The notes under the pieces: generated by a model
Told to the model about the DNA's origin: nothing
Databases searched by the model: none
Seen by the model: the letters and a program-made list of their open reading frames with translations, nothing else
In this document: positions 1 through 64,000 of the stretch, piece after piece
Position numbering within the stretch: the stretch's first letter is position 1
Layout: each line of letters opens with the position of its first letter
Program-made: the position numbers and the translations under genes
Assembly (NCBI RefSeq): GCF_030499515.1
Contig: NZ_JASTWJ010000001.1
Coordinates: 5,622,001-5,686,000, forward strand
DNA: 64,000 bases
Source: Streptomyces sp. DT2A-34
Lineage (GTDB): Bacteria; Actinomycetota; Actinomycetes; Streptomycetales; Streptomycetaceae
Direction: 5' to 3'

Positions 1-257
1 CCCGCTTCCCGGACCCGACGGCTCAGCACGCGCCGGGTTCCCTGCTCGCGCCGATGCCGGGGACGGTCGTACGAGTCGCCGAGGGCCTGACCGCAGGAGC
101 CGCTGTACGGGCCGGAGAGCCCCTGCTGTGGCTGGAGGCGATGAAGATGCAGCACAAGATCGCGGCGCCGGTCACAGGGACGCTCACGGCTCTGCACGCC
201 GTGCCTGGCCATCAGGTGACGGTCGGCGCATTGCTGGCGGTAGTGCAAGAAACCTAG
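1..257 (+). CDS. Acyl-CoA carboxylase biotin-carboxylase/carrier subunit, C-terminal end (partial)
   Basis: Only the 3' end is in the window; the frame is open from base 3 to the TAG at 255-257. It encodes the biotinyl-carrier domain of an acetyl/propionyl/acyl-CoA carboxylase alpha subunit. The biotin attachment motif EAMKM is present, with the acceptor lysine encoded at 144-146, preceded by the Pro-Met-Pro-Gly turn typical of the domain. In such enzymes this subunit carboxylates biotin with ATP and bicarbonate, and a separate carboxyltransferase (probably just left of the window) passes it to an acyl-CoA. Downstream genes on the same strand (acyl-CoA dehydrogenase, acyl-CoA ligase, enoyl-CoA hydratase) suggest branched-chain or terpenoid acyl-CoA breakdown of the Liu/Atu kind. 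The exact acyl-CoA substrate cannot be told from this fragment. Confidence 0.93.
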   Translation, partial: RFPDPTAQHAPGSLLAPMPGTVVRVAEGLTAGAAVRAGEPLLWLEAMKMQHKIAAPVTGTLTALHAVPGHQVTVGALLAVVQET

Positions 258-328
258 GGGCGCGGGGCTGTATCGATATGCGGCTACCGCCGCGTGGGCG
301 CGACCAGCCCCGACGAACCCGCAGCCGG
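256..328 (+). repeat. Streptomyces-type intergenic repeat, copy A
   Basis: The GC-rich element begins GGGGCGCGGGGCTGTATCGA, contains the inverted repeat GCGGCTACCGCCGC and GTGGGCGCGACCAGCC, and ends in a CCCGCAGCC tail. It lies between the carboxylase stop and the next gene. The same arrangement recurs at 14736, 17221, 24681 and, as a shorter subtype, at 24615 and 35203. It could act as a terminator or processing hairpin; the function is inferred. Confidence 0.75.
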
Positions 329-339
329 AAGGAGCCCCC

Positions 340-1473
340 ATGCCCCCCACTCTCGAATCCGAAGAACACAAGGCCCTGCGATCCGCAGTAGCCGCCCTCG
401 GCAAGCGCCACGGCCGCAATTTCGACCGAGAACAACTCTGGTCCGAGGCAGCCAAGCTCGGCTACCTCGGCGTCAACCTGCCGGAGGCACAAGGCGGCGG
501 AGGCGGCGGAATCGCCGAACTCTCCATAGTTCTGGAGGAGTTGGGAGCCGCAGGCTGCCCCCTCCTCATGATGATCGTGTCTCCGGCCATCTGCGGCACA
601 GTCATCGCTCGCTTCGGAACCGACGCGCAGAAGAGCGAATGGCTCCCCGGCCTGGCGAACGGCACCCGCACCATGGCCTTCGGCATCACCGAGCCCGACG
701 CCGGCTCCAACAGCCACCGCATCACGACAACGGCACGCAAGGACGGCGCCGACTGGGTACTCAACGGCCGCAAGGTCTTCATCTCCGGCGTCGACATAGC
801 CGACGCCACCCTCATAGTCGGCCGCACAGAGGACGCCCGCACCGGCCGCCTCAAACCCTGCCTCTTCATCGTCCCGCGCGACGCCGAAGGCTTCACGCGC
901 CGCCAGATCGACATGGAACTCAACGCCGCCGAGAAGCAGTTCGAGCTCACCCTCGACGACGTACGGCTCCCCGCCGACGCCCTCGTCGGCGACGAGGACG
1001 CGGGCCTCCTCCAGCTCTTCACCGGCCTCAACCCCGAACGCATCATGACGGCCGCCTTCGCGATAGGCATGGGCCGGTACGCCCTCGCCCGTGCCGTCGA
1101 GTACGCGCGCGAGCGGACCGTATGGAACGCCCCCATCGGCGCCCACCAGGCCATCGCGCACCCCCTCGCCCAGGCGCACATCGACCTCGAACTGGCCCGC
1201 CTGATGATGCAGAAGGCGGCGTACCTGTACGACGCCGGTGACGACGTGGGCGCCGGCGAGGCCGCCAACATGGCGAAGTACGCGGCCGGGGAGGCCTGCG
1301 TGAGGGCGGTCGACCAGGCTGTGCATACTCTTGGCGGAAACGGACTCACCCGAGAATTCGGACTTGCCGCGTTGATAACCGCCGCGCGCGTGTCCCGGAT
1401 CGCTCCGGTGAGCCGGGAGATGATTCTCAACTACGTCTCCCACCAGTCCCTCGGTATGCCCAGGTCGTACTGA
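340..1473 (+). CDS. Acyl-CoA dehydrogenase
   Basis: This 377-residue FAD flavoenzyme has the full acyl-CoA dehydrogenase layout: alpha-helical N-terminus, middle beta domain with the signature FGITEPDAGSN near residues 108-118, and C-terminal helical bundle with the GGNGLTREF segment near residue 335. It oxidises an acyl-CoA to the 2,3-enoyl-CoA, passing electrons to electron-transfer flavoprotein. The ATG follows an AGGAG-like site (GGAAGGAGCC). It lies 12 nt after repeat copy A and 24 nt before the ligase gene, so it is probably cotranscribed with the ligase and hydratase. Substrate length and branching cannot be read from sequence; the carboxylase neighbour favours a branched substrate. 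Confidence 0.93.
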   Translation: MPPTLESEEHKALRSAVAALGKRHGRNFDREQLWSEAAKLGYLGVNLPEAQGGGGGGIAELSIVLEELGAAGCPLLMMIVSPAICGTVIARFGTDAQKSEWLPGLANGTRTMAFGITEPDAGSNSHRITTTARKDGADWVLNGRKVFISGVDIADATLIVGRTEDARTGRLKPCLFIVPRDAEGFTRRQIDMELNAAEKQFELTLDDVRLPADALVGDEDAGLLQLFTGLNPERIMTAAFAIGMGRYALARAVEYARERTVWNAPIGAHQAIAHPLAQAHIDLELARLMMQKAAYLYDAGDDVGAGEAANMAKYAAGEACVRAVDQAVHTLGGNGLTREFGLAALITAARVSRIAPVSREMILNYVSHQSLGMPRSY

Positions 1474-1497
1474 CCGGCACCTGCGCAAGGAGAAACC

Positions 1498-3075
1498 GTG
1501 TTCCGCAGCGAATACGCAGAGGTCCCGTCCGTAGAGCTCCCCATCCACGAGGCCGTGCTGGGCGGGGCCGCCGCGTTCGGTGACACACCCGCGCTCATCG
1601 ACGGCACGGACGGCACCACCCTCACGTACGAACAGCTCGACCGCTTCCACCGGCGCGTCGCCGCCGCCCTCGCCGAGGCGGGCCTACGCAAGGGGGACGT
1701 CCTCGCCCTGCACAGCCCCAACACGGTCGCCTTCCCCACGGCGTTCTACGCCGCCACGCGCGCGGGTGCCTCGGTCACGATGGTGCACCCGCTCGCCACG
1801 CCCGAAGAGTTCGCCAAGCAGCTGAAGGACTCGGAGGCCCGCTGGATAGTCACCGTCTCGCCGCTGCTGGAGACGGCACGCCACGCCGCCGAACTTGCGG
1901 GCGGCGTGCAGGAGATCTTCGTGTGCGACAGCGCGCCGGGACACCGGTCCCTCATCGACCTGCTGGCGTCCGCCGCCCCCGAACCGCAGGTCGACATCGA
2001 CCCTGTGACGGACGTCGCGGCCCTGCCGTACTCGTCGGGCACCACCGGCATACCCAAGGGCGTGATGCTCACCCACCGCCAGATCGCCACCAACCTCGCC
2101 CAGATCGAACCCGCCCTCCCGACCGGCCCCGGCGACCGCATCCTCGCCGTGCTGCCCTTGTTCCACATCTACGGCCTGACGGCCCTGATGAACAAGCCGC
2201 TGAGGACCGGTGCGACGGTCGTCGTCCTGCCCCGGTTCGAGCTGGAGACCTTCCTCGCCGCCATCCAGAACCACCGCATCACCGGCCTGTACGTGGCCCC
2301 GCCGATCGTCCTCGCCCTCGCCAAGCACCCGCTGGTCGAGCAGTACGACCTGTCGTCACTGAAGTACATCGTCAGCGCCGCCGCGCCGCTGGACGCGAAG
2401 CTCGCGGTGGCCTGCTCGCAGCGCCTGGGCCTGCCGCCGGTCGGCCAGGCGTTCGGCATGACGGAACTGTCCCCCGCCACCCACCTCGTACCCCTCGGCG
2501 CCATGAACGACGCGCCCCCCGGAACGGTCGGCAGGCTCATCGCCGGCACCGAGATGCGCATCGTCTCCCTCGACGACTCCGGCAAGGACCTAGGCGTCGG
2601 CGAGTCCGGCGAGATCATCATCCGTGGCCCCCAGATGATGAAGGGCTACCTCAACCGCCCCGACGCCACCGCCGAGATGATCGACGCCGACGGCTGGCTG
2701 CACACCGGCGACGTCGGCCATGTCGACGCCGACGGCTGGCTGTTCGTCGTCGACCGGGTCAAGGAACTCATCAAGTACAAGGGCTTCCAGGTGGCCCCCG
2801 CCGAACTGGAGGCCCTCCTGCTCACCCACCCCGGCATCGCGGACGCGGCGGTGATCGGCGTCTACGAGGACGACGGCAACGAAGTCCCGCACGCGTACGT
2901 GGTCCGCCAGCCCACCGCCACCGACCTCTCCGAAGGAGAGGTCATGATGTACGTCGCCGAACGCGTCGCCCCCTACAAGCGCGTCCGCCAGGTCACCTTC
3001 ACGGACAGCGTCCCGCGGGCCACCTCCGGCAAGATCCTGCGCCGCGAACTGCGGGCACTCAGGCAAGGCGCATGA
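1498..3075 (+). CDS. AMP-forming acyl-CoA ligase, 4-coumarate-CoA ligase-like
   Basis: This 525-residue ANL-superfamily enzyme forms an acyl-AMP and then the CoA thioester. The nucleotide-binding loop SSGTTGIPKGV is near residue 179, the A5 motif FGMTELSPA near 320, the hinge motif TGDVGHVDADGW near 401, and the catalytic C-terminal lysine lies in ATSGKILRREL near 513. Length and motifs match plant-type 4-coumarate-CoA ligases and their actinobacterial relatives. The GTG start is set by AAGGAG seven nucleotides upstream. The TGA overlaps the next ATG (ATGA), so translation with the enoyl-CoA hydratase is probably coupled. It probably activates the acid that the flanking dehydrogenase, hydratase and carboxylase then process; the real substrate may not be coumarate. 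Confidence 0.92.
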   Translation: MFRSEYAEVPSVELPIHEAVLGGAAAFGDTPALIDGTDGTTLTYEQLDRFHRRVAAALAEAGLRKGDVLALHSPNTVAFPTAFYAATRAGASVTMVHPLATPEEFAKQLKDSEARWIVTVSPLLETARHAAELAGGVQEIFVCDSAPGHRSLIDLLASAAPEPQVDIDPVTDVAALPYSSGTTGIPKGVMLTHRQIATNLAQIEPALPTGPGDRILAVLPLFHIYGLTALMNKPLRTGATVVVLPRFELETFLAAIQNHRITGLYVAPPIVLALAKHPLVEQYDLSSLKYIVSAAAPLDAKLAVACSQRLGLPPVGQAFGMTELSPATHLVPLGAMNDAPPGTVGRLIAGTEMRIVSLDDSGKDLGVGESGEIIIRGPQMMKGYLNRPDATAEMIDADGWLHTGDVGHVDADGWLFVVDRVKELIKYKGFQVAPAELEALLLTHPGIADAAVIGVYEDDGNEVPHAYVVRQPTATDLSEGEVMMYVAERVAPYKRVRQVTFTDSVPRATSGKILRRELRALRQGA

Positions 3076-3806
3076 CGCTGATCGCCCGTACACGCGCGCG
3101 TGCCGTGGAAACCCTCACCCTGGACTCCCCGCACAACCGCAACGCGCTCTCGGCAGTACTGGTGGGCGAGCTGACCGACGCGCTGACGGACTGCGCCAAG
3201 GACGCCGACGTACGCGCGATCGTCCTCACCCACACCGGCAACACCTTCTGCGCGGGCGCCGACCTGCGCGATCCCCCGCCGCCGCAGGGACTGGTGGCGT
3301 TGCTCCGGCAGATCGTGGAGCTGCCCAAACCCGTCGTCGCCCGCGTCACCGGCCACGTACGCGCGGGCGGCCTGGGCCTGCTCGCGGCCTGCGACATCAC
3401 GGCGGCGTCGCGCGAGGCCACCTTCGCCTTCACGGAGGTGCACATAGGCGTCACCCCCGCGGTGATCTCCCTGCCGCTGCTGCCCCGCACCGACCCGCGC
3501 GCCCTGGCCCGCTACTACCTCACCGGCGAACGCTTCACCGCGCCGGAGGCGGCCCGCATCGGCCTGCTCACGGCCGAGGGCGAGGACGTCGACAAGACGC
3601 TGGCCCCCGTCCTGGACGGTCTGCGCCGCGCCTCCCCCCAGGCCCTGGCCGAGACGAAAGCGCTGCTCACGGCTAAGGTGCTGGAGACCTTCGACCGGGA
3701 CGCGGCCGACCTGACCGCGCTCTCGGCCCGGCTGTTCTCCTCCGCGCAGGCCCGCGAGGGGATGACGGCCTTCCTCGAAAGACGGGATCCGGAATGGGCG
3801 GTGTGA
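3072..3806 (+). CDS. Enoyl-CoA hydratase/isomerase family protein
   Basis: This 244-residue crotonase-fold protein has the usual N-terminal strand with SPHNRNALS and the oxyanion-hole segment TFCAGADLRD near residue 60. A second oxyanion segment, VRAGGLGLLAACD, lies near residue 96. It hydrates or isomerises enoyl-CoA products of the dehydrogenase encoded two genes upstream. The ATG at 3072 overlaps the ligase stop (ATGA); the frame is open much further upstream, but only this start gives the crotonase N-terminus. At 244 residues it is slightly short for the family. The 3' end overlaps the TetR gene by 13 nt, which implies one transcript. Confidence 0.9.
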   Translation: MTLIARTRARAVETLTLDSPHNRNALSAVLVGELTDALTDCAKDADVRAIVLTHTGNTFCAGADLRDPPPPQGLVALLRQIVELPKPVVARVTGHVRAGGLGLLAACDITAASREATFAFTEVHIGVTPAVISLPLLPRTDPRALARYYLTGERFTAPEAARIGLLTAEGEDVDKTLAPVLDGLRRASPQALAETKALLTAKVLETFDRDAADLTALSARLFSSAQAREGMTAFLERRDPEWAV

Positions 3807-4417
3807 GCACAGTCGGCGACCGCGTGGACCGAGCGGACCGTGTGCCCAAACAGGACCGCAGCCGCGCCACCCGGCAACGGCTCCTGGAGGCCGCCGTGGC
3901 CTGCCTCGCCGAGCACGGCTGGGCGGGCTCCACGGTCTCCGTCGTCGCCGAACGCGCCGGAGTCTCCCGCGGCGCCGCCCAGCACCACTTCCCGACCCGC
4001 GAGGACCTCTTCACCGCGGCGGTCGAGTACGTCGCCGAGGAACGCTCCCTCGCCCTGCGCGCCCTGTTCCCGCAAGGCGCCGCGGGCGACCGGCGTGCGG
4101 TCGTGTCCGCCCTCGTCGACCTCTACACCGGCCCGCTGTTCCGCGCCGCCCTGCACCTGTGGGTGGCCGCGTCGAACGAGGAGCAACTGCGCCCGAGGGT
4201 CACCGAACTGGAGGCCCGGGTGGGCCGCGAGACCCACCGCATCGCCGTGGACCTCCTGGGTGCCGACGAGTCCAGGCCGGGCGTACGGGAGACGGTCCAG
4301 GGCCTCCTGGACATGGCCCGCGGCCTGGGCCTGGCGAACCTCCTCACCGACGACACGGTCCGCCGCGACCGTGTGGTGGCGCAGTGGGCGGTGCTGCTGG
4401 AGGAGGCGCTGGGCTGA
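3794..4417 (+). CDS. TetR/AcrR family transcriptional regulator
   Basis: This 207-residue repressor-type protein has an N-terminal TetR helix-turn-helix, ATRQRLLEAAVACLAEHGW followed by VAERAGVSRGAAQHHF and then REDLF, at about residues 24-74. The C-terminal ligand-binding helices are variable. It overlaps the hydratase gene by 13 nt and is last in the operon, so it is likely a local repressor that senses an acyl-CoA or the free acid. Internal GTG starts at 3803 and 3841 are alternatives. It is the only TetR gene in the window. It lies 25 kb from the CTGAC-N5-GTCAG sites described below, and nothing near its own operon carries that palindrome, so I do not assign it to them. Confidence 0.92.
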   Translation: MGGVSTVGDRVDRADRVPKQDRSRATRQRLLEAAVACLAEHGWAGSTVSVVAERAGVSRGAAQHHFPTREDLFTAAVEYVAEERSLALRALFPQGAAGDRRAVVSALVDLYTGPLFRAALHLWVAASNEEQLRPRVTELEARVGRETHRIAVDLLGADESRPGVRETVQGLLDMARGLGLANLLTDDTVRRDRVVAQWAVLLEEALG

Positions 4418-4451
4418 GGGCGTTGTCAGTGGCGGGACTTACTGTTCGGGT

Positions 4452-5033
4452 ATGGGTGATCACTTCCAGGCGATCGTCGACCTCGGGGCGAGCCCGCAGC
4501 AGGCGCCACAGCTCGCCGAGCGCGTGGTCGAGTGGCTGGTGGCCGAGGGAATCGTGCTCGCCGAGCTCACGGACTGCGTTCTCGGGCAGCCGCTCGGCCA
4601 TCCTCCGGGCCCGAACTGGCAGCGCGCTGTGGCACCGGACGACGCCGACGCGGATCCCTGGGACGGTCTCGCCGTGTACACCGGGCGCACGGTCTTCCAC
4701 GGCGGGCAGGGCGGGCCGGAGGCGGTGACCTGCCCGCGCTGCGGGGTCACCACCAGGCTGATCACCGACGAGTGGGACCTGATCAACGACGTCTGGGTGC
4801 CGTTCGGCCTGGCCATCGACGTCTGGCACAAGACGGGCACGGCCCAGGTCGACTGCCCCGCATGCACCAGGCCCGTCCCCCTGCCCGACTGGGCCTGGGC
4901 CGACGACTACTTCGCCTTCGCCCACCTCGGCTTCGAGTTCTGGAACTGGCCCCCGTTCACCGAGGAGTTCCGCACCCGGATATCCGAGCTTCTGGACGGC
5001 CACCGTACGGCGTACGTGTGGGGCAAGCTCTGA
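4452..5033 (+). CDS. Conserved hypothetical protein with CxxC pairs
   Basis: This 193-residue soluble protein has no family that I recognise. The ATG at 4452 gives a sensible N-terminus (MGDHFQAIVDLGASPQQA); the frame is open upstream but runs through the TetR gene. Two cysteine pairs, CPRCG near residue 96 and CPAC near residue 136, are about 40 residues apart and could bind one zinc ion. The C-terminal third is rich in Trp, Phe and Tyr, with DWAWADDYFAF and EFWNWPPFTEEF. It is followed closely by the convergent kinase gene. No catalytic motif is visible. Confidence 0.8.
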   Translation: MGDHFQAIVDLGASPQQAPQLAERVVEWLVAEGIVLAELTDCVLGQPLGHPPGPNWQRAVAPDDADADPWDGLAVYTGRTVFHGGQGGPEAVTCPRCGVTTRLITDEWDLINDVWVPFGLAIDVWHKTGTAQVDCPACTRPVPLPDWAWADDYFAFAHLGFEFWNWPPFTEEFRTRISELLDGHRTAYVWGKL

Positions 5034-5036
5034 CCC

Positions 5037-6377
5037 TCAGTCGTCCTCGCCGCTCTCGTCGTCGTCCTGCCACGCCTCGCGCTGCTTCTGCTGGTCCCGC
5101 TTCTTCGGCGCCTGCTTCTCCTCGTCCTGCCCTTGTGGACCGGCGCTCGTCTCCACCGCCGGAGTCGGCGATGGGGACGCGGTCGGGGACGGGCTCGACT
5201 GCAGGGGGGACACAGATGCGGAGGCACTCGGGCTGGGGGGTGCCTCGGACTTCGTGCCCTCCGTCCCGGTGTTGTCGGGGGAGAACCACAGCATGCCGAG
5301 GAACATCGCGGCCACGAAGAGCACCGCTCCGGCGGCCGTGACGACCACGCGCCGTGTCGCGATCCGGGACAGGGACCCGGTCCGGGACTGGGGCCTGGAT
5401 CTGGATCCGGATCTGGTTCGGCCGACGGACGCCGTCCCTTGGGCCGACGGCAGCATGTACGTGGTCGGGGTGCTGGTCTCACCCACCTGTGGCCCGGGGG
5501 CGGGCGCCGACGCGACCGTCGGCCGCCCGGACGGCGAGGCCGTGTCGGGCAACGGCTCGGGGCGTCCCTGCCAGGCTCCGTCGGCGAACCAGTCGGCGGC
5601 CTGCTGAGCGGTGGGCCGGTGCTCGGGGTCCTTGGCGAGCAGGCCGAGGAGGTAGTTCTCGAAGGCGGGCGGGAGGCCGGGGACGCCCAGCTCGCGGGGC
5701 GGTACGGGGGCGGCGTCGAGGTGCTGGTGCAGGATGGCGATGGCGGTGTCCGCGTGGAACGGCGGGCGGCCGGTGAGGAGTTGGTAGAGCACACAGCCCA
5801 GCGCGTACACGTCGGAGGCCGGGCCCGCCGGCTTCCCCAGGGCCCGCTCGGGGGCGAGGTAGAGGCTCGTGCCGACGATCTGTCCGGTGGCGGTGAGCGC
5901 GGCGCCGGGGTCGTCCAGGAAGCGGGCGATGCCGAAGTCACCGATCTTGAGGGTGCCGTCGGCGTCCAGGAGCAGGTTGCCGGGCTTGATGTCCCGGTGG
6001 ACGATGCCCTCCCGGTGCGCGGCGGCGAGACCCGCGGCGGCCTGGGCGGCGATACGGGCCACGCGCTCGGCGGGCAGCGCGCCGAACTGCGACACGACCC
6101 TGGCGAGGCTGTCACCCTCGATCAGCTCCATCACCAGGAAGAGCCGGTTGTCGTGCTCGCCGAAGTCCCGGACGCCGACCACGTTCGGATGGTCGATCCG
6201 TGCCGCGGTCCGCGCCTCCAGCCGGAACCGGGAGGCGGCGGTGGGGTCGGAGTCCTGGGGCAGCAGGAGCTTGACGGCCACCGCACGGGCGAGCGTCTCG
6301 TCGTACGCCCGCCAGACCTCCCCCATCCCACCGCGCCCGATCGACTCGCTCAGCCGGTAGCGGCCCGCTATCAGCAC
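5037..6377 (-). CDS. Transmembrane Ser/Thr protein kinase, PknB type
   Basis: This 446-residue Hanks-type kinase has the glycine loop GRGGMGEV at residues 14-21, the ATP lysine in AVKLL at residue 36, the catalytic loop HRDIKPGN near 125 and DFG in KIGDFGIAR near 145. A Ser/Thr/Pro-rich juxtamembrane linker with Arg-Ser repeats follows the kinase domain. One membrane helix (VVVTAAGAVLFVAAMFLGML, about residues 338-358) precedes an extracellular Pro/Ser/Thr tail ending in a Lys/Gln- then Asp/Glu-rich segment. There are no PASTA repeats, so the external sensor is a disordered tail. The gene converges on the hypothetical gene at 4452 with a 3-nt gap. Substrates are unknown. Confidence 0.93.
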   Translation of the reverse strand: MLIAGRYRLSESIGRGGMGEVWRAYDETLARAVAVKLLLPQDSDPTAASRFRLEARTAARIDHPNVVGVRDFGEHDNRLFLVMELIEGDSLARVVSQFGALPAERVARIAAQAAAGLAAAHREGIVHRDIKPGNLLLDADGTLKIGDFGIARFLDDPGAALTATGQIVGTSLYLAPERALGKPAGPASDVYALGCVLYQLLTGRPPFHADTAIAILHQHLDAAPVPPRELGVPGLPPAFENYLLGLLAKDPEHRPTAQQAADWFADGAWQGRPEPLPDTASPSGRPTVASAPAPGPQVGETSTPTTYMLPSAQGTASVGRTRSGSRSRPQSRTGSLSRIATRRVVVTAAGAVLFVAAMFLGMLWFSPDNTGTEGTKSEAPPSPSASASVSPLQSSPSPTASPSPTPAVETSAGPQGQDEEKQAPKKRDQQKQREAWQDDDESGEDD

Positions 6378-6616
6378 CTGTTCTCATCCTCATGCCGTGG
6401 GACGTCTCAGTGCCGCGCGCCGTAACTCACCACGTGGGGACGAATGATGGTGAGGGGCGCCGCAGCCGACCCAGCATACTGGCGCAGTGGATCAGTCACG
6501 TTCCGTACGGCGACTTCGCCGACGCGGGCCGGCCGCCGAGCGGCGTCACACGGAGCTGGTCCGCGCCGCGTGACGCCGGCCCGCCGGAGGGGTCGGGGAT
6601 CCCGGAGCGCCCGGGA

Positions 6617-7717
6617 TCAGTGGGCGATGTCCGCGTAGCCCTCGACGTCGCGCGGGTCGCGCGGGCCCGGGCCGATGTAGCGCGCGGAGGGGCGCACGAG
6701 GCGGCCGGTGCGCTTCTGCTCCAGGATGTGCGCCGACCAGCCGGCCGTACGGGCACAGGTGAACATCGACGTGAACATGTGCGCCGGGACCTCCGCGAAG
6801 TCCAGCATGATGGCGGCCCAGAACTCGACGTTGGTGGCCAGGACCCGGTCCGGGCGCCGATTGTGCAGCTCCTCCAGGGCCGCCTTCTCCAGGGCCTCGG
6901 CGACCTCGAAGCGGGGGGCACCCAGCTCCCGGGCGGTGCGGCGCAGGACGCGGGCGCGGGGGTCCTCGGCGCGGTAGACGCGGTGGCCGAAGCCCATGAG
7001 GCGTTCGCCCTTGTCGAGGGTCCGCTTCACATACGCCTCGGCGTCGCCGGTGCGCTCGATCTCCTCGATCATGTGCAGGACACGGGAGGGCGCGCCGCCG
7101 TGCAGCGGGCCGGACATGGCTCCTACGGCGCCGGAGAGGGCGGCGGCCACATCGGCGCCGGTGGAGGCGATGACGCGGGCCGTGAAGGTGGACGCGTTCA
7201 TGCCGTGCTCGGCGGCGGACGTCCAGTAGGCGTCGACGGCAGCCACGTGCTTGGGGTCGGGCTCGCCGCGCCAGCGGATCATGAAGCGCTCGACGACGGA
7301 CTGGGCCTTGTCGATCTCGCGCTGCGGAACCATCGGCAGGCCCTGGCCGCGCGCGGACTGGGCGACGTAGGAGAGGGCCATGACGGCGGCCCGTGCCAGG
7401 TCCTCCCGGGCCTGCTCCTCGCCGATGTCCAGAAGCGGTTTCAGGCCCCACACGGGCGCCAGCATGGCGAGCGCGGACTGGACGTCGACGCGGATGTCGC
7501 CGGAGTGCACGGGAATCGGGAAGGGCTCGGCGGGCGGCAGACCGGGCCGGAAGGCGCCGTCCACGAGCAGTCCCCAGACGTTGCCGAACGAGACATGGCC
7601 GACCAGATCCTCGATGTCGACGCCCCGGTACCGGAGTGCGCCGCCCTCCTTATCCGGTTCGGCGATCTCCGTCTCGAACGCGACGACTCCCTCGAGTCCG
7701 GGTACGAAGTCGGACAT
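6617..7717 (-). CDS. Citrate synthase family protein
   Basis: This 366-residue citrate/2-methylcitrate synthase family enzyme condenses acetyl- (or propionyl-) CoA with oxaloacetate. Active-site signatures are GPLHGGAPSRV near residue 190 (first catalytic histidine) and MGFGHRVYRAEDPR near residue 230 (second histidine). A substrate-side MNASTFTARVIASTGAD segment lies near residue 160. The start at 7717 is chosen because ACGAGGAG lies nine nucleotides upstream and MSDFVPGLEGV is a typical N-terminus; the frame stays open to 7882. Streptomyces carry several paralogues, so this is not necessarily the main TCA-cycle enzyme. It is divergent from pdxH across 291 bp. Confidence 0.92.
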   Translation of the reverse strand: MSDFVPGLEGVVAFETEIAEPDKEGGALRYRGVDIEDLVGHVSFGNVWGLLVDGAFRPGLPPAEPFPIPVHSGDIRVDVQSALAMLAPVWGLKPLLDIGEEQAREDLARAAVMALSYVAQSARGQGLPMVPQREIDKAQSVVERFMIRWRGEPDPKHVAAVDAYWTSAAEHGMNASTFTARVIASTGADVAAALSGAVGAMSGPLHGGAPSRVLHMIEEIERTGDAEAYVKRTLDKGERLMGFGHRVYRAEDPRARVLRRTARELGAPRFEVAEALEKAALEELHNRRPDRVLATNVEFWAAIMLDFAEVPAHMFTSMFTCARTAGWSAHILEQKRTGRLVRPSARYIGPGPRDPRDVEGYADIAH

Positions 7718-8008
7718 CAGGCGGCTCCTCGTGATGTGTGCGACGGATGGGTTGTGGGTGGGACGACCACATGTCGGTCGGCAGAGATCGGGACAGCCCG
7801 GTGGATCCACGGTCACTCGACAGACTCGCGGTCCGGCGTACGCGTACCCCTGTGATGCCCCGTGCGGCCGACGGTCATCCAAACCGCGACGACATCAGAA
7901 CGATATCCCCGAGTGCCACCTTTGGGGAGGCCTTGCGGCACTCAGTGCCATGCGGTGGGGTACGGCACCGTCCCGGACGGCGCCCGCCGCATACGGCAAG
8001 ATGACCGC

Positions 8009-8698
8009 GTGACCGACCGAGACGCCGTGCCCCTCGATCCCGCCGAGCCCGTCCCCGACCCCGCCGCCATGCGCAAGCACTACCGGGCCGAGGGTCTCGC
8101 CGAGAAGGACCTGGCCGCCACTCCGGTGGAGCAGTTCGCGCGCTGGTTCAAGCAGGCCGCGGCGGAGGCCCACCTCTTCGAGCCGAACGCGATGATCGTC
8201 TCCACCGCGGACGCCGAGGGGCGTCCCAGCTCCCGCACGGTGCTGCTGAAGCACTTCGACGAGCAGGGCTTCGTCTTCTACACCAACTACGACTCCCGCA
8301 AGGCCCGCGACCTCGCCGAGAACCCGTACGTCTGCCTCCTCTTCCCCTGGCACCCGGTGGCCCGGCAGGTCATCGTCACGGGCGTGGCGCGACGCACCGG
8401 CCGCGACGAGACGGCGGCGTACTTCCGCACCCGCCCGCACGGCTCCCAGCTCGGCGCCTGGGCCAGCGCCCAGTCCTCGGTCATCGCCACCCGCGCCGAC
8501 CTCGACGGCTCGTACGCCGAGCTGGCCGCGCGCTATCCCGAGGGCGAGCAGGTGCCGGCGCCGCCGAACTGGGGCGGTTTCCGGGTGGCGGCGCAGGCGG
8601 TGGAGTTCTGGCAGGGGCGGGAGAACCGGCTGCACGACCGGCTGCGGTATGTGGCGGAGCAGGACGGGAGCTGGCGGGTGGAGCGGCTCAGTCCCTGA
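8009..8698 (+). CDS. pdxH: Pyridoxamine 5'-phosphate oxidase
   Basis: This 229-residue FMN enzyme oxidises pyridoxamine/pyridoxine 5'-phosphate to pyridoxal 5'-phosphate. It shows the N-terminal [10 protein letters not shown] segment and the FMN-binding [24 protein letters not shown] region near residues 74-98. The diagnostic C-terminal [22 protein letters not shown] and WRVERLSP motifs are all present. GTG at 8009 is the only start giving a normal N-terminus, because the ATG at 8001 runs into a stop after three codons. A second, shorter relative lies at 61292-61954 and lacks part of the C-terminal signature spacing, so this copy is the likely housekeeping PdxH. Confidence 0.95.
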
Positions 8699-8731
8699 GC
8701 TGGGGCAGGTGCGGGCGGTACGAAAGCAGAC

Positions 8732-8800
8732 GACCCGCGAGCTCGGGTCCCTCCGCCGGGGCGGGGGAGCCGGCCGGACGTACCGGCGAGCTCGCGGGTC
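8732..8800. terminator. Long inverted repeat after pdxH
   Basis: GACCCGCGAGCTCG at 8732-8745 pairs perfectly with CGAGCTCGCGGGTC at 8787-8800 around a 41-nt GC-rich spacer. It begins 34 nt after the pdxH stop, has no U tract, and is best read as a Streptomyces-style hairpin terminator or RNA-processing signal. Confidence 0.5.
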
Positions 8801-8994
8801 GGGTGACTGCTTGGGATTGGGCCGGCTGCACGCGTCTCTCACGTGCCGGTCCGGCACCGCACTGGGTGGGGCGACGGGCCGCTAGCCCGCAGCCACCTCA
8901 CGCGTCCGGTATTCATACATCTGCCGAACCACCTCCCTTCTCGTGTGCTCCACACCCTAAGAAGCGGCTCGGCCGCGATCAACAGCTTTTTTCC

Positions 8995-9024
8995 TTGGAC
9001 CTGTCCGGGCAGGTCACCTAGCGT
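8995..9024 (+). promoter_or_regulatory. Leaderless sigma-70 type promoter for RidA-like gene
   Basis: TTGGAC (8995-9000) and TAGCGT (9019-9024) are 18 nt apart. The expected transcription start falls on or next to the ATG at 9032, and no ribosome-binding site precedes that ATG, so the mRNA is probably leaderless. Confidence 0.55.
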
Positions 9025-9031
9025 TCCGTAC

Positions 9032-9442
9032 ATGACAGAGCAGCAGGCGGTGCGGCAGGCGATACTCAGCGGCTCGGCCTTCGAGGAGCAGATCGGGTAC
9101 GCGCGTGCCGTGGTCGACGGGGACTGGGTGCATGTGTCGGGGACGACCGGGTTCGACTACGCGACGATGACGATCTCCGCGGACGTGGTGGAGCAGGCCG
9201 AGCAGTGTCTGCGGAACGTGGGGGCCGCGCTGGAGGAGGCGGGGTGTTCGTTCGCCGATGTGGTGCGGGTGCGGTACCTGCTGCCGGAGCGGGAGGACTT
9301 CGAGCCGTGCTGGCCGGTGCTGCGGCGGTACTTCGGGGAGGTGCGGCCGGCGGCGACGATGATGATGTGCGGGCTCGCCGACCCTCGCATGAAGATCGAG
9401 ATCGAGGTCTACGCCCGGCGGGGGAGCGGCGCTCGTGCCTGA
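9032..9442 (+). CDS. RidA (YjgF/YER057c/UK114) family protein
   Basis: This 136-residue member of the Rid family may hydrolyse reactive enamine/imine intermediates released by PLP enzymes. The fold is visible as VHVSGTTGFD, QCLRNVGAALEEAGCSFADVVRVR and the C-terminal MKIEIEVYA strand. The canonical RidA arginine environment (R in VRVRYLLPE, near residue 99) is present, while the family's usual GN.P..RP loop is altered to RYFGEVRPAATMM. It belongs to a RidA-like subgroup whose substrate is uncertain. The gene overlaps the following GNAT gene by 8 nt and lies after pdxH, a PLP salvage gene, which fits imine chemistry. Confidence 0.87.
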   Translation: MTEQQAVRQAILSGSAFEEQIGYARAVVDGDWVHVSGTTGFDYATMTISADVVEQAEQCLRNVGAALEEAGCSFADVVRVRYLLPEREDFEPCWPVLRRYFGEVRPAATMMMCGLADPRMKIEIEVYARRGSGARA

Positions 9443-9884
9443 CCTTCCCGGACTTCGCATCGCGCCGGTCGACGGCGAGGCCATGCTTCAGCAGTGGCGG
9501 CACGTCCACAACGTGATCGTTCCGCCCGCGGCCATGGATCTCGACGAGGTAAGGGAGCGCGGCAGGAGGTACCGCCTGCGGAACGCGTACGTCGGTGACG
9601 TCCTCGTCGGCTGCTCGACCGTGCGCCCGCCGGAGGGCGAGGACGCGGTGGCGACGGTCATCGCGCGCGTGCTGCCCGGGTACCGGCGGCGCGGGTACGG
9701 CACGCGGCTGTACGAGGACGGGCTCGCCCGCGCGCGCGTGCTGGGCGCCAAGGCGATCGAGACGTGTGTGCTGGCCGTCAACGAGGACGGGCTGCGGTTC
9801 GCCGAGGCGCGGGGGTTCGTCGAGATCGATCGGTATGTGCTGGACGGTGAGACCGATCTGTGGGTGGACCTGCGGCTGGAGTAG
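9435..9884 (+). CDS. GNAT family N-acetyltransferase
   Basis: This 149-residue protein has the acetyl-CoA-binding motif A as VLPGYRRRGYGTRLYEDGLARAR near residues 75-97 (R-R-G-Y-G). A C-terminal ARGFVEIDRYV strand of the GNAT fold follows. It transfers an acetyl group to an unknown amine. The GTG start at 9435 lies inside the 3' end of the RidA-like gene (8-nt overlap), so the two are probably translated together. Confidence 0.9.
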   Translation: MPDLPGLRIAPVDGEAMLQQWRHVHNVIVPPAAMDLDEVRERGRRYRLRNAYVGDVLVGCSTVRPPEGEDAVATVIARVLPGYRRRGYGTRLYEDGLARARVLGAKAIETCVLAVNEDGLRFAEARGFVEIDRYVLDGETDLWVDLRLE

Positions 9885-10030
9885 GCCCACAGCGACTCGT
9901 ACAGCGCTCGTACAACGATTCCTTCAATCTTGGGGAACATGGTGTGTGCTGCGTCACGTTCGAGTTAGATGATTGCAAGTGAGCGAACCGACGCGTCGTA
10001 CGTGCGGACGCAGCTTGGCAGGGGGTCCAG

Positions 10031-11497
10031 GTGAGTGCTTCCCGGCGTAGTGGGACCACCGACGAGCTGGGGCCGGACGAACCCGAGCGGGACGGTCCGG
10101 ACGGTCCGGCAGGTGGTTCGGAGGGTTCGGCAGGCGGCTCGGATCTGCTGGCCGCGCTGCTGGACGGCATGGACGCGGCCCTGTGCGCCTTCGACGCGGA
10201 CGGGGTCGTCACCCATTGGAACCGTGAGGCGGAGCGGATCCTCGGGTGGAGTGCGGCCGAGGCCGTGGGGCGGCACGGGTTCGCCGGGTGGGCCGTGCGG
10301 GAGGCCGATGCCCAGGACGTCGAGGGGCGGCTGATGTCCGCCATGCAGGCCCCCGGGCGGCAGGTGCACGAGTTCGCCCTGCTGACGAAGGACGGCGGGC
10401 GGGTCCTCGTACGGACGCAGTCGGCGGCCGTGCGGGGGCCGGACGGGAAGCCCGCCGGGCTGTACTGCGCCTTCAGCGAGGTGCATGTGCAGATCGATCT
10501 GGAGCGGTCGATCGCGCTGAGCGAGGCGCTGTTCGAGGACGCGTCGTGGGGCGTGGTGCTCGTCGACGCGGATCTGCGGCCGGCGGTGGTGAACGCTCAT
10601 GCGGCTCGGGCGCTGGGTATCGGGCGTACGTCCGTGCTCGGGCGGCCACTGGGGGAGTTGCTCGCCCAGGGGGTCGAGGAGCTGGAGAGCGCGCTCACGC
10701 ATGTGCTGGCGGAGGGCGCGCCGCCCGCGCCGGCCGAGATCTGGGTGAGCGTACGGACGCCGGAGGGCGAGCGGCGTCGGTGCTGGCGGTGTGGCTTCGT
10801 ACGGCTGGCCTCGCCGCTCGCGGAGGAACCGGTTCCATTGGGGGTCGGCTGGCTCTTCCAGGACATGACCGAGGCCAAGCAGGCCGAGCAGGAGGCGGCG
10901 CAGCTGCGGTTCCGGACCAATCAGCTGCACCGGGCGGCTCGGGCCGCCGCGGAGTGCGAGGACCCCGCCGAGGCGGCGACCGTGCATCTGGACTTCGCGC
11001 TGGCCGGGTTCGCCGATCACGCGCTGATCGACCGGGTCGCGGGCGGGGCGGTCATGGACGCGGACACGGCCGGGCCGGTGCGGCTGGTTCGGATCGCGGT
11101 GACGCCCTCCGGTGCGCCGGGGCCGAGTCTGCTCGGCGGGGAGGCCGGGTTGCCGGTGCGGTACGGCGAAGGGCATCCGGCGTTGCGGTGTGTGGCGCGG
11201 GCCGGGTCCGTGCGGGCCGACGCGGGCGATGTGCCGGCGGAGCAGGCGCGTGCGTGGGCGGTGGGCCGGCAGTGGCCGGCGGATACGGTGCACGCGCTGT
11301 GCGCCGTGTTGCGGAGCCGGGGGCGCACGCTCGGGGTCGTGACGTTTCTGCGGGGCGCCGGGCGGAGTGCGTTCGAGCGGGGCGACGCGGTGTACGCGGA
11401 GGGGGTGGCGGTGCGGATCGCTTCCGCGTTGGATCTGGCGGGGGCCCTGGGCTCGGAGGGTTCCAGGGGCGGGGAGGGTTCGGAGGGCTTTGATTAG
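10031..11497 (+). CDS. PAS-domain sensor protein without a visible output domain
   Basis: This 488-residue cytoplasmic protein starts with a disordered Gly/Ser/Asp/Glu-rich segment (PDGPAGGSEGSAGGS). A PAS domain follows at about residues 40-150 (MDAALCAFDADGVVTHWNRE, ILGWSAAEAVGR) and a second at about 165-285 (SWGVVLVDADLRPAVVNAHA). The last ~190 residues resemble a degenerate GAF/SpoIIE-associated sensor region. No histidine-kinase, GGDEF, PP2C phosphatase or HTH signature is seen, although related Streptomyces proteins often continue into a PP2C phosphatase. The GTG start at 10031 is the first in-frame start after an AGGGGGTCCAG stretch. The partner and signal are unknown. Confidence 0.85.
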   Translation: MSASRRSGTTDELGPDEPERDGPDGPAGGSEGSAGGSDLLAALLDGMDAALCAFDADGVVTHWNREAERILGWSAAEAVGRHGFAGWAVREADAQDVEGRLMSAMQAPGRQVHEFALLTKDGGRVLVRTQSAAVRGPDGKPAGLYCAFSEVHVQIDLERSIALSEALFEDASWGVVLVDADLRPAVVNAHAARALGIGRTSVLGRPLGELLAQGVEELESALTHVLAEGAPPAPAEIWVSVRTPEGERRRCWRCGFVRLASPLAEEPVPLGVGWLFQDMTEAKQAEQEAAQLRFRTNQLHRAARAAAECEDPAEAATVHLDFALAGFADHALIDRVAGGAVMDADTAGPVRLVRIAVTPSGAPGPSLLGGEAGLPVRYGEGHPALRCVARAGSVRADAGDVPAEQARAWAVGRQWPADTVHALCAVLRSRGRTLGVVTFLRGAGRSAFERGDAVYAEGVAVRIASALDLAGALGSEGSRGGEGSEGFD

Positions 11498-11507
11498 CGC
11501 TGCCGTG

Positions 11508-12263
11508 TCAGTGCCGGTAGAAGATCCTGTCGCCGTACTTCTCGAACACCCGGTTGTTCCAGTCGTGGCCGCCGTCCACGTTGCCGGAGCGCAGGAGTGG
11601 GGGCTCGATGCCGCGGGCGGCCAGGGTGGCGGCTGCCGTGGCCATGACGGCCTGGAGGAGCGCGCTGGTGACGACCGTGGACGCGGGGGCGAAAGGGGCC
11701 GGGATCGTGTCGAGGGTGAGCTCCGCGTCGCCGATCGCGATCTTCGAGTCGAGGACGATGTCGCAGTGGTCCTTGAGGTAGGTGCCCGACGTGTGGCGGG
11801 ACTTCGTCTCCGAGGCGTACGCCACTGATGTCACGCCGATGACCCTGATGCCGAGGGCCCGTGCGGTCATGGCCATCTCTACGGGGAGGGCGTTGCGGCC
11901 CGAGAGGGAGATGATCACGAGGGCGTCGCCGTCGCGGAGGGGGGAGCTGTGCAGGACCGCGCTCGCGAGGCCGTCCACGCGTTCCAGGGCTGAGCCGAGG
12001 GTGGCGGGCATGACGTCGACGCCTACGACGCCGGGGACCGCCAGCAGGTTCATCAGGGCGAGGCCGCCGGCGCGGTAGACGATGTCCTGGGCGGCGAGGG
12101 AGGAGTGGCCGGCGCCGAAGGCGAAGAGGCGGCCGCCGCTTTCGACGGTGTCGGCGAGCAGGGTGCCGGCTGCCTCGATGTTCTCGGCCTCCTCGGTACG
12201 GACTCGCTGGAGCAGGCCGATCGCGGCGTCGATGAACTGGTCGGCCGGCTTGCTGTCGCTCAT
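11508..12263 (-). CDS. SIS-domain protein (UPF0309-like phosphosugar isomerase/binding)
   Basis: This 251-residue protein has a sugar-isomerase fold. The signature FAFGAGHSSLAAQDIVYRAGG lies near residues 49-69. DALVIISLSGRNALPVEMA near residue 118 is the usual phosphosugar-binding Ser/Gly loop. It probably binds or isomerises an amino-sugar phosphate. The start at 12263 follows CGGAGGAGCC eight nucleotides upstream; the frame is open further to 12323. It is divergent from dmdR1 and its 3' end lies 10 nt from the convergent PAS gene. Confidence 0.9.
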   Translation of the reverse strand: MSDSKPADQFIDAAIGLLQRVRTEEAENIEAAGTLLADTVESGGRLFAFGAGHSSLAAQDIVYRAGGLALMNLLAVPGVVGVDVMPATLGSALERVDGLASAVLHSSPLRDGDALVIISLSGRNALPVEMAMTARALGIRVIGVTSVAYASETKSRHTSGTYLKDHCDIVLDSKIAIGDAELTLDTIPAPFAPASTVVTSALLQAVMATAAATLAARGIEPPLLRSGNVDGGHDWNNRVFEKYGDRIFYRH

Positions 12264-12398
12264 GCGGGCTCCTCCGGGGGTGTGTTGCGGATCACCGTGC
12301 GGTCTGGACCAGTGTGGTGTCAATACGGCGGGGCGCCTGCGGCGGCCTGTGCGGGCTTGGGGGGTGCGCGCCCGGGCGATCTCGGAAATTCGCTCGTT

Positions 12399-13190
12399 TC
12401 AACGGCGCGGCACGGTTGTCAGTGGTATCCGGCAGAATTGACTGCAGGGCCAGCGCACGCGCCGTGGAGCTGTCTCGCTTCCGGCTGAGCTAATCGCAGA
12501 GCTAATCGAGGGGCACGTATGTCCGGACTGATCGACACCACGGAGATGTATCTCCGCACCATCCTCGAGCTGGAGGAGGAAGGTGTGGTCCCCATGCGCG
12601 CCCGGATCGCCGAGCGGCTGGACCAGAGCGGGCCGACCGTCAGTCAGACGGTGGCGCGGATGGAGCGTGACGGGCTGGTGTCCGTGGCGACCGACCGGCA
12701 CCTGGAGCTCACGGACGAGGGTCGGCGGCTGGCCACCCGTGTCATGCGCAAGCATCGGCTGGCCGAGTGTCTGCTCGTCGATGTGATCGGGCTGGAGTGG
12801 GAGCAGGTGCACGCCGAGGCGTGTCGCTGGGAGCACGTGATGAGTGAGGCCGTGGAGCGGCGGGTGCTGGAGCTGCTGCGGCATCCCACCGAGTCGCCGT
12901 ACGGCAACCCCATCCCCGGCCTGGAGGAGCTCGGCGAGAAGGACGGTGCCGATCCGTTCCTGGACGAGGGCATGGTCTCGCTGGCCGATCTCGACCCCGG
13001 CGTCGAGGGCAAGACGGTCGTCGTGCGCCGTATCGGCGAGCCGATCCAGACCGACGCGCAGCTGATGTACACCCTGCGCCGGGCGGGCGTGCAGCCGGGG
13101 TCGGTGGTGAGTGTGACCGAGTCCGCGGGTGGTGTGCTCGTGGGCAGCGGTGGTGAGGCGGCCGAGCTGGAGGCGGACGTCGCCTCCCAT
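12399..13190 (-). other. adm: Open frame antisense to dmdR1 (possible adm)
   Basis: A 263-codon open frame runs antiparallel to nearly the whole of dmdR1; a second antisense frame covers 12644-13675. In S. coelicolor a gene called adm has been described overlapping dmdR1 on the opposite strand and affecting siderophore and antibiotic production. The position here matches. However, high-GC genomes give long antisense frames by chance, and the translated product (rich in His, Arg, Leu, Gln) shows no recognisable fold. Which of the two frames corresponds to the described protein I cannot decide. Confidence 0.35.
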
Positions 13191-13211
13191 GTCTTCGTCG
13201 CGAAGCGCTGA
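12519..13211 (+). CDS. dmdR1: Iron-dependent repressor, DtxR/IdeR family
   Basis: This 230-residue global iron regulator binds DNA when loaded with Fe(II) and represses siderophore and iron-uptake genes. The N-terminal winged helix includes MRARIAERLDQSGPTVSQTV. Every ligand of the DtxR metal sites is in register: His79, Glu83 and His98 for the ancillary site, and Met10, Cys102, Glu105 and His106 for the primary site. A C-terminal SH3-like domain (about residues 150-228) completes the protein. Length and ligands match DmdR1 of S. coelicolor. No clear DtxR-type iron box was found in the window. It is divergent from the SIS gene, and a strong hairpin lies 203 nt downstream. Confidence 0.95.
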   Translation: MSGLIDTTEMYLRTILELEEEGVVPMRARIAERLDQSGPTVSQTVARMERDGLVSVATDRHLELTDEGRRLATRVMRKHRLAECLLVDVIGLEWEQVHAEACRWEHVMSEAVERRVLELLRHPTESPYGNPIPGLEELGEKDGADPFLDEGMVSLADLDPGVEGKTVVVRRIGEPIQTDAQLMYTLRRAGVQPGSVVSVTESAGGVLVGSGGEAAELEADVASHVFVAKR

Positions 13212-13828
13212 GTCGGCGGTAGCTGTCGTCTTCGGGTTCCCTTCCCCGTAATTCCCGGTAATGGAGCGGGAGTTGTGGCGATCCGTCGATCTCGGCGATT
13301 CCAGGATTCAGTGCGCTGAATCGCAGCGCTCGGCCGTTTCGCGTGCCAGGCTGTCGTGAGGCGATGCATCCGGCCGGGGAGGGGGCGGGAGGATGTGCCG
13401 TGAGTGTGGAGAGGGCCCCGGCGCCGTGCGGCGCCGGGGCCTGTCCTCCCCTGTGCTGACCCGGAGCCCCGAGCTCCCAGGGTCATTCCCCTCGGACCGC
13501 TTTCCCCGAGCGGTCCGCCTCCCGGTGAAGATCTCCCCTCGGCGACGCCGATCAATCCTGGAGAGGGGTCACTCGAATGAGGGGTGTTGCCCGCAGAGAC
13601 CGCATTTTCGAATAGGGGTTCGATAGTCTGCGAGTGACGGGTCATGCGGAACGTGCACTTCATGAATGTGCGCATAAGATCACGTCAGACACACAGGACA
13701 TGCACATCGCGTGCGAAGGCATCTACGCTGCGTGCGACGCGGGTGGCACGCGGTGCTCGCGTGAGCGACGGCAGATACGGCAGGCGGAGCAGGCACAGCA
13801 AGCAGGACGCAGGGGGGTGCCAGGATCA
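13212..13828. other. Intergenic region between dmdR1 and hydrolase
   Basis: No gene is supported in 617 bases on the plus strand. It contains a strong hairpin at 13414-13441 and, from about 13560, a distinctly AT-richer stretch with TCGAATAGGGG and CGATAGTCT that probably holds the promoter of the downstream hydrolase. Confidence 0.5.
13414..13441 (+). terminator. Strong hairpin downstream of dmdR1
   Basis: GGCCCCGGCGCC and GGCGCCGGGGCC form a perfect 12-bp stem around a GTGC loop. There is no poly-U tail, as is usual for Streptomyces terminators. Confidence 0.7.
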
Positions 13829-14710
13829 ATGGCGCGGCGCATCGACGTGACCGGTACAGGCGGCGTACGTCTCGCGGCCTGGGAGTTCGGCGACCCACCC
13901 AAGACCGACCCCGCCAAGGAGCACGACCGCACGCCCGGCGTGCTGTTACTGCACGGCCTGATGGGCCGCGCCTCACACTGGGCCTCCACCGCCCGCTGGC
14001 TCTCCGAGCGGCACCGCGCTGTCGCCCTCGACCAGCGTGGCCACGGCCGTAGCGGCAAGCCCGCACAGGCCGCCTTCACGCGCGAGGCGTACGTCGACGA
14101 CGCGGAGGCCGCCCTCGAACAGCTCGGCCTCGCCCCGGCCGTCATCATCGGCCACGCCATGGGCGCGCTGACCGCCTGGCAGCTTGCCGCCAAGCGGCCC
14201 GACCTGGTGCGCGGCGTGATCATCTGCGACATGCGGGCCTCCGCGCTCGGCTCGGCCTCGCAGCGGGAGTGGGCGGACTGGTTCGAGGCCTGGCCCGTTC
14301 CCTTCGCCACGCTCGCCGATGTGCGCAAGTGGTTCGGCGAGGACGACCCGTGGGTCGAGCGGCCGAATCCTGCGCGGGGGGAGTTCTACGCCGAGGTGAT
14401 GCGGGAGCACGAGGACGGGTGGCGGCCGGTGTTCGAGCCGGACCAGATGCTCAAGTCCCGGGAGACGTGGGTGTTCGACGCGCACTGGGAGGAGTTGGCG
14501 CAGGTTCAGTGCCCTGCGTTGGTGGTGCGCGGCCTTGATGGGGAGTTGGGGCGGGCCGAGGCGCAGGAGATGGTGCGGGTGCTGCCTCGGGGGGAGTATG
14601 CGGAGGTGGCTGACGCCGGGCATCTGGTGCACTACGACCAGCCCGAGGGCTGGCGCGCCGCTATCGAGCCGTTTCTCGAGTCGGTGTGGAGTGATGCCGG
14701 GCGCCTATGA
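13829..14710 (+). CDS. Alpha/beta hydrolase
   Basis: This 293-residue soluble hydrolase has the oxyanion segment LLLHGLMGRASHW near residue 37 and the conserved DQRGHGRSGKP near residue 66. The nucleophile-elbow position reads VIIGHAMGALTAW near residue 106. The elbow is G-H-A-M-G, so alanine replaces the usual Ser/Asp/Cys nucleophile. Acid (VVRGLDGELG) and histidine (ADAGHLVHYDQP) regions remain. It may therefore be non-hydrolytic or use a different mechanism. The ATG at 13829 is preferred; an in-frame GTG at 13817 is the alternative. Confidence 0.9.
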   Translation: MARRIDVTGTGGVRLAAWEFGDPPKTDPAKEHDRTPGVLLLHGLMGRASHWASTARWLSERHRAVALDQRGHGRSGKPAQAAFTREAYVDDAEAALEQLGLAPAVIIGHAMGALTAWQLAAKRPDLVRGVIICDMRASALGSASQREWADWFEAWPVPFATLADVRKWFGEDDPWVERPNPARGEFYAEVMREHEDGWRPVFEPDQMLKSRETWVFDAHWEELAQVQCPALVVRGLDGELGRAEAQEMVRVLPRGEYAEVADAGHLVHYDQPEGWRAAIEPFLESVWSDAGRL

Positions 14711-14735
14711 GCTCGGGGTCTTCTGCTCGATGGTG

Positions 14736-14812
14736 GCTGCGGGTGGTTGTTCGTGGTTCCTCGCGCCCACGCGGCGGAGCCGCATATCGGGCACAGCCCC
14801 GCGCCCCTTTTG
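14736..14812 (-). repeat. Streptomyces-type intergenic repeat, copy B
   Basis: Read on the minus strand this is the same element as copies A and C (GGGGCGCGGGGCTGTG, GCGGCTCCGCCGCGTGGGCG, then a CCACCCGCAG tail). It sits in the gap between the convergent hydrolase and ABC permease genes, where a bidirectional hairpin would separate transcripts. Confidence 0.75.
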
Positions 14813-14846
14813 CGGCGCTGCACCCCCGGGCGTCAGAAGGGTGCCG

Positions 14847-16439
14847 CTAACCCTTGCTCACTGCCGTCAGGATCTCCGGTAGGCGGGCCGCCGTGCGCGG
14901 GGCGGCCAGCCGGAGACCCAGCCACGTCACCGTCGCGCCGTACGCCGCGCCCACGGGCAGCAGCAGCCGGCCCCACGCATCCCCGCCCTCGCTCACGTTC
15001 AGCCAGATCGTCACCGCGATCACGGGTGTGCACAGCAGGGCCGCCGCGATCATGCCGCCGAAGATGGAGATCCAGGCCAGGCCCGTCTGGCCGGGAGCGA
15101 CGTTCTTGTAGCCCTCCTGCGGGATGGAGTACGGAAAGCGGGCCGAGGTCCAGGCGCCCGTCGCCAGCATCGCGCCGAGGAGGGCGAAGGACAGGCCGAG
15201 GGCCTCGGGGAGCTTGGGCCAGTCGCCGAGGAGTGCTGTCGTCAGGACGGTGACGAGGGTGGCGTACGGCAGGGTGATCAGCAGCAGGGCCAGGGCTCGG
15301 CCGCGCAGCTCGACGTAGGCGTCCCGGGGGGAGGAGATGGTCAGCGCGACCATCCAGAACGCGGACGTGTCCTGCCCGAACTGGTTGTACATCTGGATGC
15401 CGAGCATCCCGGCGGCGAAACAGGCGAAGTAGATCGAGCCGGTGCCCTGCAGGGCGTTGAACAGCGGCACGATCAGGCCGATGGCGAGCGAGGTCACCCA
15501 GGCCGCCTTGGTCTTCGGGTCGCGCCAGACATAGCGCAGGCTGCGCTCCATGACGATGCCGGTGCGCCCGGCCGGCAGCAGGCGGGCCAGCCCGGTCGAG
15601 GTCCGTTCCCGTACGGCGGCCTCGGTGACCGCCTGGAGTGCGGAGCCGTCGGGGGAGGTCATCAGCCGCGTCAGGTGGCGTGACCATACGGCGATCAGGG
15701 CCGCCAACGCGCATGCGGTCAAGACGAGTTGGAGCACGCCGACGCCGTACGACCCCTCACTCACCGACTCCACCGCCCCGATCGCGGACGCCGGCGGCAC
15801 CCACCGCAGCACATCCGCCGCCGGGTCGAGCCGACCGAGCCCCGACGAACCAAGCCGCTGCGCCCCGAAGTTCACGACCTGCGCCCCGACCGCGATGACC
15901 AGCCCGCTCAGCACCGCCAGATCGCGCCCCTTACGGCTGGTCAGCAGCCGGGTGTTGGCCGCGGCGACGGCCCGCGCGAGCGCCACGCACACCAGCAGGG
16001 CCAGGACGACGCCGACGACCCCGACGACGTACGCCACCCAGCCCCGCGCGACCGCGATCACCGAACCGGTGAAGAGGCACAGCGTGAACAGCGGGCCTAT
16101 ACCGACCAGTGAGGCCGCGAGCAGCGCCCGCACCAGTGGCCGGGGTCGTAGCGGCAGCATCACCAGCCGCGTCGGGTCCAGGGTCTCGTCGCCACCGGGG
16201 AAGAACAGCGGCATCACGGCCCAGCCGAGCGCGAGCACCGCGACGAGCAGGACGACCACGGAGTCGGCGTGCGCGTTGCCGCGCAGCATGATCAGGCCGA
16301 GGAGTTGCAGCGCGGCGAAGAGGAGAACGAGGACGGCCGAGGCGACGTAGGCGGCCCGGCGCCCGCCTGACTGCCGCAGCCCGTTCCTGAGCAGCGACAG
16401 CTTCAGCCGTACGACGACCCCCGTCACGTCGCTGCTCAT
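14847..16439 (-). CDS. ABC-2 type exporter permease (multispanning membrane protein)
   Basis: This 530-residue integral membrane protein has at least ten hydrophobic helices. The first is AYVASAVLVLLFAALQLLGL near residue 30, and others include SVVVLLVAVLALGWAVMPLF and WVAYVVGVVGVVLALLVCVAL; the last cluster lies near residues 455-510. It overlaps the upstream ATPase gene by four nucleotides (ATGA), so the two form one exporter. The fold resembles ABC-2 permeases of the large actinobacterial type with 12 or so spans. The start at 16439 (MSSDVTGVVVRLKL) is fixed by the overlap. The exported substrate is unknown. Confidence 0.88.
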   Translation of the reverse strand: MSSDVTGVVVRLKLSLLRNGLRQSGGRRAAYVASAVLVLLFAALQLLGLIMLRGNAHADSVVVLLVAVLALGWAVMPLFFPGGDETLDPTRLVMLPLRPRPLVRALLAASLVGIGPLFTLCLFTGSVIAVARGWVAYVVGVVGVVLALLVCVALARAVAAANTRLLTSRKGRDLAVLSGLVIAVGAQVVNFGAQRLGSSGLGRLDPAADVLRWVPPASAIGAVESVSEGSYGVGVLQLVLTACALAALIAVWSRHLTRLMTSPDGSALQAVTEAAVRERTSTGLARLLPAGRTGIVMERSLRYVWRDPKTKAAWVTSLAIGLIVPLFNALQGTGSIYFACFAAGMLGIQMYNQFGQDTSAFWMVALTISSPRDAYVELRGRALALLLITLPYATLVTVLTTALLGDWPKLPEALGLSFALLGAMLATGAWTSARFPYSIPQEGYKNVAPGQTGLAWISIFGGMIAAALLCTPVIAVTIWLNVSEGGDAWGRLLLPVGAAYGATVTWLGLRLAAPRTAARLPEILTAVSKG

Positions 16440-17206
16440 CGCGCCCCGCCGCCCAGCCAGTCGAGGTCGGATCCGGCGTCGCGGCCGTTCGCGCCGACGA
16501 GTTCGAGGAACGCCTGCTGTAGCGAGGCCGCCTCCCCGCGCACCTCGGCGAGGGGGCCGTGGGCCCGGATGCGTCCGGCGGCCATGACGGCGACCCAGTC
16601 GCACAGCGACTCGACGAGCTCCATGACATGGGAGGAGAAGACTACGGTCGCGCCGGAGGCGGTGTAGCGCTCCAGGACGCCCCGGATGGTCTGCGCGGAG
16701 ACGGGGTCCACGCCCTCGAACGGCTCGTCCAGGAACAGCACTTCGGGATTGTGGAGGAGCGCGGCCGCGAGTCCGATCTTCTTGCGCATACCGGTCGAGT
16801 AGTCGACGACCAGCTTGTGCTGGGCCCCCGCCAGATCGAGTACGTCGAGCAACTGGGTGGCCCGCTTGTCGACCTCGGCCCCGGGAAGCCCGCGCAACCG
16901 CCCCGAGTACGCGAGCAGTTCCCGCCCGGAGAGCCGCTCGAAGAGCCGAAGCCCCTCAGGCAGCACCCCGATCCGCGCCTTCACCTCGACGGGGTCCCGC
17001 CACACGTCATGCCCGACGACTTCGACAGTCCCGCCATCGGGCCTGAGCAGCCCAGTCACCATGGAGAGGGTCGTGGTCTTCCCCGCTCCATTGGGCCCGA
17101 CGAGCCCGATGAACTTCCCCGCAGGCAACTCCAGATCAATCCCGGCAACGGCGACTTGCTGCCCGAACCGCTTCCAGAGCCCACGCACACATACGGCCGA
17201 CGTCAT
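16436..17206 (-). CDS. ABC transporter ATP-binding protein
   Basis: This 256-residue ATPase powers the permease encoded by the overlapping downstream gene. Walker A is GPNGAGKTT near residue 38, the signature loop reads YSTGMRKKIGLA near residue 134, and Walker B is EVLFLDEPFEGVDP near residue 154. The switch histidine lies in VVFSSHVME near 190. The start at 17206 gives MTSAVCVRGLWKRFG; the 30 open codons upstream are the translated intergenic repeat and not protein. Confidence 0.93.
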   Translation of the reverse strand: MTSAVCVRGLWKRFGQQVAVAGIDLELPAGKFIGLVGPNGAGKTTTLSMVTGLLRPDGGTVEVVGHDVWRDPVEVKARIGVLPEGLRLFERLSGRELLAYSGRLRGLPGAEVDKRATQLLDVLDLAGAQHKLVVDYSTGMRKKIGLAAALLHNPEVLFLDEPFEGVDPVSAQTIRGVLERYTASGATVVFSSHVMELVESLCDWVAVMAAGRIRAHGPLAEVRGEAASLQQAFLELVGANGRDAGSDLDWLGGGAR

Positions 17207-17220
17207 GGACGCCCACCTTA

Positions 17221-17292
17221 GGTGGCGCGGGGCTGTATCCGATATGCGGCTCCGCCGCGTGGGCGCGACCAGCCAAGAACAACCGGCAGCCG
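17221..17292 (+). repeat. Streptomyces-type intergenic repeat, copy C
   Basis: The consensus core GGCGCGGGGCTGTAT, GCGGCTCCGCCGCGTGGGCG, CGACCAGCC and a GCAGCCGCC tail lie in the 121-bp gap between the ABC operon and the primase-like gene, both on the minus strand. Because copy C lies just upstream of the ABC operon start, it is also in that operon's promoter region. Confidence 0.75.
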
Positions 17293-17327
17293 CCAACGGT
17301 GATCAACCAGGCAGATGAACCCGCGAA

Positions 17328-18005
17328 CTACCGATCCCGCCCGCAGGCGTATGCCAACGGCGAGATCAACTCCTCCGCATCCGGCAACCACCGATTAGCC
17401 GGCGTAGGCCGACAGGCCCACTGCACAGCCCCCCGAGACCCGAACCGCGTAGGAGGCCCGGCGACATACGCCCCCTCCCCGAGCGCGACCATGTCCAGCG
17501 ACCCGATCGACCAGCCCAACTTGCGTACCAGCTCGGGAACCTTCACCGACGCACCCGGCAACACGAAGAAGTGCATCCGCCGATCGGGCGCCAACGTCAC
17601 CGGCCCCAGCGTCAGTTCCATCCGCTCCATACGGGCCAGGGCGAGAAACCCCGCGGTCTCCGGGACGGAAATCGCGTCGAAGGTCCGTCCCGTCGGCAGC
17701 AGGATCGACGCGTTCGGCTGCTTCTGCCACATCCGTCGCGCGACCGTCGCGCTTCCCGTCGCCTGCGTCGCCCAGTCGGGGCGTGCGGCGTGCGCGCCGG
17801 GCGCGGGGCACGCGGTGTCGCCGCAGGAGCACACCTGCACGCCCTCGACGGCTTCCAGCCAGGTCCCCGGGAACACGTCCCAGTGGCGCTCCTCGGCATA
17901 GCGAACGGCGGTCTCCAGCAGCGTTTCGCCGCGCTGCTTGGGAATCTGTGCGGCTTCGGTGGCCGGGATCGTCTCTTCCACGCTGAACACAACTCCCGCA
18001 CCCAC
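17328..18005 (-). CDS. Bifunctional DNA primase/polymerase N-terminal (prim-pol-like) domain protein
   Basis: This is a protein of about 225 residues. It opens with a predicted helix (LLETAVRYAEERHWDVFPGT) and then the motif CSCGDTACPAPGAHAARPDW. The latter is the Cys/His-containing N-terminal segment found in actinobacterial prim-pol-like proteins. The later part (LPTGRTFDAISVPETAGF, DRRMHFFVLPGA) matches the rest of that domain. No helicase or C-terminal primase domain follows, so it is a stand-alone module, which is common in Streptomyces chromosomes and of unknown role. The start may be GTG at 18005 or the GTG five codons in. The catalytic acidic pair expected of an active primase is not clear to me. 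Confidence 0.75.
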   Translation of the reverse strand: MGAGVVFSVEETIPATEAAQIPKQRGETLLETAVRYAEERHWDVFPGTWLEAVEGVQVCSCGDTACPAPGAHAARPDWATQATGSATVARRMWQKQPNASILLPTGRTFDAISVPETAGFLALARMERMELTLGPVTLAPDRRMHFFVLPGASVKVPELVRKLGWSIGSLDMVALGEGAYVAGPPTRFGSRGAVQWACRPTPANRWLPDAEELISPLAYACGRDR

Positions 18006-18311
18006 CTCGGGTTACGGCCGGAGCGCGCGCGGGGGAGGAGCATCGATTCCTCATCTGGGGCGCATGGGTGCACGTGTGGGGGCGCGTGGGAGGAACCGTG
18101 GGTCGAGCTGGGTAACCACCTGTGGGGTCGGCTTCCGCCTTTACCCCGGCAATCCTCGCAAGCCTCGCATTTTCGGTATGCCGACGGGGCATTGATCTTC
18201 ACGGCCGGAACCTTGCGGTGCACAAGCCAGTGCCCCCGCGCCGGATTTCGGTGGTGAAAGACACATCAACTCGGTGCGTGGGCAGGCACCGCAGCCACAG
18301 GGGGTACGCCA
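18006..18311. other. Divergent intergenic region
   Basis: These 306 bases separate the prim-pol-like gene (minus) from the HTH/TPR regulator (plus). An AT-richer patch around 18160-18215 (ATTTTCGGTATGCCGACGG) is the likely promoter zone. No gene or strong hairpin was seen. Confidence 0.4.
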
Positions 18312-19697
18312 ATGGCCGCCAGGCCTCTCGTCGCGCGACAGCCGAACGAACGGCTGCAGGCGCTCATCCAGGAAGCGGGCTGCTCGAACGCCGGGCTGGC
18401 CCGCCGGGTCAACATGTGCGGCGCCGAACACGGCCTCGATCTGCGCTACGACAAGACCTCCGTGGCCCGTTGGCTGCGCGGACAGCAGCCGCGGGGACGG
18501 GCGCCGGCGATCATCGCGGAGGCGCTCGGTCGCAAGCTGGGCCGTACGGTCACGATCGACGAGATCGGCATGGCCAACGGCAAGAATCTCGCGTCGGGCG
18601 TCGGTCTCCAGTTCTCGCCGACTGTACTGGGGGCCATCGAGCAGGTCTGCGAGCTGTGGCGCAGCGACGTCGGGCGGCGGGACTTCCTGTCCGGCTCCTC
18701 CGTCGCCGCGTCCGCGCTGGTCGAGCCCAGCCGCGACTGGCTGATCTCGTCGCCCGACTCGCAGGTTGCGCGCTCGGCGGGGCCGCGCGTGGGGCAGTCC
18801 GACGTGGCGGCCGTGCGGGCGATGACGCAGGCGCTCGTAGACCTTGATCACCAGTACGGCAGCGGGCATGTCCGCCCGGTCGTCGTGCACTACCTGAACA
18901 GTGTCGTCTCCGGGCTGCTGGCCGGGTCGTACCGGGAGGCGGTCGGGCGGGAACTCTTCGCCGCCGTCGCGCGGTTGACCGAGCTCGCCGGGTACATGGC
19001 GATCGACACCGGGCAGCCGGGGCTCGCCCAGCGGTACTACATCCAGGCGCTGCGGCTCGCGCAGGCGGCGGGAGACCGGGGCTACGGCGGTTATGTGCTG
19101 GCCGCCTCCATGAGCCACCTCGCCGCGCAGCTCGGGAACCCGCGTGAGATCGCGCAGTTGGCGCGGGCGGCGCAGGAGGGGGCGCGTGGGCGCGTGACCC
19201 CGCGCGCGGAGGCGATGTTCTACGCGGCCGAGGCGCGCGGGCATGCGTTGATGGGCGACGCGCGGGCCGCGCAGGTGGCGTCCGGACGGGCCGTGACCGC
19301 GCTGGAGACGGCCGACCCGGAGTCCGGGGACGACCCGGCGTGGATCGCGCACTTCGACGAGGCCTATCTCGCCGACGAGTTGGCGCACTGCCACCGCGAC
19401 CTCGGCCAGGCCGAGGCGGCGGCGCGACGCGCGGAGGAGTCGCTCGCCGGGCTCCCCGAGACGAAGGCGCGACGCCGGGCGATCGGCTATGTGCTGCTCG
19501 CCACAGCACAGGTCCAGCAGCGTGAGGTCGAACAGGCCTGCCACACCGGGCTGAAGGCCGTGGAACTCCTGGAGACCCTGCGTTCCAACCGGGGCGCCGA
19601 GTATCTGGAGGACTTCCAGCAGCGGCTGGAGCCGTACCGGGACGAGCCGGTGGTAAGGGACTTCGGGGCACGGCTGGATCTGCAGGCGGCGGCGTGA
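18312..19697 (+). CDS. HTH/TPR transcriptional regulator (NsdA-like layout)
   Basis: This 461-residue cytoplasmic regulator has an N-terminal atypical helix-turn-helix (ERLQALIQEAGCSNAGLARR, RYDKTSVARWLRG, about residues 13-55). A short linker reads GRRDFLSGSSVAASALVEP. About 280 residues of helical repeats follow (LAQRYYIQALRLAQAAG, ARRAEESLAGLPETKA), typical of TPR peptide- or protein-binding arrays. The layout resembles Streptomyces developmental/antibiotic regulators such as NsdA, but the sequence is only distantly alike. The ATG at 18312 follows GGGGGTACGCCA. It is divergent from the prim-pol-like gene. Confidence 0.85.
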   Translation: MAARPLVARQPNERLQALIQEAGCSNAGLARRVNMCGAEHGLDLRYDKTSVARWLRGQQPRGRAPAIIAEALGRKLGRTVTIDEIGMANGKNLASGVGLQFSPTVLGAIEQVCELWRSDVGRRDFLSGSSVAASALVEPSRDWLISSPDSQVARSAGPRVGQSDVAAVRAMTQALVDLDHQYGSGHVRPVVVHYLNSVVSGLLAGSYREAVGRELFAAVARLTELAGYMAIDTGQPGLAQRYYIQALRLAQAAGDRGYGGYVLAASMSHLAAQLGNPREIAQLARAAQEGARGRVTPRAEAMFYAAEARGHALMGDARAAQVASGRAVTALETADPESGDDPAWIAHFDEAYLADELAHCHRDLGQAEAAARRAEESLAGLPETKARRRAIGYVLLATAQVQQREVEQACHTGLKAVELLETLRSNRGAEYLEDFQQRLEPYRDEPVVRDFGARLDLQAAA

Positions 19698-19899
19698 AAC
19701 CACGGGGTGCGAGGGCGTGAACGGCAGGGAAACGAAGGCGATGGTGCGGGAAGGAGGGCGTATATAGCGGATGGGGGACCGGGACTGTTACGGCGGTCAC
19801 AGGGACGCAGGTCACGTCCCGGGCTGCGTAGCACGGGGATCGGCGGAGCCGGTAGCGTGAGCCGACGATTCACAAGGTCCCCCATTAGTAGGAGTCCCG

Positions 19900-21717
19900 G
19901 TGACGCAGAGTGGACAGGGTGAGGAGCCCTCGGCGCGGCCCGCGCGCGAAGGCATCGTGCTGCCCTCCGACGGTGGTGAGCCGCTGCTGCCGGGCATGAC
20001 GGGCGGGCAGGGCGGCCGGCCGACCTCGGTACCGGCCACGCCGCCGACCCAGCCCGCGCCTTCGGCACCGCCCGGCGGCCAGGCCTGGGGCACCCCCTGG
20101 GGACCCGACCAGAACCAGTACCAGCCCCCGACCCCGCCGCCGGCCGCGCCGGGCCAGGCCTGGGGAACGCCGCCCGGCCAGTCCTGGGGCGGGCAGGAGC
20201 AGCCGTACCAGTCGGCGCCGCCGGCCCAGTGGGGCGCGGCGCCGGACGCCGCCGCGGGTGCGCCGTCCCAACCGCTGCCGCCGGAGGGCGTGTCGTACGG
20301 CGGGGGCGCGCACTCTGCGCCGGGCACGCCGTCGTACGGCCATGGCGCCCCGGCCGGTTCACCGATGCCCGCGCCGCAGCAGCCGTACGGGGCGCCCGGC
20401 GGGAGCGCGCCGCTGCCGCCCGCCCGCGCCGAGGAGTACGGCTCCCCGGGCGCCGGCGCGCCCTTGCCGCCCGCCGCGCACAACGCCCCTGGCGCGCCCC
20501 TCCCGCACGCCGGTGCCGGTGCCGGTGGCTTCGGGGCACCGCTGCCTCCGGCCGACGAGGGCGCCACTCAGTACATACCGCCGGTCGGCGGCGCCCCCGC
20601 GGGCGCGGACGACCAGGCCACCCGTTACATACCGCCCGTCGCCGCGTTCCCCGCTCCCGCGGCCGCCGAGGGGGCGACGCAGTACATGCCGCCGGTGGGG
20701 CCGGGGGCGTTGCCGCCCGAGGTGGCCGGTGAGAGCACGCAGTTCCTGGGGCGCGTCCGGCAGGCAGGCGCCGCCGGTCCTCAGGGCGGTGCCGGACCGC
20801 TGCCGCCGGCTTCCGGGGCCGACGCCGAGGCCACGCAGTACATCCCGCCCGTGCCCGGACAGGCGGGCGGTCCGCCGCACGCCGGGGCGGAGCGGCAGCC
20901 GCTCTCCGACTTCGACAACCTCTTCCGCAGTGAGCCGGGCGGCGGCGAGCCCCCGGCCACCCAGCAGCTGCCGCGCTTCCAGCAGCCGCAACCGCAGCCG
21001 CAGGGCCGGCCCGAGACGGCGTACTTCCCGCCCGGCCCGAGCGGCGACGACGGCGGCCGGGGAGGCCGCGGTGGCGGTCGTACGGGCTTTCGGCTGCCGC
21101 TCATAGCCGCCGTCGGCGTCGGTATCGCCGTGCTCGGCATCGGCGCGGGCGCACTGCTCGCCGGTGGCGGCAAGGACGACGACAGCGGCGAGGACAACAC
21201 TCCCGTCTCCGCCACGGCTCCGGCGACCGAGGGCTCTCCCTCCCCGTCGGCCGATCCGGCCGAGGAGCAGGCGGTCGCCCTGGACAAGCTGCTGGCCGAC
21301 AGCGGCGACAGCCGTACCGCCGTGATCAACGCGGTGGCCGACGTGAAGTCCTGCGGCAACCTCGCCCAGGCCGCCACGGACCTGCGCGGCGCGGCCAAGC
21401 AGCGCAACCAGCTGGTCACCGACCTGTCCAAGCTCACCGTCGACCAGCTCCCGAACCACACCGCCCTGACGACCGCGCTGACCAAGGCGTGGCAGGCGTC
21501 GGCGTCCGCCGACAACCACTACGCGGCGTGGGCGGACCAGGTCGCCGCCAAGAAGAAGCAGCTCTGCAAGAAGGGCCAGGCCCAGGCCACCAACCAGACC
21601 CAGGCCGGCAACCGGGCCAGCGGCACCGCCAGCGCGCAGAAGAAGACGGCCGCGCAGCTGTGGAACTCGATCGCCGGGAAGTACGGCCTGACGCAGCGCC
21701 AGCCGACCCAGCTGTAG
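19900..21717 (+). CDS. Proline-rich single-pass membrane protein
   Basis: This 605-residue protein has about 390 N-terminal residues that are low-complexity Pro/Gly/Ala/Gln. They include five copies of an ATQYIPPV-like motif (residues about 222-320), which could be a phosphothreonine or binding-repeat region. One membrane helix follows (PLIAAVGVGIAVLGIGAGALL near residue 404). The extracellular part is a Ser/Pro linker and a conserved ~130-residue helical domain (DKLLADSGDSRTAVINAVAD; two cysteines) ending in GLTQRQPTQL. The GTG start at 19900 is preceded by AGGAGTCCC. The Thr-rich repeats fit Ser/Thr-kinase substrates in actinobacteria, but this is inference. Confidence 0.85.
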   Translation: MTQSGQGEEPSARPAREGIVLPSDGGEPLLPGMTGGQGGRPTSVPATPPTQPAPSAPPGGQAWGTPWGPDQNQYQPPTPPPAAPGQAWGTPPGQSWGGQEQPYQSAPPAQWGAAPDAAAGAPSQPLPPEGVSYGGGAHSAPGTPSYGHGAPAGSPMPAPQQPYGAPGGSAPLPPARAEEYGSPGAGAPLPPAAHNAPGAPLPHAGAGAGGFGAPLPPADEGATQYIPPVGGAPAGADDQATRYIPPVAAFPAPAAAEGATQYMPPVGPGALPPEVAGESTQFLGRVRQAGAAGPQGGAGPLPPASGADAEATQYIPPVPGQAGGPPHAGAERQPLSDFDNLFRSEPGGGEPPATQQLPRFQQPQPQPQGRPETAYFPPGPSGDDGGRGGRGGGRTGFRLPLIAAVGVGIAVLGIGAGALLAGGGKDDDSGEDNTPVSATAPATEGSPSPSADPAEEQAVALDKLLADSGDSRTAVINAVADVKSCGNLAQAATDLRGAAKQRNQLVTDLSKLTVDQLPNHTALTTALTKAWQASASADNHYAAWADQVAAKKKQLCKKGQAQATNQTQAGNRASGTASAQKKTAAQLWNSIAGKYGLTQRQPTQL

Positions 21718-21731
21718 TCGGGGCCGGGCGG

Positions 21732-23042
21732 TCAGTTCACGTCGGCGCTCTGCAGCGTCTTCGTCACGTCGGTGAAGCCCTTGCGGGCCGCCACCAGCCG
21801 CCCGTCCCGCACCACCTGGAGGGTCACCTCGCGGTTGACCAGCCGGGGGAAGCCGACGGCGGCCAGGACGTCCTGGAACTTCCACTGCAGGGTCGGTGTG
21901 AGGCCGCCCGTGGAGACCTTCAGGCCCTCGTTCAGAGCCTCCCGCACGGAAGTGGCGGTCACCTCGTCGTCGCCCAGCGACTCGACGACCTTCTTGAACA
22001 CCGTGTACGCGATCCATGTGGTCTGCACGCCGGCGTCCGCAGGGTCGATGCGGTTGTCGCCGAAGGCCTGCTCGCTGATCACCTTCTTCATCGCGTCCCA
22101 GCGCGGATCGCTCGCGACCGGGTACCAGCCGGTGATGTACGACCCCTCGTAGGGCCCCGACGTCCCGCCGCCCGCGTTGATCACGGTCTGGTCGGCGCTG
22201 CCGAGGACGGTGGCGGTGCGCACGTCGGGATAGTCCTGGCGGGAGCGCCGGAAGGAGTCCATGAAGGTGGTGGTGCGGTCGCCGAGCGCGGGCACCACAC
22301 AGCCGGTCTCCGTCGGGTCGTCGGTGGAGTACTCGAGCGCCCGCGTCGACTGGCTGCCGTACTCCGTGGCGTCCTCCTCGGCCAGCTGGTCGGCCGCGGC
22401 CGGGTGCCCGCCCGCCTTCAGGCCCGAGTTGAGCAGGGGCGGCAGCTCGTCGCCGGCGATGTTGTCGGGGCGTACCAGCGCGACGGGGCCGCAGGTGCGG
22501 GCCAGTTCCTTGCCGAGGCCCGCCAGGAGGGTGGGCTGGCCGCCGTTCACGGGGTAGGACAGCGGGCTGGTGAACTCGGCGTTGGTGACACCGTAGCCGC
22601 CTATGTAGGGGATGCCGGCGCCCTCCAGCGAGGGCAGGAAGGTGTCGCCGTACTGGCTGTAGGAGCCGATGACCGCGACGACGTTCTCCTCGACGGCGCG
22701 GTCGGCGCACTTCGCCGCGGACACGCTGTCGTTGTGGTCGTTGCAGGTGAGGACCTTCAGCTCGCGGCCGCCGAGGCCGCCGTGGGCGTTGACCCAGCGG
22801 GCGTACGCCTGTGCGAAGGCCGGTATGCCGGGCTTGTTGGTCGCCTTGGTGTTCTCCGGCGCCCAGGTCATGACGGTGATCGTGTCGTCCCCGGAACTCC
22901 CCGCGGTACCGGGGACGACCCCGCATCCGGCGGCGAGCGACGCACACGCCACCAGTGCCGCCGCCGTGCGAGCGGCTGCTCTGACGGGCGGGTTGGTGAT
23001 CATGGGGAGGACGGTGCTGCGGGTGCGTCGCCTGCCGGTCAT
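21732..23042 (-). CDS. Solute-binding lipoprotein, branched-chain amino acid type (Peripla_BP_6)
   Basis: This is a lipoprotein of about 436 residues. The basic n-region (MTGRRRTRS), hydrophobic segment (AARTAAALVACASLAAGC) and lipobox L-A-A-G-C place it on the outer face of the membrane. The mature part is a type-I periplasmic-binding fold: ITVMTWAPENTKAT, a helix with FAQAYARWVNAHGGLGGRE, VVAVIGSYSQYG and YIGGYGVTNAEF. No permease or ATPase gene is adjacent, so it may serve a distant transporter or act as a sensor. The start could be 23042 (used), 23003 or a GTG upstream. Confidence 0.88.
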   Translation of the reverse strand: MTGRRRTRSTVLPMITNPPVRAAARTAAALVACASLAAGCGVVPGTAGSSGDDTITVMTWAPENTKATNKPGIPAFAQAYARWVNAHGGLGGRELKVLTCNDHNDSVSAAKCADRAVEENVVAVIGSYSQYGDTFLPSLEGAGIPYIGGYGVTNAEFTSPLSYPVNGGQPTLLAGLGKELARTCGPVALVRPDNIAGDELPPLLNSGLKAGGHPAAADQLAEEDATEYGSQSTRALEYSTDDPTETGCVVPALGDRTTTFMDSFRRSRQDYPDVRTATVLGSADQTVINAGGGTSGPYEGSYITGWYPVASDPRWDAMKKVISEQAFGDNRIDPADAGVQTTWIAYTVFKKVVESLGDDEVTATSVREALNEGLKVSTGGLTPTLQWKFQDVLAAVGFPRLVNREVTLQVVRDGRLVAARKGFTDVTKTLQSADVN

Positions 23043-23159
23043 GCTTCCGCACGATTCCGCCACACAACAAACCATGGCGCGACCCTTGGCTATCACATGG
23101 TGACGAGAAGGTGAATTACGGGGGTTGGTGGGCCGCGTGTGACGGGGAACGTACGATCG

Positions 23160-23660
23160 ATGACCGTGCAAGGTTCGGAGAACTCTTCCCGTCGCGGCCG
23201 TCGCTCCTCCACCATGGGCGGCATGCCACAGAACGACATGCCGTGGTGGCGCTGGCGCAGCAATGTGCGCTCCGCGCTGCACATGCTCTCCGACCCGGTG
23301 TTCCAGCGAGACATCTGGCTGGCCGGCGTCGACGGATACGGCGACGTCACCGACGCCGTGTACCGCCTGGTCGAGGACACCTGGCTGGACAACTGGTCCG
23401 CCGAGAAGTACGTCGGCACGATCTTCCGGGACTCGCAGGAGGCGGCGCTCGTCGACACCGCCGTGCTGCGCGTGCTGCGGATCATGCACCAGGTCGGCCC
23501 GGACGCCCCGGTCTCCGCGTACGTCGAGAACCAGGGCTGGCCGGAGGCGGTGCGGGCGGCGCGGGACGCGCACGTCCGGATGGCCATGGCCGACGGCGAG
23601 GACCCGGAGACCGCGCCGCGCACGCTCGAGGTGCTGCGGATCATGACGCGGTCCGCGTAA
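23160..23660 (+). CDS. Conserved hypothetical protein (SCO4402-like)
   Basis: This protein of about 166 residues is conserved in Streptomyces upstream of purU; I recall it as the SCO4402 family. It is rich in Trp and acidic residues, with WWRWRSNVRSALHMLSDPVF near residue 29, VYRLVEDTWLDNWSAEKYV near 63 and a C-terminal LEVLRIMTRSA. There is no signal peptide, membrane helix or catalytic motif. The start is 23160 (ATG); a GTG at 23139 is in frame. The purU start lies 47 nt downstream, so the two are probably cotranscribed. Confidence 0.85.
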   Translation: MTVQGSENSSRRGRRSSTMGGMPQNDMPWWRWRSNVRSALHMLSDPVFQRDIWLAGVDGYGDVTDAVYRLVEDTWLDNWSAEKYVGTIFRDSQEAALVDTAVLRVLRIMHQVGPDAPVSAYVENQGWPEAVRAARDAHVRMAMADGEDPETAPRTLEVLRIMTRSA

Positions 23661-23707
23661 CGGGACGACCGTCCACGGCGGGCCCCGGATATGGGACCCT
23701 GTGCTGC

Positions 23708-24589
23708 ATGAACGAGCAGTCCACCCGAGCCGCGGTCCCCGCCGAGCAGTACGTCCTCACCCTGTCCTGCCCCGACAAGCAGGGCATCGTGCACGCCGTG
23801 TCGAGCTACCTCTTCATGACCGGCTGCAACATCGAGGACAGTCAGCAGTTCGGTGACCACGACACGGGACTGTTCTTCATGCGCGTCCACTTCTCGGCGG
23901 AGGCGCCGGTGACGGTGGACAAGCTGCGGGCGAGCTTCGCGGCGATCGGGGACTCCTTCCAGATGGACTGGCAGATCCATCGGGCCGAGGAGAAGATGCG
24001 GGTCGTGCTGATGGTCAGCAAGTTCGGGCACTGCCTGAACGACCTGTTGTTCCGCGCCAGGATCGGGGCGCTTCCTGTGGAGATCGCCGCCGTGGTCTCC
24101 AACCACACCGACTTCGCCGAGCTTGTGGGGTCGTACGACATCCCCTTCCACCACATTCCGGTGACGAGGGACAACAAGGCCGAGGCGGAGGCCCAGCTGC
24201 TGGAGATCGTCCGGGAGCAGGGCGTGGAGCTGGTCGTCCTCGCGCGGTACATGCAGGTGCTCTCCGACGATCTGTGCAAGGCGCTCAGCGGGCGGATCAT
24301 CAACATCCACCACTCGTTCCTGCCGAGCTTCAAGGGCGCGAAGCCGTATCACCAGGCGCATACGCGGGGTGTGAAGCTGATCGGGGCGACGGCGCACTAT
24401 GTGACGGCGGACCTGGACGAGGGGCCGATCATCGAGCAGGAGGTCGAGCGGGTCGGGCATGGCGTCACGCCGGACCAGCTGGTCGCGATCGGGCGCGATG
24501 TGGAGTGCCAGGCGCTGGCTCGGGCGGTGAAGTGGCATGCCGAGCGGCGGATTCTGCTGAACGGGCGGCGGACGGTCGTTTTCGCCTAG
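23708..24589 (+). CDS. purU: Formyltetrahydrofolate deformylase
   Basis: This 293-residue enzyme hydrolyses 10-formyl-THF to formate and THF and balances one-carbon pools. It has an N-terminal ACT regulatory domain (LTLSCPDKQGIVHAVSSYL, residues about 16-85) and a formyl-transferase-fold domain. The catalytic Asn-His-Asp set is in NIHHSFLPSFKGAKPYHQA near residue 199 and in HYVTADLDEGPII near 228. ATG at 23708 is the start giving the ACT N-terminus. Repeat copy D follows directly after the stop. Confidence 0.95.
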   Translation: MNEQSTRAAVPAEQYVLTLSCPDKQGIVHAVSSYLFMTGCNIEDSQQFGDHDTGLFFMRVHFSAEAPVTVDKLRASFAAIGDSFQMDWQIHRAEEKMRVVLMVSKFGHCLNDLLFRARIGALPVEIAAVVSNHTDFAELVGSYDIPFHHIPVTRDNKAEAEAQLLEIVREQGVELVVLARYMQVLSDDLCKALSGRIINIHHSFLPSFKGAKPYHQAHTRGVKLIGATAHYVTADLDEGPIIEQEVERVGHGVTPDQLVAIGRDVECQALARAVKWHAERRILLNGRRTVVFA

Positions 24590-24614
24590 TAGCTCGGGTT
24601 CATCTGTTTCAGGG

Positions 24615-24662
24615 CGACTGCGGCTGGTTCGTGGTCGCTCGCGCAGTTCCCCGCGCCCCTGG
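24615..24662 (-). repeat. Streptomyces-type intergenic repeat, copy D1 (short subtype)
   Basis: Read on the minus strand it gives AGGGGCGCGGGGAACTGCGC and ACCACGAACCAGCCGCAG, the same subtype as copy E at 35203. It faces copy D2 head-on within the purU/anti-sigma gap. Confidence 0.7.
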
Positions 24663-24680
24663 AAGTACGTCCACTGCGCG

Positions 24681-24757
24681 CCCCTTCAGGGGCGCGGGTC
24701 TGTATCGATTTGCGGCTCCGCCGCGTGGGCGCGACCAGCCCACGACTACCCGCGGCC
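24681..24757 (+). repeat. Streptomyces-type intergenic repeat, copy D2 (long subtype)
   Basis: It starts with the small palindrome CCCCTTCAGGGG and continues GCGCGGGTCTGTATCGATTT, GCGGCTCCGCCGCGTGGGCG and CGACCAGCCCACGACTACCC. With D1 it forms a large imperfect palindrome between two convergent genes. Confidence 0.75.
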
Positions 24758-24780
24758 GCCCGCGAAACCGCCACCCATCC

Positions 24781-26184
24781 CTACATCCGGCTCAAGCTCG
24801 CCGCAGCGAACAGCACATCCCTGATCGCCTCCCGGTCACCCACCTGCCCTGCCGCAGCCTCCGCAGGAGACACGTGGCCCGCGGCCAGCCTGCAGAACTC
24901 CGCGCCGTCCAGCGCGACATGGGCCACCTCGTGCTCGGCGGAGCCCACCGCCGCCGGGGAGTCCAGGGGAATCAGCCACTCCCCACCACCCGACCCCTCG
25001 ATCTCCAGACGCAGGCTGCGGCCGGGCTCACCCGCAGGGACGAGGTGGCGGTGCGGGCCGGGTGACGGCGCCGCCAGGCCCGCGCGGCGGCGGGCCGCCA
25101 GGACCGTGGGGAGCATGCGGGCCGCCAGGTCGACCATGGGGTGCAGGTCACGCCCGGACGGCGGCTCGTACGGGTAGTCCACCGCCTCGGCGATGTCCTC
25201 GGCGTGCACCCAGCACTCGAAGGCGCGGTCCAGCATCGCGTCGCGCAGCGCCAGCTCGAAGTCGCCGTACGGGATGGACAGTTGGCCCGTGCCGCCGCCC
25301 GTGAAGGACACCGTGCGGACCAGGTCGTGGGTCTGCTCCCGCCAGGGGGCCCGCACGGCCCGCGTCGGCGGGAAGTGCGAGGCGCGCCAGTACGCCTCGG
25401 TGCGCGCGGACGGGGTCGGCCGGTCCGCGGCGACGTCGCCCAGCGGGTCCTGAAGGCCCAGCGCGATCGCCACCAGCCCGTCGACCGTCAGCAGATGGGC
25501 GATGACCCCGGCGACGGTCGTACGACGGCTCGTCGGCTCGTCCTTGCGGAACCACCGCAGCCGCACGGGCGCGTGCCACTCGGCGTCCCCGAAGTCCTGC
25601 AGCAGGGCGTCGAGGCGGGCCGTCTCGGCGTCGTACGGCGTCGCCCACTCGGGCACCGGGATGCGCGGCGGGCGCCGCTCCAGGCAGCCCTCCAAAACGC
25701 GGGCGCGCAGGGAGGGGTCCAGGTCGAGGGACTCGGCGGGGTGCAGCAGGCCCACGGCCTCGCGCAGCCGCCGCGCCTCGTCCGCGCAGGAGCCGCAGTC
25801 GCCGAGGTGCTCCTCGACGGCCGCCGTCTCCTCCGGCGAGCAGGCGGCCAGCGCCCACGCTCCGAGGAGCGACTTCAGGACACGGTGTTCGAGGACGAGC
25901 GGGGCCGGGCGCGGTGTCAGGTCGCCGAGGTCCTCCAGGGCGGGCAGGGCGCGTCCGGTGTCCTCGACGGAGGAGCGGGGGAGCGGTATGCGGGGCGGCT
26001 GGTCCGGGCTCGGCTCCGGGGTGGGGTGCTGGTCGTCGCCGTTGCCGCTGTTCATGCCGTCGGCTGCGCGGGTGGTGTCCGCGGAGCCGTTCTCCTCCTT
26101 GTCCCGGGCGTGCTTGTCCTGCTTCTGGCCCTGATCATGGTCATGGTCATGGTCCTCGTTGGGGAACCGCTCCGCCTCGTTCAC
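24781..26184 (-). CDS. Zinc-finger anti-sigma factor fused to mycothiol-dependent-isomerase-like domain
   Basis: This is a 467-residue protein. The first ~80 residues are disordered and charged (DHDHDHDQGQKQDKHARDKE). A ZAS-type zinc motif follows (HLGDCGSC, His-x3-Cys-x2-Cys, near residue 125) inside a helix (ACSPEETAAVEEHLGDC). The C-terminal ~280 residues resemble the DinB/MDMPI fold, with VAGVIAHLLTVDG and ECWVHAEDIAEAV supplying the His/Asp positions. The gene overlaps the sigma-factor gene by four nucleotides (GTGA), so it very likely encodes the cognate anti-sigma. The GTG start comes from that overlap. The extra domain could sense thiol or metal state; that is inference. Confidence 0.87.
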   Translation of the reverse strand: MNEAERFPNEDHDHDHDQGQKQDKHARDKEENGSADTTRAADGMNSGNGDDQHPTPEPSPDQPPRIPLPRSSVEDTGRALPALEDLGDLTPRPAPLVLEHRVLKSLLGAWALAACSPEETAAVEEHLGDCGSCADEARRLREAVGLLHPAESLDLDPSLRARVLEGCLERRPPRIPVPEWATPYDAETARLDALLQDFGDAEWHAPVRLRWFRKDEPTSRRTTVAGVIAHLLTVDGLVAIALGLQDPLGDVAADRPTPSARTEAYWRASHFPPTRAVRAPWREQTHDLVRTVSFTGGGTGQLSIPYGDFELALRDAMLDRAFECWVHAEDIAEAVDYPYEPPSGRDLHPMVDLAARMLPTVLAARRRAGLAAPSPGPHRHLVPAGEPGRSLRLEIEGSGGGEWLIPLDSPAAVGSAEHEVAHVALDGAEFCRLAAGHVSPAEAAAGQVGDREAIRDVLFAAASLSRM

Positions 26185-26765
26185 ACCGCACCCCCGTATC
26201 CCGGCGGTGCCCCCGGGGCGGCTCCCGCGTCGTGGGCCGTGGACAGCAGCTGCAGGCCCAGGCGGAGGCGGCGGCGGGCCTCGTCCTCGGTGACGCCGAG
26301 GTCGGCGGCGGTCTGCCGGTAGTCACGGCGCTGGAAGTAGGCCAGCTCCAGTGCGGCGCGCAGCGGGACGGGCATGGACTGGACGATGTAGTCGGCGCGG
26401 GCGGCGACCGAGGCGTGGCGCACCTTGCGCTCCAGCTCGTCGGTGGCGCCCCGGCCGGCCCGGACGAGGGCGGCGGTCTCGGTGTCGCGCAGCCGCTGCA
26501 CGGCGAGGCGGTGGGTCAGCGTGGCGACCCAGGAGCGCAGCGGGCCCTGCTTGGGGTCGTAGGTGTCCGGGTGCTCCCAGACGTACGCGAAGACGTCGCG
26601 GGTGACGCGGTCGGCGGCGTGTTCGTCGCCCAGCACGGTGTGGGCGAGGCCGTGCACGAGCGAGGCGAACCGGTCGTAGAGCTCGCCGAGGGCGGCCGCC
26701 TCGCCGCGGGCCAGGCGCTGCTGCATCTTGCGGTCCCAGCGGGGCGGTGCGTCCTTCTTCGCCAT
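26181..26765 (-). CDS. ECF-type RNA polymerase sigma factor
   Basis: This 194-residue sigma factor has region 2 (ALGELYDRFASLVHGLAH, VFAYVWEHPDTYDP, RSWVATLTHRLAVQRLR; about residues 26-95) and region 4 (PLRAALELAYFQRRDYRQTA, EARRRLRLGLQ; about residues 131-170). It has no region 1.1 or 3, as in ECF factors. The start at 26765 gives MAKKDAPPRWDRKM; the frame is open to 27011 but that part includes the promoter repeats. It is translationally coupled to the zinc anti-sigma gene downstream and divergent from a STAS gene, forming a partner-switching locus. Confidence 0.93.
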   Translation of the reverse strand: MAKKDAPPRWDRKMQQRLARGEAAALGELYDRFASLVHGLAHTVLGDEHAADRVTRDVFAYVWEHPDTYDPKQGPLRSWVATLTHRLAVQRLRDTETAALVRAGRGATDELERKVRHASVAARADYIVQSMPVPLRAALELAYFQRRDYRQTAADLGVTEDEARRRLRLGLQLLSTAHDAGAAPGAPPGYGGAV

Positions 26766-27091
26766 GCGGCCCCCCTCACCGGTCCGTCCGTCCCTGTCCA
26801 GCGTGCGTCCACCTTCTCCCCGAATGTAGTCGGCACGTCTGACAGCGCACGCCCCTTTGTCGCATTGTGCGCCCCTCGACGAGCAGTGGGTGGTAGTGGA
26901 CGTTGATCTGTCTGTTCTGTCTGTCCCGTCTGGTCGGCCTTGCAGTCGCTCGGTTACCCGGCCATCGTGCGATCGGAACCGATCGAACAGGATCGAATGC
27001 GATTGAAACAAGCCTCTTCTGATCGGTGACCGTTTTCGGCAGGGTGTTTCAGGGAACAGCCGCTGGGCAGCCGCGCTGCAAGGAAGCGTAG
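26766..27091. other. Divergent promoter region of sigma and STAS genes
   Basis: These 326 bases lie between the sigma-factor start and the STAS start. The region is AT-richer than its surroundings and holds four phased GATCGAA-like decamers at 26971-27010. No gene is supported. Confidence 0.5.
26971..27010 (+). promoter_or_regulatory. Four 10-bp phased direct repeats (GATCGAA type)
   Basis: Four consecutive decamers begin GATCGGAACC, GATCGAACAG, GATCGAATGC and GATTGAAACA. A 10-bp period places every copy on one face of the helix, which suggests cooperative binding of a regulator in the divergent sigma/STAS promoter. Confidence 0.55.
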
Positions 27092-27502
27092 GTGTCGCTT
27101 CCGTTTTGGCCGACGAGGGGCGTGGTGGTGACGTTGAAAGTGATCGGTGGCGAGCGAGGCGACTGGGCTGTGCTCGAGGTGTCCGGCGAGCTGGATCTGG
27201 TGACCTCGCCGGTGATGCGGCAGCACATCCACGACGTGGTGGCCGAGGGGCGCCACAGCCTCGTGCTCGACCTCTCCGAGGTCATGTTCTGCGACTCCAG
27301 CGGCGTCGGCGTCCTCATCGCCGCCCGCCGCCTCATCCGCTCCTGCCAGGGCAGCCTGCGGCTGATACTGCCGGCACAGGGCGCGGCGGACGGGTCGCAC
27401 GTCAACCGGGTCCTGGGCGCACTGGGTGTACGCCGGCTCTTCGAGGTCTACCCGGACGTCACGGCGGCGGTCGCGGACGACGCCCGGCCACTGTCGGCCT
27501 GA
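27092..27502 (+). CDS. Anti-sigma factor antagonist (STAS domain, BldG-like)
   Basis: This is a STAS protein of up to 136 residues. The strand AVLEVSGELDLVTSPVMRQH and the phosphorylation loop MFCDSSGVGVL near residue 69 are diagnostic. The serine after Asp is the one phosphorylated by an RsbW-type kinase. Dephosphorylated, it would free a sigma factor from its kinase-type anti-sigma. The first start (GTG 27092, AAGGAAG five nucleotides upstream) is used; GTG codons at 27122-27128 after GAGGGG are plausible. It is divergent from the ECF sigma/anti-sigma pair. Confidence 0.92.
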   Translation: MSLPFWPTRGVVVTLKVIGGERGDWAVLEVSGELDLVTSPVMRQHIHDVVAEGRHSLVLDLSEVMFCDSSGVGVLIAARRLIRSCQGSLRLILPAQGAADGSHVNRVLGALGVRRLFEVYPDVTAAVADDARPLSA

Positions 27503-27683
27503 CGGTTCCGGCCCGACGGTTCCCGACCTGACCGCGGCGACACCGCACGCGAAGTGCCACACCGTTGTCCCAAAATTCCCCCGGTCTTGGCACAACCGCC
27601 GCTTTCGGGCGCCCGGACGGCCCCGGGCGTCGTACGCTCCGTGCGAGATGCACCCCACGTGACGTAAGGCGGCCCGATAAGAC

Positions 27684-28196
27684 ATGGTCAGCAGCGAGTA
27701 CGAGCGCAGGATCGCCGCCCGGTTCGCCACCTTCGACCAGGACGGCAACGGCTACATCGACCGGGAGGACTTCAGCGCGGCGGCCAAGGCGCTGCTCGCG
27801 GAGTTCGGTACCACTGCCCGGTCCGACAAGGGCCAGGCCCTGTACATCGGCGCGGAGGCGTTCTGGCAGGGCATGGCCGGGATCGCGGACCGGGACGGCG
27901 ACCAGCGCATCACCCGCGAGGAGTTCGTGAACGGCGCGGTCAAGCGGCTGCGTGACAACCCGGACCGGTTCGCCGAGATCGCCCGCCCCTTCCTGCACGC
28001 CGCCCTCGCCGTGGCCGACCCCGACGGCGACGGTTCCGCCACCGTCGCCGACACTGCGCGCGTGCTCGTCTGCCTCGGCGTGCAGCGGGACGTCGCACAG
28101 GCGGCCGCCGGCACGCTCGACGCCGACAGCGACGGCAAGGTGGCGGAGAGCGAGATCGTGACCGCGTTCGCCCGCTACTTCACCGTGCCCGAGTGA
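27684..28196 (+). CDS. EF-hand calcium-binding protein (calmodulin-like)
   Basis: This 170-residue soluble protein has four EF-hand loops: DQDGNGYIDREDF near residue 18, DRDGDQRITREEF near 69, DPDGDGSATVADT near 112 and DADSDGKVAESEI near 146. Loops 1, 2 and 4 end in the bidentate Glu or Asp position as expected. Loop 3 has Asp or Thr where Glu is usual, so it may bind calcium weakly. The overall layout resembles sarcoplasmic calcium-binding proteins and actinobacterial calerythrin. It follows the STAS gene on the same strand; a role in spore or aerial-hypha calcium signalling is conceivable but not shown. Confidence 0.94.
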   Translation: MVSSEYERRIAARFATFDQDGNGYIDREDFSAAAKALLAEFGTTARSDKGQALYIGAEAFWQGMAGIADRDGDQRITREEFVNGAVKRLRDNPDRFAEIARPFLHAALAVADPDGDGSATVADTARVLVCLGVQRDVAQAAAGTLDADSDGKVAESEIVTAFARYFTVPE

Positions 28197-28234
28197 GACC
28201 GGCACACCGTGCAGTGAGACCGGCACTCCAGCCC

Positions 28235-29740
28235 CTACGCCCCTGAGAAGCGCTCCCTGAGCTTGTACTTGAGCACCTTCCGCAGGGTGTCGTTGCGCGG
28301 AAGGGCGTCCACCACCTCCAGCTGCTCCGGCAGCTTGTGCGTCGACAGCCCTTCCCCGCGCAGATACGACGTCAGCGCCGCCAGGGTCAGCCTCTCCGCT
28401 CCCGCCGGCTGTTCCACGACCGCGCAGACCCGCTCCCCGCGCTCCGCGTCCGGCAGCCCGATCACCGCCACGTCCCCGACCGCGGGATGCCGGTGCAGCA
28501 GGTCCTCGATCTCCTTCGCCGAGATGTTCTCGCCCTTGCGGATGATCACGTCCTTCAGGCGGCCGGTCAGCACCAGATGCCCGCTGTCCGTCAGATGTCC
28601 GAGGTCACCGGTCCGCAGGAATCCCTCCTCGTCGAAGGCCGCCGCCGTCTGTGCCGGATCCAGATAGCCCCGGCACACCGCCTCCCCGCGCAGCCGCACC
28701 TCCCCGTCCACGATCCGGATCTCCATCTCCTCCGGCGGCCGCCCCTCCGTGGTCGCCAGGTTCTCCGCCGTGTCGTCCGGCGCCCCCATCGTGATCATCG
28801 GCACCTCGGTCATGCCGTATCCGTGCGTGAGCTGCACCCCCATCTCCCGCACCACGGCGTGATACAGCTCCGGCGGCTTCGGCGCCCCGCCCCCCGCCAG
28901 CAGCCGCAGCGAGGGGACGACCTTCCCGCCGCCCGGCTCCTTGCGCTGCTCGGCCAGGAACATCGAGTAGAAGGCCGTCGACCCGCCGGCGATCGTGACC
29001 CCGTGTTCGCGGTACGCCGCCAGCGCCTCCGGCAGCGCGAACTGCTCGAACATCACCGCCGGGAAGCCGTACAGCAGCAGCATCACCATGTAGTCCGGGC
29101 CGCCTATGTGGGCGTACGGGAAGGCGATCGACCCGATGTCGTCGGCCGTCGGACGCAGCGCGTGCGCCAGGCACGAGCCGCCCGTGATCAGTGAGCGGTC
29201 GGTGTGCAGGACGCCCTTGGGGTCGGAGGTCGTCCCCGAGGTCCAGTAGATCCAGCGCACCGAGGTGCCCTCGGAGGGCGGCGGGGGCAGGACCGACGGA
29301 TCGCCGTCGGGCAGGCTGTCGTACGCCTCGAAGATCCCCTTCGCACCCAGTCGCCGTGCCATCTCCGCGTGGTCGAAGCCCCGCCACTCGCCCGGCACCG
29401 CGAAGAACTCCGCCTTCGACTCCCGCAGCGCGAAGCCGACTTCGCGGTCCCGGTAGAAGGGGATGACCGGCGACTGCACGGCGCCCAGGCGGGCCAGCGC
29501 GCAGGACAGCAGGGCCGTCTCGATGCGGGTGGGCAGCTGCCAGGCGACGACCGTGCCCGGGCGTACGCCCATGTCGTACAGGCCGGCCGCCACGCGCTCG
29601 GCACGCGCGCGTAGGTCGCCGAAGGACAGGGAGCGCTCGTCCTGGAGGAGAACGGGACGGCCGGGGGTGTGGTCGGCGCGGCCGGCGACCAGGTCCCAGA
29701 GGGTGCGCGAGGAACTCAGGGAGTGAGCGGTGTCGTTCAT
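28235..29740 (-). CDS. AMP-forming acyl-CoA ligase (cyclohexanecarboxylate/long-chain type)
   Basis: This 501-residue ANL enzyme has the nucleotide loop YWTSGTTSDPKGVLHT near residue 167, GYGMTEVPMI near 310 and TGDLGHLTDSGHL near 375. KGENISAKEIEDLLHRHP lies near 400 and the catalytic lysine in RNDTLRKVLKYKLRE near 486. It would convert a carboxylic acid to its CoA thioester as the entry step of the neighbouring beta-oxidation-like genes. It is divergent from the acyl-CoA dehydrogenase pair across a 151-bp gap with two copies of the CTGAC-N5-GTCAG operator. The ATG at 29740 follows CAGGGGGCC. Confidence 0.93.
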   Translation of the reverse strand: MNDTAHSLSSSRTLWDLVAGRADHTPGRPVLLQDERSLSFGDLRARAERVAAGLYDMGVRPGTVVAWQLPTRIETALLSCALARLGAVQSPVIPFYRDREVGFALRESKAEFFAVPGEWRGFDHAEMARRLGAKGIFEAYDSLPDGDPSVLPPPPSEGTSVRWIYWTSGTTSDPKGVLHTDRSLITGGSCLAHALRPTADDIGSIAFPYAHIGGPDYMVMLLLYGFPAVMFEQFALPEALAAYREHGVTIAGGSTAFYSMFLAEQRKEPGGGKVVPSLRLLAGGGAPKPPELYHAVVREMGVQLTHGYGMTEVPMITMGAPDDTAENLATTEGRPPEEMEIRIVDGEVRLRGEAVCRGYLDPAQTAAAFDEEGFLRTGDLGHLTDSGHLVLTGRLKDVIIRKGENISAKEIEDLLHRHPAVGDVAVIGLPDAERGERVCAVVEQPAGAERLTLAALTSYLRGEGLSTHKLPEQLEVVDALPRNDTLRKVLKYKLRERFSGA

Positions 29741-29769
29741 GACGGCCCCCTGCCACCGAAGAAACGTAA

Positions 29770-29784
29770 CTGACGATCTGTCAG
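29770..29784. promoter_or_regulatory. Palindromic operator, site 1 (CTGAC GATCT GTCAG)
   Basis: A perfect CTGAC-N5-GTCAG palindrome lies 30 nt upstream of the CoA-ligase start and is flanked by AA and ATC as in the other copies. Confidence 0.75.
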
Positions 29785-29859
29785 ATCGTGGGCAGAGCGT
29801 AGGCCTCGCCGCCTTGTCGGTCCAGGGGTGCGGGACTTAGCCTTCCCGCAGAGCGCTAT

Positions 29860-29874
29860 CTGACGACGCATCAG
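29860..29874. promoter_or_regulatory. Palindromic operator, site 2 (CTGAC GACGC ATCAG)
   Basis: One mismatch from the palindrome. It lies 17 nt before the dehydrogenase ATG at 29892 (2 nt before an alternative ATG at 29877), where it would overlap the -10 or start region. Confidence 0.72.
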
Positions 29875-29891
29875 ATATGGAGTGGCCGCAC

Positions 29892-31025
29892 ATGGACCTC
29901 GCCCACACACCGGAAGAGGACGAGTTCCGTGCCCGGCTGCGGAAGTGGCTGGGCGAGGTGCTGCCCACGCTCCCGCCGAAGCCCTCCCCGGACGAATGGC
30001 CGGGGCGCCGTGCCTACGACCTCGGCTGGCAGCGCAGGCTGTACGACGCCGGGTACGCCGACGTCCACTGGGACGCCTCCCCGACCATGCGGCTGATCTT
30101 CCTGGAGGAGACCGAGAAGGCGGGCGCACCCTATGTGGGCGCGGGCTTCGTCGGGCTGCTGCACGCGGGGCCGACCATCGCCGCCGAGGGAACCGCCGAG
30201 CAGCGGGCGCGCTGGCTGCCGCCGATCCTGCGCGGCGAGGAGGTCTGGTGCCAGGGTTTCAGCGAACCGGACGCCGGATCCGACCTCGCGGCGCTGCGCA
30301 CGCGCGCGCGTAGGGACGGCGACGACTATGTGGTGACCGGGTCCAAGATCTGGACCTCCCATGCCGAAGTGGCCGACTGGTGCGAGCTGTTGGTACGGAC
30401 GGACCCGGCGGCCGCAAAACACCGGGGCATCACCTGGCTGGCCATGCCCATGGACGCGCCGGGCATCACCGTACGGCCGCTGAAGACCCTCGCCGGGTCC
30501 GCCGAGTTCGCCGAGGTGTTCCTCGACGAGGTGCGGGTGCCGGTCGCCAACCGGGTCGGGGACGAGAACGACGGCTGGCGCGTGACGATGGTGACCCTGT
30601 CCTTCGAGCGCGGTACGGCCTTCGTGGGCGAGGTCGTCGCGTGCCGTCGCGTGCTGCGCGAACTCGCCGCCGAGGCGCGCGAGAACGGCCGCTGGGACGA
30701 TCCGGTGCTGCGGCGGCGGCTGGGGCGGTTGAACGCCGAGTTCCGGGCGCTGTGGCGGCTGACGCAGTGGAACGTGAGTGAGGCGGAACTGAGCGGCGGG
30801 ATGCCCGGCGTGGGGGGTTCGGTTTTCAAACTGAGATATTCGCATGCCCGCCAGGAGCTCTACGACGCCGCGGCCGACGTCCTGGGCCCGGAGTCGCTGG
30901 ACCTCGACCGGCCGTGGGTGCTCGACCGGCTGTCCTCGCTGTCGTACACCATCGCCGCCGGCACCTCGCAGATCCAGCGGAACATCGTGGCCGAGCGGAT
31001 CCTCGGGCTGCCGAAGGGGCGGTGA
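29892..31025 (+). CDS. Acyl-CoA dehydrogenase, large-type subunit
   Basis: This 377-residue acyl-CoA dehydrogenase has the flavin/substrate loop GEEVWCQGFSEPDAGSDLAA near residue 115, KIWTSHAEVADWCELLVRT near residue 152 and the C-terminal TSQIQRNIVAERILGLPKG. The ATG at 29892 is preferred because GGAG lies nine nucleotides upstream; 29877 is an alternative that would leave almost no leader. It is immediately followed (3 nt) by a shorter dehydrogenase gene. Such long/short pairs form alpha2beta2 heteromers in steroid side-chain catabolism (FadE/ChsE pairs of Mycobacterium), so this may be the FAD-retaining half. Confidence 0.93.
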   Translation: MDLAHTPEEDEFRARLRKWLGEVLPTLPPKPSPDEWPGRRAYDLGWQRRLYDAGYADVHWDASPTMRLIFLEETEKAGAPYVGAGFVGLLHAGPTIAAEGTAEQRARWLPPILRGEEVWCQGFSEPDAGSDLAALRTRARRDGDDYVVTGSKIWTSHAEVADWCELLVRTDPAAAKHRGITWLAMPMDAPGITVRPLKTLAGSAEFAEVFLDEVRVPVANRVGDENDGWRVTMVTLSFERGTAFVGEVVACRRVLRELAAEARENGRWDDPVLRRRLGRLNAEFRALWRLTQWNVSEAELSGGMPGVGGSVFKLRYSHARQELYDAAADVLGPESLDLDRPWVLDRLSSLSYTIAAGTSQIQRNIVAERILGLPKGR

Positions 31026-31028
31026 CGG

Positions 31029-31907
31029 ATGCGTTTCCAACTGACCGAAGACCAGCGGGCGTTGCGGGCCGGTGTGCGGGAGCTGCTGGCGCGGCGCTTC
31101 GGCCGGGAGGCCCTGCGGGCAGCCGTCGACGAGCCCGGCCGCCTGGACCGGGCGCTGTGGCGGGAACTCGGCGCGGCGGGGTTCTTCGCCCTACGGCTGC
31201 CGGAGGAGCGGGGCGGGGTCGGACTCGGGTTGCCCGAGGCGGTGTTGGCCTTCGAGGAGGCGGGGCGCGTGCTGCTGCCCGGACCCTTGGTGGCCACGCA
31301 TCTCGCGGCGGGGGAGGTGCCGGGCGCGGCCGCCGGGGAGGCGGTCGTGGCGGACGTCGGCGCGTGCGGGCTGGTGGAGTGGCTCGCCGAGGCGGACGTC
31401 GTACGGGGGGACGCGGCGGGGTCCGTACCGCTGCGGTCGGTCGATCCGCTGACGCCCCTGCACCGGGTTCCCGCAGCCCGTGGCGTGGACCCCGTCGCCG
31501 TACTCCTCACCGCCGCCGAGCAACTCGGCGGCGCCACGCGCGCGTGCGAGCTGGCCGTGCAACACGCCCGGGCCCGCGAGCAGTTCGGGCAGCCGATCGG
31601 AGGCTTCCAGGCGGTGAAACATCTGTGCGCGGACATGCTGGTGCGGACGGAGACAGCCCGTGCCGCCGTCTACGCCGCGGCCGTCACCGCCGACCCGGCG
31701 GACATCGACACCGCCCGGCTGCTCGCCGACGAGGCCGCCGTGCGGGGCGCCCGCGACTGTCTCCAGGTGCACGGCGGCATGGGATTCACCTGGGAGTTCG
31801 AGGTGCACCTGCATCTGAAGCGCGCATGGGTGCGAACGCATCGTGCGGGCGATGCTACGGAGAGTGAGGAAAGGCTGGCCGTCGACCTTCTCGCACAGTC
31901 GAGCTAA
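31029..31907 (+). CDS. Acyl-CoA dehydrogenase, short partner subunit
   Basis: At 292 residues it is about 85 shorter than a normal acyl-CoA dehydrogenase. The N-terminal helical part is intact (FQLTEDQRALRAGVRELL). The middle beta domain is reduced to a short segment (VLLPGPLVATHLAAGEVPGA through SVDPLTPLHRVP). The C-terminal bundle is complete (ARAREQFGQPIGGFQAVKHL, QVHGGMGFTWEFEVHLHLKR). The catalytic base position lies in this last part. Abbreviated partners of this kind occur in heterotetrameric actinobacterial dehydrogenases. The gene starts 3 nt after its long partner, so they are cotranscribed. Confidence 0.9.
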   Translation: MRFQLTEDQRALRAGVRELLARRFGREALRAAVDEPGRLDRALWRELGAAGFFALRLPEERGGVGLGLPEAVLAFEEAGRVLLPGPLVATHLAAGEVPGAAAGEAVVADVGACGLVEWLAEADVVRGDAAGSVPLRSVDPLTPLHRVPAARGVDPVAVLLTAAEQLGGATRACELAVQHARAREQFGQPIGGFQAVKHLCADMLVRTETARAAVYAAAVTADPADIDTARLLADEAAVRGARDCLQVHGGMGFTWEFEVHLHLKRAWVRTHRAGDATESEERLAVDLLAQSS

Positions 31908-32399
31908 GGCCGCCTGGTCTGCGGCATCGCCGAGGGGCCCGCACGGATGTCGCGGATTGTGGCATACCGGAATTACGGAGCGTTGATATCGGGTTGTGTC
32001 CTACGCGTGACTCGTCACGGCCTGGAGTCGACTGCCCGCTCCGGTACCTTGTGTGAGATGCGAGTGGTTCCGAGCACGAGCCATGCCGGAGTTGCCCTTG
32101 AGGCGGCGCCGGATCCGGCGGTGCGCGCCAGTGCTCGCAGGGCGGGAGGGCTCTTCGCCCCCGTCTGTTCGACTCCCCGAAACAAGCGTCGCACAGTATG
32201 CCGCAGGGGTACTCCTTCGCGCTGGAATATGCCCGAAGCGCTTGTTGGGGTGACTGTACGTCAACCATGCTGTCAGCTAAGGGATTCACGTTCCGTGACC
32301 CTGGCTTTGGCCATTGTTCTGGCCATGAAAAGAATGGCTAGGATCGTGGCCCTCGTGAGGCGCGGGGCCAAGTGTCCGCCGGTTCGGATGGTGTGAGCG
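31908..32399. other. Intergenic region upstream of ATPase-fold gene
   Basis: These 492 bases hold no gene I can support; open frames on both strands lack normal codon bias and recognisable products. Two AT-richer patches (about 31950-32000 and 32200-32350) may be promoters. No repeat element or operator palindrome was seen. Confidence 0.4.
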
Positions 32400-32876
32400 G
32401 TGCAGGTGCTTCAAGTGCAGCTGGAGATCCGGCCCGACCCCGCTGAAGTGGGGCGAGCCCGGCGGTGGGCCCGCTCGCGGCTTGCCGGGTCCGGGATAGA
32501 GGCCGATGAACCGCTCGCCGAGACGCTGATCCTGCTCATCTCCGAACTGGTCACCAACGCCGTGGTGCACACCGGTTGTCCCGCCGTACTGCGCCTGTCC
32601 CTGCCGGGTGCGGCCCAGGAGTCCGCCACCGTACGGCTGGAGGTGGCCGACCGCAGCGACCGCGCGCCCGTGCCCCGGTGCGCCGACGACGACGCGACCG
32701 GGGGCCGGGGCCTCGCGCTCGTCGACGGTCTCGCGGACCGATGGGGCTGGAGCTGCGAGGGCGCCGGCAAGCGGATCTGGTGCGAACTGGACCGCGAGTC
32801 GGAGTCGGCGGGGCCCGCTTCCGCCTACGGGAGCGGGGCGTCGGCGTACGAGGGCCTCGCGTACGAAGCGGTGTGA
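32400..32876 (+). CDS. ATP-binding protein, RsbW-like anti-sigma kinase fold (HATPase_c)
   Basis: This 158-residue GHKL ATPase has the N-box ISELVTNAVVHTG near residue 43 (Glu and Asn that bind Mg-ATP) and the G1 box GGRGLALVDGLADRWGW near residue 101. VEVADRSDRAP lies between, where a G1 motif would have its Asp. Streptomyces carry dozens of these single-domain proteins, some of which phosphorylate STAS antagonists or hold sigma factors. The GTG start at 32400 has only a weak upstream ribosome-binding site. The Ser/Ala/Gly/Tyr-rich tail after residue 130 is disordered. The target is unknown. Confidence 0.9.
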   Translation: MQVLQVQLEIRPDPAEVGRARRWARSRLAGSGIEADEPLAETLILLISELVTNAVVHTGCPAVLRLSLPGAAQESATVRLEVADRSDRAPVPRCADDDATGGRGLALVDGLADRWGWSCEGAGKRIWCELDRESESAGPASAYGSGASAYEGLAYEAV

Positions 32877-33244
32877 CGGGCGCACGGCGCGCCAACTGCG
32901 CCGGGTTCGGTGCATGGTTGCAGAAAGCGCTGTCGCCCTTGTCCGGGTGAGCGTCGGTGCGCCCGGGCATGCTTCCGTGCGCGGCTTCTACAAATAGGGC
33001 GGTAAGTAACAAATCCCCGAGTGGGTGTTGACGTCGAGTGTCCGGTTGATCACGCTTGTGGTCAGCGATTCGCCGCGAGGGGACGACGAGGGTTTCGGTG
33101 ACGGAGGCCCTCGCCGAGTGTGGGTCGTGATTCGGCGTCGGTTCTCTCAGGGCCCGGAGAGCTGGGGCGGGTACGCCGAAGTCGGATGGCGGCGCGCGGT
33201 GCCGTGCTCGGGGCGATCACTGCCGCGCCGCCAGCCGACCTCGT
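32877..33244. other. Intergenic region with no supported gene
   Basis: These 368 bases lie between the ATPase-fold gene and the convergent cyclase gene. Open frames are short and unrecognisable. No strong hairpin, repeat or operator palindrome was noted. Confidence 0.4.
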
Positions 33245-34171
33245 TCAGAGCACGGCCACGGGCGCCACGGGAGTTCCCGTACCGCCGACGAAGGGCTCGG
33301 GCATCGCCGACAGCAGGAACGCGTAGCGGCCCTCTTGTCCACAGGCTGTGGACAACTCTTCGAGATTCCAGTTCTGGCCCTGAAGCATCCCCATTTCCAC
33401 CAAATCGAGCGCATGTACGGGCAGCCACAGATCCTCGACCTCGGGCGGAAAGATCTCAAATGTGAGGGTGTCGTTCGCGACGGCCGCCACGTCGCGCGCG
33501 TGGAACCACTCCGGCGTACGGATCGACAGGCCGGGCGAGGGGTAGCCGTACCCGTGCTTGTCGCCGGCGAGACAGACCTGCATCTGCCCCGTCCGTACGA
33601 GCGCGATGTCGCCGGCGCGCACGCGTGTGCCCGCGAGTTCCTCCGCTGCCTCCAGGTCCTCCGGGGTGACCGCGTGTCCGCCGTCGAGCCGGGTGACGCC
33701 ACGCGCGCGTGCCACGTCCAGCAGTACGCCCCGCGAGACGATGTGCCGCGCCTTGTCGATGCCGCTGAACTCGGCGCCGCCGTGCGCGGTGATGGTGTCG
33801 GCGGGACGGCCGTTGTAGAGCCGGCCCGAGTGGGAGACGTGAGTGAGCGCGTCCCAGTGGGTCGCGGCCTGCAGTCCCATGGTCACGGCGTCGTCGCTGC
33901 ACGCGACGGTGCCCGGGCCGAAGATCTCCTGGTTGATCTGCACCATGGCGTGCAGCGGGTTGACGCGGCCGGGGATCATGCCGGTCTGTATGCCGTCCTG
34001 TCGCAGGGGGAGGGCAAGGGGGATGCGGCGGCCGGTGCGGACGCAGGCGGCCGCCTCGCGGACCACCTCGTCGGTGATCAGGTTGAGGGTGCCGATCTCG
34101 TCGTCGGCCCCCCAACGTCCCCAGTTGTTCACGCGCTTGGCGATCTCGTGGAACTCCTCCGGCAGTGACAT
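33245..34171 (-). CDS. Cyclase family protein (kynurenine formamidase-like metal hydrolase)
   Basis: This 308-residue protein of the cyclase/KynB fold has the Zn/Mn motif HWDALTHVSH near residue 104, equivalent to HxGTHxDxxxH with variant spacing. A downstream VALVRTGQMQ and WLPVHALDLVEMGM complete the active-site strands. Family members hydrolyse amides, esters or lactones. Here it could open a ring or lactone in the surrounding catabolic pathway. It is divergent from the SDR gene across 95 bp with two operator palindromes. The ATG at 34171 has GGGGAGGA seven nucleotides upstream. Confidence 0.88.
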   Translation of the reverse strand: MSLPEEFHEIAKRVNNWGRWGADDEIGTLNLITDEVVREAAACVRTGRRIPLALPLRQDGIQTGMIPGRVNPLHAMVQINQEIFGPGTVACSDDAVTMGLQAATHWDALTHVSHSGRLYNGRPADTITAHGGAEFSGIDKARHIVSRGVLLDVARARGVTRLDGGHAVTPEDLEAAEELAGTRVRAGDIALVRTGQMQVCLAGDKHGYGYPSPGLSIRTPEWFHARDVAAVANDTLTFEIFPPEVEDLWLPVHALDLVEMGMLQGQNWNLEELSTACGQEGRYAFLLSAMPEPFVGGTGTPVAPVAVL

Positions 34172-34187
34172 GAGTCCTCCCCGGGGC

Positions 34188-34218
34188 TTGTCTTCGCGTA
34201 TCTGACGGGTCGTAGAAT
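34188..34218 (+). promoter_or_regulatory. Likely promoter of the SDR operon
   Basis: TTGTCT (34188-34193) and TAGAAT (34213-34218) are 19 nt apart. Operator site 3 overlaps the -10 box and site 4 lies just after the expected start, so a repressor at either site would block it. Confidence 0.5.
34202..34216. promoter_or_regulatory. Palindromic operator, site 3 (partial: CTGAC GGGTC GTAGA)
   Basis: The left half-site is perfect and the right is degenerate. It overlaps the -10 region of the SDR promoter and lies 31 nt upstream of the cyclase start. Confidence 0.5.
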
Positions 34219-34228
34219 CGAGTCGAAT

Positions 34229-34243
34229 CTAACGGACCGTCAG
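34229..34243. promoter_or_regulatory. Palindromic operator, site 4 (CTAAC GGACC GTCAG)
   Basis: One mismatch from the palindrome, placed 24 nt before the SDR ATG. It is 13 nt (centre to centre 27) from site 3. Confidence 0.7.
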
Positions 34244-34266
34244 AAACTGCAGGAAGGGGCCGGAGT

Positions 34267-35178
34267 ATGGGGAACTTCTTGGCAGGCAAGGTCGTCGCCG
34301 TGACGGGCGCCGGGCGGGGCATCGGACGGGCGGTGGCCCTGGCGGCCGCGGCCGAGGGAGCGCGGGTGGTCGTCAACGACTACGGGGTGTCCGTGGACGG
34401 GGTCTCGCCCACGAGTGAGGTCGCCGAAGGGGTCGTCAAGGAGATCGAGGCGGCGGGCGGCGAAGCGGTCGCCGTGGCCGACGACGTGTCCACCATGGCC
34501 GGTGGGCAGCGGGTCGTGGACACGGCGGTGTCGGCCTACGGGCGCATCGACGGGGTGGTGTGTGTCGCCGGGATCCTGCGCGAGCGGATGCTGTTCAACA
34601 TGACCGAGGAGGAGTGGGACCCGGTCGTCGCCACGCATCTGAAGGGCACCTTCACGGTGTTCCGGGCCGCGTCTGCGGTGATGCGCAAGCAGCGGGCGGG
34701 GACCTTGATCGGATTCACCAGTGGCAACCATCAGGGGTCGGTGTCGCAGGCCAACTACAGCGCGGCGAAGGGCGGGGTCATCTCGCTGGTACGGAGCGCT
34801 GCGCTGGGCCTGCACCGGTATGGGGTGACCGCCAATGCCGTGGCGCCGGTGGCGCGTACGCGGATGTCGGCCGGGGTTCCCACGGAGTTGGCGGAGATGG
34901 GGGAGCCGGAGGACGTCGCCGCGATGGTGGTCTACCTGTTGTCGGACGCCGCTCGGGAGCAGGGGGTCACGGGGCAGGTGTACACGGTCGCGGGGGCGAA
35001 GATCGCGGTGTGGGCGCAGCCGCGGGAGCTGCGCTCGGCTCATGCCGACGGTTCTTGGACGCCGGAGCGGATTGCGGAGGTGCTGCCGGGGTCGGTGGGG
35101 GTGGATCCGATGCCGATGTTGGAGCGGGTGGAGGCGATGCGGCGCGCTGCCGCTGAGGGGGAGCGGCCTAACGCCTAA
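34267..35178 (+). CDS. Short-chain dehydrogenase/reductase (3-hydroxyacyl-CoA dehydrogenase-like)
   Basis: This 303-residue SDR has the cofactor motif TGAGRGIGRAVAL near residue 14 and VCVAGILRERMLFNM near residue 98. The catalytic Ser region is GFTSGNHQGSVSQANYSAAK near residue 150, with the Tyr-x3-Lys inside it. The N-terminal layout and the long C-terminal extension (about residues 235-303) resemble the dehydrogenase part of bacterial multifunctional-enzyme-2 type proteins, which oxidise 3-hydroxyacyl-CoAs. The ATG at 34267 follows GGGGCCGGAG. It is probably the first gene of a run that continues to the dehydrogenase and ADH genes beyond repeat E. Confidence 0.92.
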   Translation: MGNFLAGKVVAVTGAGRGIGRAVALAAAAEGARVVVNDYGVSVDGVSPTSEVAEGVVKEIEAAGGEAVAVADDVSTMAGGQRVVDTAVSAYGRIDGVVCVAGILRERMLFNMTEEEWDPVVATHLKGTFTVFRAASAVMRKQRAGTLIGFTSGNHQGSVSQANYSAAKGGVISLVRSAALGLHRYGVTANAVAPVARTRMSAGVPTELAEMGEPEDVAAMVVYLLSDAAREQGVTGQVYTVAGAKIAVWAQPRELRSAHADGSWTPERIAEVLPGSVGVDPMPMLERVEAMRRAAAEGERPNA

Positions 35179-35202
35179 GAGCTCGGGAGGTGTTCTGGAT
35201 TC

Positions 35203-35257
35203 GCGGGTGCGGGTGGTTTGTGGCTGATCGCGCAGTTCCCCGCGCCCCTGAAGGGGC
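35203..35257 (-). repeat. Streptomyces-type intergenic repeat, copy E (short subtype)
   Basis: Read on the minus strand: CCCCTTCAGGGGCGCGGGGA, ACTGCGCGATCAGCCACAAA, CCACCCGCACCCGCG. It is the same subtype as copy D1. It sits inside what would otherwise be an SDR-dehydrogenase operon (113-bp gap), so it could separate or differentially process the transcript. Confidence 0.7.
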
Positions 35258-35291
35258 GTTGTCGCTGACCGGCGATTTTGAGGAGACCCCC

Positions 35292-36443
35292 ATGGACTTC
35301 GGGTTTGCGCCTGAGGATGAGGCCTTTCGTTCGGAAGCGCGGGCGTGGCTCGACGTGCATGCCGAGGACGTTCAGGACCGGCGGACTTGGGAAAGGGCGC
35401 TTGGGAAAGCCGGTTGGATTGGGCTGGGTTGGGGCGAGGGCGGATACGGCAATCGGACCGCGACTCTCACTCAGCAGGTCGTCTGGGCTGAGGAGTACGC
35501 CCGATCGGGCGCGCCCGCTCGCTCGGGGCATATCGGTGAGAAGCTTCTGGCGCCCACGCTCATCGCGCACGGCACGGAGGAGCAGAAGGGCCGGTTCCTG
35601 CCGGCTATCGCGGCCGGGGACGAGCTCTGGTGTCAGGGGTACAGCGAACCCGGTGCGGGTTCCGACCTCGCAGGGGTTCGTACGAAAGCCGAACGCGCCT
35701 CGGACGGGACATACCGCGTCACCGGGCAGAAGATCTGGACCTCTCTCGCCCACGAGGCCGACTGGTGCTTCGTGCTGGCCCGTACCGAGCCCGACTCCCG
35801 GCGCCATCACGGACTCAGCTTTCTGCTCGTCCCCATGGACCAGCCGGGTCGCATCGAAGTCCGGCCCATCCGTCAGATGACCGGCACGAGCGACTTCAAC
35901 GAGGTCTTCTTCGACGGTGCGCACGCGCGCGTGGAGCACGTCGTCGGAGGCGAGGGCGCGGGATGGAAGGTGGCGATGAGCCTGCTCGGGTTCGAGCGGG
36001 GGGTGTCGACGCTTGCCCAGCAGGTCGGGTTCGCCGCTGAGCTGGGGCGGGTGGTGCGGGCGGCCGTCGAGTCGGGGGCGGTCGAGGATCCCGTCGTGCG
36101 GGAGCGGCTTGTGCGGCAGTGGGCCGAGCTGAGGGTGATGCGCTGGAACGCGTTGCGCACGCTCGGCAGGGCCGGGGACGCGGGGGCGCCCAGTGTGGCC
36201 AAGTTGCTCTGGGGCGGCTGGCATCAGCGGCTCGGGGAGCTGGCGATGCAGGTGCGGGGGGCGGCGGCGGGGGTCGGGCCCCGGGAGTGGTCGCCTTCGA
36301 CGCCGTACGAACTCGACGAGGCGCAGCATCTGTTCCTGTTCTCCCGCGCCGACACCATCTACGGCGGGTCGGACCAGGTTCAGCGCACGATCATCGCCGA
36401 GCGGGTGCTCGGGCTGCCAAGGGAACCCAAGGGGGTTGTGTGA
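35292..36443 (+). CDS. Acyl-CoA dehydrogenase
   Basis: This 383-residue acyl-CoA dehydrogenase has WCQGYSEPGAGSDLAGVRTK near residue 115, KIWTSLAHEADWCFVLART near 150 and the C-terminal GGSDQVQRTIIAERVLGLPR. It is similar in type to the long subunit encoded at 29892 but has no adjacent short partner. Start 35292 has GAGGAGACCCC upstream; about 34 open codons before it are repeat copy E. The stop shares one base with the next start (TGATG), so it is cotranslated with the alcohol dehydrogenase. Confidence 0.93.
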   Translation: MDFGFAPEDEAFRSEARAWLDVHAEDVQDRRTWERALGKAGWIGLGWGEGGYGNRTATLTQQVVWAEEYARSGAPARSGHIGEKLLAPTLIAHGTEEQKGRFLPAIAAGDELWCQGYSEPGAGSDLAGVRTKAERASDGTYRVTGQKIWTSLAHEADWCFVLARTEPDSRRHHGLSFLLVPMDQPGRIEVRPIRQMTGTSDFNEVFFDGAHARVEHVVGGEGAGWKVAMSLLGFERGVSTLAQQVGFAAELGRVVRAAVESGAVEDPVVRERLVRQWAELRVMRWNALRTLGRAGDAGAPSVAKLLWGGWHQRLGELAMQVRGAAAGVGPREWSPSTPYELDEAQHLFLFSRADTIYGGSDQVQRTIIAERVLGLPREPKGVV

Positions 36444-37492
36444 TGCGCGGCGTGGTGTTCGACGGGAAGCGGGTCGAGGTCGCGTACGACCTTCAGGTGC
36501 GGGATCCCGGGCCGGGTGAGGTGCTGGTCGCGATCTTGGCTGCGGGACTGTGCCACAGCGATCTCTCCGTGGTGGACGGGACCATACCTTTTCCGGTTCC
36601 TGTGGTGTTGGGCCATGAGGGGGCGGGGGTGGTGGAAGCGGTGGGTGTGGGAGTCACCCATGTCGAGCGGGGAGATCATGTGGCCCTGTCCACGCTCGCC
36701 AACTGCGGGACGTGCGCCGAGTGCGACCGGGGGCGGCCGACCATGTGCCGGCAGGCCATAGGGCGTCCGGGGCAGCCGTTCGAGCGACGGGGGCGGCCCG
36801 TCTTCCAGTTCGCGTCCAACTCCGCGTTCGCGGAACGGACCGTGGTGAAGGCCGTGCAGGTGGTACGGATTCCGAAGGACATTCCGCTGCCCTCGGCCGC
36901 GCTCATCGGGTGCGGGGTGCTGACCGGGGTGGGCGCCGTGCTCAACCGGGCGAAGGTGGACCGTGGGGACAGCGTGGTCGTGATCGGTGCCGGCGGTATC
37001 GGTCTCAACGTCATTCAGGGGGCCCGGATCGCGGGCGCGCTGCGGATCGTCGCCGTGGACGCGAATCCGGCGAAGGAGGCGGTGGCGCGGCAGTTCGGGG
37101 CGACCGACTTCCTGACGTCGGTGGAGGGGGTGCGGGAACTGCTGCCCGCGGGGGCCGCCCATGCCTTCGAGTGCGTGGGGCGGGTGGAGTTGATCCGGGC
37201 GGCCGTCGATCTGCTCGACCGGCATGGGCAGGCGATTCTGCTGGGGGTTCCGCCGGCCGGCGCCGAGGCCTCCTTCGTCGTGTCCTCCATGTACCTGGAC
37301 AAGTCGATCCTGGGGTGCCGGTACGGGTCGTCGAGGCCGCAGCGGGACATCGCGCTGTACGCCGAGTTGTATCGGGACGGGCGGCTGCTGCTGGACGAGC
37401 TGGTGACGCAGACGTATCCGGTCGAGGAGTTCGAGAGGGCGGCGGCGGATGCGGAGGCGGGGAAGGTGGCTCGCGCGGTGCTCACCTTTTGA
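36443..37492 (+). CDS. Zinc-dependent alcohol dehydrogenase (MDR family)
   Basis: This 349-residue enzyme has catalytic zinc ligands in LCHSD (Cys near residue 36) and GHEGAGVVE (His/Glu near 60). The four structural-zinc cysteines lie in NCGTCAECDRGRPTMC near residues 87-102. The NAD(P) motif is VVVIGAGGIGLNVIQGARIA near residue 173. It would oxidise an alcohol to the aldehyde or ketone (or the reverse) in the surrounding acyl-CoA pathway. It resembles the NDMA/mycothiol-dependent class III-like dehydrogenases in layout. The ATG is fixed by the TGATG overlap with the dehydrogenase gene. Confidence 0.93.
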   Translation: MRGVVFDGKRVEVAYDLQVRDPGPGEVLVAILAAGLCHSDLSVVDGTIPFPVPVVLGHEGAGVVEAVGVGVTHVERGDHVALSTLANCGTCAECDRGRPTMCRQAIGRPGQPFERRGRPVFQFASNSAFAERTVVKAVQVVRIPKDIPLPSAALIGCGVLTGVGAVLNRAKVDRGDSVVVIGAGGIGLNVIQGARIAGALRIVAVDANPAKEAVARQFGATDFLTSVEGVRELLPAGAAHAFECVGRVELIRAAVDLLDRHGQAILLGVPPAGAEASFVVSSMYLDKSILGCRYGSSRPQRDIALYAELYRDGRLLLDELVTQTYPVEEFERAAADAEAGKVARAVLTF

Positions 37493-37498
37493 GGTCGC

Positions 37499-37640
37499 CC
37501 TCGGCTTCTGCGGGTTTTCGGCGGCAGAGATGACTCGGCTTCTGCGGATTCCTGGCCTCAGAGATCCCTCCGCTTCCGGGTTTCTCGGCTTCTGAAGTTT
37601 CTCGGTCTCTGAGACTCCTCGGCCTTCTGAGGCTCCTCCG
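37499..37640. repeat. Degenerate CTCGGCTTCTG repeats
   Basis: The motif CTCGGCTTCTG or a one- to two-base variant appears about five times (near 37500, 37534, 37584, 37601 and 37618) in a pyrimidine-skewed gap between the ADH and MFS genes. The purpose is unknown; it may be a transcription attenuator or decayed repeat. Confidence 0.5.
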
Positions 37641-37706
37641 CGCCGTTTTCCACAGGCCCGGAAATGCCCTGCCGTGTTGTCAGTGGCGGCGCCTACCGTC
37701 GTTTCC

Positions 37707-38948
37707 ATGACCTATCGAGACGTCGCCTCCAAGCAGGTCCTGATCTGGGCCTGCACCGCCGTCGCCTCTCGTATGCCGGTCGCCATGGCGCCGTTGGCCT
37801 TGGTGTTCCTGGTGCGGGAGCGGCCCGGCGGTTACACCCTGGGTGCGACGCTCGCGGCGGCCTATGTGCTGGGCGAGATCATCGCCGCCCCGGTCCTCGG
37901 GATGCGGCTGGACCCGGCTCGCGGCCGGCGTCATCTGGCCGTCGGGCTCGTGGGCGGGGCGGCGGGGTTCGCGGGACTCGGGGTGCTGGCCGGGGCGCAC
38001 CCCGTGGTGCTGGGGGCGTTCGCGTTCCTGGCCGGTGGGGCTCCGGCCGCGGCCGCCGGAGGTCAGCGGGCGCTGCTGACCTCGCTGGTCCCGGAGCGGG
38101 CCGTGGCGCAGGCGCTGTCCGCCGAGTCGATGCTGATGTCGGGCGTGTGGGCCGTCTCCCCGGTCGCGGTCGCCGGCCTCGCCCTCGGGGTGGCGCCGCG
38201 GGTGCCGTTGCTCCTCGCGGCCGCCCTGATGGCGTCGTCGATCGCGGGCCACTGGCTGCTGCCCGCGGGCTGGGGCAAGGGGGACCAGGACGGGGAGGAA
38301 GGCCGGGCGAGGATCCGCCTGCTGATACGCGCCTGGCCGGTGTACGTCACGGGCGCGGCCAGCCTCACCCTGCTCGGCCTGGCCGAACTCACCCTGCCCG
38401 CCCTGCTCGAGCAGCGCGGCATCGGCGTGGGCTGGTCCGGCCTGATGCTGGCGGGCATGGCGACGGGGGCGGGGCTCGGGGCGTTCCTGTACGGCCTTCG
38501 GTCGTGGCCGGGGCGGCTCCGCGCGCGCAGTGTGGTGCTGATGTGCGGCATGTCGGCCTTCGTGACCCTCGCCGCGCTGATACCGGGCGCGGCCGGGATC
38601 GCGGGCGCCCTCGTCCTGGCGGGCACGCTGCAGGCGGGCGCCCTGGTCACCCGCAACCTGTCCCTGCGCGAGGCCCTGCCGCCGGGAGCCCTGGCCGCCG
38701 GTTACTCCGTGATGTACGCGGCCGCGGGGGCGGGCTACGCGGCGACGGGTTCCCTCGCGGGCGGCCTGCTCCAGGTGGTCGCGCCGTCCACGGCGGTCCT
38801 GGCCGGCGTGGCGGTGACGTTGCTGCTGACGGCGCTCGGCTGGTGGGGAGAGGTTCGCCGCGACGTCTCAAGTGCCGCTGAAGAGAGGGGAGTTGGGACT
38901 GCTGCCGTCGCGGAAGGTGCGCCGATAGCTGGTGGGTGTGACGCCTAG
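37707..38948 (+). CDS. Major facilitator superfamily transporter
   Basis: This 413-residue membrane protein has about 12 helices; recognisable ones begin AVASRMPVAMAPLALVFLV near residue 14, TLGATLAAAYVLGEIIAAPVL, and FVTLAALIPGAAGIAGALVL in the second half. MFS loop signatures appear as GMRLDPARGRRH (motif A-like, loop 2-3). It is probably a small-molecule exporter. The start at 37707 is the ATG giving MTYRDVASKQV; no good ribosome-binding site is visible. The 3' end overlaps the convergent AraC-type gene by 81 nt, encoding a soluble tail (VSSAAEERGVGTAAVAEGA). Confidence 0.87.
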   Translation: MTYRDVASKQVLIWACTAVASRMPVAMAPLALVFLVRERPGGYTLGATLAAAYVLGEIIAAPVLGMRLDPARGRRHLAVGLVGGAAGFAGLGVLAGAHPVVLGAFAFLAGGAPAAAAGGQRALLTSLVPERAVAQALSAESMLMSGVWAVSPVAVAGLALGVAPRVPLLLAAALMASSIAGHWLLPAGWGKGDQDGEEGRARIRLLIRAWPVYVTGAASLTLLGLAELTLPALLEQRGIGVGWSGLMLAGMATGAGLGAFLYGLRSWPGRLRARSVVLMCGMSAFVTLAALIPGAAGIAGALVLAGTLQAGALVTRNLSLREALPPGALAAGYSVMYAAAGAGYAATGSLAGGLLQVVAPSTAVLAGVAVTLLLTALGWWGEVRRDVSSAAEERGVGTAAVAEGAPIAGGCDA

Positions 38949-40013
38949 CGCCGCCTGTAGGTGCTGCCGCATCGACTGGGCGGTGCCGAAGCCGGCGTCG
39001 CGGGCGACCTGGTCGACGGACAGGTCGGTGGACTCCAGCAGGTGCCGGGCGCGTTCGACACGCTGCTGGGTGAGCCATTGGCCGGGGCTGACGCCGACCT
39101 CCTCGCGGAAGCGGCGCGTGAAGGTCCGCACGGACATGGCTTCCTGCTCGGCCATGTCGCGCAACTGGATCGGCTCGTGGAGCCGGCCCAGGGCCCAGGC
39201 GCGGGCCGAGGTCGTGGACGCCTGCTGGGGGTCGGGGACCGGGCGGTGGATGTACTGGGCCTGGCCGCCGTCCCGGTGGGGCGGTACGACCGTGCGGCGG
39301 GCCACCTCGTTGGCGATCGCCGTGCCGTGGTCGCGGCGGACCATGTGCAGGCACAGGTCGATCCCGGCCGCGACACCGGCCGAGGTCAGTACGTCGCCGT
39401 CGTCGATGAACAGGACGTCCGCGTCGACCTTGACCCTCGGGAACAGCCGTTGGAAGCGCTCGGCGTCCGCCCAGTGGGTGGTGGCCGGGCGGCCGTCGAG
39501 GAGGCCGGCGGCGGCCAGGACGTATACGCCGGTGCAGATCGAGGCGAGCCGGGTGCCGGGGCGGATGTGGGCGAGTGCGGCGGCCAGTTCGTCGGTGAGG
39601 ACGCCCTCCTCGAAGACCGGGCCGAGTTCGTAGGACGCCGGGATGATCACGGTGTCGGCGGTGGCGAGGGCCTCCGGGCCGTGTTCGACCTGGATGGCGA
39701 AGTCGGCGTCGGTCTGCACGGGGCCGGGTGGCCGGATCGAACAGGTGACGACCTCGTACAGATGTCGTCGCCGGGCGTCCTTGGGCCGGCCGAAGATGCG
39801 GTGCGGGATGCCCAGTTCGAAGGGGAGGGCGCCGTCGAGGGCGAGGACGACCGTGCGGTGCGGCCGGAAGCCGCGGTCCTTGGCCTCCGTGCCCTCGGTC
39901 TGCGTGTCCGGGGCTTCCGTGCTCTGCGTCTGCGTCTGCGTCTGCGTGTGCGGGGCCTCCGTGTGCTCCGTCCGCGCGTCCGGGGCGTCCATGTGCTCGG
40001 TCTCCGCATCCAT
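38868..40013 (-). CDS. GlxA-type transcriptional regulator (DJ-1/PfpI + AraC HTH)
   Basis: This is a 381-residue protein. The first ~48 residues are a low-complexity Asp/Glu/Thr/Gln tail with a (TQ)n run encoded by hexanucleotide repeats. The DJ-1/PfpI-like domain (about residues 52-225) has the nucleophile-elbow cysteine in LASICTGVYVLAAAGLL. The C-terminal AraC DNA-binding domain (about residues 262-370) shows MSVRTFTRRFREEVGVSPGQ and VARDAGFGTAQSMRQHL. Such regulators often control neighbouring transporters, and this one lies between two MFS genes and 81 nt inside the end of the first. Confidence 0.92.
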   Translation of the reverse strand: MDAETEHMDAPDARTEHTEAPHTQTQTQTQSTEAPDTQTEGTEAKDRGFRPHRTVVLALDGALPFELGIPHRIFGRPKDARRRHLYEVVTCSIRPPGPVQTDADFAIQVEHGPEALATADTVIIPASYELGPVFEEGVLTDELAAALAHIRPGTRLASICTGVYVLAAAGLLDGRPATTHWADAERFQRLFPRVKVDADVLFIDDGDVLTSAGVAAGIDLCLHMVRRDHGTAIANEVARRTVVPPHRDGGQAQYIHRPVPDPQQASTTSARAWALGRLHEPIQLRDMAEQEAMSVRTFTRRFREEVGVSPGQWLTQQRVERARHLLESTDLSVDQVARDAGFGTAQSMRQHLQAALGVTPTSYRRTFRDGSSPNSPLFSGT

Positions 40014-40085
40014 GGCCCGATCCTAACGAATGCTGTCCTTCGGGCCACTCGTTTCGGGACGATCGCAGGCCCGAAGCTCTATGTC

Positions 40086-41414
40086 GTGACCCAGACAACC
40101 GAGGCAGACGCCACCGCAGAGGACATCCGGCCGATCAAGAGCTCCCGCCCGCGGCTCAGCCGCAAATGGTCACTGCATCGGGCATGGTTCGTCGCCGCCG
40201 TAGCCTTCGTGACGATCATCGGCGCCGCCGCCTTCCGCTCCGTGCCGGGGCTGCTCATCGACCCGCTGCACCAGGAGTTCGGCTGGTCGCGCGGCACGAT
40301 CGGCGCCGCTGTCTCGATCAACCTCGCGCTGTACGGGCTCACCGCCCCCTTCGCCGCCGCCCTGATGGACCGCTTCGGCATCCGGCGCGTGGTCGCGGTC
40401 GCGCTCATCATGATCGCGCTCGGCTCGGGCCTGACGGTGTGGATGACGGCGGCCTGGCAACTGCTGCTGTGCTGGGGCCTGCTGGTGGGTCTCGGCACCG
40501 GTTCGATGGCGCTGGCCTTCGCCGCGACGGTCACCAACCGCTGGTTCACCGAGCGGCGCGGTTTGGTCACCGGCATCCTGACCGCCGCCTCGGCCTCCGG
40601 CCAGCTGATCTTCCTGCCCGTGCTCGCCTTGATGGTCGAGGCGGGCAAATGGCGCCCGGCCGCCGTCACGGTCGCCCTCGCGGCCCTCGCGGTCGTCCCC
40701 TTCGTCTGGCTGCTGCTGCGCGACCACCCGGCCGACGTGGGCCTGAAGCCGTACGGCGCGAAGGAGTTCGTGCCCAAGCCCGCCCCCGTGCCGGGCGCCG
40801 CGCGCCGGGCGGTGACGGTGCTCTTCTCGGCGGCCCGCACCGGTCCCTTCTGGCTGCTGGCCGGCACCTTCGCGATCTGCGGCGCCTCCACCAACGGCCT
40901 CATCCAGACCCACTTCGTGCCCGCCGCCCACGACCACGGCATGCCCGTCCCGGCCGCCGCCTCGCTGCTCGCGGTCATCGGCGTGTTCGACGTGATCGGC
41001 ACGATCGCCTCCGGCTGGCTCACCGACCGCTTCGATCCGCGCCGCCTGCTGGCGGTCTACTACGCCCTGCGCGGCGTCTCGCTGCTGTTCCTGCCGATGC
41101 TGCTCGCTCCGTCGGTCCACCCGCCGATGATCTTCTTCATCGTCTTCTACGGCCTCGACTGGGTCGCCACCGTGCCGCCCACCGTCGCCCTGTGCCGGGA
41201 GCAGTACGGCGACGACAGCGCGATCGTCTTCGGCTGGGTCCTCGCCTCCCATCAGGTCGGCGCCGCGCTGGTGGCCTTCCTCGGCGGGGTCGCGCGGGAC
41301 GTCTTCGGTAGGTACGACATGGTCTGGTACGCGTCGGGGGCGCTGTGCGCGGCGGCGGCGCTGATGGCGCTGGTGATCCGGCGGCGGACGGTGCCGGAGG
41401 TTACAGCGGTCTAG
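40086..41414 (+). CDS. Major facilitator superfamily transporter (oxalate/monocarboxylate-like)
   Basis: This 442-residue protein has 12 hydrophobic helices; the first is AWFVAAVAFVTIIGAAAF near residue 33. The MFS motif in the loop after helix 2 reads MDRFGIRRVV, and its second-half equivalent is LTDRFDPRRLLAVYYALRG. It resembles the MCT/OxlT branch. Start GTG 40086 is upstream of VTQTTEADATAEDI. It is divergent from the GlxA-type gene across 72 bp, so it is a good candidate target of that regulator. A hairpin-forming repeat follows directly after the stop. Confidence 0.9.
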   Translation: MTQTTEADATAEDIRPIKSSRPRLSRKWSLHRAWFVAAVAFVTIIGAAAFRSVPGLLIDPLHQEFGWSRGTIGAAVSINLALYGLTAPFAAALMDRFGIRRVVAVALIMIALGSGLTVWMTAAWQLLLCWGLLVGLGTGSMALAFAATVTNRWFTERRGLVTGILTAASASGQLIFLPVLALMVEAGKWRPAAVTVALAALAVVPFVWLLLRDHPADVGLKPYGAKEFVPKPAPVPGAARRAVTVLFSAARTGPFWLLAGTFAICGASTNGLIQTHFVPAAHDHGMPVPAAASLLAVIGVFDVIGTIASGWLTDRFDPRRLLAVYYALRGVSLLFLPMLLAPSVHPPMIFFIVFYGLDWVATVPPTVALCREQYGDDSAIVFGWVLASHQVGAALVAFLGGVARDVFGRYDMVWYASGALCAAAALMALVIRRRTVPEVTAV

Positions 41415-41416
41415 AG

Positions 41417-41476
41417 AGCAGGCCCGTCCAGGCCTGGAGCAGGCCCGTCCAGGCCTGGAGTAGGCCTGGACGGGCC
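41417..41476. repeat. 21-bp tandem repeat with inverted copy (terminator-like)
   Basis: AGCAGGCCCGTCCAGGCCTGG occurs twice in tandem (41417-41437 and 41438-41458). An inverted copy, AGGCCTGGACGGGCC, follows at 41462-41476. Either direct copy can pair with the inverted one to form a 15-bp stem, between two convergent genes. It could be a bidirectional terminator with two alternative hairpins. Confidence 0.65.
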
Positions 41477-41498
41477 CCGGACGAGGCCCGGAAGACGC

Positions 41499-42137
41499 CT
41501 AGAGGAACCGCCCCTTGTGGAACAGCAGCGGAGCCTCGTCCCCGTCGCTCGCTCCCAGGGCTTCCACCCGGCCCACCACGATCAGGTGGTCGCCCCCCGT
41601 GTGCACCGCGTGGATCGTGCAGTCGATCCACGCGAGCGTGCCCGCGAGGCGAGGAGAGCCGGAAACCGGCGCCGCGTCGTACGCGACGCCCGCGAACTTG
41701 TCCGCGCCGCTCACCGCGAAGGCGCGGCACAACTCGCCCTGACCGGAGCTCAGGACGTTCACGCAGAAGACGCCCGCGCGGGCGATGCGCGGCCACGTGG
41801 TCGACGTACGGCCGACCATGAAGGCGACCAGGGGTGGGTCGAGGGAGAGGGAGGAGAAGGACTGGCAGGCGAAGCCGGCGGGGCTGGGTGTGGGGGTGGA
41901 GTCGGGGGCGGGGGTCTGCGGGGCGTCGGTGGTAGCCGGTGCCGTGACAACGGCCACGCTTGTCGCGAAGTTCCCCAGCACCCGCCGGAACTCGGCCTTC
42001 CCGACCGTTGCCCGCTCGTCCTCGCCGACGCATCGCAGCTCAGGGCGGGGCAGCACTTCGACAGGCTCCCGCCGGCGGGATGCCTTGGTCGACCTGAGGT
42101 AGCGGACGGCGGCGGCCGCCATCCCTGCGTGTCCCAT
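41499..42137 (-). CDS. Flavin reductase (FMN split-barrel, HsaB/NTAB-like)
   Basis: This is a protein of about 212 residues. The flavin-reductase core starts at VGKAEFRRVLGNFATSVAVVT near residue 48. It continues with FACQSFSSLSLDPPLVAFMV, FCVNVLSSGQGELC, DKFAGVAYDA and CTIHAVHTGGDHLIVVGRVE. It would supply reduced flavin to a two-component monooxygenase; HsaB in steroid ring degradation is such a partner. No monooxygenase of that type is adjacent. The 5' end is uncertain: 42149, 42137 and 42122 are possible ATGs. An operator palindrome sits 6 nt before 42149, so the transcript may be nearly leaderless. About 35 residues of Pro/Thr/Ser-rich insert interrupt the domain near residue 75. Confidence 0.88.
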   Translation of the reverse strand: MGHAGMAAAAVRYLRSTKASRRREPVEVLPRPELRCVGEDERATVGKAEFRRVLGNFATSVAVVTAPATTDAPQTPAPDSTPTPSPAGFACQSFSSLSLDPPLVAFMVGRTSTTWPRIARAGVFCVNVLSSGQGELCRAFAVSGADKFAGVAYDAAPVSGSPRLAGTLAWIDCTIHAVHTGGDHLIVVGRVEALGASDGDEAPLLFHKGRFL

Positions 42138-42154
42138 CACACCGACCATTGAAG

Positions 42155-42169
42155 CTGACGGTACGTCAG
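42155..42169. promoter_or_regulatory. Palindromic operator, site 5 (CTGAC GGTAC GTCAG)
   Basis: A perfect palindrome including its centre (GGTAC read as CTGACGGTACGTCAG), directly upstream of the flavin-reductase start and 50 nt before the membrane-protein gene on the other strand. Confidence 0.75.
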
Positions 42170-42218
42170 ATCGGAAGGGGTCTGCGGGGCGCGGCACGCG
42201 CGCGCGTACGCTGCGGAT

Positions 42219-43058
42219 ATGGGGTGGGACAACAGTGCTGACGGCCCGGAGGGCGACAGACCCGGCGATGTGGTCCGGAGGTTCGTCGACCTGAACGCCG
42301 CCGCCGCGGTGTGCGCGGCCCAGTTCCCGGCGATCGGCCTCATCTGGTTGATCGGGACCCAGCTGAGCCGCGACGACTACGGCGGCCCGTACAGCTTCTT
42401 GTCCTATCTCGCCCTGGCCCTCCTGCTCGCCGTGACGCCGGTGTTGATGCCGTTCGCAGGCCTCGCGCACGCCGTCGCCCACATCGGGCCGGCGGATCTT
42501 CTCGCGCGCCTCGCGGCTCGTCACGTACGCGGGCCCGTATGGGCCTGGCACCTGGTGTGCACCGGGGCGCTCGGTGTGGTCTGGGCGGCACTGGCCGCCC
42601 TGCTGTGGGGCTGGTCGTTCACCAGCACGGCGGCGCTCCTCGCGGCCCTCGGCGTGCTGCCCGTGTTCGGCCTCGCGTACCTCCGCGGGCGGGCGCGGCG
42701 CACGGGTCGGCCGCAGGGGTTCTGGGCGGTGTGGCTGCCCTCGCTGTTCGCCTCCGTCACCCTGTTCCTGCTGGTCCTCGTCGGAGGCGTGCTGGGCACG
42801 GTCACGAGGCTCCTCGGATACGAGCCCCCTGCGCTGTCCGCCGGGCGGCTCGCCGGGGACTGGCGTGGCGCGGACGGAGCGGTCCTTCGGCTGGATTCGG
42901 GCGGAAAGGCCGAGCTCACCAAGCTGCCCACCGAGTCCGAGTCAGGTGACTGGTACACCGACCCGATCGACGTGTGCGACGGCACCGGCAGCTGGTCCCC
43001 CGGCGAGCAGGGCGGTCGCGACGCCGTGCTCGTACGACTCGACGGCGGATGCGGGTAA
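42219..43058 (+). CDS. Membrane protein truncated by an in-frame TAA
   Basis: This 279-residue product has four or five membrane helices (AAQFPAIGLIWLIGTQL, LSYLALALLLAVTPVLMPFA, AWHLVCTGALGVVWAALAAL, LFASVTLFLLVLVGGVLGTV). An extracytoplasmic domain follows, starting GRLAGDWRGADGAVLRLDSG. The frame ends at TAA 43056-43058, a rare stop in this genome type. The same frame then stays open for 33 codons (ATYWTIGGTEREPEL ... ELWILVRH) to TGA at 43158-43160. That continuation looks like the natural end of the domain. A single G-to-T change in a Glu codon would explain the stop. Function is unknown. Confidence 0.8.
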   Translation: MGWDNSADGPEGDRPGDVVRRFVDLNAAAAVCAAQFPAIGLIWLIGTQLSRDDYGGPYSFLSYLALALLLAVTPVLMPFAGLAHAVAHIGPADLLARLAARHVRGPVWAWHLVCTGALGVVWAALAALLWGWSFTSTAALLAALGVLPVFGLAYLRGRARRTGRPQGFWAVWLPSLFASVTLFLLVLVGGVLGTVTRLLGYEPPALSAGRLAGDWRGADGAVLRLDSGGKAELTKLPTESESGDWYTDPIDVCDGTGSWSPGEQGGRDAVLVRLDGGCG

Positions 43059-43160
43059 GCGACGTACTGGACGATCGGTGGTACGGAGCGCGAGCCCGAG
43101 CTCTTCGCCCGCTTCGGCGACCCGGACGCCGGCGAACTGTGGATCCTGGTGCGGCACTGA
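43059..43160 (+). other. In-frame continuation of the membrane protein after the TAA
   Basis: 33 sense codons follow the premature stop in the same frame, with normal high-GC codon use and a credible C-terminal sequence (YWTIGGTEREPELFARFGD, LWILVRH). Read as the lost C-terminus, reached only by readthrough or if the TAA is a sequencing error. Confidence 0.6.
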
Positions 43161-43200
43161 GTTCCCGGGGCCGCGCCCCTTGTGCTCACCCTCCTCGCGC

Positions 43201-44091
43201 TCACCGCCCCCGGTACGAAGCGCCCCTGCGCTCCACGAAACTCGCCACCCCCTCCCGCGCGTCCTCCGTCGTCATGTTGATCTCCTGCGCCGCCGCCTCC
43301 GCCGCGAAGGCCGTGGTGCGGTCGGCGTCGAGGGAGGCGTTGACGAGCTGCTTGGTGAGGGCGAGGGCGCGGGTCGGGCCGGTGGCGAGGCGTTCGACCC
43401 ACTCGCGGGCCGTCTTGTCCAACTCGCCGTCCGGCAGGACGCGGTTGACGAGGCCCAGCCGCTCCGCGTCCGCGGCGGTGAGCGCGTCGCCGAAGAACAT
43501 CAGCTCCTTCGCCCGCTGGGGGCCGATGAGGCGGGGCAGGAGATAGGCGCCGCCGCCGTCGGGGACGAGGCCGCGACGTACGAACACCTCGATGAACTTC
43601 GCCGATTCGGCGGCCAGTACGAGGTCGCAGGCGAACGCGAGATGCGCGCCGAGGCCGGCCGCGGTGCCGTTGACCGCCGCGATCACCGGCTTCTCGCAGT
43701 CCAGGACGGCGGCGATCAGCCGCTGGGCGCCGAGCCGTAGCGTGCGGGCGACGTCACCGGCGACGCGCTCGGCTCCGGTCGCCGCCCCTCGCAGGTCCGC
43801 ACCCGCGCAGAAGCCACGGCCCGTGCCGGTCAGCACGACGGCCCGCACGCCGGGGTCCGCGGAGGCGTCGGCGAGTAGTTGGATGATGCGTTCGCGCTGG
43901 TCAGGGGTGATGGCGTTGAGGGCCTCGGGGCGGTTGAGGGTGATGCGGCAGACCCGGTTGTCAGTGGCGTGTTGTACCAATGACTCAGCGGGAATTTCCG
44001 GCTCGGTTTCCGGTCGCGTTTCCGGCTCGGTTTCCGGATCGATTTCCGGCTCATTCGCTGGTTCGACGGACTTTTCGGGGGAGGAAGGCAT
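43201..44091 (-). CDS. Enoyl-CoA hydratase/isomerase
   Basis: This 296-residue crotonase has the oxyanion segments GRGFCAGADLRGA near residue 91 and NGTAAGLGAHLAFACDLVLA near residue 140. It also has EVFVRRGLVPDGGGAYLLPR, with Asp in the position of PaaG-type isomerases. The N-terminal ~35 residues are an acidic Pro/Glu/Thr repeat (PEIDPETEPETRPETEPEIP) encoded by 12-nt repeats, which is unusual for the family. The gene begins 16 nt after the acyl-CoA synthetase stop, so the two form an operon under operator sites 6 and 7. Confidence 0.92.
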   Translation of the reverse strand: MPSSPEKSVEPANEPEIDPETEPETRPETEPEIPAESLVQHATDNRVCRITLNRPEALNAITPDQRERIIQLLADASADPGVRAVVLTGTGRGFCAGADLRGAATGAERVAGDVARTLRLGAQRLIAAVLDCEKPVIAAVNGTAAGLGAHLAFACDLVLAAESAKFIEVFVRRGLVPDGGGAYLLPRLIGPQRAKELMFFGDALTAADAERLGLVNRVLPDGELDKTAREWVERLATGPTRALALTKQLVNASLDADRTTAFAAEAAAQEINMTTEDAREGVASFVERRGASYRGR

Positions 44092-44107
44092 GGAGGTACT
44101 CCGCTTC

Positions 44108-46354
44108 TTACAACGGCTGTTCAGGGGCCGGCCGGCAGATGGCCAAGGCGTCCAGCGCCACGGCCCCCTGCCCCTGCGGCAGCACCATCAGCGGGTTGAT
44201 GTCGAGCTCGGCGAGGTCGCCCTCCAGTTCCAGGGCCATGCGCTGCACCCGCAGGACGACTTCCACGAGCGCGTCGAGATCCGCCGGGGGGCGCCCCCTG
44301 ACCCCGTCGAGCAGGGCCCGCCCGCGCAGTTCGGCGAGCATGTCCCGCGCCTGCTCCTCACCGAAGGGCGGCACGCGTACGGCGGTGTCGCCGAGCACCT
44401 CCACGAGCACTCCGCCGAGTCCGACCGTCACGGTCGGCCCGAACAGCTCGTCGTGCGCGGCACCCACCACCATCTCGACGCCCCGCTCGACCATCTGGCA
44501 GACCAGGACGCCGTCCAGGGAGACGTCCTCGTAGCGGGCGATCTCCGTCAACTCCCGGTAGGTATCGCGTACTTGGCTGGCAGAGGTGAGCCCGATCCTG
44601 ACCAGGCCCAGTTCGGTCTTGTGGGCGATCCGCGCGCCGGACGCCTTCATCACCACGGGGTAGCCCACCAGGCCCGCGGCCCGTACGGCGGCCGCCGCGC
44701 TGGTCACCAACTGCTCGCGCGGGACGCGGATTCCGTACGCCCGCAGCAACTGCTTCGCCGCATGCTCGCTCAACTGCTGGCCGGGGCGCATCAGCGCCTG
44801 CGCCTTGCGGAAGGACGGCGAGGGGGTGCGCGGGGCCTCGTCGAACGGGGAGCGGTAGCCGGCGGCGAAGCGATGGTGGTCGAGGTAGGCGCGGACGGCG
44901 GTGATGCAGTTCGCCACCGTGCGGAAGGTGGCCACGCGCGAGGAGCCGAGCAGGACTTCGCGGTACGCCGGTTCGGTGCCGACCGGCGACCCCCACACCA
45001 CGCACACCAGCTTGGCCGTCCGCTCGGCCGCGTCCACCAGGTCCTGGACGAGCCGGTCGCTGAGTGGCGGGAAGGGGCCGGTGACCGGGCAGATCAGCAC
45101 CCCGACCGCGGGGTCGTCGAGGATCGCGTCGATGATCTTCCGGCCGCGCCAGTCGCCGACGGGATGGCCGCCGTTGTCGACCGGGTTGGCCACGCTCAGG
45201 TACTCGGGTATCCACTGGTGGAGCTCGGCCTGCTTGGCCTGCGACAGCACCGGCAGCGTGAGCCCCGCCTCGCTCGCCAGGTCGGCGAAGTGCGCGCCCG
45301 TGCCGCCCGAGATCGAATAGACGACGACGCCGTCGGCGCGCGGCGGTTTCGCACGGGCCAACAGGGCCGCGGTGTCCTGGAGCTCGTCCAGGCCGTCGAC
45401 CCGGATCACCCCGTACTGCCGCATCGCCGCGTCCACCACCGCGTCCGCGCCGGTCAGCTTGCCGGTGTGTGAGGCGGCCGTGCGCGCGCCGGTCTCGGTG
45501 CGGCCCACCTTGACGGCGACGACCGGCACCTTGCGGCGGGCGGCCCGGTCGGCGGCGAGCAGGAAGGACCGGCCGTCCTTGAGGCCCTCGACGTAGCAGG
45601 CGATGGCTCCGACCTCGGGCCGCTCGGCGAAGTAGGAGATGAAGTCGGCGGTCTCCAGGTCGGCCTCGTTGCCGGTGGGCGCCCAGTGGGTCAGGCGGAT
45701 GCCGAGCTCCTGGAGGGCGAAGACGGGTCGGCCCTGGTGGCCGGACTGGGTGATCAGGGCGATCGCGGGGCCGGCCAGGTCGTCGCGGAACCGTTCGAAG
45801 GCGTTGAGGTTGGTGTTGGGGCCCAGCAGCCGCATCCCGGACCGTTCGACGGCGGCGGTGAGCCGGTCCTGTGCGACGGCGCCCTCCTCGCCGGTCTCCG
45901 CGAACCCGGAGGCGAAGACGACGGCGAACTTCACCTTGGCCTCGGCCAGTTCCTCGATCACCGGAAGGGGGTCGGCGACCAGCAGTACGGCGAGATCGAC
46001 CTGTTCGGGCAGGTCGGCGACGGAAGGAGAGCAAGGGATGCCGAAGACGGACGGGCGGTTCGGGTGCACGGGATGGAGCCGGGCGCCGACCCGCTCGGAC
46101 CAGGCGATCAGCTGGCGGGTGACACCGGTGTTCGGCCGGCCCTCGGCGTCCGAGGCGCCGATCACCGCGACCGACTCCGGCCGGAAGAAGTGGTCCAGAT
46201 CGGGCACGTCGGAGTGCAGCGGACGGCCGCTGACGTCGAGATCGTCGACCTCGGCCGGGCGGCCGTGGACGGCGGGCCCGGGCTGCTCGCCACAGGCGAT
46301 GACCCGGGCCCGGCGGGAGTCGGTGGTGAGGGTGCCGTGGGTTGATCCAAGCAT
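44108..46354 (-). CDS. NDP-forming acyl-CoA synthetase (acetate-CoA ligase/Pat-like without acetyltransferase)
   Basis: This 748-residue protein has a CoA-binding Rossmann domain (FFRPESVAVIGASDAEGRPN, from about residue 60). Succinyl-CoA-ligase-like domains follow, with the phosphohistidine region in YSISGGTGAHFADLA near residue 345. The C-terminal ATP-grasp domain begins near residue 530 (LRAYGIRVPREQLVTSAAAA) and contains KASGARIAHKTELGLVRIGL. It forms acyl-CoA with release of ADP and phosphate, or runs the reverse direction. No GNAT domain is fused. It is the first gene of an operon with the enoyl-CoA hydratase and has two operator palindromes upstream. The ATG at 46354 has a poor ribosome-binding site (CCTGTGTGACAG upstream). 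Confidence 0.92.
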   Translation of the reverse strand: MLGSTHGTLTTDSRRARVIACGEQPGPAVHGRPAEVDDLDVSGRPLHSDVPDLDHFFRPESVAVIGASDAEGRPNTGVTRQLIAWSERVGARLHPVHPNRPSVFGIPCSPSVADLPEQVDLAVLLVADPLPVIEELAEAKVKFAVVFASGFAETGEEGAVAQDRLTAAVERSGMRLLGPNTNLNAFERFRDDLAGPAIALITQSGHQGRPVFALQELGIRLTHWAPTGNEADLETADFISYFAERPEVGAIACYVEGLKDGRSFLLAADRAARRKVPVVAVKVGRTETGARTAASHTGKLTGADAVVDAAMRQYGVIRVDGLDELQDTAALLARAKPPRADGVVVYSISGGTGAHFADLASEAGLTLPVLSQAKQAELHQWIPEYLSVANPVDNGGHPVGDWRGRKIIDAILDDPAVGVLICPVTGPFPPLSDRLVQDLVDAAERTAKLVCVVWGSPVGTEPAYREVLLGSSRVATFRTVANCITAVRAYLDHHRFAAGYRSPFDEAPRTPSPSFRKAQALMRPGQQLSEHAAKQLLRAYGIRVPREQLVTSAAAAVRAAGLVGYPVVMKASGARIAHKTELGLVRIGLTSASQVRDTYRELTEIARYEDVSLDGVLVCQMVERGVEMVVGAAHDELFGPTVTVGLGGVLVEVLGDTAVRVPPFGEEQARDMLAELRGRALLDGVRGRPPADLDALVEVVLRVQRMALELEGDLAELDINPLMVLPQGQGAVALDALAICRPAPEQPL

Positions 46355-46386
46355 CGGTCCGCCCGCTCCTGTGTGACAGCGATTAA

Positions 46387-46401
46387 CTGACGCAGTGTCA
46401 G
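46387..46401. promoter_or_regulatory. Palindromic operator, site 6 (CTGAC GCAGT GTCAG)
   Basis: Perfect half-sites, 33 nt upstream of the acyl-CoA synthetase ATG, paired with site 7 at a centre-to-centre distance of 25 bp. Confidence 0.75.
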
Positions 46402-46411
46402 ATTAAAGGAA

Positions 46412-46426
46412 CTGATGCATCGTCAG
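46412..46426. promoter_or_regulatory. Palindromic operator, site 7 (CTGAT GCATC GTCAG)
   Basis: A nearly perfect 15-bp palindrome (one half-site base changed) with a symmetrical GCATC centre. It lies 58 nt upstream of the synthetase start, next to the IS element. Confidence 0.72.
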
Positions 46427-46614
46427 GAATGGCTGTGCACGCAAAGTTGGGCGTGGGGTGTCCGCGGGTGCCTGTCCGGTGTCTGGTGAGGGGGTCGGCC
46501 GCACTGGCCGTCAGGGGCGCTTTCTCTCAACTGCTCTGACATCAGCTTTCTGCGCGGATCTGCACTGTCCGCGCCCGCCCCGGCGAGGGTCGACTGATAG
46601 TCACGCCGCGTCTG

Positions 46615-46620
46615 TATAAT
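46615..46620 (+). promoter_or_regulatory. Consensus -10 box of tnpA
   Basis: TATAAT lies 7 nt before the GTG of tnpA. Transcription would start at or next to the start codon, so tnpA mRNA is probably leaderless. The small palindrome GACTGATAGTC (46592-46602) is in the spacer/-35 area. Confidence 0.5.
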
Positions 46621-46626
46621 GGTCAT

Positions 46627-47061
46627 GTGGCTGTGGCCAGGAAGGTTCGCCAGTTCTCCGGCGGTGTGTACGACCTTGGGCTGCACGTGGTGTGGTGCCC
46701 GAAGTACCGCCGTCCGGTTCTCGGTGGCCGGGTCGCGGCACGCCTGGACGAGCTGATCCGGGCGAAGGCCGACGAGAAGGGGTGGGAGATCGTGACCCTT
46801 GAGGTCATGCCCGACCACGTGCACCTCTTCGTCAAACATGACCCGAAGTCGTCCGCCTCATACGTCGCGAACCAGTTCAAGGGCTTCACCTCCCACGTCC
46901 TGCGCTCGGAGTTTCCGCACCTGAAGACCCGGCTGCCCACGCTGTGGTCGTCGTCGTACTTCGCCGCCTCGGTTGGCGCCGTTTCGGCGGAGACCGTGAA
47001 GAAGTACATCGACACCCAGTGGGAACGGCCATGGAAGAAGGGGCAGGAGGAGCGTCCTTGA
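46627..47061 (+). CDS. tnpA: IS200/IS605 Y1 transposase TnpA
   Basis: This 144-residue HUH single-strand transposase has GLHVVWCPKYRRPVLGG near residue 18 and the HUH motif MPDHVHLFV near residue 61. The nucleophile tyrosine is in AETVKKYIDTQ near residue 127. Length is normal for the family. It cuts the IS ends as single-stranded DNA and forms a 5'-phosphotyrosine link. The GTG start follows a TATAAT box directly. Its TGA overlaps the tnpB TTG start (TTGA). Confidence 0.92.
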   Translation: MAVARKVRQFSGGVYDLGLHVVWCPKYRRPVLGGRVAARLDELIRAKADEKGWEIVTLEVMPDHVHLFVKHDPKSSASYVANQFKGFTSHVLRSEFPHLKTRLPTLWSSSYFAASVGAVSAETVKKYIDTQWERPWKKGQEERP

Positions 47062-48278
47062 TCCGGGCGTACAAGTTCCTCCTTCGCCCCACGGCCCGGC
47101 AGGAAGCCGTGCTGCAGGCGACGCTGGCCGACCACTGCTCGCTCTACAACGGCGCGTTACAGGAACGCCGCGATGCCTACCGGCATATCTCGAAGAGCGC
47201 GATCCGGTACGGCCACCAGTCCGCCCAACTCAAGGCGGTCCGGGCATTCGACCCGGAGCGGCAGGGGCGCTGGTCGTTCTCCTCCCAGCAGGCGACCCTG
47301 AGTCGCCTGGACAAGGCGTTCCAAGCTTTCTTCAAGCGCGTGAAGGCCGGTCAGACGCCCGGCTATCCCCGGTTCAAGGGCGTCGGGCACTTCGACACCG
47401 TGACCTTCCCGAAGGACGGTGACGGCTGCCGCTGGGACTCCACCCCGCACGACAAACACACCCGCGTACGGCTGCAAGGCGTCGGGCACGTGCGTGTGCA
47501 CCAGTACCGACCCGTGAAGGGCCGGGTGAAGACGGTCAGCATGAAGCGGGAGGGCCGCCGCTGGTACGTGATCCTCGCCTGTGACGAGGTACCGGCCGAG
47601 CCCCTGCCCGCCACCGGGTCGATCGTCGGCATCGACATGGGCACCGTGCACTTCTTCACCGACTCAGGCGGGAACCACGTGGAGAACCCGCGGTTCCTGG
47701 AGGCGATGAGCGAGGAACTGGCCGCCGCTCAGCGGCACCTCGACACCTTCCCCAAGCGCACGAAGCGCCGGACGAAGAAGCACCGGGCAGCAGCCCGGAA
47801 GGTGGCCAAGTTGCATGCCAAGATCCGGCGCCAACGGCTCGACCACCACCACAAGCAGGCCCTCGCGCTTGTGCGTGAGCATGACGTGATCGGTCACGAG
47901 ATCCTGAACACAGCGGGCATGACCAAAACGCCCGCACCCAAGCCCGACCCGGACAACGAAGGCTCGTTCCTTCCGAACGGTGCCGCCGCCAAGGCCGGGC
48001 TCAACAGGAGCATCCTGGATGCGGGTTGGGGGCTGTTCCTCGGAATCCTGGCGCAGAAGGCTGAGAGTGCCGCTCGCCGCGTGATCCCGGTGGACGCCCG
48101 CAACACCTCCCGTACGTGCCCGCCCGAGATAGGCGGATGTGGGTACGTCGCGAAGGAGAACCGTGTCACCCAAGCGAAGTTCGAGTGCGTCAAATGCGGC
48201 CTGGTGGAGAACGCCGACCGCGTGGGCGCGCTGAACGTCCTGCACAGGGCCGGGCTGGTCCTCTGCGTGGAGGCGTAG
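47058..48278 (+). CDS. tnpB: RNA-guided nuclease TnpB (IS605 OrfB family)
   Basis: This 406-residue TnpB has an N-terminal OrfB helix domain (IRAYKFLLRPTARQEAVLQA) and the RuvC-I Asp in VGIDMGTVHFFT near residue 197. The RuvC-II Glu is in EHDVIGHEILN near 279 and RuvC-III Asp in ENADRVGALNVL near 389. The zinc finger between them has TCPPEIGGCG and FECVKCG, i.e. a C-x6-C first half and C-x2-C second half. All catalytic residues are intact, so it is plausibly active. Start TTG 47058 is set by the TTGA overlap with tnpA and by GGAGGAG upstream. TnpB uses a guide RNA from the element's right end and keeps the IS in place by cutting donor sites. Confidence 0.92.
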   Translation: MIRAYKFLLRPTARQEAVLQATLADHCSLYNGALQERRDAYRHISKSAIRYGHQSAQLKAVRAFDPERQGRWSFSSQQATLSRLDKAFQAFFKRVKAGQTPGYPRFKGVGHFDTVTFPKDGDGCRWDSTPHDKHTRVRLQGVGHVRVHQYRPVKGRVKTVSMKREGRRWYVILACDEVPAEPLPATGSIVGIDMGTVHFFTDSGGNHVENPRFLEAMSEELAAAQRHLDTFPKRTKRRTKKHRAAARKVAKLHAKIRRQRLDHHHKQALALVREHDVIGHEILNTAGMTKTPAPKPDPDNEGSFLPNGAAAKAGLNRSILDAGWGLFLGILAQKAESAARRVIPVDARNTSRTCPPEIGGCGYVAKENRVTQAKFECVKCGLVENADRVGALNVLHRAGLVLCVEA

Positions 48279-48323
48279 CCACCGACGCAGGAAGCCCGCC
48301 GCCTTAGCGGCGGGTGGAGTCAC
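48279..48323 (+). ncRNA. Right-end hairpin / putative omega-RNA 3' segment of the IS
   Basis: After the tnpB stop, CCCGCCGC-CTTA-GCGGCGGG (48295-48314) forms a perfect 8-bp stem, followed by TGGAGTCAC at 48315-48323. This matches the form of IS605 right ends, where the omega RNA scaffold ends and the guide (taken from flanking DNA) begins just outside. The end of the scaffold at 48323 is inferred. Confidence 0.55.
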
Positions 48324-48351
48324 GAAGCCCATCCAGTAGGCGCGGGCGCGT

Positions 48352-49569
48352 CTACGTCACCGGCAGCCGGGAGACTTGCTGACCACGGTCGCCGGCGATG
48401 GCCCTGGCGATCTTCTGTGCGTCGATTGCCATCTCGCGGAGGTTGCCGCTGATGGGGTTGGTGTAGCCGGTGAAGAACAGGCCGGGCGCGTTCGCCGGGG
48501 TACGGGCGCCCTGGACGACCGGCTTGCCGCGGGTGTCGAGCACGCCGAGGTGGCCCACGAGGTCCTCCAGCGCGCGAACGTATCCGGTGGCCGCGATGAC
48601 GGCGTCCGGCGAGAGGCGGCTGCCGTCGGCGAGGATGACCTTCCCTTCCTCGAAACCGTCGACGGCGGCCACGATCTCGACCCGGCCCTTGCGTACGGCG
48701 TCGACGAGGCCGACGTCGAGAACCGGGATCGCGCCTTCCTTGACCCGGCTGTACAGACCGGTGTCGGGGCGAGGCAGGCCCTGGGCCGACAGGTCCGGCA
48801 CGCTGAGCTTCGCCACCGGCCTGGCGAGCCGGTCGACGAGCCCGACCGGCAGCCGCCGTACGAGGATGCTCGTGAACTGGGCGGCCCACCCGGCGGTCGA
48901 GCGGCGCACGATGTGCGGAACCGTCCGCACCGCCAGCCGCACCCGCGCCGCCCCGCCCTCCACCAGGTCCACGGCGATCTCGGCACCGGTGTTGCCGACG
49001 CCGACGACCAGGACGTCGCGGTCGGCGTAGGGGGCCGGGTTGCGGTACTCGCCCGCATGCAGGAACTCGCCGCTGTACGTGTCCCGTCCGGGCCAGCGCG
49101 GGATGTGCGGGGTGTGGTTGTGGCCGGTGGCCACGACGACCGCGGCGCCGGTCAGTTCACGGCCGCCGGTGGCGTGCAGCAGCCAGCCGGAGCCGTCGGG
49201 CGAGGGCTCGACGCGGGAGACCTCGACGCCGGTGACGATCTCCAGGTCGTGGTGCTCGGCGTACTTCTCCAGGTAGCGCACCACGTCGTCCCGGGACACC
49301 CAGCGCCCGAAGCGGCGTGGCATCGGCAGCCCGGGCAGGCCCGACAGCCGTCGGGTGGTGTGCAGATGGAGCCGGTCGTAGTGGCGTCGCCAGGAGGCGC
49401 CGACCCGGTCCGACTTCTCCAGCACCACGGCGCGCAGTCCCTGGGCGCGCAGCGCGTACGCGACGGAGAGTCCGCCGGGGCCGCCGCCGATGACGTAGAC
49501 GGGGCGGTCCGCAGGGGTCGGATGTCCCGGTTCCGCAGAGGTGCTCGGGGACGCTGTGGGGTCGGCCAT
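48352..49569 (-). CDS. Flavin-containing monooxygenase (YUCCA/FMO-like)
   Basis: This 405-residue flavoenzyme has the FAD motif YVIGGGPGGLSVAYAL near residue 25 and the NADPH motif VLVVGVGNTGAEIAVDLVEG near residue 183. The FMO-type linker ATGHNHTPHIPRWPG is near residue 140 and VIAATGYVRAL near residue 325. It would oxygenate a soft nucleophile or ketone, or act as a Baeyer-Villiger enzyme, in the adjacent catabolic region. The ATG at 49569 (MADPTASPS) lacks a clear ribosome-binding site. It follows the IS element but is on the opposite strand. Confidence 0.93.
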   Translation of the reverse strand: MADPTASPSTSAEPGHPTPADRPVYVIGGGPGGLSVAYALRAQGLRAVVLEKSDRVGASWRRHYDRLHLHTTRRLSGLPGLPMPRRFGRWVSRDDVVRYLEKYAEHHDLEIVTGVEVSRVEPSPDGSGWLLHATGGRELTGAAVVVATGHNHTPHIPRWPGRDTYSGEFLHAGEYRNPAPYADRDVLVVGVGNTGAEIAVDLVEGGAARVRLAVRTVPHIVRRSTAGWAAQFTSILVRRLPVGLVDRLARPVAKLSVPDLSAQGLPRPDTGLYSRVKEGAIPVLDVGLVDAVRKGRVEIVAAVDGFEEGKVILADGSRLSPDAVIAATGYVRALEDLVGHLGVLDTRGKPVVQGARTPANAPGLFFTGYTNPISGNLREMAIDAQKIARAIAGDRGQQVSRLPVT

Positions 49570-49851
49570 GGTCGGGAGCGTAATCACGCAGCCGGTTGAT
49601 GGGTCTCGGTCAAGACCGGAATTGGTTGCGGATCGATCACGGCTGTAGGAGGGGTGGGTGGGATCTGTGGCGTAGATCTCCTGGTTGTGGCCGTGGATCT
49701 GCTGCTGTGGGGGTGGGGTGAGCGGAGGCGGAGGTGCCCGAACTCGCAGCCGAACTCGCACGCGAACGGGGCGGCGCACTCCGACGGGGTGTCGGTGTAC
49801 GCCGCCCTCGGGTGGACGGGTTGCGGGAGGTGGCCCGCGTCGTCATGGCGG

Positions 49852-50670
49852 TTATTTCGGGTCGTCGTTGAACTTCGAGGTCGACCAGAAGTAGCCGAGG
49901 ACCGCGAGGCCCAGGCACCAGGCGATGGCGAGCCATCCGTTGTGGCCGATCTCGGTGCCGAGGAGCAGGCCGCGCAGGGTCTCGATGGCCGGGGTGAACG
50001 GCTGGTACTCGGCGATCGGCTGGAACCAGCCCGGCATCGCGTCGACCGGGACGAACGTGCTGGAGATGAGCGGGAGGAAGATCAGGGGCATGGCGTTGTT
50101 GCTGGCGGCCTCGGCGTTGGGGCTGACCAGGCCCATGCCGACGGCGATCCAGGTGAGCGCGGTGGCGAACAGCACGAGCAGTCCGAACGCCGCCAGCCAC
50201 TCCAGGACGGTGGCGTCGGTGGAGCGGAAGCCGATGGCCACGCCGACGGCGCCGACGAGGACCACGCTGACGATCGACTGCAGCACGCTGCCGACGACAT
50301 GCCCGACGAGCACCGAACCGCGGTGGATCGCCATCGTCCGGAAGCGGGCGATGATGCCCTCGCTCATGTCCATGGAGACGGAGACCGCGGTGCCGATCGT
50401 GGTGCTGCCGATGGTCATCAGCAACAGGCCCGGGACGAGATACGCGACGTACTCCGAGCGATCGGCGCCACCGCCGCCGATGCCCGCGCTCATGGTGTCG
50501 CCGAAGATGTAGACGAAGAGCAGCAGCAGCATGATCGGGGTGAGCAGCAGGTTCAGCGTGAGGGACGGGTAGCGCCGGGCGTGCAGGAGGTTGCGGCGCA
50601 GCATCGTGGAGGAGTCGCGTACGGCGAGGGAGAGCCGGGTCGGGCGGGCGGGGGCCAGGGGGGTGCTCAT
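49852..50670 (-). CDS. ABC-2 type exporter permease (DrrB-like)
   Basis: This 272-residue membrane protein has six helices, including YPSLTLNLLLTPIMLLLLFV near residue 34, VAYLVPGLLLMTIGSTTIG near residue 75 and AMPLIFLPLISSTFVPVDAM near residue 192, typical of daunorubicin-resistance-type permeases. It overlaps the ATPase gene by four nucleotides (ATGA). The short gap to the monooxygenase (282 bp, no gene seen) separates the two operons. Confidence 0.92.
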   Translation of the reverse strand: MSTPLAPARPTRLSLAVRDSSTMLRRNLLHARRYPSLTLNLLLTPIMLLLLFVYIFGDTMSAGIGGGGADRSEYVAYLVPGLLLMTIGSTTIGTAVSVSMDMSEGIIARFRTMAIHRGSVLVGHVVGSVLQSIVSVVLVGAVGVAIGFRSTDATVLEWLAAFGLLVLFATALTWIAVGMGLVSPNAEAASNNAMPLIFLPLISSTFVPVDAMPGWFQPIAEYQPFTPAIETLRGLLLGTEIGHNGWLAIAWCLGLAVLGYFWSTSKFNDDPK

Positions 50671-51629
50671 CGGGCGGTCTCCTTGGGCTGGTTGGGGATG
50701 GCGGTTCCGCCGGTCAGGGCGAAGAAGACGTCGTCGAGGTCGGGCGTGTGCACGGTCAGCTCGTCGGCCTCGATGCCGGCCGAGTCCAGCTGGTCGAGGA
50801 GGGAGCGCAGCTCGCGTTGGCTGCCGCCGCTGGGGAGTTGGAGGGTGAGGGACTCGTCGTCACGTGTGACTTCGCGGAGGGCGGAGGCGGCGCTCTGGTA
50901 GGCGCCCGGGTCGGTGAAGCGGAGGCGGACGTGACCGCCGGGGACGAGCCGCTTGAGCTCCTCGGCGGTGCCCTCGGCGGCGATCTTGCCGTCGTTGAGC
51001 ACGGCGATGCGGTCGGCGAGTTCGTCGGCCTCCTCCAGGTACTGGGTGGTGAGGAAGACGGTGACGCCGTCGGAGACCAGCTCCCTGATGATCTGCCACA
51101 TGTTGTGCCGGGAGCGGGGGTCGAGTCCGGTGGTCGGCTCGTCGAGGAAGATGATCCGCGGGTTGCCGACCAGGGTCATGGCGATGTCGAGGCGGCGCTT
51201 CATGCCGCCGGAGTAGGTGGAGGCGGGCTTCTTCGCAGCTTCCACCAGGTTGAAGCGCTCCAGGAGTCGGGCGGTGACCTGCTGTCCCTCGCGCTTGGAG
51301 AGGTGGTGCAGGTCCGCCATGAGGAGCATGTTCTCCTCGCCGGTGATCAGGCCGTCGACGGCGGAGAACTGCCCGGTGACACCGATCGAGGCGCGCACCG
51401 CCTGGGGGTCGGCGGCCAGGTTGTGGCCGCCGATGTGGATGTCGCCGGTGCCCGGGTCGGCGGAGATCAGGGTGGAGAGGATCTTGACGGCGGTGGTCTT
51501 GCCGGCGCCGTTCGGGCCGAGCAGAGAGAAGATCGTTCCTTCCGGGACGGTCAGGTCGACGCCGTCGAGGACGGTCTTGTCGCCGTAGGACTTGCGCAGC
51601 CCGTTCGCCGCGATGGCCAAGGTGGTCAT
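50667..51629 (-). CDS. ABC exporter ATP-binding protein (DrrA-like)
   Basis: This 320-residue ATPase has Walker A GPNGAGKTTA near residue 38, the signature YSGGMKRRLDIAM near residue 140 and Walker B IIFLDEPTTGLDP near residue 160. A DrrA-type C-terminal domain (about residues 220-320) is present. With the overlapping permease it makes a multidrug/antibiotic-type exporter. It follows the DUF4097 gene after 32 nt and is read in the same direction, so the three form one operon facing the HTH/MarR regulator. Confidence 0.94.
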   Translation of the reverse strand: MTTLAIAANGLRKSYGDKTVLDGVDLTVPEGTIFSLLGPNGAGKTTAVKILSTLISADPGTGDIHIGGHNLAADPQAVRASIGVTGQFSAVDGLITGEENMLLMADLHHLSKREGQQVTARLLERFNLVEAAKKPASTYSGGMKRRLDIAMTLVGNPRIIFLDEPTTGLDPRSRHNMWQIIRELVSDGVTVFLTTQYLEEADELADRIAVLNDGKIAAEGTAEELKRLVPGGHVRLRFTDPGAYQSAASALREVTRDDESLTLQLPSGGSQRELRSLLDQLDSAGIEADELTVHTPDLDDVFFALTGGTAIPNQPKETAR

Positions 51630-51661
51630 GAGGGGTGCTCCTAGGGAAAGGCCGCGGTTTT

Positions 51662-52333
51662 TCAGAGGCTGCGAGCGGTGATGTCGCCGTGGGAGGTGGT
51701 CGCGCGGATGGTCAGGCCGGCGTCGGCGCCGTCGGCGTTCTTGAGCGAGTTGTCGATCCGGCCGTAGCCGGTGCCGGCGTCCAGGGAGGCGGACACTCCC
51801 TGGGCGGCGCCGATGGACACGTCTCCCATCTGGGTGGTCAGCACGACCGTGCCGCGCAGCGCCTCGGCGATGTGGATGTCGCCCCTTTGCGTGCTGATCT
51901 CCGCGGAGCCACCCAGGCGGCCGACCGAGACGTCACTGTCGGCGGCGGTGAGGCGAATGCTCGCGGCCTCGTCGATCTTGACCGCGCCGTGCGCGCCCTC
52001 GAAGGCGATGTCGCCGAGCCGTCCGACGCCACGCAGTTCGGCGGCGGCCGTCTTCGCCTCGATACGGGAGCCGGCCGGCAGCTGGACCGTGACCTCGACG
52101 GATCCGAAGGAGCCGAGGATCCGGTTCTTCGCCGCCGGGGCCTCGATCCGCAGGACGCCGTCGCCGTAGGCGACCTCGATCTGCTCCGCCGCCTTCACGT
52201 CGCGGTTCTTGGAGGCGTCCGCGGGCCGGACCTCGACCGTGGTGTCGGCCCGGTCGGCGGCGATGAACTGGATGCGGCCCGCGGGGACGTCGAGGACGGC
52301 GGAGACCGGGGCGGGGGTGTGGAACTTCTGCAT
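51662..52333 (-). CDS. DUF4097 family beta-repeat protein
   Basis: This 223-residue protein is almost all short beta strands with repeating Gly/Asp/Ile patterns (VSAVLDVPAGRIQFIAADRA, AEISTQRGDIHIAEALRGTV, VVLTTQMGDVSIGAAQGVSA), typical of the DUF4097/adhesin-like beta-solenoid fold. There is no signal peptide, so it is cytoplasmic. Partner genes of this family often sit with small ABC exporters and a MarR/PadR regulator, as here. The ATG at 52333 is set by CAGGAG seven nucleotides upstream. Function is unknown. Confidence 0.9.
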   Translation of the reverse strand: MQKFHTPAPVSAVLDVPAGRIQFIAADRADTTVEVRPADASKNRDVKAAEQIEVAYGDGVLRIEAPAAKNRILGSFGSVEVTVQLPAGSRIEAKTAAAELRGVGRLGDIAFEGAHGAVKIDEAASIRLTAADSDVSVGRLGGSAEISTQRGDIHIAEALRGTVVLTTQMGDVSIGAAQGVSASLDAGTGYGRIDNSLKNADGADAGLTIRATTSHGDITARSL

Positions 52334-52388
52334 CGTGCTCTCCTGTGCTCGGTTGTGCTCGGTGTTGTTTCCGATGATGGAAAAGCTA

Positions 52389-52536
52389 CGTTGCGTTTCA
52401 GGCTCTGGCAACAGATTCGTTGCATAGATCTCCTGCAATCGCAGGTCGGAGCTGATATTTCGTTGCAATGGCTCTCGGGAGTAATGCAACGACCCGTCCT
52501 GGCTCGTTGCAATGAAATGGTGGTGAACGCTATAGT
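52389..52536. promoter_or_regulatory. Divergent promoter with CGTTGCAAT operator cluster
   Basis: The sequence CGTTGCA(A)T or its reverse occurs at least five times: 52389, 52418, 52461, 52484 (inverted) and 52505, plus a TGCAATC at 52434. The 52461 and 52484 copies form an inverted repeat with a 14-nt spacer. On the plus strand TTGCAA (52507-52512) and TATAGT (52531-52536) are 18 nt apart and form a good promoter for the regulator, with its -35 box inside the last copy. The divergent exporter operon starts on the other side. Confidence 0.65.
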
Positions 52537-52573
52537 CGAGACAGAGGCGCTACGCACCACGAAGGGGACCGCG

Positions 52574-53431
52574 ATGCCGGGAGGCAGACTCACCCAGCAG
52601 GAACGCCAGCAGATCGCGCTGGGGCTGGCCGACGGCCTCGCCTACGCGGAGATCGCCAGACGTCTCGACCGCCCGACCTCGACCGTGACGCGCGAGGTCA
52701 TGCGCAACGGCGGACCGACCGCCTACCGCGCCGACCTCGCCCACCGGGCCACCGAACGCCGCGCTCACCGTCGCAGGCAGGCCGCACCCCGAGGGGCGGA
52801 GGCGCCGACGCAGGCCCACGGGCGCGACGCCGAGGCCGTGCGCGAGTACGAGGAGACGTTGACCACCGTCTTCATGCAATCGGGCATGACCAAGATGACG
52901 GCCCGGGTGATGGCCTGCCTCACCATCAGTGACGCGGGCAGTCTCACCGCATCCGAACTCGTCCAGCGCCTCCAGGTCAGCCCGGCGTCCATCTCCAAGG
53001 CGATCGCGTTCCTCGAGAGCCAGGAGTTCGTCCGCCGGGAACGCGACGAGCGCCGCCGCGAGCGCTACTTCCTCGACGACGACATCATGTACGACTCGAT
53101 GATGGCCAGCGTCCGGTCCACCGCCCAGGTCGCCGAGACCGCACGGAAGGGTGTCGGCATCCTCGGCTCCGGCACCCCGGCCGGCGTCCGCCTCGAAAAC
53201 ACCGCCCGCTTCCTCGACTTCGTCTCCGAGAGCATGGCCCGCGCCGCGGACCAGGCCCGCGAGATCCTCTACGCGAAACCGCAGTACACGGAGCCGGGCC
53301 ACATGGAGCCGGGCCACATGGAGCCGGGCCACATGGAGCCGGACCACATGGAGCCGGACCGCGCGGAACTGGACTACACGGAATCCGAAACGACCTCGCG
53401 CGCCGCCGCCGAGCCGAGTTCGGGTCGCTGA
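52574..53431 (+). CDS. MarR-type transcriptional regulator with extra N-terminal HTH and C-terminal repeats
   Basis: This is a 285-residue protein. An IS30-transposase-like HTH occupies residues 3-65 (LTQQERQQIALGLADGLAYA, IARRLDRPTSTVTREVMRNG). A GbsR/MarR winged helix follows at about residues 95-190 (SLTASELVQRLQVSPASISK, FVRRERDERRRERYFLDDDI). The last ~40 residues contain five pentapeptide repeats of the EPGHM kind. Two separate DNA-binding modules are unusual in a MarR protein. It most likely represses the divergent DUF4097/ABC exporter operon and itself through the CGTTGCAAT cluster. The ATG at 52574 is preceded by AAGGGGACC. Confidence 0.88.
   Translation: MPGGRLTQQERQQIALGLADGLAYAEIARRLDRPTSTVTREVMRNGGPTAYRADLAHRATERRAHRRRQAAPRGAEAPTQAHGRDAEAVREYEETLTTVFMQSGMTKMTARVMACLTISDAGSLTASELVQRLQVSPASISKAIAFLESQEFVRRERDERRRERYFLDDDIMYDSMMASVRSTAQVAETARKGVGILGSGTPAGVRLENTARFLDFVSESMARAADQAREILYAKPQYTEPGHMEPGHMEPGHMEPDHMEPDRAELDYTESETTSRAAAEPSSGR
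53291..53365 (+). repeat. 15-bp coding tandem repeat (EPGHM)
   Basis: Three exact copies of GAGCCGGGCCACATG and two variants encode EPGHM x3, EPDHM and EPDRA at the C-terminus of the regulator. The copy number is likely to vary by slippage. Confidence 0.8.
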
Positions 53432-53492
53432 TCAGCGGGTTCGAGGCGTGGCGTCGCTCGCGGCGGGCGCAAGGCTTCCCGGACCGCCAGAC

Positions 53493-53507
53493 CTGACGTA
53501 CCGTCAG
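53493..53507. promoter_or_regulatory. Palindromic operator, site 8 (CTGAC GTACC GTCAG)
   Basis: Perfect half-sites, ending 4 nt before the DoxX ATG. Placed where a ribosome-binding site would be, so the gene is probably leaderless and blocked directly by the bound regulator. Confidence 0.75.
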
Positions 53508-53511
53508 ATCC

Positions 53512-53958
53512 ATGGACGCGATCTGGCTCACAGGTGCGGAATGGCTGGCCGTGCTCCGCATAGGCCTCGGGCTGTGGTGGCTGGAGAGTTGGCGGCACAA
53601 GGACAAGAAGAGCTGGTTCGAGGGGTCCGGGATCGCGTGGGCGGCGGACGTGGCGGCCAAGCACCGCTGGAACGCCGTACGTTCCGGCTTCGCGGCCGTC
53701 GTCACGCCACGACCGCGCACGATGGCGTACGTCGTCCTGTACGCGGAACTCGCCCTGGGGCTCGGACTCGTCCTCGGGTTCCTGACCCCGATCGCCCTCG
53801 TCGGCGGACTGCTGCTCAACGGCCTCTACTTCGTCCTGATGATCCACGACTGGGCCGAGCAGGGACAGAACTCGATGATGGCGCTGATCTCGCTGGTCGC
53901 GCTGTTCGGGATGTCTTGGCAGTCGTGGTCGGTGGACAGCGCGTTGGGGTTGTTCTGA
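53512..53958 (+). CDS. DoxX/DoxD family membrane protein
   Basis: This 148-residue membrane protein has four helices (LAVLRIGLGLWWLESW near residue 12, MAYVVLYAELALGLGLVLGF, ALVGGLLLNGLYFVLMI, MMALISLVALFGMSWQSW). DoxX-type proteins are linked to redox or thiosulfate:quinone functions; the specific role here is unknown. The stop and the next start overlap (TGATG), so it is cotranslated with the DUF35 gene. There is no ribosome-binding site; operator site 8 occupies the position. Confidence 0.87.
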   Translation: MDAIWLTGAEWLAVLRIGLGLWWLESWRHKDKKSWFEGSGIAWAADVAAKHRWNAVRSGFAAVVTPRPRTMAYVVLYAELALGLGLVLGFLTPIALVGGLLLNGLYFVLMIHDWAEQGQNSMMALISLVALFGMSWQSWSVDSALGLF

Positions 53959-54374
53959 TGGACGGTCCGCGCTTCGATGGCCGACGCTACGACATCCCGG
54001 AACCCGACTCCTTCACGCGCGCGTACTGGGACGCGGCCGCCGAAGGGCGGCTGCTGGTCCGCCGCTGCCGGGCCTGCGGGCGCGCCCACCACTACCCCCG
54101 CGAGTTCTGCCCCCACTGCTGGAGCGAGGACGTGGCGTGGCAGCCCGCGAGTGGCCGGGCCGCCCTCTACACCTGGTCCGTCGTGCACCGCAACGACCTG
54201 CCGCCCTTCGGCGAGCGGATACCGTACGTCGCCGCCGTCGTCGACCTCGCCGAGGGGCCGCGGATGATGACCGAGGTCGTGGAGTGCGGGGACGGCGGGC
54301 GATTGCGGGCCGGGTCGGAGCTGGAGGTCGTCTTCCGGGACGGGGTGCCGGTGTTCCGGCCAGCAGCAAGGTGA
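53958..54374 (+). CDS. DUF35 zinc-ribbon/OB-fold protein
   Basis: This 138-residue protein has a zinc ribbon with two cysteine pairs, RRCRACGRAH near residue 37 and FCPHCWSEDV near residue 51. An OB-fold follows (LYTWSVVHRNDLPPFGER, YVAAVVDLAEGPRMMTEV). Proteins of this family (for example ChsH2/MaoC-linked DUF35) bind acyl-CoA and act with a thiolase-fold partner such as Ltp2. A candidate partner, the thiolase-fold gene at 62435-63607, lies 8 kb away on the other side of the peptide island. The start is fixed by the TGATG overlap with the DoxX gene. Confidence 0.9.
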   Translation: MDGPRFDGRRYDIPEPDSFTRAYWDAAAEGRLLVRRCRACGRAHHYPREFCPHCWSEDVAWQPASGRAALYTWSVVHRNDLPPFGERIPYVAAVVDLAEGPRMMTEVVECGDGGRLRAGSELEVVFRDGVPVFRPAAR

Positions 54375-54445
54375 TCAAGGCCGGTTGAGCGCCGCTCTGC
54401 TGCGGGAAGTTGTTGCTGGGCCTGTGCCAACGCTTGGAAAAGCCG

Positions 54446-55225
54446 TCAGCGGTGGGCACTCCACGTGCGGGCGGCGTTCAGCATGTCGAGCACCCAGGGC
54501 TCCGTCTGGCCGTTCGCGATCCTTTCCCAGACACTGACGGTGGCGCGGGCGAAGGCGTCGAGACTCTCCGCCGGAGCGGTGTTCCATGCGGGGATGTGGG
54601 CGGCCCACTGCTCGGCCTGGGCCGGTGTGTGCCCGTAGTTGATGAGCCACACGACCCACAGAGCGGGGTCGATCCATGCTGCTCCTCGGGAGGCCCATGC
54701 CCAGTCGACGATCACGGCGCGGTTGGTGATCAGAATGTTGGTGGGGAACCAGTCCGTGTGACAGAGAGTGTCGCCGGCGAACAGCTCCGGGGCGTCGGTG
54801 TGTGCCTTCATCCGGTCGGGCATGGTGCGCGTGATGCCGTTCGGCGCCTGGACCGTGGAGAGGCGACCGATTACGTCGGCCACCAGCGGGAGGTCGCAAG
54901 AGCCGGGCGCGTAGTCGGCGTGGCTGCCGGGGATTGCCTCAAACGCGAGGAGGTCCCAGCCGCCTGCCTGGATGTGCCACAGCAAGGCCGGGGCGATGCC
55001 TCGCACGTGAGGGTTGACGGCCGCCTCGCGCGCCTGTGTCCACACCCGTCGGTTCTCCTCGCGCAAGCCCTTGACGAAGATCGTCGAGTCTGTGGTGTGG
55101 ATGAGGGCGGCGATCTCGCTGTTGAGGCCCGCATTCAGGTTCTCCGTCTTGATCACAGAACCGGACTTGGCTTCCACTAGGGCCAGGACGTCGGCGGGAA
55201 GCTCGGGCAGGCGCACGGTCGGCAT
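54446..55225 (-). CDS. APH-fold phosphotransferase in putative RiPP operon
   Basis: This 259-residue protein has the aminoglycoside-phosphotransferase/choline-kinase fold. Lys52 in FVKGL is the ATP lysine, HTDWFPTN at 156-163 is the catalytic loop (Asp158, Asn163), and Asp174 in VIVDWAW is the metal-binding Asp. The N-terminal substrate side is normal length. It lies 70 nt downstream of the peptide gene on the same strand, which suggests its substrate is the peptide or its product. Class V lanthipeptide dehydration also uses an APH-fold kinase with a partner protein. Resistance to an aminoglycoside is possible but less likely here. The ATG at 55225 has GGAAGGG eight nucleotides upstream. Confidence 0.9.
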   Translation of the reverse strand: MPTVRLPELPADVLALVEAKSGSVIKTENLNAGLNSEIAALIHTTDSTIFVKGLREENRRVWTQAREAAVNPHVRGIAPALLWHIQAGGWDLLAFEAIPGSHADYAPGSCDLPLVADVIGRLSTVQAPNGITRTMPDRMKAHTDAPELFAGDTLCHTDWFPTNILITNRAVIVDWAWASRGAAWIDPALWVVWLINYGHTPAQAEQWAAHIPAWNTAPAESLDAFARATVSVWERIANGQTEPWVLDMLNAARTWSAHR

Positions 55226-55295
55226 GGTGGCCACCCTTCCACATAGGGCGGGGGCTCCGGCGCGCGATGCGCCGGAGCCCCGGATCGGGTGGGGA

Positions 55296-55433
55296 TCAGT
55301 TGTAAGGGTTGTCGTCGCCGCATCCTGGGAGGGTCCCGGCGGCGGCGGTGTAGGTCTCCACGTCGTCGATGAGGACGATCTCGTCGGTTTCCTCGGTCCG
55401 GGTGGGGCCGAGTTCGAGCAGGAGCGTGTTCAT
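55296..55433 (-). CDS. 45-residue peptide, candidate RiPP precursor
   Basis: The product begins MNTLLLELGPTRTEETDEIV and ends GTLPGCGDDNPYN. It has an acidic N-terminal two-thirds (leader-like), then Ala-Ala-Ala-Gly and a short Gly/Pro/Asp/Asn-rich C-terminus with one cysteine (residue 38) and Tyr at 28 and 44. The ATG overlaps the radical SAM stop codon by four nucleotides (ATGA) and has GGAG six nucleotides upstream, inside the radical SAM gene. Size, position, charge pattern and the SPASM-type enzyme directly upstream fit a peptide substrate. The real core and modification are unknown. Confidence 0.8.
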   Translation of the reverse strand: MNTLLLELGPTRTEETDEIVLIDDVETYTAAAGTLPGCGDDNPYN

Positions 55434-56686
55434 GCTGTCTCCTTCATTCCGTGCTGGCAGTAGTGGTGCAGTGGTGCCTTCGCTTCCTGGAAGACCTTCG
55501 CCATCGGCCTGCACACCCGACATGAATCGGAGAGCTTGCAGCCGTTGCATCCTCCGGTGCGAAGCATCAGGGACTCGGCGATGCTGCCCAGCCGGGCGAG
55601 TCCGTCCGTACCTTCCGCGATCAGGTCGATGTTCGGTTCGCGGCTGACCTTGCAGATCGACCCGCGGCCGAACGGGTCGGCGTGGAAGAACGTGACGCCA
55701 GCGGGGCAGCCGGTGAACGGCGCCCTGCTGGTGAGGTGTTCGGGCGACTGCGACGGCAGCGGTTCGGCGGTGCCGTGGATAGTCGGGGAGAGGTTCGCGT
55801 ACTCGCGGAACGGCAGCCCGAGCCGTTTCGCCCAGACGCGCATCGCGTCGATCTCGTGCGCGTTCTGCCGCGTGATGATCAGGCTCAGATCGAGATTCAG
55901 ACCGGCGCCGATGGCCTTGTCCAGCCCGGCGGAGAACCGCTCGAAGGCGCCTCGGTTGCGGGTCACGGTGTCGTACGTGTCGGCCGTCGCGCCGTACACG
56001 CTCAGCGACATCTTCGAAGGCGGCAGCTCGACAAGCAGCTCCAGGACGTGATCTTTGTGCAGCCGCGATCCGTTCGACAGCACCTCGACCTGCATGCCCA
56101 GCTCATGTGCGTACCGGTATGCCGCTGGAAAGTCCGGGTCGATCAGTGGTTCGCCGCCGGTCATCTGAAGCCAGATGACCCCCGCTTCGGTCATGACCTC
56201 CAGCAGCCGTCGTTTCCCAGCCATGTCCAGGCCCTCGAACCGTTTCTCACCGAGGTAGCACATCACGCAGTCGTAGTCACAGCCGAGGTTCAGTTCCCAG
56301 GTGGCCCGGCTGATCTTGTAGGGCCCGGTGGCGCGAATCAGGACGGTTCCTGCGGCGGGGCGCCCGGCGAGGTCGATTTTCCAGGAACGCCTGACCGCGT
56401 CCGCGAGCCACACAGGGACTGGTTCGCCGCCGGAGACGGCCGCCTTGAGCTGCACGAACTTCAAGCGGGGGATTTTGAGGGCCTTTGGGCTTCCCGGACG
56501 TAGCACCAGGTGATCGTCTTGGAACGGACTCGCGATCAAGTCATGCATGCTCGCGTCACTACCTCTCCGTGTCGTCGGTGGCGCGGATGGTGTTGTGATC
56601 CCGGCCGGGGCGGGTGGAGTAATGAGGCAGCCCCGGCCGGTGGCCCTGGCTTCTTCGAGGGCCTTGTCGATCCAGTCGAGGATCAC
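55430..56686 (-). CDS. Radical SAM/SPASM peptide maturase
   Basis: This 418-residue enzyme binds a [4Fe-4S] cluster at CDYDCVMC (Cys136, 140, 143). GGEPLID and NGS(R) motifs follow near residues 175 and 205. The C-terminal ~90 residues carry a seven-cysteine SPASM pattern: C-x12-G-x4-C (GCPAG ... GSICK) and later C-x2-C-x5-C-x2-C (CNGCKLSDSCRVC), then a last Cys near the end. The penultimate spacing is x2 where x3 is usual. SPASM proteins modify ribosomal peptides. The GTG at 56686 overlaps the upstream stop (GTGA); Met47 (56548) is an alternative start. Confidence 0.93.
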   Translation of the reverse strand: MILDWIDKALEEARATGRGCLITPPAPAGITTPSAPPTTRRGSDASMHDLIASPFQDDHLVLRPGSPKALKIPRLKFVQLKAAVSGGEPVPVWLADAVRRSWKIDLAGRPAAGTVLIRATGPYKISRATWELNLGCDYDCVMCYLGEKRFEGLDMAGKRRLLEVMTEAGVIWLQMTGGEPLIDPDFPAAYRYAHELGMQVEVLSNGSRLHKDHVLELLVELPPSKMSLSVYGATADTYDTVTRNRGAFERFSAGLDKAIGAGLNLDLSLIITRQNAHEIDAMRVWAKRLGLPFREYANLSPTIHGTAEPLPSQSPEHLTSRAPFTGCPAGVTFFHADPFGRGSICKVSREPNIDLIAEGTDGLARLGSIAESLMLRTGGCNGCKLSDSCRVCRPMAKVFQEAKAPLHHYCQHGMKETA

Positions 56687-57132
56687 GAGGACGCCTTCAG
56701 CTCGGCCCAGACCGCTTTCCCGCCGCCGCGCATCGCGAAGACGTCCCACGCTGTGGCAAGGGCGTCCACCATGTTCAGGCCGCGGCCGCCCTCTTCACCG
56801 TCGCCCGGCTCGCGTCGTACGACGGGACGCGATGAGGTGTCCGTGACCCACACCCGGAGCCTGTCCGGCTCCGGGTGCTCTAGCGTCAGCCTGCACCGGC
56901 CCGGCTCATCCCGAGTCGCTGCCGGTGGGCGTGCATGCCGTACGGCGTTGGTCACCAGCTCCGACACGATCAGCTCGGCATCATCGGCCAGTTCGTCGAG
57001 CGACCAGCACCTGAGTGTGGTGCGCGTCGACAGACGGGCTAAGGCAGCAGAGGAGGTCACCAGGGACAGCGTCTGCGTGTAGGTCGGCACCGTGTGCGGG
57101 GTGGGCCTGAGGTCGGGAGCGATCAGGATCAC
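56683..57132 (-). CDS. ATP-binding protein, HATPase_c fold, in RiPP operon
   Basis: This 149-residue GHKL ATPase has the N-box IVSELVTNAVRHARP near residue 52 and G-box GGRGLNMVDALATAW near residue 113. RVWVTDTSSRPVVRRE carries the intermediate Asp near residue 94. It resembles the many single-domain RsbW-like proteins of Streptomyces. The GTG at 57132 has AGGAGG seven nucleotides upstream and overlaps the previous stop by four nucleotides; its own stop overlaps the radical SAM start. It may regulate the operon, perhaps with the divergent TPR regulator. Confidence 0.9.
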   Translation of the reverse strand: MILIAPDLRPTPHTVPTYTQTLSLVTSSAALARLSTRTTLRCWSLDELADDAELIVSELVTNAVRHARPPAATRDEPGRCRLTLEHPEPDRLRVWVTDTSSRPVVRREPGDGEEGGRGLNMVDALATAWDVFAMRGGGKAVWAELKASS

Positions 57133-57356
57133 GAGGCTGCCTCCTGCACGCCGTACATGCCCGCGCACGGGGTGCACGCGTACAGGCGGACACCGGTCAG
57201 ACGGAGTATCCGGACGGGAGACCGGCGGTCCGGGGTGCCGCTGCACCAGCAGCACGAGGTCCCCTCGCGCTGTCGGCCGCTCAGTCTCTTCAAATGGCTC
57301 AAGGGGGCGTCCACGAGTTCACCGGCTGCGGATGTGGGGGTGGTTCGCGTCGTCAT
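57129..57356 (-). CDS. Small CxxC protein, first gene of RiPP operon
   Basis: This 75-residue protein carries Cys pairs CCWC near residue 35 and CTPC near residue 61, about 24 residues apart, which could form one zinc site. The rest is Thr/Arg/Gly-rich with no recognisable fold. Its stop overlaps the ATPase-fold GTG by four nucleotides, which supports it as a real gene although it is short. The ATG at 57356 has GGCGAGGC 11 nt upstream, a weak site. It could be a zinc-ribbon accessory or antitoxin-like partner; the role is unknown. Confidence 0.7.
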   Translation of the reverse strand: MTTRTTPTSAAGELVDAPLSHLKRLSGRQREGTSCCWCSGTPDRRSPVRILRLTGVRLYACTPCAGMYGVQEAAS

Positions 57357-57682
57357 GGGTCGTCTGCCTCGCCCTAGCGGTCGCGGTCGGCGCCCCGGCT
57401 GCCCTCGGATGAAGGGGCGGCGGGGCCGTATGCCGTCGGGCTCCGGGCAGGTACGTACGGATTACGGAGCGTCGAGCGACGACGGACAGATTCCGCCCGT
57501 TCCGGGTGGCGTCGCCATGCCGTACCGGGTCTCATCCGGTGCGCTTTCAGGTGACCAACGTGGCGTGAGGGTAGCGTCAACGTGTCATGTGCGGTGGGGG
57601 TGTTGCGCTGCCGGGGCGTTGGCGGGTCCCCTTCCAGTGAGGGAAACGCCGGCGCGAGCGCGACGGCAGACCAGGGAGCGAC
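57357..57682. other. Divergent promoter region of the peptide operon
   Basis: These 326 bases lie between the peptide operon and the TPR regulator. No gene is supported. The GC content seems lower than the surroundings, and it must carry both promoters. No strong palindrome or repeat was seen. Confidence 0.4.
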
Positions 57683-59005
57683 ATGAGTACGACGGCTCGG
57701 ACGCTGCTGAAGGTTTTAGTGGATCAACGGCGTTGGCGCTATGTGGACTTCGAGCGTGCCTTCCGCCGCGCGGCAGCTCAGGCACTCGATGAAGGGTCCC
57801 GGAATCTGACGGTGTCCGAGGCGCAGTTCCGGCGCTGGACGGCCGGTCGGGTCCAGACCCTTCCAGGCGCCGAGGCGTGCACGGCGCTGGAGCACATGTT
57901 CGGGGTCGATGCGGCAGCGCTGTTTGATGCGCCTCCCTCCGTTGCACCCGCACCCGCGTTCAACCTGGAAGACGAAATTCTGATGACTGCACATGACGCC
58001 CAGAGCGAGGCCGCCGAGGCTGCCGCCGCTGCCATCTCGGATACGACCCTTGACCAACTGCGGGACGACGTGGCCACGCTGGCGCGCACGTACAGCAGCA
58101 CGTCGCCTTTCGACGTGTTCCAGCAGGCGCGGCGGCTGCGTGAGGAGGCCGAGACTCAGCGCGGCCGGACGCAAGTCCCGGCGCAATCACGAGAGTTGCT
58201 GATCGTGGCCGGCCAGGCGTGCGCGCTGCTGGCCACGGCCGCATTCGACCTGGGGTCACTGGACGGGGCGAAGCGCTTGTGCCGTTCGGCGGCTCTGTAT
58301 GGGGAGACGGCGCGGTTCGATCCGCTGCGCGGGTTCGCCGGCGGGACGCTGGCGTACATCGCGTACTTCTCGAATCAGCCTGCGGAGGCCGCGAGGCTGG
58401 CGCGGCAGGCCCAGATGTTCACGGGCCTCGGGGATGTGGCGCGGCGCAGGCTCGCGGCGATCGAGGCCCGCGCGTTCGGGTACCTCGGTGATGCCGCCTC
58501 CGCACAGCGGGCGTTGGACGCCTCGCAGCTCGACCGGCCGGGGGCGACAGACGACCTCCATGACGGGGTGGCCGGAGAGTTCGGCTTCTCCGCCGAACGC
58601 CTCGCCATGTCGAACAGTTCGACGTGCCTGCTGCTCGGTGACGGGGACCAGGCCGAGACCGCCGCGACGAGGGCACTGGAGCTTGCGGCCCAGCGACCGG
58701 CGCAGCAGCGCTCAGCCCGCGTGGTCGGTGGGGCAGGTGCGGATCTGGCCGCCGCTCGGCTGCTGCGCGGTGACCTCGACGGCGCGGCCGACGCCCTCGA
58801 ACGGGTGTGGATCGTGCCGCGCGACCAGCGCGCCACCGGACTGCTGACCCGCACCTCTCGGGTGCGGCGCGCGCTGACCGGCGAGCCGTTCCGGGGTGCC
58901 CCGCTTGCCGGAGAACTTGGCGAGCGGATCGAGGACTTCACCCGCCTGTCCGCACAGCATCAGCTCGGAACCGGCTTCGGCCCGCTGGCCGCCCTGGAGG
59001 CCTGA
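57683..59005 (+). CDS. Transcriptional regulator with TPR-type helical repeats
   Basis: This is a 440-residue protein. The N-terminal ~80 residues look like a degenerate DNA-binding domain (YVDFERAFRRAAAQALDE, SEAQFRRWTAGRVQTLPG). A linker follows, then about 280 residues of helical repeats (CALLATAAFDLGSLDGAKRL, EAARLARQAQMFTGLGDVAR, ETAATRALELAAQR), the layout of Streptomyces XRE/TPR regulators that bind peptides or partner proteins. It is divergent from the peptide operon and is the likely controller. The ATG at 57683 follows AGGGAGCGAC. Confidence 0.87.
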   Translation: MSTTARTLLKVLVDQRRWRYVDFERAFRRAAAQALDEGSRNLTVSEAQFRRWTAGRVQTLPGAEACTALEHMFGVDAAALFDAPPSVAPAPAFNLEDEILMTAHDAQSEAAEAAAAAISDTTLDQLRDDVATLARTYSSTSPFDVFQQARRLREEAETQRGRTQVPAQSRELLIVAGQACALLATAAFDLGSLDGAKRLCRSAALYGETARFDPLRGFAGGTLAYIAYFSNQPAEAARLARQAQMFTGLGDVARRRLAAIEARAFGYLGDAASAQRALDASQLDRPGATDDLHDGVAGEFGFSAERLAMSNSSTCLLLGDGDQAETAATRALELAAQRPAQQRSARVVGGAGADLAAARLLRGDLDGAADALERVWIVPRDQRATGLLTRTSRVRRALTGEPFRGAPLAGELGERIEDFTRLSAQHQLGTGFGPLAALEA

Positions 59006-59015
59006 CCGGCGTCTG

Positions 59016-60044
59016 TCAGCCGGCCCCCGGGAGAGACGCCAGGATCTTGGCCTCCTTCTCGGGGGCGATGCCGTGTTCGGCCCACCGTGGATGTTCGATG
59101 GGGCGCCCGTCGGCCTGAATCCACGTCCAGGTGTCGGCGATCGTCTCGGTCAGCGGGCGACAGCGCAGACCGGCAGTCACGGCCCGAGAGGGGGCGACGG
59201 CCCACACCCCGGCGTGCGTGCGCCACAGCGGGAATTCCGTCCATTGCTTGACGCCGTGGCGGGTGAGGTCCTCTGGCGCTGTCCACACGGGCCGCCCTGC
59301 GCCGCTTGTCACGGTCAGACACGCGGTCACGAACTCGGCGAACGTCAGTCCGTCGGGGTGGGCGACGTTGAAGGCCCCACCGGCGTTCGTATCGGCAGCC
59401 TGGTCCAGGGCGAAGGCGGCCACGTCGCGGACGTCGACCGGCTGGATCCGCCGCTGGCTCGGAGACGGCGCGAGGATCCGGCCGCCACGCTCGGCACGGG
59501 TAAGCCACCAGGGCAGGCGCCCGACGTACTCGCCGGGGCCGAGGATCACCCCGGGCCGCAGGAACACCGCCCGGTCGCCGAGCGCTTCGGACACGGCCCG
59601 CTCTCCCCCCGCCTTCTGGAACCCGTACTTCGTCGGCGAGCCGTCCTTACCGGTGTAGCCGAACGTTTCGTCGGCGTCCGCAGGACAGTCGAGAAGCGGC
59701 GATTCCTCTGTGAGGGGGTGGTGGGGCCAGCCCTCGTACACGGACACCGTGGAGATGTGCACCCACCGAGCCGCCTGACCGGCCAGAGCACGTGTGGCCA
59801 GGAGAACGTCACGGGGCGGAAGTTCTGAGCTGGACGTGTCCACCACGGCATCCCACGGACCGTGTCCAGCCAGCCGCTGAAGGTCTTCCGGGTCGGTCCG
59901 GTCACCATGCACCGCGTCGACGCCGACGACATCGGGTCCCGAACGGCCACGGTTGAACGTCGTCACATCCCACCCACGCGCCAGCGCGCCGACGACCAGC
60001 TCTTTGCCCAGGAACCATGTACCACCCAGCACCAGAATCCTCAT
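59016..60044 (-). CDS. NAD-dependent epimerase/dehydratase family protein
   Basis: This 342-residue extended SDR has the Rossmann motif LVLGGTWFLGKELVVGAL at the N-terminus (G-G-T-W-F-L-G, slightly unusual) and HISTVSVYEGWPHHPLTEES near residue 95. The Tyr-x3-Lys catalytic pair is in KYGFQKAGGE near residue 138, with FLRPGVILGPGEYVGRLPW following. It would oxidise/epimerise a nucleotide sugar or similar substrate. It converges on the TPR regulator (10-nt gap) and is part of the accessory island, but need not belong to the peptide pathway. Confidence 0.9.
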   Translation of the reverse strand: MRILVLGGTWFLGKELVVGALARGWDVTTFNRGRSGPDVVGVDAVHGDRTDPEDLQRLAGHGPWDAVVDTSSSELPPRDVLLATRALAGQAARWVHISTVSVYEGWPHHPLTEESPLLDCPADADETFGYTGKDGSPTKYGFQKAGGERAVSEALGDRAVFLRPGVILGPGEYVGRLPWWLTRAERGGRILAPSPSQRRIQPVDVRDVAAFALDQAADTNAGGAFNVAHPDGLTFAEFVTACLTVTSGAGRPVWTAPEDLTRHGVKQWTEFPLWRTHAGVWAVAPSRAVTAGLRCRPLTETIADTWTWIQADGRPIEHPRWAEHGIAPEKEAKILASLPGAG

Positions 60045-60338
60045 GGGCCCTGATCCTGCCGGGCGGATTGGCCCAGAGGAAATTCAGGGAACCGACAGGA
60101 GGCATACCTCAGGCGGCGCGGCATGACGTGCACCGGGACACGCATCTGCACACGCGGCTGGCGGCTGATCCGGACGTCGAGGTGTAGGCCCCGACGCACC
60201 CGGTCGTCAACCTATGGGCGTGTGGACCGGTGAACCCCTCTACCCTCAACCCCCGCCTGGGAGTGGGGTCTTGTGTCGGCTTCGTGTCCACGGCGGAAAA
60301 GGGTGCACAACCACCGCCCCGGCGCGGGATCATGAGGT
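60045..60338. other. Intergenic region with a possible gene remnant
   Basis: These 294 bases are the right edge of the island. A plus-strand frame at about 60115-60186 encodes AARHDVHRDTHLHTRLAADP then ends in TAG, without a start codon. It might be the tail of a decayed gene. No direct repeat or tRNA that would mark an attachment site was seen. Confidence 0.35.
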
Positions 60339-61220
60339 ATGCGCCCGGACGACTGGTACTGCACCCAGGACCTCACCGGTTTCCTCTCCCATGCCGGTGG
60401 CTTCCTGCGCTCACGCCCCGATCTGCACACCGTCGCCCTGACGGTGACCGAGACGCTGCGCAGGAGCGGCGCGCACGCGTACGGCGACGAGGCACCCGTC
60501 TTCGGCGTACTGGAGCTGGGCGGGCAGGTGCGGGCCGCCTACTTCCGCACCCCGCCCTTCCGGCTGAACGTCACCCCCCTCACCGCCGAGGAGGCCGAGT
60601 CCCTCGCCGCCCACCTGGTCGCCCTCGGCCACCCGGTCCCCGGCGTCGTCGCGGCCCACGAGACCGCCGAGGCCTTCGCCACCGCCTGGCGCCGGCAGGC
60701 GGGCGCCAGATGCACGGTCAGCCAGCGCCAACGCCTGTACCGGCTCGGCAACCTGACCGCCCCGCAGCCTCTTCCCGCAGGCCGGGCACGGGTGGCGGGC
60801 AAGGAAGACCGGGAGCAACTGGTGCGCTGGTACCGCGAGTTCGGCGAGGCCGTGGGCGACCATGCCGCCCGTGACGCCGCCGCATGGGCCGACTCGCGGA
60901 TCGCCTACGGAGGCGTCACGTTCTGGGAGAGCGAGGACGGCACGCCCCTCGCCATGGCCGGCGTGACCCCGGTGGTCGCCGGCCAGGTCCGGGTCGCCCC
61001 CGTCTACACCCCGGCCCACCTGCGCGGACGCGGCTACGCGGGCGCCGTCACCGCACAGGTCAGCAGGGCCGTGCTCGCCTCGGGGGTACGTGAGGTGCTG
61101 CTCTTCACGGACCTGGCCAACCAGACGAGCAACAGCCTCTACCAGCGCATCGGGTACCGGCCGGTGGCGGACTTCACGGCGTACGACTTCCGCGGCACTC
61201 GGGGCACGCGGGGCTTCTAG
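60339..61220 (+). CDS. GNAT family N-acetyltransferase (two-domain)
   Basis: This 293-residue protein has an N-terminal ~130-residue GNAT-like half (ALTVTETLRRSGAHAYGDEA, VFGVLELGGQVRAAYFRTPP) and a C-terminal GNAT domain. The C-terminal domain has the acetyl-CoA loop PVYTPAHLRGRGYAGAVTAQ near residue 222 and LYQRIGYRPVADFTAYDF at the end. The two-domain layout occurs in Streptomyces GNAT proteins of unknown substrate. The ATG at 60339 follows GCGGGATC and may have a weak leader. An 8-bp tandem repeat follows at the 3' end. Confidence 0.9.
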   Translation: MRPDDWYCTQDLTGFLSHAGGFLRSRPDLHTVALTVTETLRRSGAHAYGDEAPVFGVLELGGQVRAAYFRTPPFRLNVTPLTAEEAESLAAHLVALGHPVPGVVAAHETAEAFATAWRRQAGARCTVSQRQRLYRLGNLTAPQPLPAGRARVAGKEDREQLVRWYREFGEAVGDHAARDAAAWADSRIAYGGVTFWESEDGTPLAMAGVTPVVAGQVRVAPVYTPAHLRGRGYAGAVTAQVSRAVLASGVREVLLFTDLANQTSNSLYQRIGYRPVADFTAYDFRGTRGTRGF

Positions 61221-61241
61221 CCAAGCCGGTACGGCTTGCCC

Positions 61242-61289
61242 CATCAGCGCATCAGCGCATCAGCGCATCAGCGCATCAGCGCATCAGCC
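61242..61289. repeat. 8-bp tandem repeat CATCAGCG
   Basis: CATCAGCG occurs five times exactly and a sixth time with one change (CATCAGCC), between the convergent GNAT and PNPOx-like genes. It ends 3 nt before the latter's stop codon. An array prone to copy-number change. Confidence 0.8.
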
Positions 61290-61291
61290 CA

Positions 61292-61954
61292 TCAAGGCCA
61301 GAGCAGCTCCTTGGCCCAACCGCCCTCGATACGCCGATAGTTGAGCCGCACATGCCGTCGCCGGGCGTCCCCCTGGAAGAACTCCACCTGCTGCGGGCGC
61401 AGGTGGTACAGCGTCCAGGTGGGGACCGGAGCGTCCGGCTCGCGCCGGGCCCGTTCCCAGGCCGCATCCGACGTGTGCGCCAGCTCGTCCAGCGAGCCGA
61501 GGACTTGGCTCTGGTGGCCGGTCAGGGCGGCCGCCAGGGCGCCGGTCGAGCGGGCGTGCAGGTCGGCTTGGGACTCGGCGGACGGGGCGTTCGTCACCGG
61601 GCCCCTCAGCCGCACCTGGCGGCCCTGTGCCGGCCAGTAGAAGCCGAGGGCCGCGTAGGGGCGGGCGGCGAGCTGGCGGCCCTTGCGGCTGTCGCTGTGC
61701 GTCGCGAAGGACCAGCCGGAGGCGTCGGCGCCGTGCAGCATCACCGTCCGTACGTCCGGCAGGCCCTCCTCGTCCGTCGTGGCGAGGGACATCGTGGGGG
61801 GCTCCACCTGCCCCGCCGCGACGGCCTGCGCGAACCAGGTCGTGAAGAGGGCGAGCGGGTCGGCGGGTGCGGTGGCCGGGTCGAAGTCCGGCAACTCGGT
61901 GACCGCCGAGTCCCACACCCGCAGCGACCTCAGCAACTCATGAAGATCCGGCAT
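61292..61954 (-). CDS. Pyridoxamine 5'-phosphate oxidase family protein (PdxH paralogue)
   Basis: This 220-residue FMN split-barrel protein has RTVMLHGADASGWSFATHSD near residue 69 and the C-terminal PVPTWTLYHLRPQQVEFFQG and RRHVRLNYRRIEGGW, the PdxH-type C-terminus. It is distinct from the housekeeping pdxH at 8009 (EFWQG becomes EFFQG, and R-H-V-R replaces the usual R-L-H-D-R). It may act on a related substrate. The ATG at 61954 lies 17 nt inside the upstream FMN gene, so the two genes form an overlapping pair. Confidence 0.9.
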   Translation of the reverse strand: MPDLHELLRSLRVWDSAVTELPDFDPATAPADPLALFTTWFAQAVAAGQVEPPTMSLATTDEEGLPDVRTVMLHGADASGWSFATHSDSRKGRQLAARPYAALGFYWPAQGRQVRLRGPVTNAPSAESQADLHARSTGALAAALTGHQSQVLGSLDELAHTSDAAWERARREPDAPVPTWTLYHLRPQQVEFFQGDARRRHVRLNYRRIEGGWAKELLWP

Positions 61955-62396
61955 GCTCCGGAGCGTAGTCGGACACGGAACCCAGGTCGGACGACACCCA
62001 GCGCTCGGGCCTCATCCGGATGAGCACACTCTCGCCGTGGTTCTTCAGGGAGAACTCCACGTAGGAGTCGACCGTCTCGGCCGGCAAGTAGCGAGCCGAC
62101 ATTTCCCGGAGCTGCTCGACGGTGCCGGTGGTCGTCTCGACGACCGGTCCCTCCACCGACACGTACCGGAGGGTCGGTTCGAGCCGGTCGACCATCAGCG
62201 AGAACCGGCCCGCCGCCTGGATCAGCTGGTTCTTCCGGGAGTCGGGCCCGGTCAGGATCCATACGTCGCCGCCGGGCTCGTACTGGTACCAGATCGGCAC
62301 GGTGAGCGGGGCGCGTCCCGCACCCGCGTCGACGGCAAGCGCGGCGATGTGGGGCTCGGACAGGAACTGTTCACGCTGTTCGCGGGTCAGGGCCAT
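61938..62396 (-). CDS. FMN/F420-type split-barrel protein (PNPOx-like)
   Basis: This 152-residue protein has the PNPOx/F420-reductase fold: ALAVDAGAGRAPLTVPIWYQ near residue 20, GDVWILTGPDSRKNQLIQAA near residue 43 and VSVEGPVVETTTGTVEQLRE near residue 79. It probably binds a flavin or F420 and may reduce a small substrate. The start at 62396 has GAGAGGAAAC eight nucleotides upstream. It overlaps the PdxH-like gene by 17 nt and follows the thiolase gene after 38 nt, all on the minus strand. Confidence 0.88.
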   Translation of the reverse strand: MALTREQREQFLSEPHIAALAVDAGAGRAPLTVPIWYQYEPGGDVWILTGPDSRKNQLIQAAGRFSLMVDRLEPTLRYVSVEGPVVETTTGTVEQLREMSARYLPAETVDSYVEFSLKNHGESVLIRMRPERWVSSDLGSVSDYAPEHAGSS

Positions 62397-62434
62397 GCCT
62401 GTTTCCTCTCGATGTGCTCTCGACAGTCTCAATC

Positions 62435-63607
62435 TCAATCCCTCCCCAGCACCAACGTCCCCGACGAGCAGAACCATCCCCCGGTCGCCGAAGCGACCGC
62501 CAACCGCGGCAACTCCCCTCCCTGTCCCCGCACTTGACGATCCCCGCCCTCCCCCCGCAACTGCCGCACCGCCTCCACCAGAAGGAACAGCCCCCGCATC
62601 CCGGGATGTTGGGCCGACAGCCCGCCCCCGTCCGTGTTGACCGGCAGCTCCCCGCCCCGCACCAGCAGCCGCCCCTTCTCCACGAACGCCCCGCCCTCGC
62701 CCTTCCCGCAGAAGCCGAGGTCCTCCAGGGTCACCAGGGTCATGTAGGTGAAGGCGTCGTAGATCTCCGCGAAGTCGATCTCCTGCGGCCGCACCCCGGC
62801 CCGCTCGAAGGCGAGCCGCCCGCTGACCGCCGCCGGGCCGACCGTGAAGTCGGGCCACTCGGACATCGCGGCGTGCGAGACGTGCTCCCCGGCGCCGAGC
62901 ACCCACACCGGTGCCGTACGGCAGTCCCGTACGAACTCCTCGGCGGCCAGCAGCACCGCCGCCCCGCCGTCGGAGCGGATGCAGCAGTGCAGCTTGGTGA
63001 AGGGGTCGGCGATCATCGGGCCGGACAGGACGTCGTCGACCGTGATCGGGTCGCGGAACATGGCCTCGGGGTTCAGGGCCGCGTTGGCCCGTGCCTGGAC
63101 TGCGACGGAGGCCAACTGCTCGATCGTCGTGCCATGTTCGATCATGTGGCGGCGGGCGGCCATGGCGTACTTGGCGATGAGCGTGTGGCCGTAGGGGACC
63201 TCGAACTGCAAGGGCCCCCGGGCGCCGAAGGACAGGTTGCCCGTCCGCCGCCCCGCCTTGATGTCGGCGCGGGCCGTGGAGCCGTAGACGAGGAGTACGG
63301 CGTTCGCGTGCCCCCTCGCTATCGCGTCCGCCGCGTGGGCCGCCATGACCTCCCAGGTCGAGCCGCCGACGGAGGTGGAGTCGACCCAGGTGGGACGCAG
63401 GCCCAGGTACTCGGCCACCTCGACGGGCGCGAGGGTGCCGAGCCCGGCGGAGGCGAAGCCGTCCACCACCTCCCGGCCGAGCCCCGCGTCGGCCAGGGCG
63501 CGGCGGGCCGCCTGGGCGTGCAGGGCGTACGGGGTCGCGTCATCCACCCGACCGCAGTCGGAGAGGGCCACGCCCACGACGGCGACTTTCCGGTTCCCGG
63601 GAGTCAT
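62435..63607 (-). CDS. Thiolase-fold, SCP-x/Ltp2-like protein (non-thiolase active site)
   Basis: This 390-residue protein has the thiolase fold, but the nucleophilic-cysteine position reads SVGGSTWEVMAAHAADAI near residue 80, so serine replaces cysteine. The C-terminal His loop is HPGMRG and the AEIYDAFTYMTL segment near residue 287 carries a conserved Tyr pair. That pattern occurs in Ltp2/SCP-x relatives that carry out retro-aldol cleavage of steroid side chains with a DUF35 partner. The DUF35 gene at 53958 is a candidate partner. The start is ATG 63607 (MTPGNRKVAVVGV). It is divergent from the next acyl-CoA dehydrogenase. Confidence 0.9.
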   Translation of the reverse strand: MTPGNRKVAVVGVALSDCGRVDDATPYALHAQAARRALADAGLGREVVDGFASAGLGTLAPVEVAEYLGLRPTWVDSTSVGGSTWEVMAAHAADAIARGHANAVLLVYGSTARADIKAGRRTGNLSFGARGPLQFEVPYGHTLIAKYAMAARRHMIEHGTTIEQLASVAVQARANAALNPEAMFRDPITVDDVLSGPMIADPFTKLHCCIRSDGGAAVLLAAEEFVRDCRTAPVWVLGAGEHVSHAAMSEWPDFTVGPAAVSGRLAFERAGVRPQEIDFAEIYDAFTYMTLVTLEDLGFCGKGEGGAFVEKGRLLVRGGELPVNTDGGGLSAQHPGMRGLFLLVEAVRQLRGEGGDRQVRGQGGELPRLAVASATGGWFCSSGTLVLGRD

Positions 63608-63651
63608 GCGAGGCCTCCAACCTCTGTGCATCTCGTTGCGGCCCTCCTAAT

Positions 63652-63666
63652 ATGACGGCCCGTCAG
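63652..63666. promoter_or_regulatory. Palindromic operator, site 9 (ATGAC GGCCC GTCAG)
   Basis: One mismatch from the palindrome. It lies between the thiolase start (45 nt away) and the acyl-CoA dehydrogenase ATG (17 nt away), overlapping a TAATAT -10-like box at 63648-63653. Confidence 0.7.
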
Positions 63667-63683
63667 ATACGGAGGGAAGAGCC

Positions 63684-64000
63684 ATGGACGCCAGCCTCAC
63701 TCCCGAGCAGGACGAGATCCGCCGCACCCTCCGCGAACTGCTCCGCAGCCGCTGCGGCCCCCGAGAGCTGCGCGCGGCCCTCGACACCCCCGCCGGCCAC
63801 GACCCCGCCCTGTGGACCGCCCTCGCCGAACAGCTCGGCCTGCCCGGACTCGCCCTGCCCGAGGCATACGGCGGTGTCGGCTGCTCGGCGACCGAACTCG
63901 CCCTGGCCGGCGAGGAGGCAGGGCGGGCGCTCTGCCCCTCCCCGTTGCTGGCCACCGCCGTCCTCACCGCACCGCTGATCACCGCCCTCGGCACCGAGAC
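63684..64000 (+). CDS. Acyl-CoA dehydrogenase, N-terminal part (runs off the window)
   Basis: The window ends inside this gene. The first ~105 residues are the N-terminal helical domain of an acyl-CoA dehydrogenase (LTPEQDEIRRTLRELLRSRC, LGLPGLALPEAYGGVGCSAT, ELALAGEEAGRALCPSPLLA). The last form resembles the short partner subunit at 31029. The ATG at 63684 has GGAGGGAAG eight nucleotides upstream. Its divergent thiolase-like neighbour and operator site 9 place it in the same regulon as the dehydrogenase pair near 29.9 kb. Confidence 0.9.
   Translation, partial: MDASLTPEQDEIRRTLRELLRSRCGPRELRAALDTPAGHDPALWTALAEQLGLPGLALPEAYGGVGCSATELALAGEEAGRALCPSPLLATAVLTAPLITALGTE

Follow-up and report, generated by a model that had tools for sequence, protein, structure and literature searches.

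A putative radical SAM peptide family of actinomycetes in which an APH-fold kinase tracks a tail tyrosine

SkfB and SuiB are RRE-fused radical SAM (rSAM) maturases of RiPPs whose precursor tails differ from the one described here, and we know of no kinase partner for either of them. In the mycofactocin system (MftA/MftC) the MftA tail has a Cys and a C-terminal Tyr, as does the tail considered below, but a D-N-P-Y tail and a kinase partner are, to our knowledge, no part of that pathway. ATP-dependent kinases working on ribosomal peptides are found in class V lanthipeptide and lasso-peptide pathways, where they act on Ser/Thr. Among the ranthipeptides (freyrasin), the SPASM rSAM enzyme PapB works on Cys-Xn-Asp/Glu, making thioethers on a C-x3-[DE] motif; its substrate has six repeated motifs, and the abstract names no kinase or GNAT protein as a partner (PMC9413430).

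The window analysed here, a 64,000-nucleotide stretch of DNA from Streptomyces sp. DT2A-34, encodes side by side a SPASM rSAM enzyme, a peptide of 45 residues and a kinase with an APH fold, and these three recur together across actinomycetes. Unlike the PapB substrate, the peptide has a single tail, and the family is usually accompanied by a kinase or a GNAT protein. The features of the locus are as follows.

54446..55225, minus strand: predicted APH-fold kinase, 259 residues, with K52, E67, H156, D158, N163 and D174 (model pLDDT 94.7)
55251..55281, minus strand: perfect 13-bp hairpin between the peptide and kinase genes, read from the sequence
55296..55433, minus strand: putative precursor peptide, 45 residues, tail GCGDDNPYN, recognized as an open reading frame with a tail conserved across loci
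55430..56548, minus strand: SPASM rSAM enzyme, 372 residues (PF04055 at 57.5 bits, cut-off 29.5); the first 70 or so residues form a putative RRE-like domain
56683..57132, minus strand: RsbW-like ATPase gene (PF13581)
57129..57356, minus strand: small CxxC protein
57683..59005, plus strand: NsdA-family regulator gene, divergent and upstream (NF053720 at 96.9 bits, cut-off 75), not part of the core

Our preferred reading, to which we give a rough probability of 0.55, is that the locus belongs to an undescribed family of actinomycete rSAM RiPPs, whose Cys/Asp tail would be modified by the rSAM enzyme and whose tail Tyr would be phosphorylated by the kinase. The chemical steps and their order, as we infer them, would begin when the putative RRE-like domain at the N-terminus of the rSAM enzyme binds the hydrophobic, acidic leader. 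The SPASM rSAM enzyme would then introduce a radical modification into the core at the C-terminus; joining of the conserved Cys to the Asp/Glu/Asn one or three positions further along seems the likeliest. The APH-fold kinase would phosphorylate the Tyr hydroxyl of the D-[NQ]-P-Y end, either while the leader is still attached or once it has gone. In loci that have lost the kinase, Phe, His or Asn stands in place of Tyr, and as a rule a GNAT acetyltransferase is present. In the window peptide, Cys38 and Asp40/Asp41 are the proposed rSAM sites and Tyr44 is the proposed kinase site; another Tyr (Tyr28) lies in the leader.

The rSAM enzyme was found in 57 out of 295 Streptomyces genomes (about one species in five) and the system in 78 out of 394 genomes of a family draw, the draws overlapping, so that the preferred reading, if true, would add a widespread RiPP family. 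We compared 178 loci, a set of 69 having been compared first. Left out of the 178 were repeat or shorter extracts of places already covered (L001-L005, L007-L011, L013-L030, L097-L135, L216-L219, L221, L222 and L237), the later loci L252-L277 and one place in G897. The loci are not independent, since several genomes contributed two or more of them, the rSAM sequence is the same within two pairs, and closely related species are sampled together. None of the NCBIfam models reached its cut-off for the rSAM/peptide family, and no NCBIfam family was found for the five peptides tried; the known NCBIfam peptide-rSAM systems were rejected, as the best rSAM scores fall far under the cut-offs. We found no description of the family in open papers, and the tail motif DDNPY led to a single unrelated paper only. 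In PMC9062424, 22 unexplored rSAM pathways are reported, and this family may be among them.

Both cysteine patterns that the first-pass annotation had read in the rSAM enzyme hold, namely the CxxxCxxC cluster (C90, C94 and C97) and the seven SPASM cysteines (C281, C299, C334, C337, C343, C346 and C364); all ten are invariant in the 40 relatives aligned out of 120 listed. The same annotation had described the genes as tightly packed. The 4-nt overlap of the peptide and rSAM genes stands, the peptide start lying inside the rSAM stop codon, and so does the 70-nt gap (55226-55295) from the peptide gene to the kinase gene, which starts at 55225. On the other hand, the overlap at 56683/56686 is not confirmed, as the rSAM start that it implies is probably misplaced. 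The start is better put at the ATG at 56548, because the database protein has 372 residues and most of the 120 relatives listed are of about the same length; this leaves about 134 nt between the rSAM and ATPase genes. The sequence GGAGAGG stands 13 nt upstream of this ATG, farther away than is usual for a ribosome-binding site. The structural model of the enzyme resembles the maturases SkfB and SuiB, both of which align from residues 1-3 on, at a sequence identity of 14-19 percent. Its N-terminus is predicted to form three strands and then two helices (residues 4-56) in a block of pLDDT 90-97 (residues 1-70), compared as part of the whole protein only, and confidence in the model is low for the SPASM part. 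An assignment to anti-phage viperin was rejected, the viperin family scoring 40.6 bits (cut-off 180) and the PADLOC pVip match (51.1 bits) covering residues 84-232 only.

Five genes had been proposed as one RiPP operon. Across the 69 loci (the window included), ATPase-like genes are upstream in only 26, and a relative of the CxxC protein occurs in a single other locus, L037 (tblastn E 1e-3). Both were rejected as core RiPP parts on this recurrence, the ATPase gene being a frequent upstream regulator and the CxxC protein lying outside the conserved unit. Because of these counts, the conserved unit is a three-gene core (rSAM, peptide and kinase) with variable upstream regulators, not a set of five genes. 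The NsdA-family gene is of a kind often met next to the unit, with XRE/TPR regulators of another cluster upstream and divergent in 28 of the 69 loci. Beyond the rSAM, kinase, GNAT and two regulator clusters, no gene cluster was present in more than nine of the 69 by simple codon-position gene calls, and no transporter or protease cluster recurred with the unit in this set. It is therefore possible that the leader is removed by general proteases and that the product is intracellular, such as a cofactor or signal.

A readable peptide directly follows the rSAM gene in 173 of the 178 loci, and the remaining five are contig ends (L140, L206 and L250) or degraded (L209 and L215). Conservation within the peptide is highest, by a wide margin, at the C-terminus. 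On these two results, the reading as rSAM enzyme plus RiPP precursor withstands both of the refuting conditions named in the first-pass annotation. The tail of readable peptides approximates C-(x1 or x3)-[DEN]-D-[NQ]-P-[YHFN]. The pattern used for picking peptides required a Cys and a Pro, which partly accounts for their invariance, but it left the residue after Pro free. The C-x3-[DE] motif, shared with the PapB substrate, is present in type-B peptides at 110 out of 110 loci. The window peptide is of type A, with the spacing C-x1-D and not C-x3-[DE], and its linkage is putative. A chemistry without any Cys link (for instance decarboxylation, a C-C bond at the tail residue or epimerisation, as in mycofactocin-like cofactor pathways), with the kinase phosphorylating a small molecule released from the tail for redox or signalling use, appears improbable to us. 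It would fit the top NCBIfam match of the rSAM enzyme (mycofactocin rSAM, 73.7 bits), its best PDB sequence match (the decarboxylase BlsE) and the lack of a recurring exporter; however, the mycofactocin score is far under its cut-off of 265, and the Cys and an Asp-rich stretch are kept in the tail, even if the Cys was required by the picking pattern.

The APH fold assigned earlier to the kinase agrees with Foldseek matches of its model to the choline kinase LicA and to aminoglycoside phosphotransferases. The active-site K, E, H, N and D of these enzymes are kept in all 44 aligned rows of the family, and the only catalytic residue to vary is D158, replaced by Glu in seven rows. Unlike them, the predicted kinase scores just under the curated cut-off of PF01636, the Pfam APH family (22.2 against 23.2 bits), and its gene lies beside a peptide gene. 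An idea that the kinase is restricted to the rSAM system proved wrong: the kinase family is present in 101 of the 295 Streptomyces genomes, compared with 57 for the rSAM enzyme, and related kinases occur without it. In the window's branch, going by the loci compared, the kinase does belong to the unit.

The first-pass annotation had likened this kinase to those that phosphorylate Ser/Thr in class V lanthipeptide dehydration. If our reading is right, this kinase, like those, would use ATP to phosphorylate a ribosomal peptide. In contrast to the class V and lasso-peptide kinases, the co-varying residue here is Tyr, and no lyase-like cluster recurs with the kinase in more than nine of the 69 loci, in which neighbours were scanned for lyase families only in part. 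A Ser/Thr after the last Cys is absent in 52 out of 59 distinct type-A kinase-linked peptides and present in 42 out of 56 distinct type-B ones. Given these counts and the scarcity of further recurring clusters, neither Ser/Thr phosphorylation nor class V-style dehydration is supported for type A. The original RiPP proposal is partly supported: it holds for the rSAM enzyme and its precursor, but not for the Ser/Thr analogy in type A or for the ATPase and CxxC parts.

The residue after Pro in the tail follows the presence of the kinase. It is Tyr in all 121 kinase loci and His, Phe or Asn in 49 of the 52 readable kinase-free loci; in two of the other three the rSAM gene is broken. When the rSAM frame has at least 340 residues, Tyr is found in 110 out of 110 loci with the kinase, and a residue other than Tyr in 43 out of 44 without it. 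The exception, L232, combines an intact rSAM gene and Tyr with no kinase nearby (the best match in its genome spans 40 residues at 36.8 bits), so that one intact locus breaks a strict kinase-Tyr rule. Of 115 distinct kinase-linked peptides, 105 contain no Tyr other than the one in the tail. The occurrence of the kinase only where the tail has Tyr suggests that it probably phosphorylates this residue.

Kinase and Tyr change just five times each on the rSAM tree (a quick one with several long branches, leaving out the 23 of 178 loci whose rSAM frame is below 340 residues), and in four out of five cases they change on the same branch, a result never reached in 200,000 random placements. These shared changes amount to a natural experiment: from sequence alone, they name the atom on which an APH-fold enzyme probably acts. 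An independent-pairs test gave three concordant pairs, none discordant and one without difference, too few for significance. The association could also be a by-product of shared descent, with the kinase acting on something else, an explanation that we regard as very unlikely. Most kinase-free loci do fall within one large clade, the changes per trait are few, and the link is broken in L232. Against it are the four shared branches and the loci L089 and L224, where Phe is paired with kinase absence beside relatives having both Tyr and the kinase; in the L089 genome no kinase of the family was found anywhere.

The kinase and GNAT genes largely replace each other downstream of the peptide gene. 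Strict mutual exclusion, an idea from the first 69 loci, is wrong, as four loci from three genomes hold both; these have Tyr, which ties Tyr to the presence of the kinase rather than to the absence of GNAT. In the way that APH and AAC enzymes mask aminoglycosides, the kinase (or, elsewhere, the GNAT protein) might confer self-protection by masking a toxic rSAM product through Tyr phosphorylation or acetylation, the Tyr target being in the finished product. We consider this unlikely, even though the mutual replacement, the APH-type fold and the existence of related kinases without the rSAM enzyme are all in its favor: the four loci with both genes, L089 with neither of them and the lack of an exporter cluster in more than nine of the 69 loci argue against it.

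Returning to phosphorylation of the tail Tyr as a biosynthetic step, a broader proposition, which we put forward tentatively and at somewhat less than even odds, is that of a new RiPP class. An APH-fold peptide Tyr kinase would act on an rSAM-modified D-N-P-Y tail to yield a phosphotyrosine product, the kinase family would serve as a portable tailoring enzyme in other actinomycete peptide pathways, and the GNAT protein would usually remain once the kinase and Tyr are lost. If true, some actinomycete kinases annotated as aminoglycoside phosphotransferases would be peptide-tailoring enzymes.

The tracking of the tail residue by the kinase is one of the two new features of the family, and the other is the hairpin 3' of the peptide gene. 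A scan found neither sigma-70 promoters nor T-run terminators. The hairpin would probably lead to more peptide relative to the product of the downstream gene. A strong RNA hairpin is present at this position in most loci: when the 90 nt that follow the peptide stop codon were folded in 173 loci, the median z was -3.0, compared with 0.13 in a control stretch.

The rSAM (the radical SAM enzyme with its SPASM part) and the 45-residue peptide very likely constitute a RiPP system, as the first-pass annotation had read them (probability of roughly 0.93; this and the likelihoods for the kinase target and the Cys link below are our own judgement). The relevant features of the window are arranged as follows.

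57683-59005, plus strand: NsdA-family regulator gene, divergent; NsdA-family score above cut-off
56683-57132, minus strand: ATPase gene, upstream of the rSAM gene; PF13581 match, RsbW models weak
55430-56548, minus strand: rSAM gene, 372 aa, ATG at 56548
55296-55433, minus strand: 45-residue peptide gene, overlapping the rSAM stop codon
55251-55281, minus strand: 13-bp hairpin between the peptide and kinase genes
54446-55225, minus strand: APH-fold kinase gene, downstream of the hairpin

The rSAM start originally placed at 56686 probably lies too far upstream: the database protein has 372 aa from the ATG at 56548, a length similar to that of most of 120 listed relatives (all named generically, for example 'radical SAM protein', or without a name); this start leaves ~134 nt between the ATPase gene and the rSAM. 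The window's ATPase and NsdA-family genes each contain one TTA codon, which Streptomyces seldom uses and which is linked to the bldA tRNA; the rSAM, peptide and kinase genes contain none.

Each rSAM gene of the initial 36 loci, a set that includes repeats of one place, is followed by a small ORF with a similar tail (C-terminus). Across 178 loci (the window and the fetched genomic regions L006, L012, L031-L096, L136-L215 and L220-L251, minus L221, L222 and L237) the peptide ORF is kept beside the homologous rSAM gene in 173, the other five lying at contig ends (three) or being degraded (two). The anticipated C-terminal conservation is evident as well: among 163 distinct peptides the leader is variable and the tail nearly fixed, with D (152), N (7) or E (4) at position -3 from the Pro, D at -2 in 153, and N or Q at -1 in 161; every one of the 163 has the Cys and the Pro, both of which were required by the pattern used for selection. 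The tails are of two types, C-x1-[DNE] in type A, to which the window belongs (63/63 loci), and C-x3-[DE] in type B (110/110 loci). For the 90 nt 3' of the peptide stop, folding gave a median z of -3.0 (below -2 in 135 of 173 loci), compared with 0.13 (4 of 173) for control stretches located 500 nt beyond. A hairpin in this position may raise the expression of a precursor relative to the genes downstream of it, and we infer this role for the hairpins here.

The residue right after the Pro varies with the downstream genes. It is Tyr in all 121 loci with the kinase, including four, from three genomes, that also carry an acetyltransferase (GNAT) gene; in one of these, L137, the kinase and GNAT genes are both fragmented. 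In the 48 readable GNAT-only loci (two further ones being unreadable) it is His (33), Phe (11) or Asn (4). Loci with neither gene (three further unreadable ones left out) have Phe in L089, whose genome contains no kinase-family match at E 1e-5, and Tyr in L096, L213 and L232. Where the rSAM frame reaches at least 340 residues, Tyr is found in 110/110 loci with the kinase, and a residue other than Tyr in 43/44 without it. L232 genuinely departs from the pattern: with an intact rSAM and Tyr as its tail residue, it has no kinase at the locus, and its genome yields just a 40-residue, 36.8-bit match to the kinase family. L096 and L213 are degraded loci that have kept the Tyr peptide, their broken rSAM frames measuring 150 and 192 residues, and their genomes gave no match to the kinase family; transposase-like ORFs lie next to L096. 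L137 and L145 are two GNAT-plus-kinase copies near both ends of one chromosome, the latter with a short rSAM frame. A second Tyr is absent from 105 of 115 distinct kinase-linked peptides, the window peptide being one of the ten that have it.

A quick maximum-likelihood tree built from 155 rSAM proteins has five changes of the kinase and five of Tyr; four of them coincide in branch, the fifth (L232) being off by one nested step. Random placement of the Tyr changes by branch length gave at most three coincidences in 200,000 draws. An independent-pairs test over well-supported branches gave three concordant pairs, none discordant and one without difference, falling short of significance because the pairs are too few. 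One clade joins L224 (GNAT alone, Phe) with L136, L137 and L220 (GNAT plus kinase, Tyr), and L089 groups with the kinase-bearing Tyr loci L079 and L090. On balance, we favour the tail Tyr as the target of the kinase.

The APH fold assigned to the kinase was borne out by its model (pLDDT 94.7), whose structural matches include choline kinase LicA and numerous APHs, with the Pfam APH score slightly under cut-off; across 44 aligned rows the active-site residues do not vary, save for D158 (Glu in 7). The GNAT representative scores above cut-off for PF00583. SkfB and SuiB, rSAMs with an N-terminal RRE, are among the best structural matches of the rSAM and align from residues 1-3 on. Confidence in the rSAM model (mean pLDDT 79.4) is high for residues 1-70, which form three strands and two helices, and for most of the barrel; it is low for the SPASM part.

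The ATPase, initially taken as part of the unit, is rather a frequent regulator than a core component: its genes (one cluster) lie upstream on the same strand in 26/69 loci. The same applies to the XRE/TPR regulators (one cluster), upstream and divergent in 28/69. In the cluster comparison neither occurs downstream in the 69 loci; tblastn gave one downstream ATPase match, in L075. Apart from the rSAM, kinase, GNAT and these two regulators no cluster is found in more than 9/69 loci, so by that test the unit includes no transporter, protease or lyase.

The kinase family, present in 101/295 Streptomyces genomes (E 1e-25), also occurs elsewhere. We inspected 20 regions in which a kinase of the family lies apart from any intact rSAM gene; 17 come from 16 Streptomyces genomes without an rSAM match and three from genomes whose rSAM lies elsewhere. 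L262 and L266 are degraded copies of the rSAM-peptide-kinase system with the Tyr peptide kept. Judged by eye, the L261 kinase adjoins an ATP-grasp-like protein and a methyltransferase, those of L263 and L265 a methyltransferase, and those of L275 and L276 a different rSAM with its own Cys/Pro-rich C-terminus; in several regions no peptide pathway is apparent close by. Such a distribution points to a portable tailoring enzyme and weakens any claim that the kinase evolved for one tail.

As to the rSAM reaction, a link from Cys to Asp, Glu or Asn is the leading, if tentative, candidate. The type B motif C-x3-[DE] is shared with the ranthipeptide substrates of PapB, which is reported to tolerate Cys-Xn-Asp with n from 0 to 6 (PMC9413430), a range that would cover the window's C-x1-D; a Cys-Asn link reported for a streptococcal ranthipeptide (PMC11002830) also speaks for the proposal. 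Neither the rSAM, the kinase, the GNAT representative nor any of five peptides tried scored above the cut-off of an NCBIfam model. A literature search, with most subscription journals outside its reach, found no description of the family, the closest survey found being PMC9062424, whose 22 unexplored rSAM pathways may include it. Overall, this is very likely an rSAM RiPP in which a new tail is combined with a kinase partner, a partnership of which we found no description.

At E 1e-40 or better the rSAM occurs in 57/295 Streptomyces genomes and 78/394 of the family, at E 1e-30 in 17/394 of the class, and, around two members of other families, in 6/35 and 16/200 genomes of those families and 25/268 of the order of the second, these genome draws overlapping one another. 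At least 892 relatives were found at E 1e-20 or better among 7998 candidates scored. A plasmid collection holds eight records with the rSAM, one of which, at 11.9 Mb, is hardly a plasmid given its length. The window's own genome has a second, degraded copy (L146, G000:C1:4663500-4675900), in which the rSAM is reduced to a 211-residue frame, the peptide ends in CSCAAGDDNPN and a GNAT gene is present. L259 and the stretch downstream of L089 encode two similar proteins that are Cys-rich at the C-terminus (CSQCHANCSDS... and CSQCHSGCSDSNYAGK); one precedes two tandem kinases of this family, and the other adjoins the kinase-free Phe locus.
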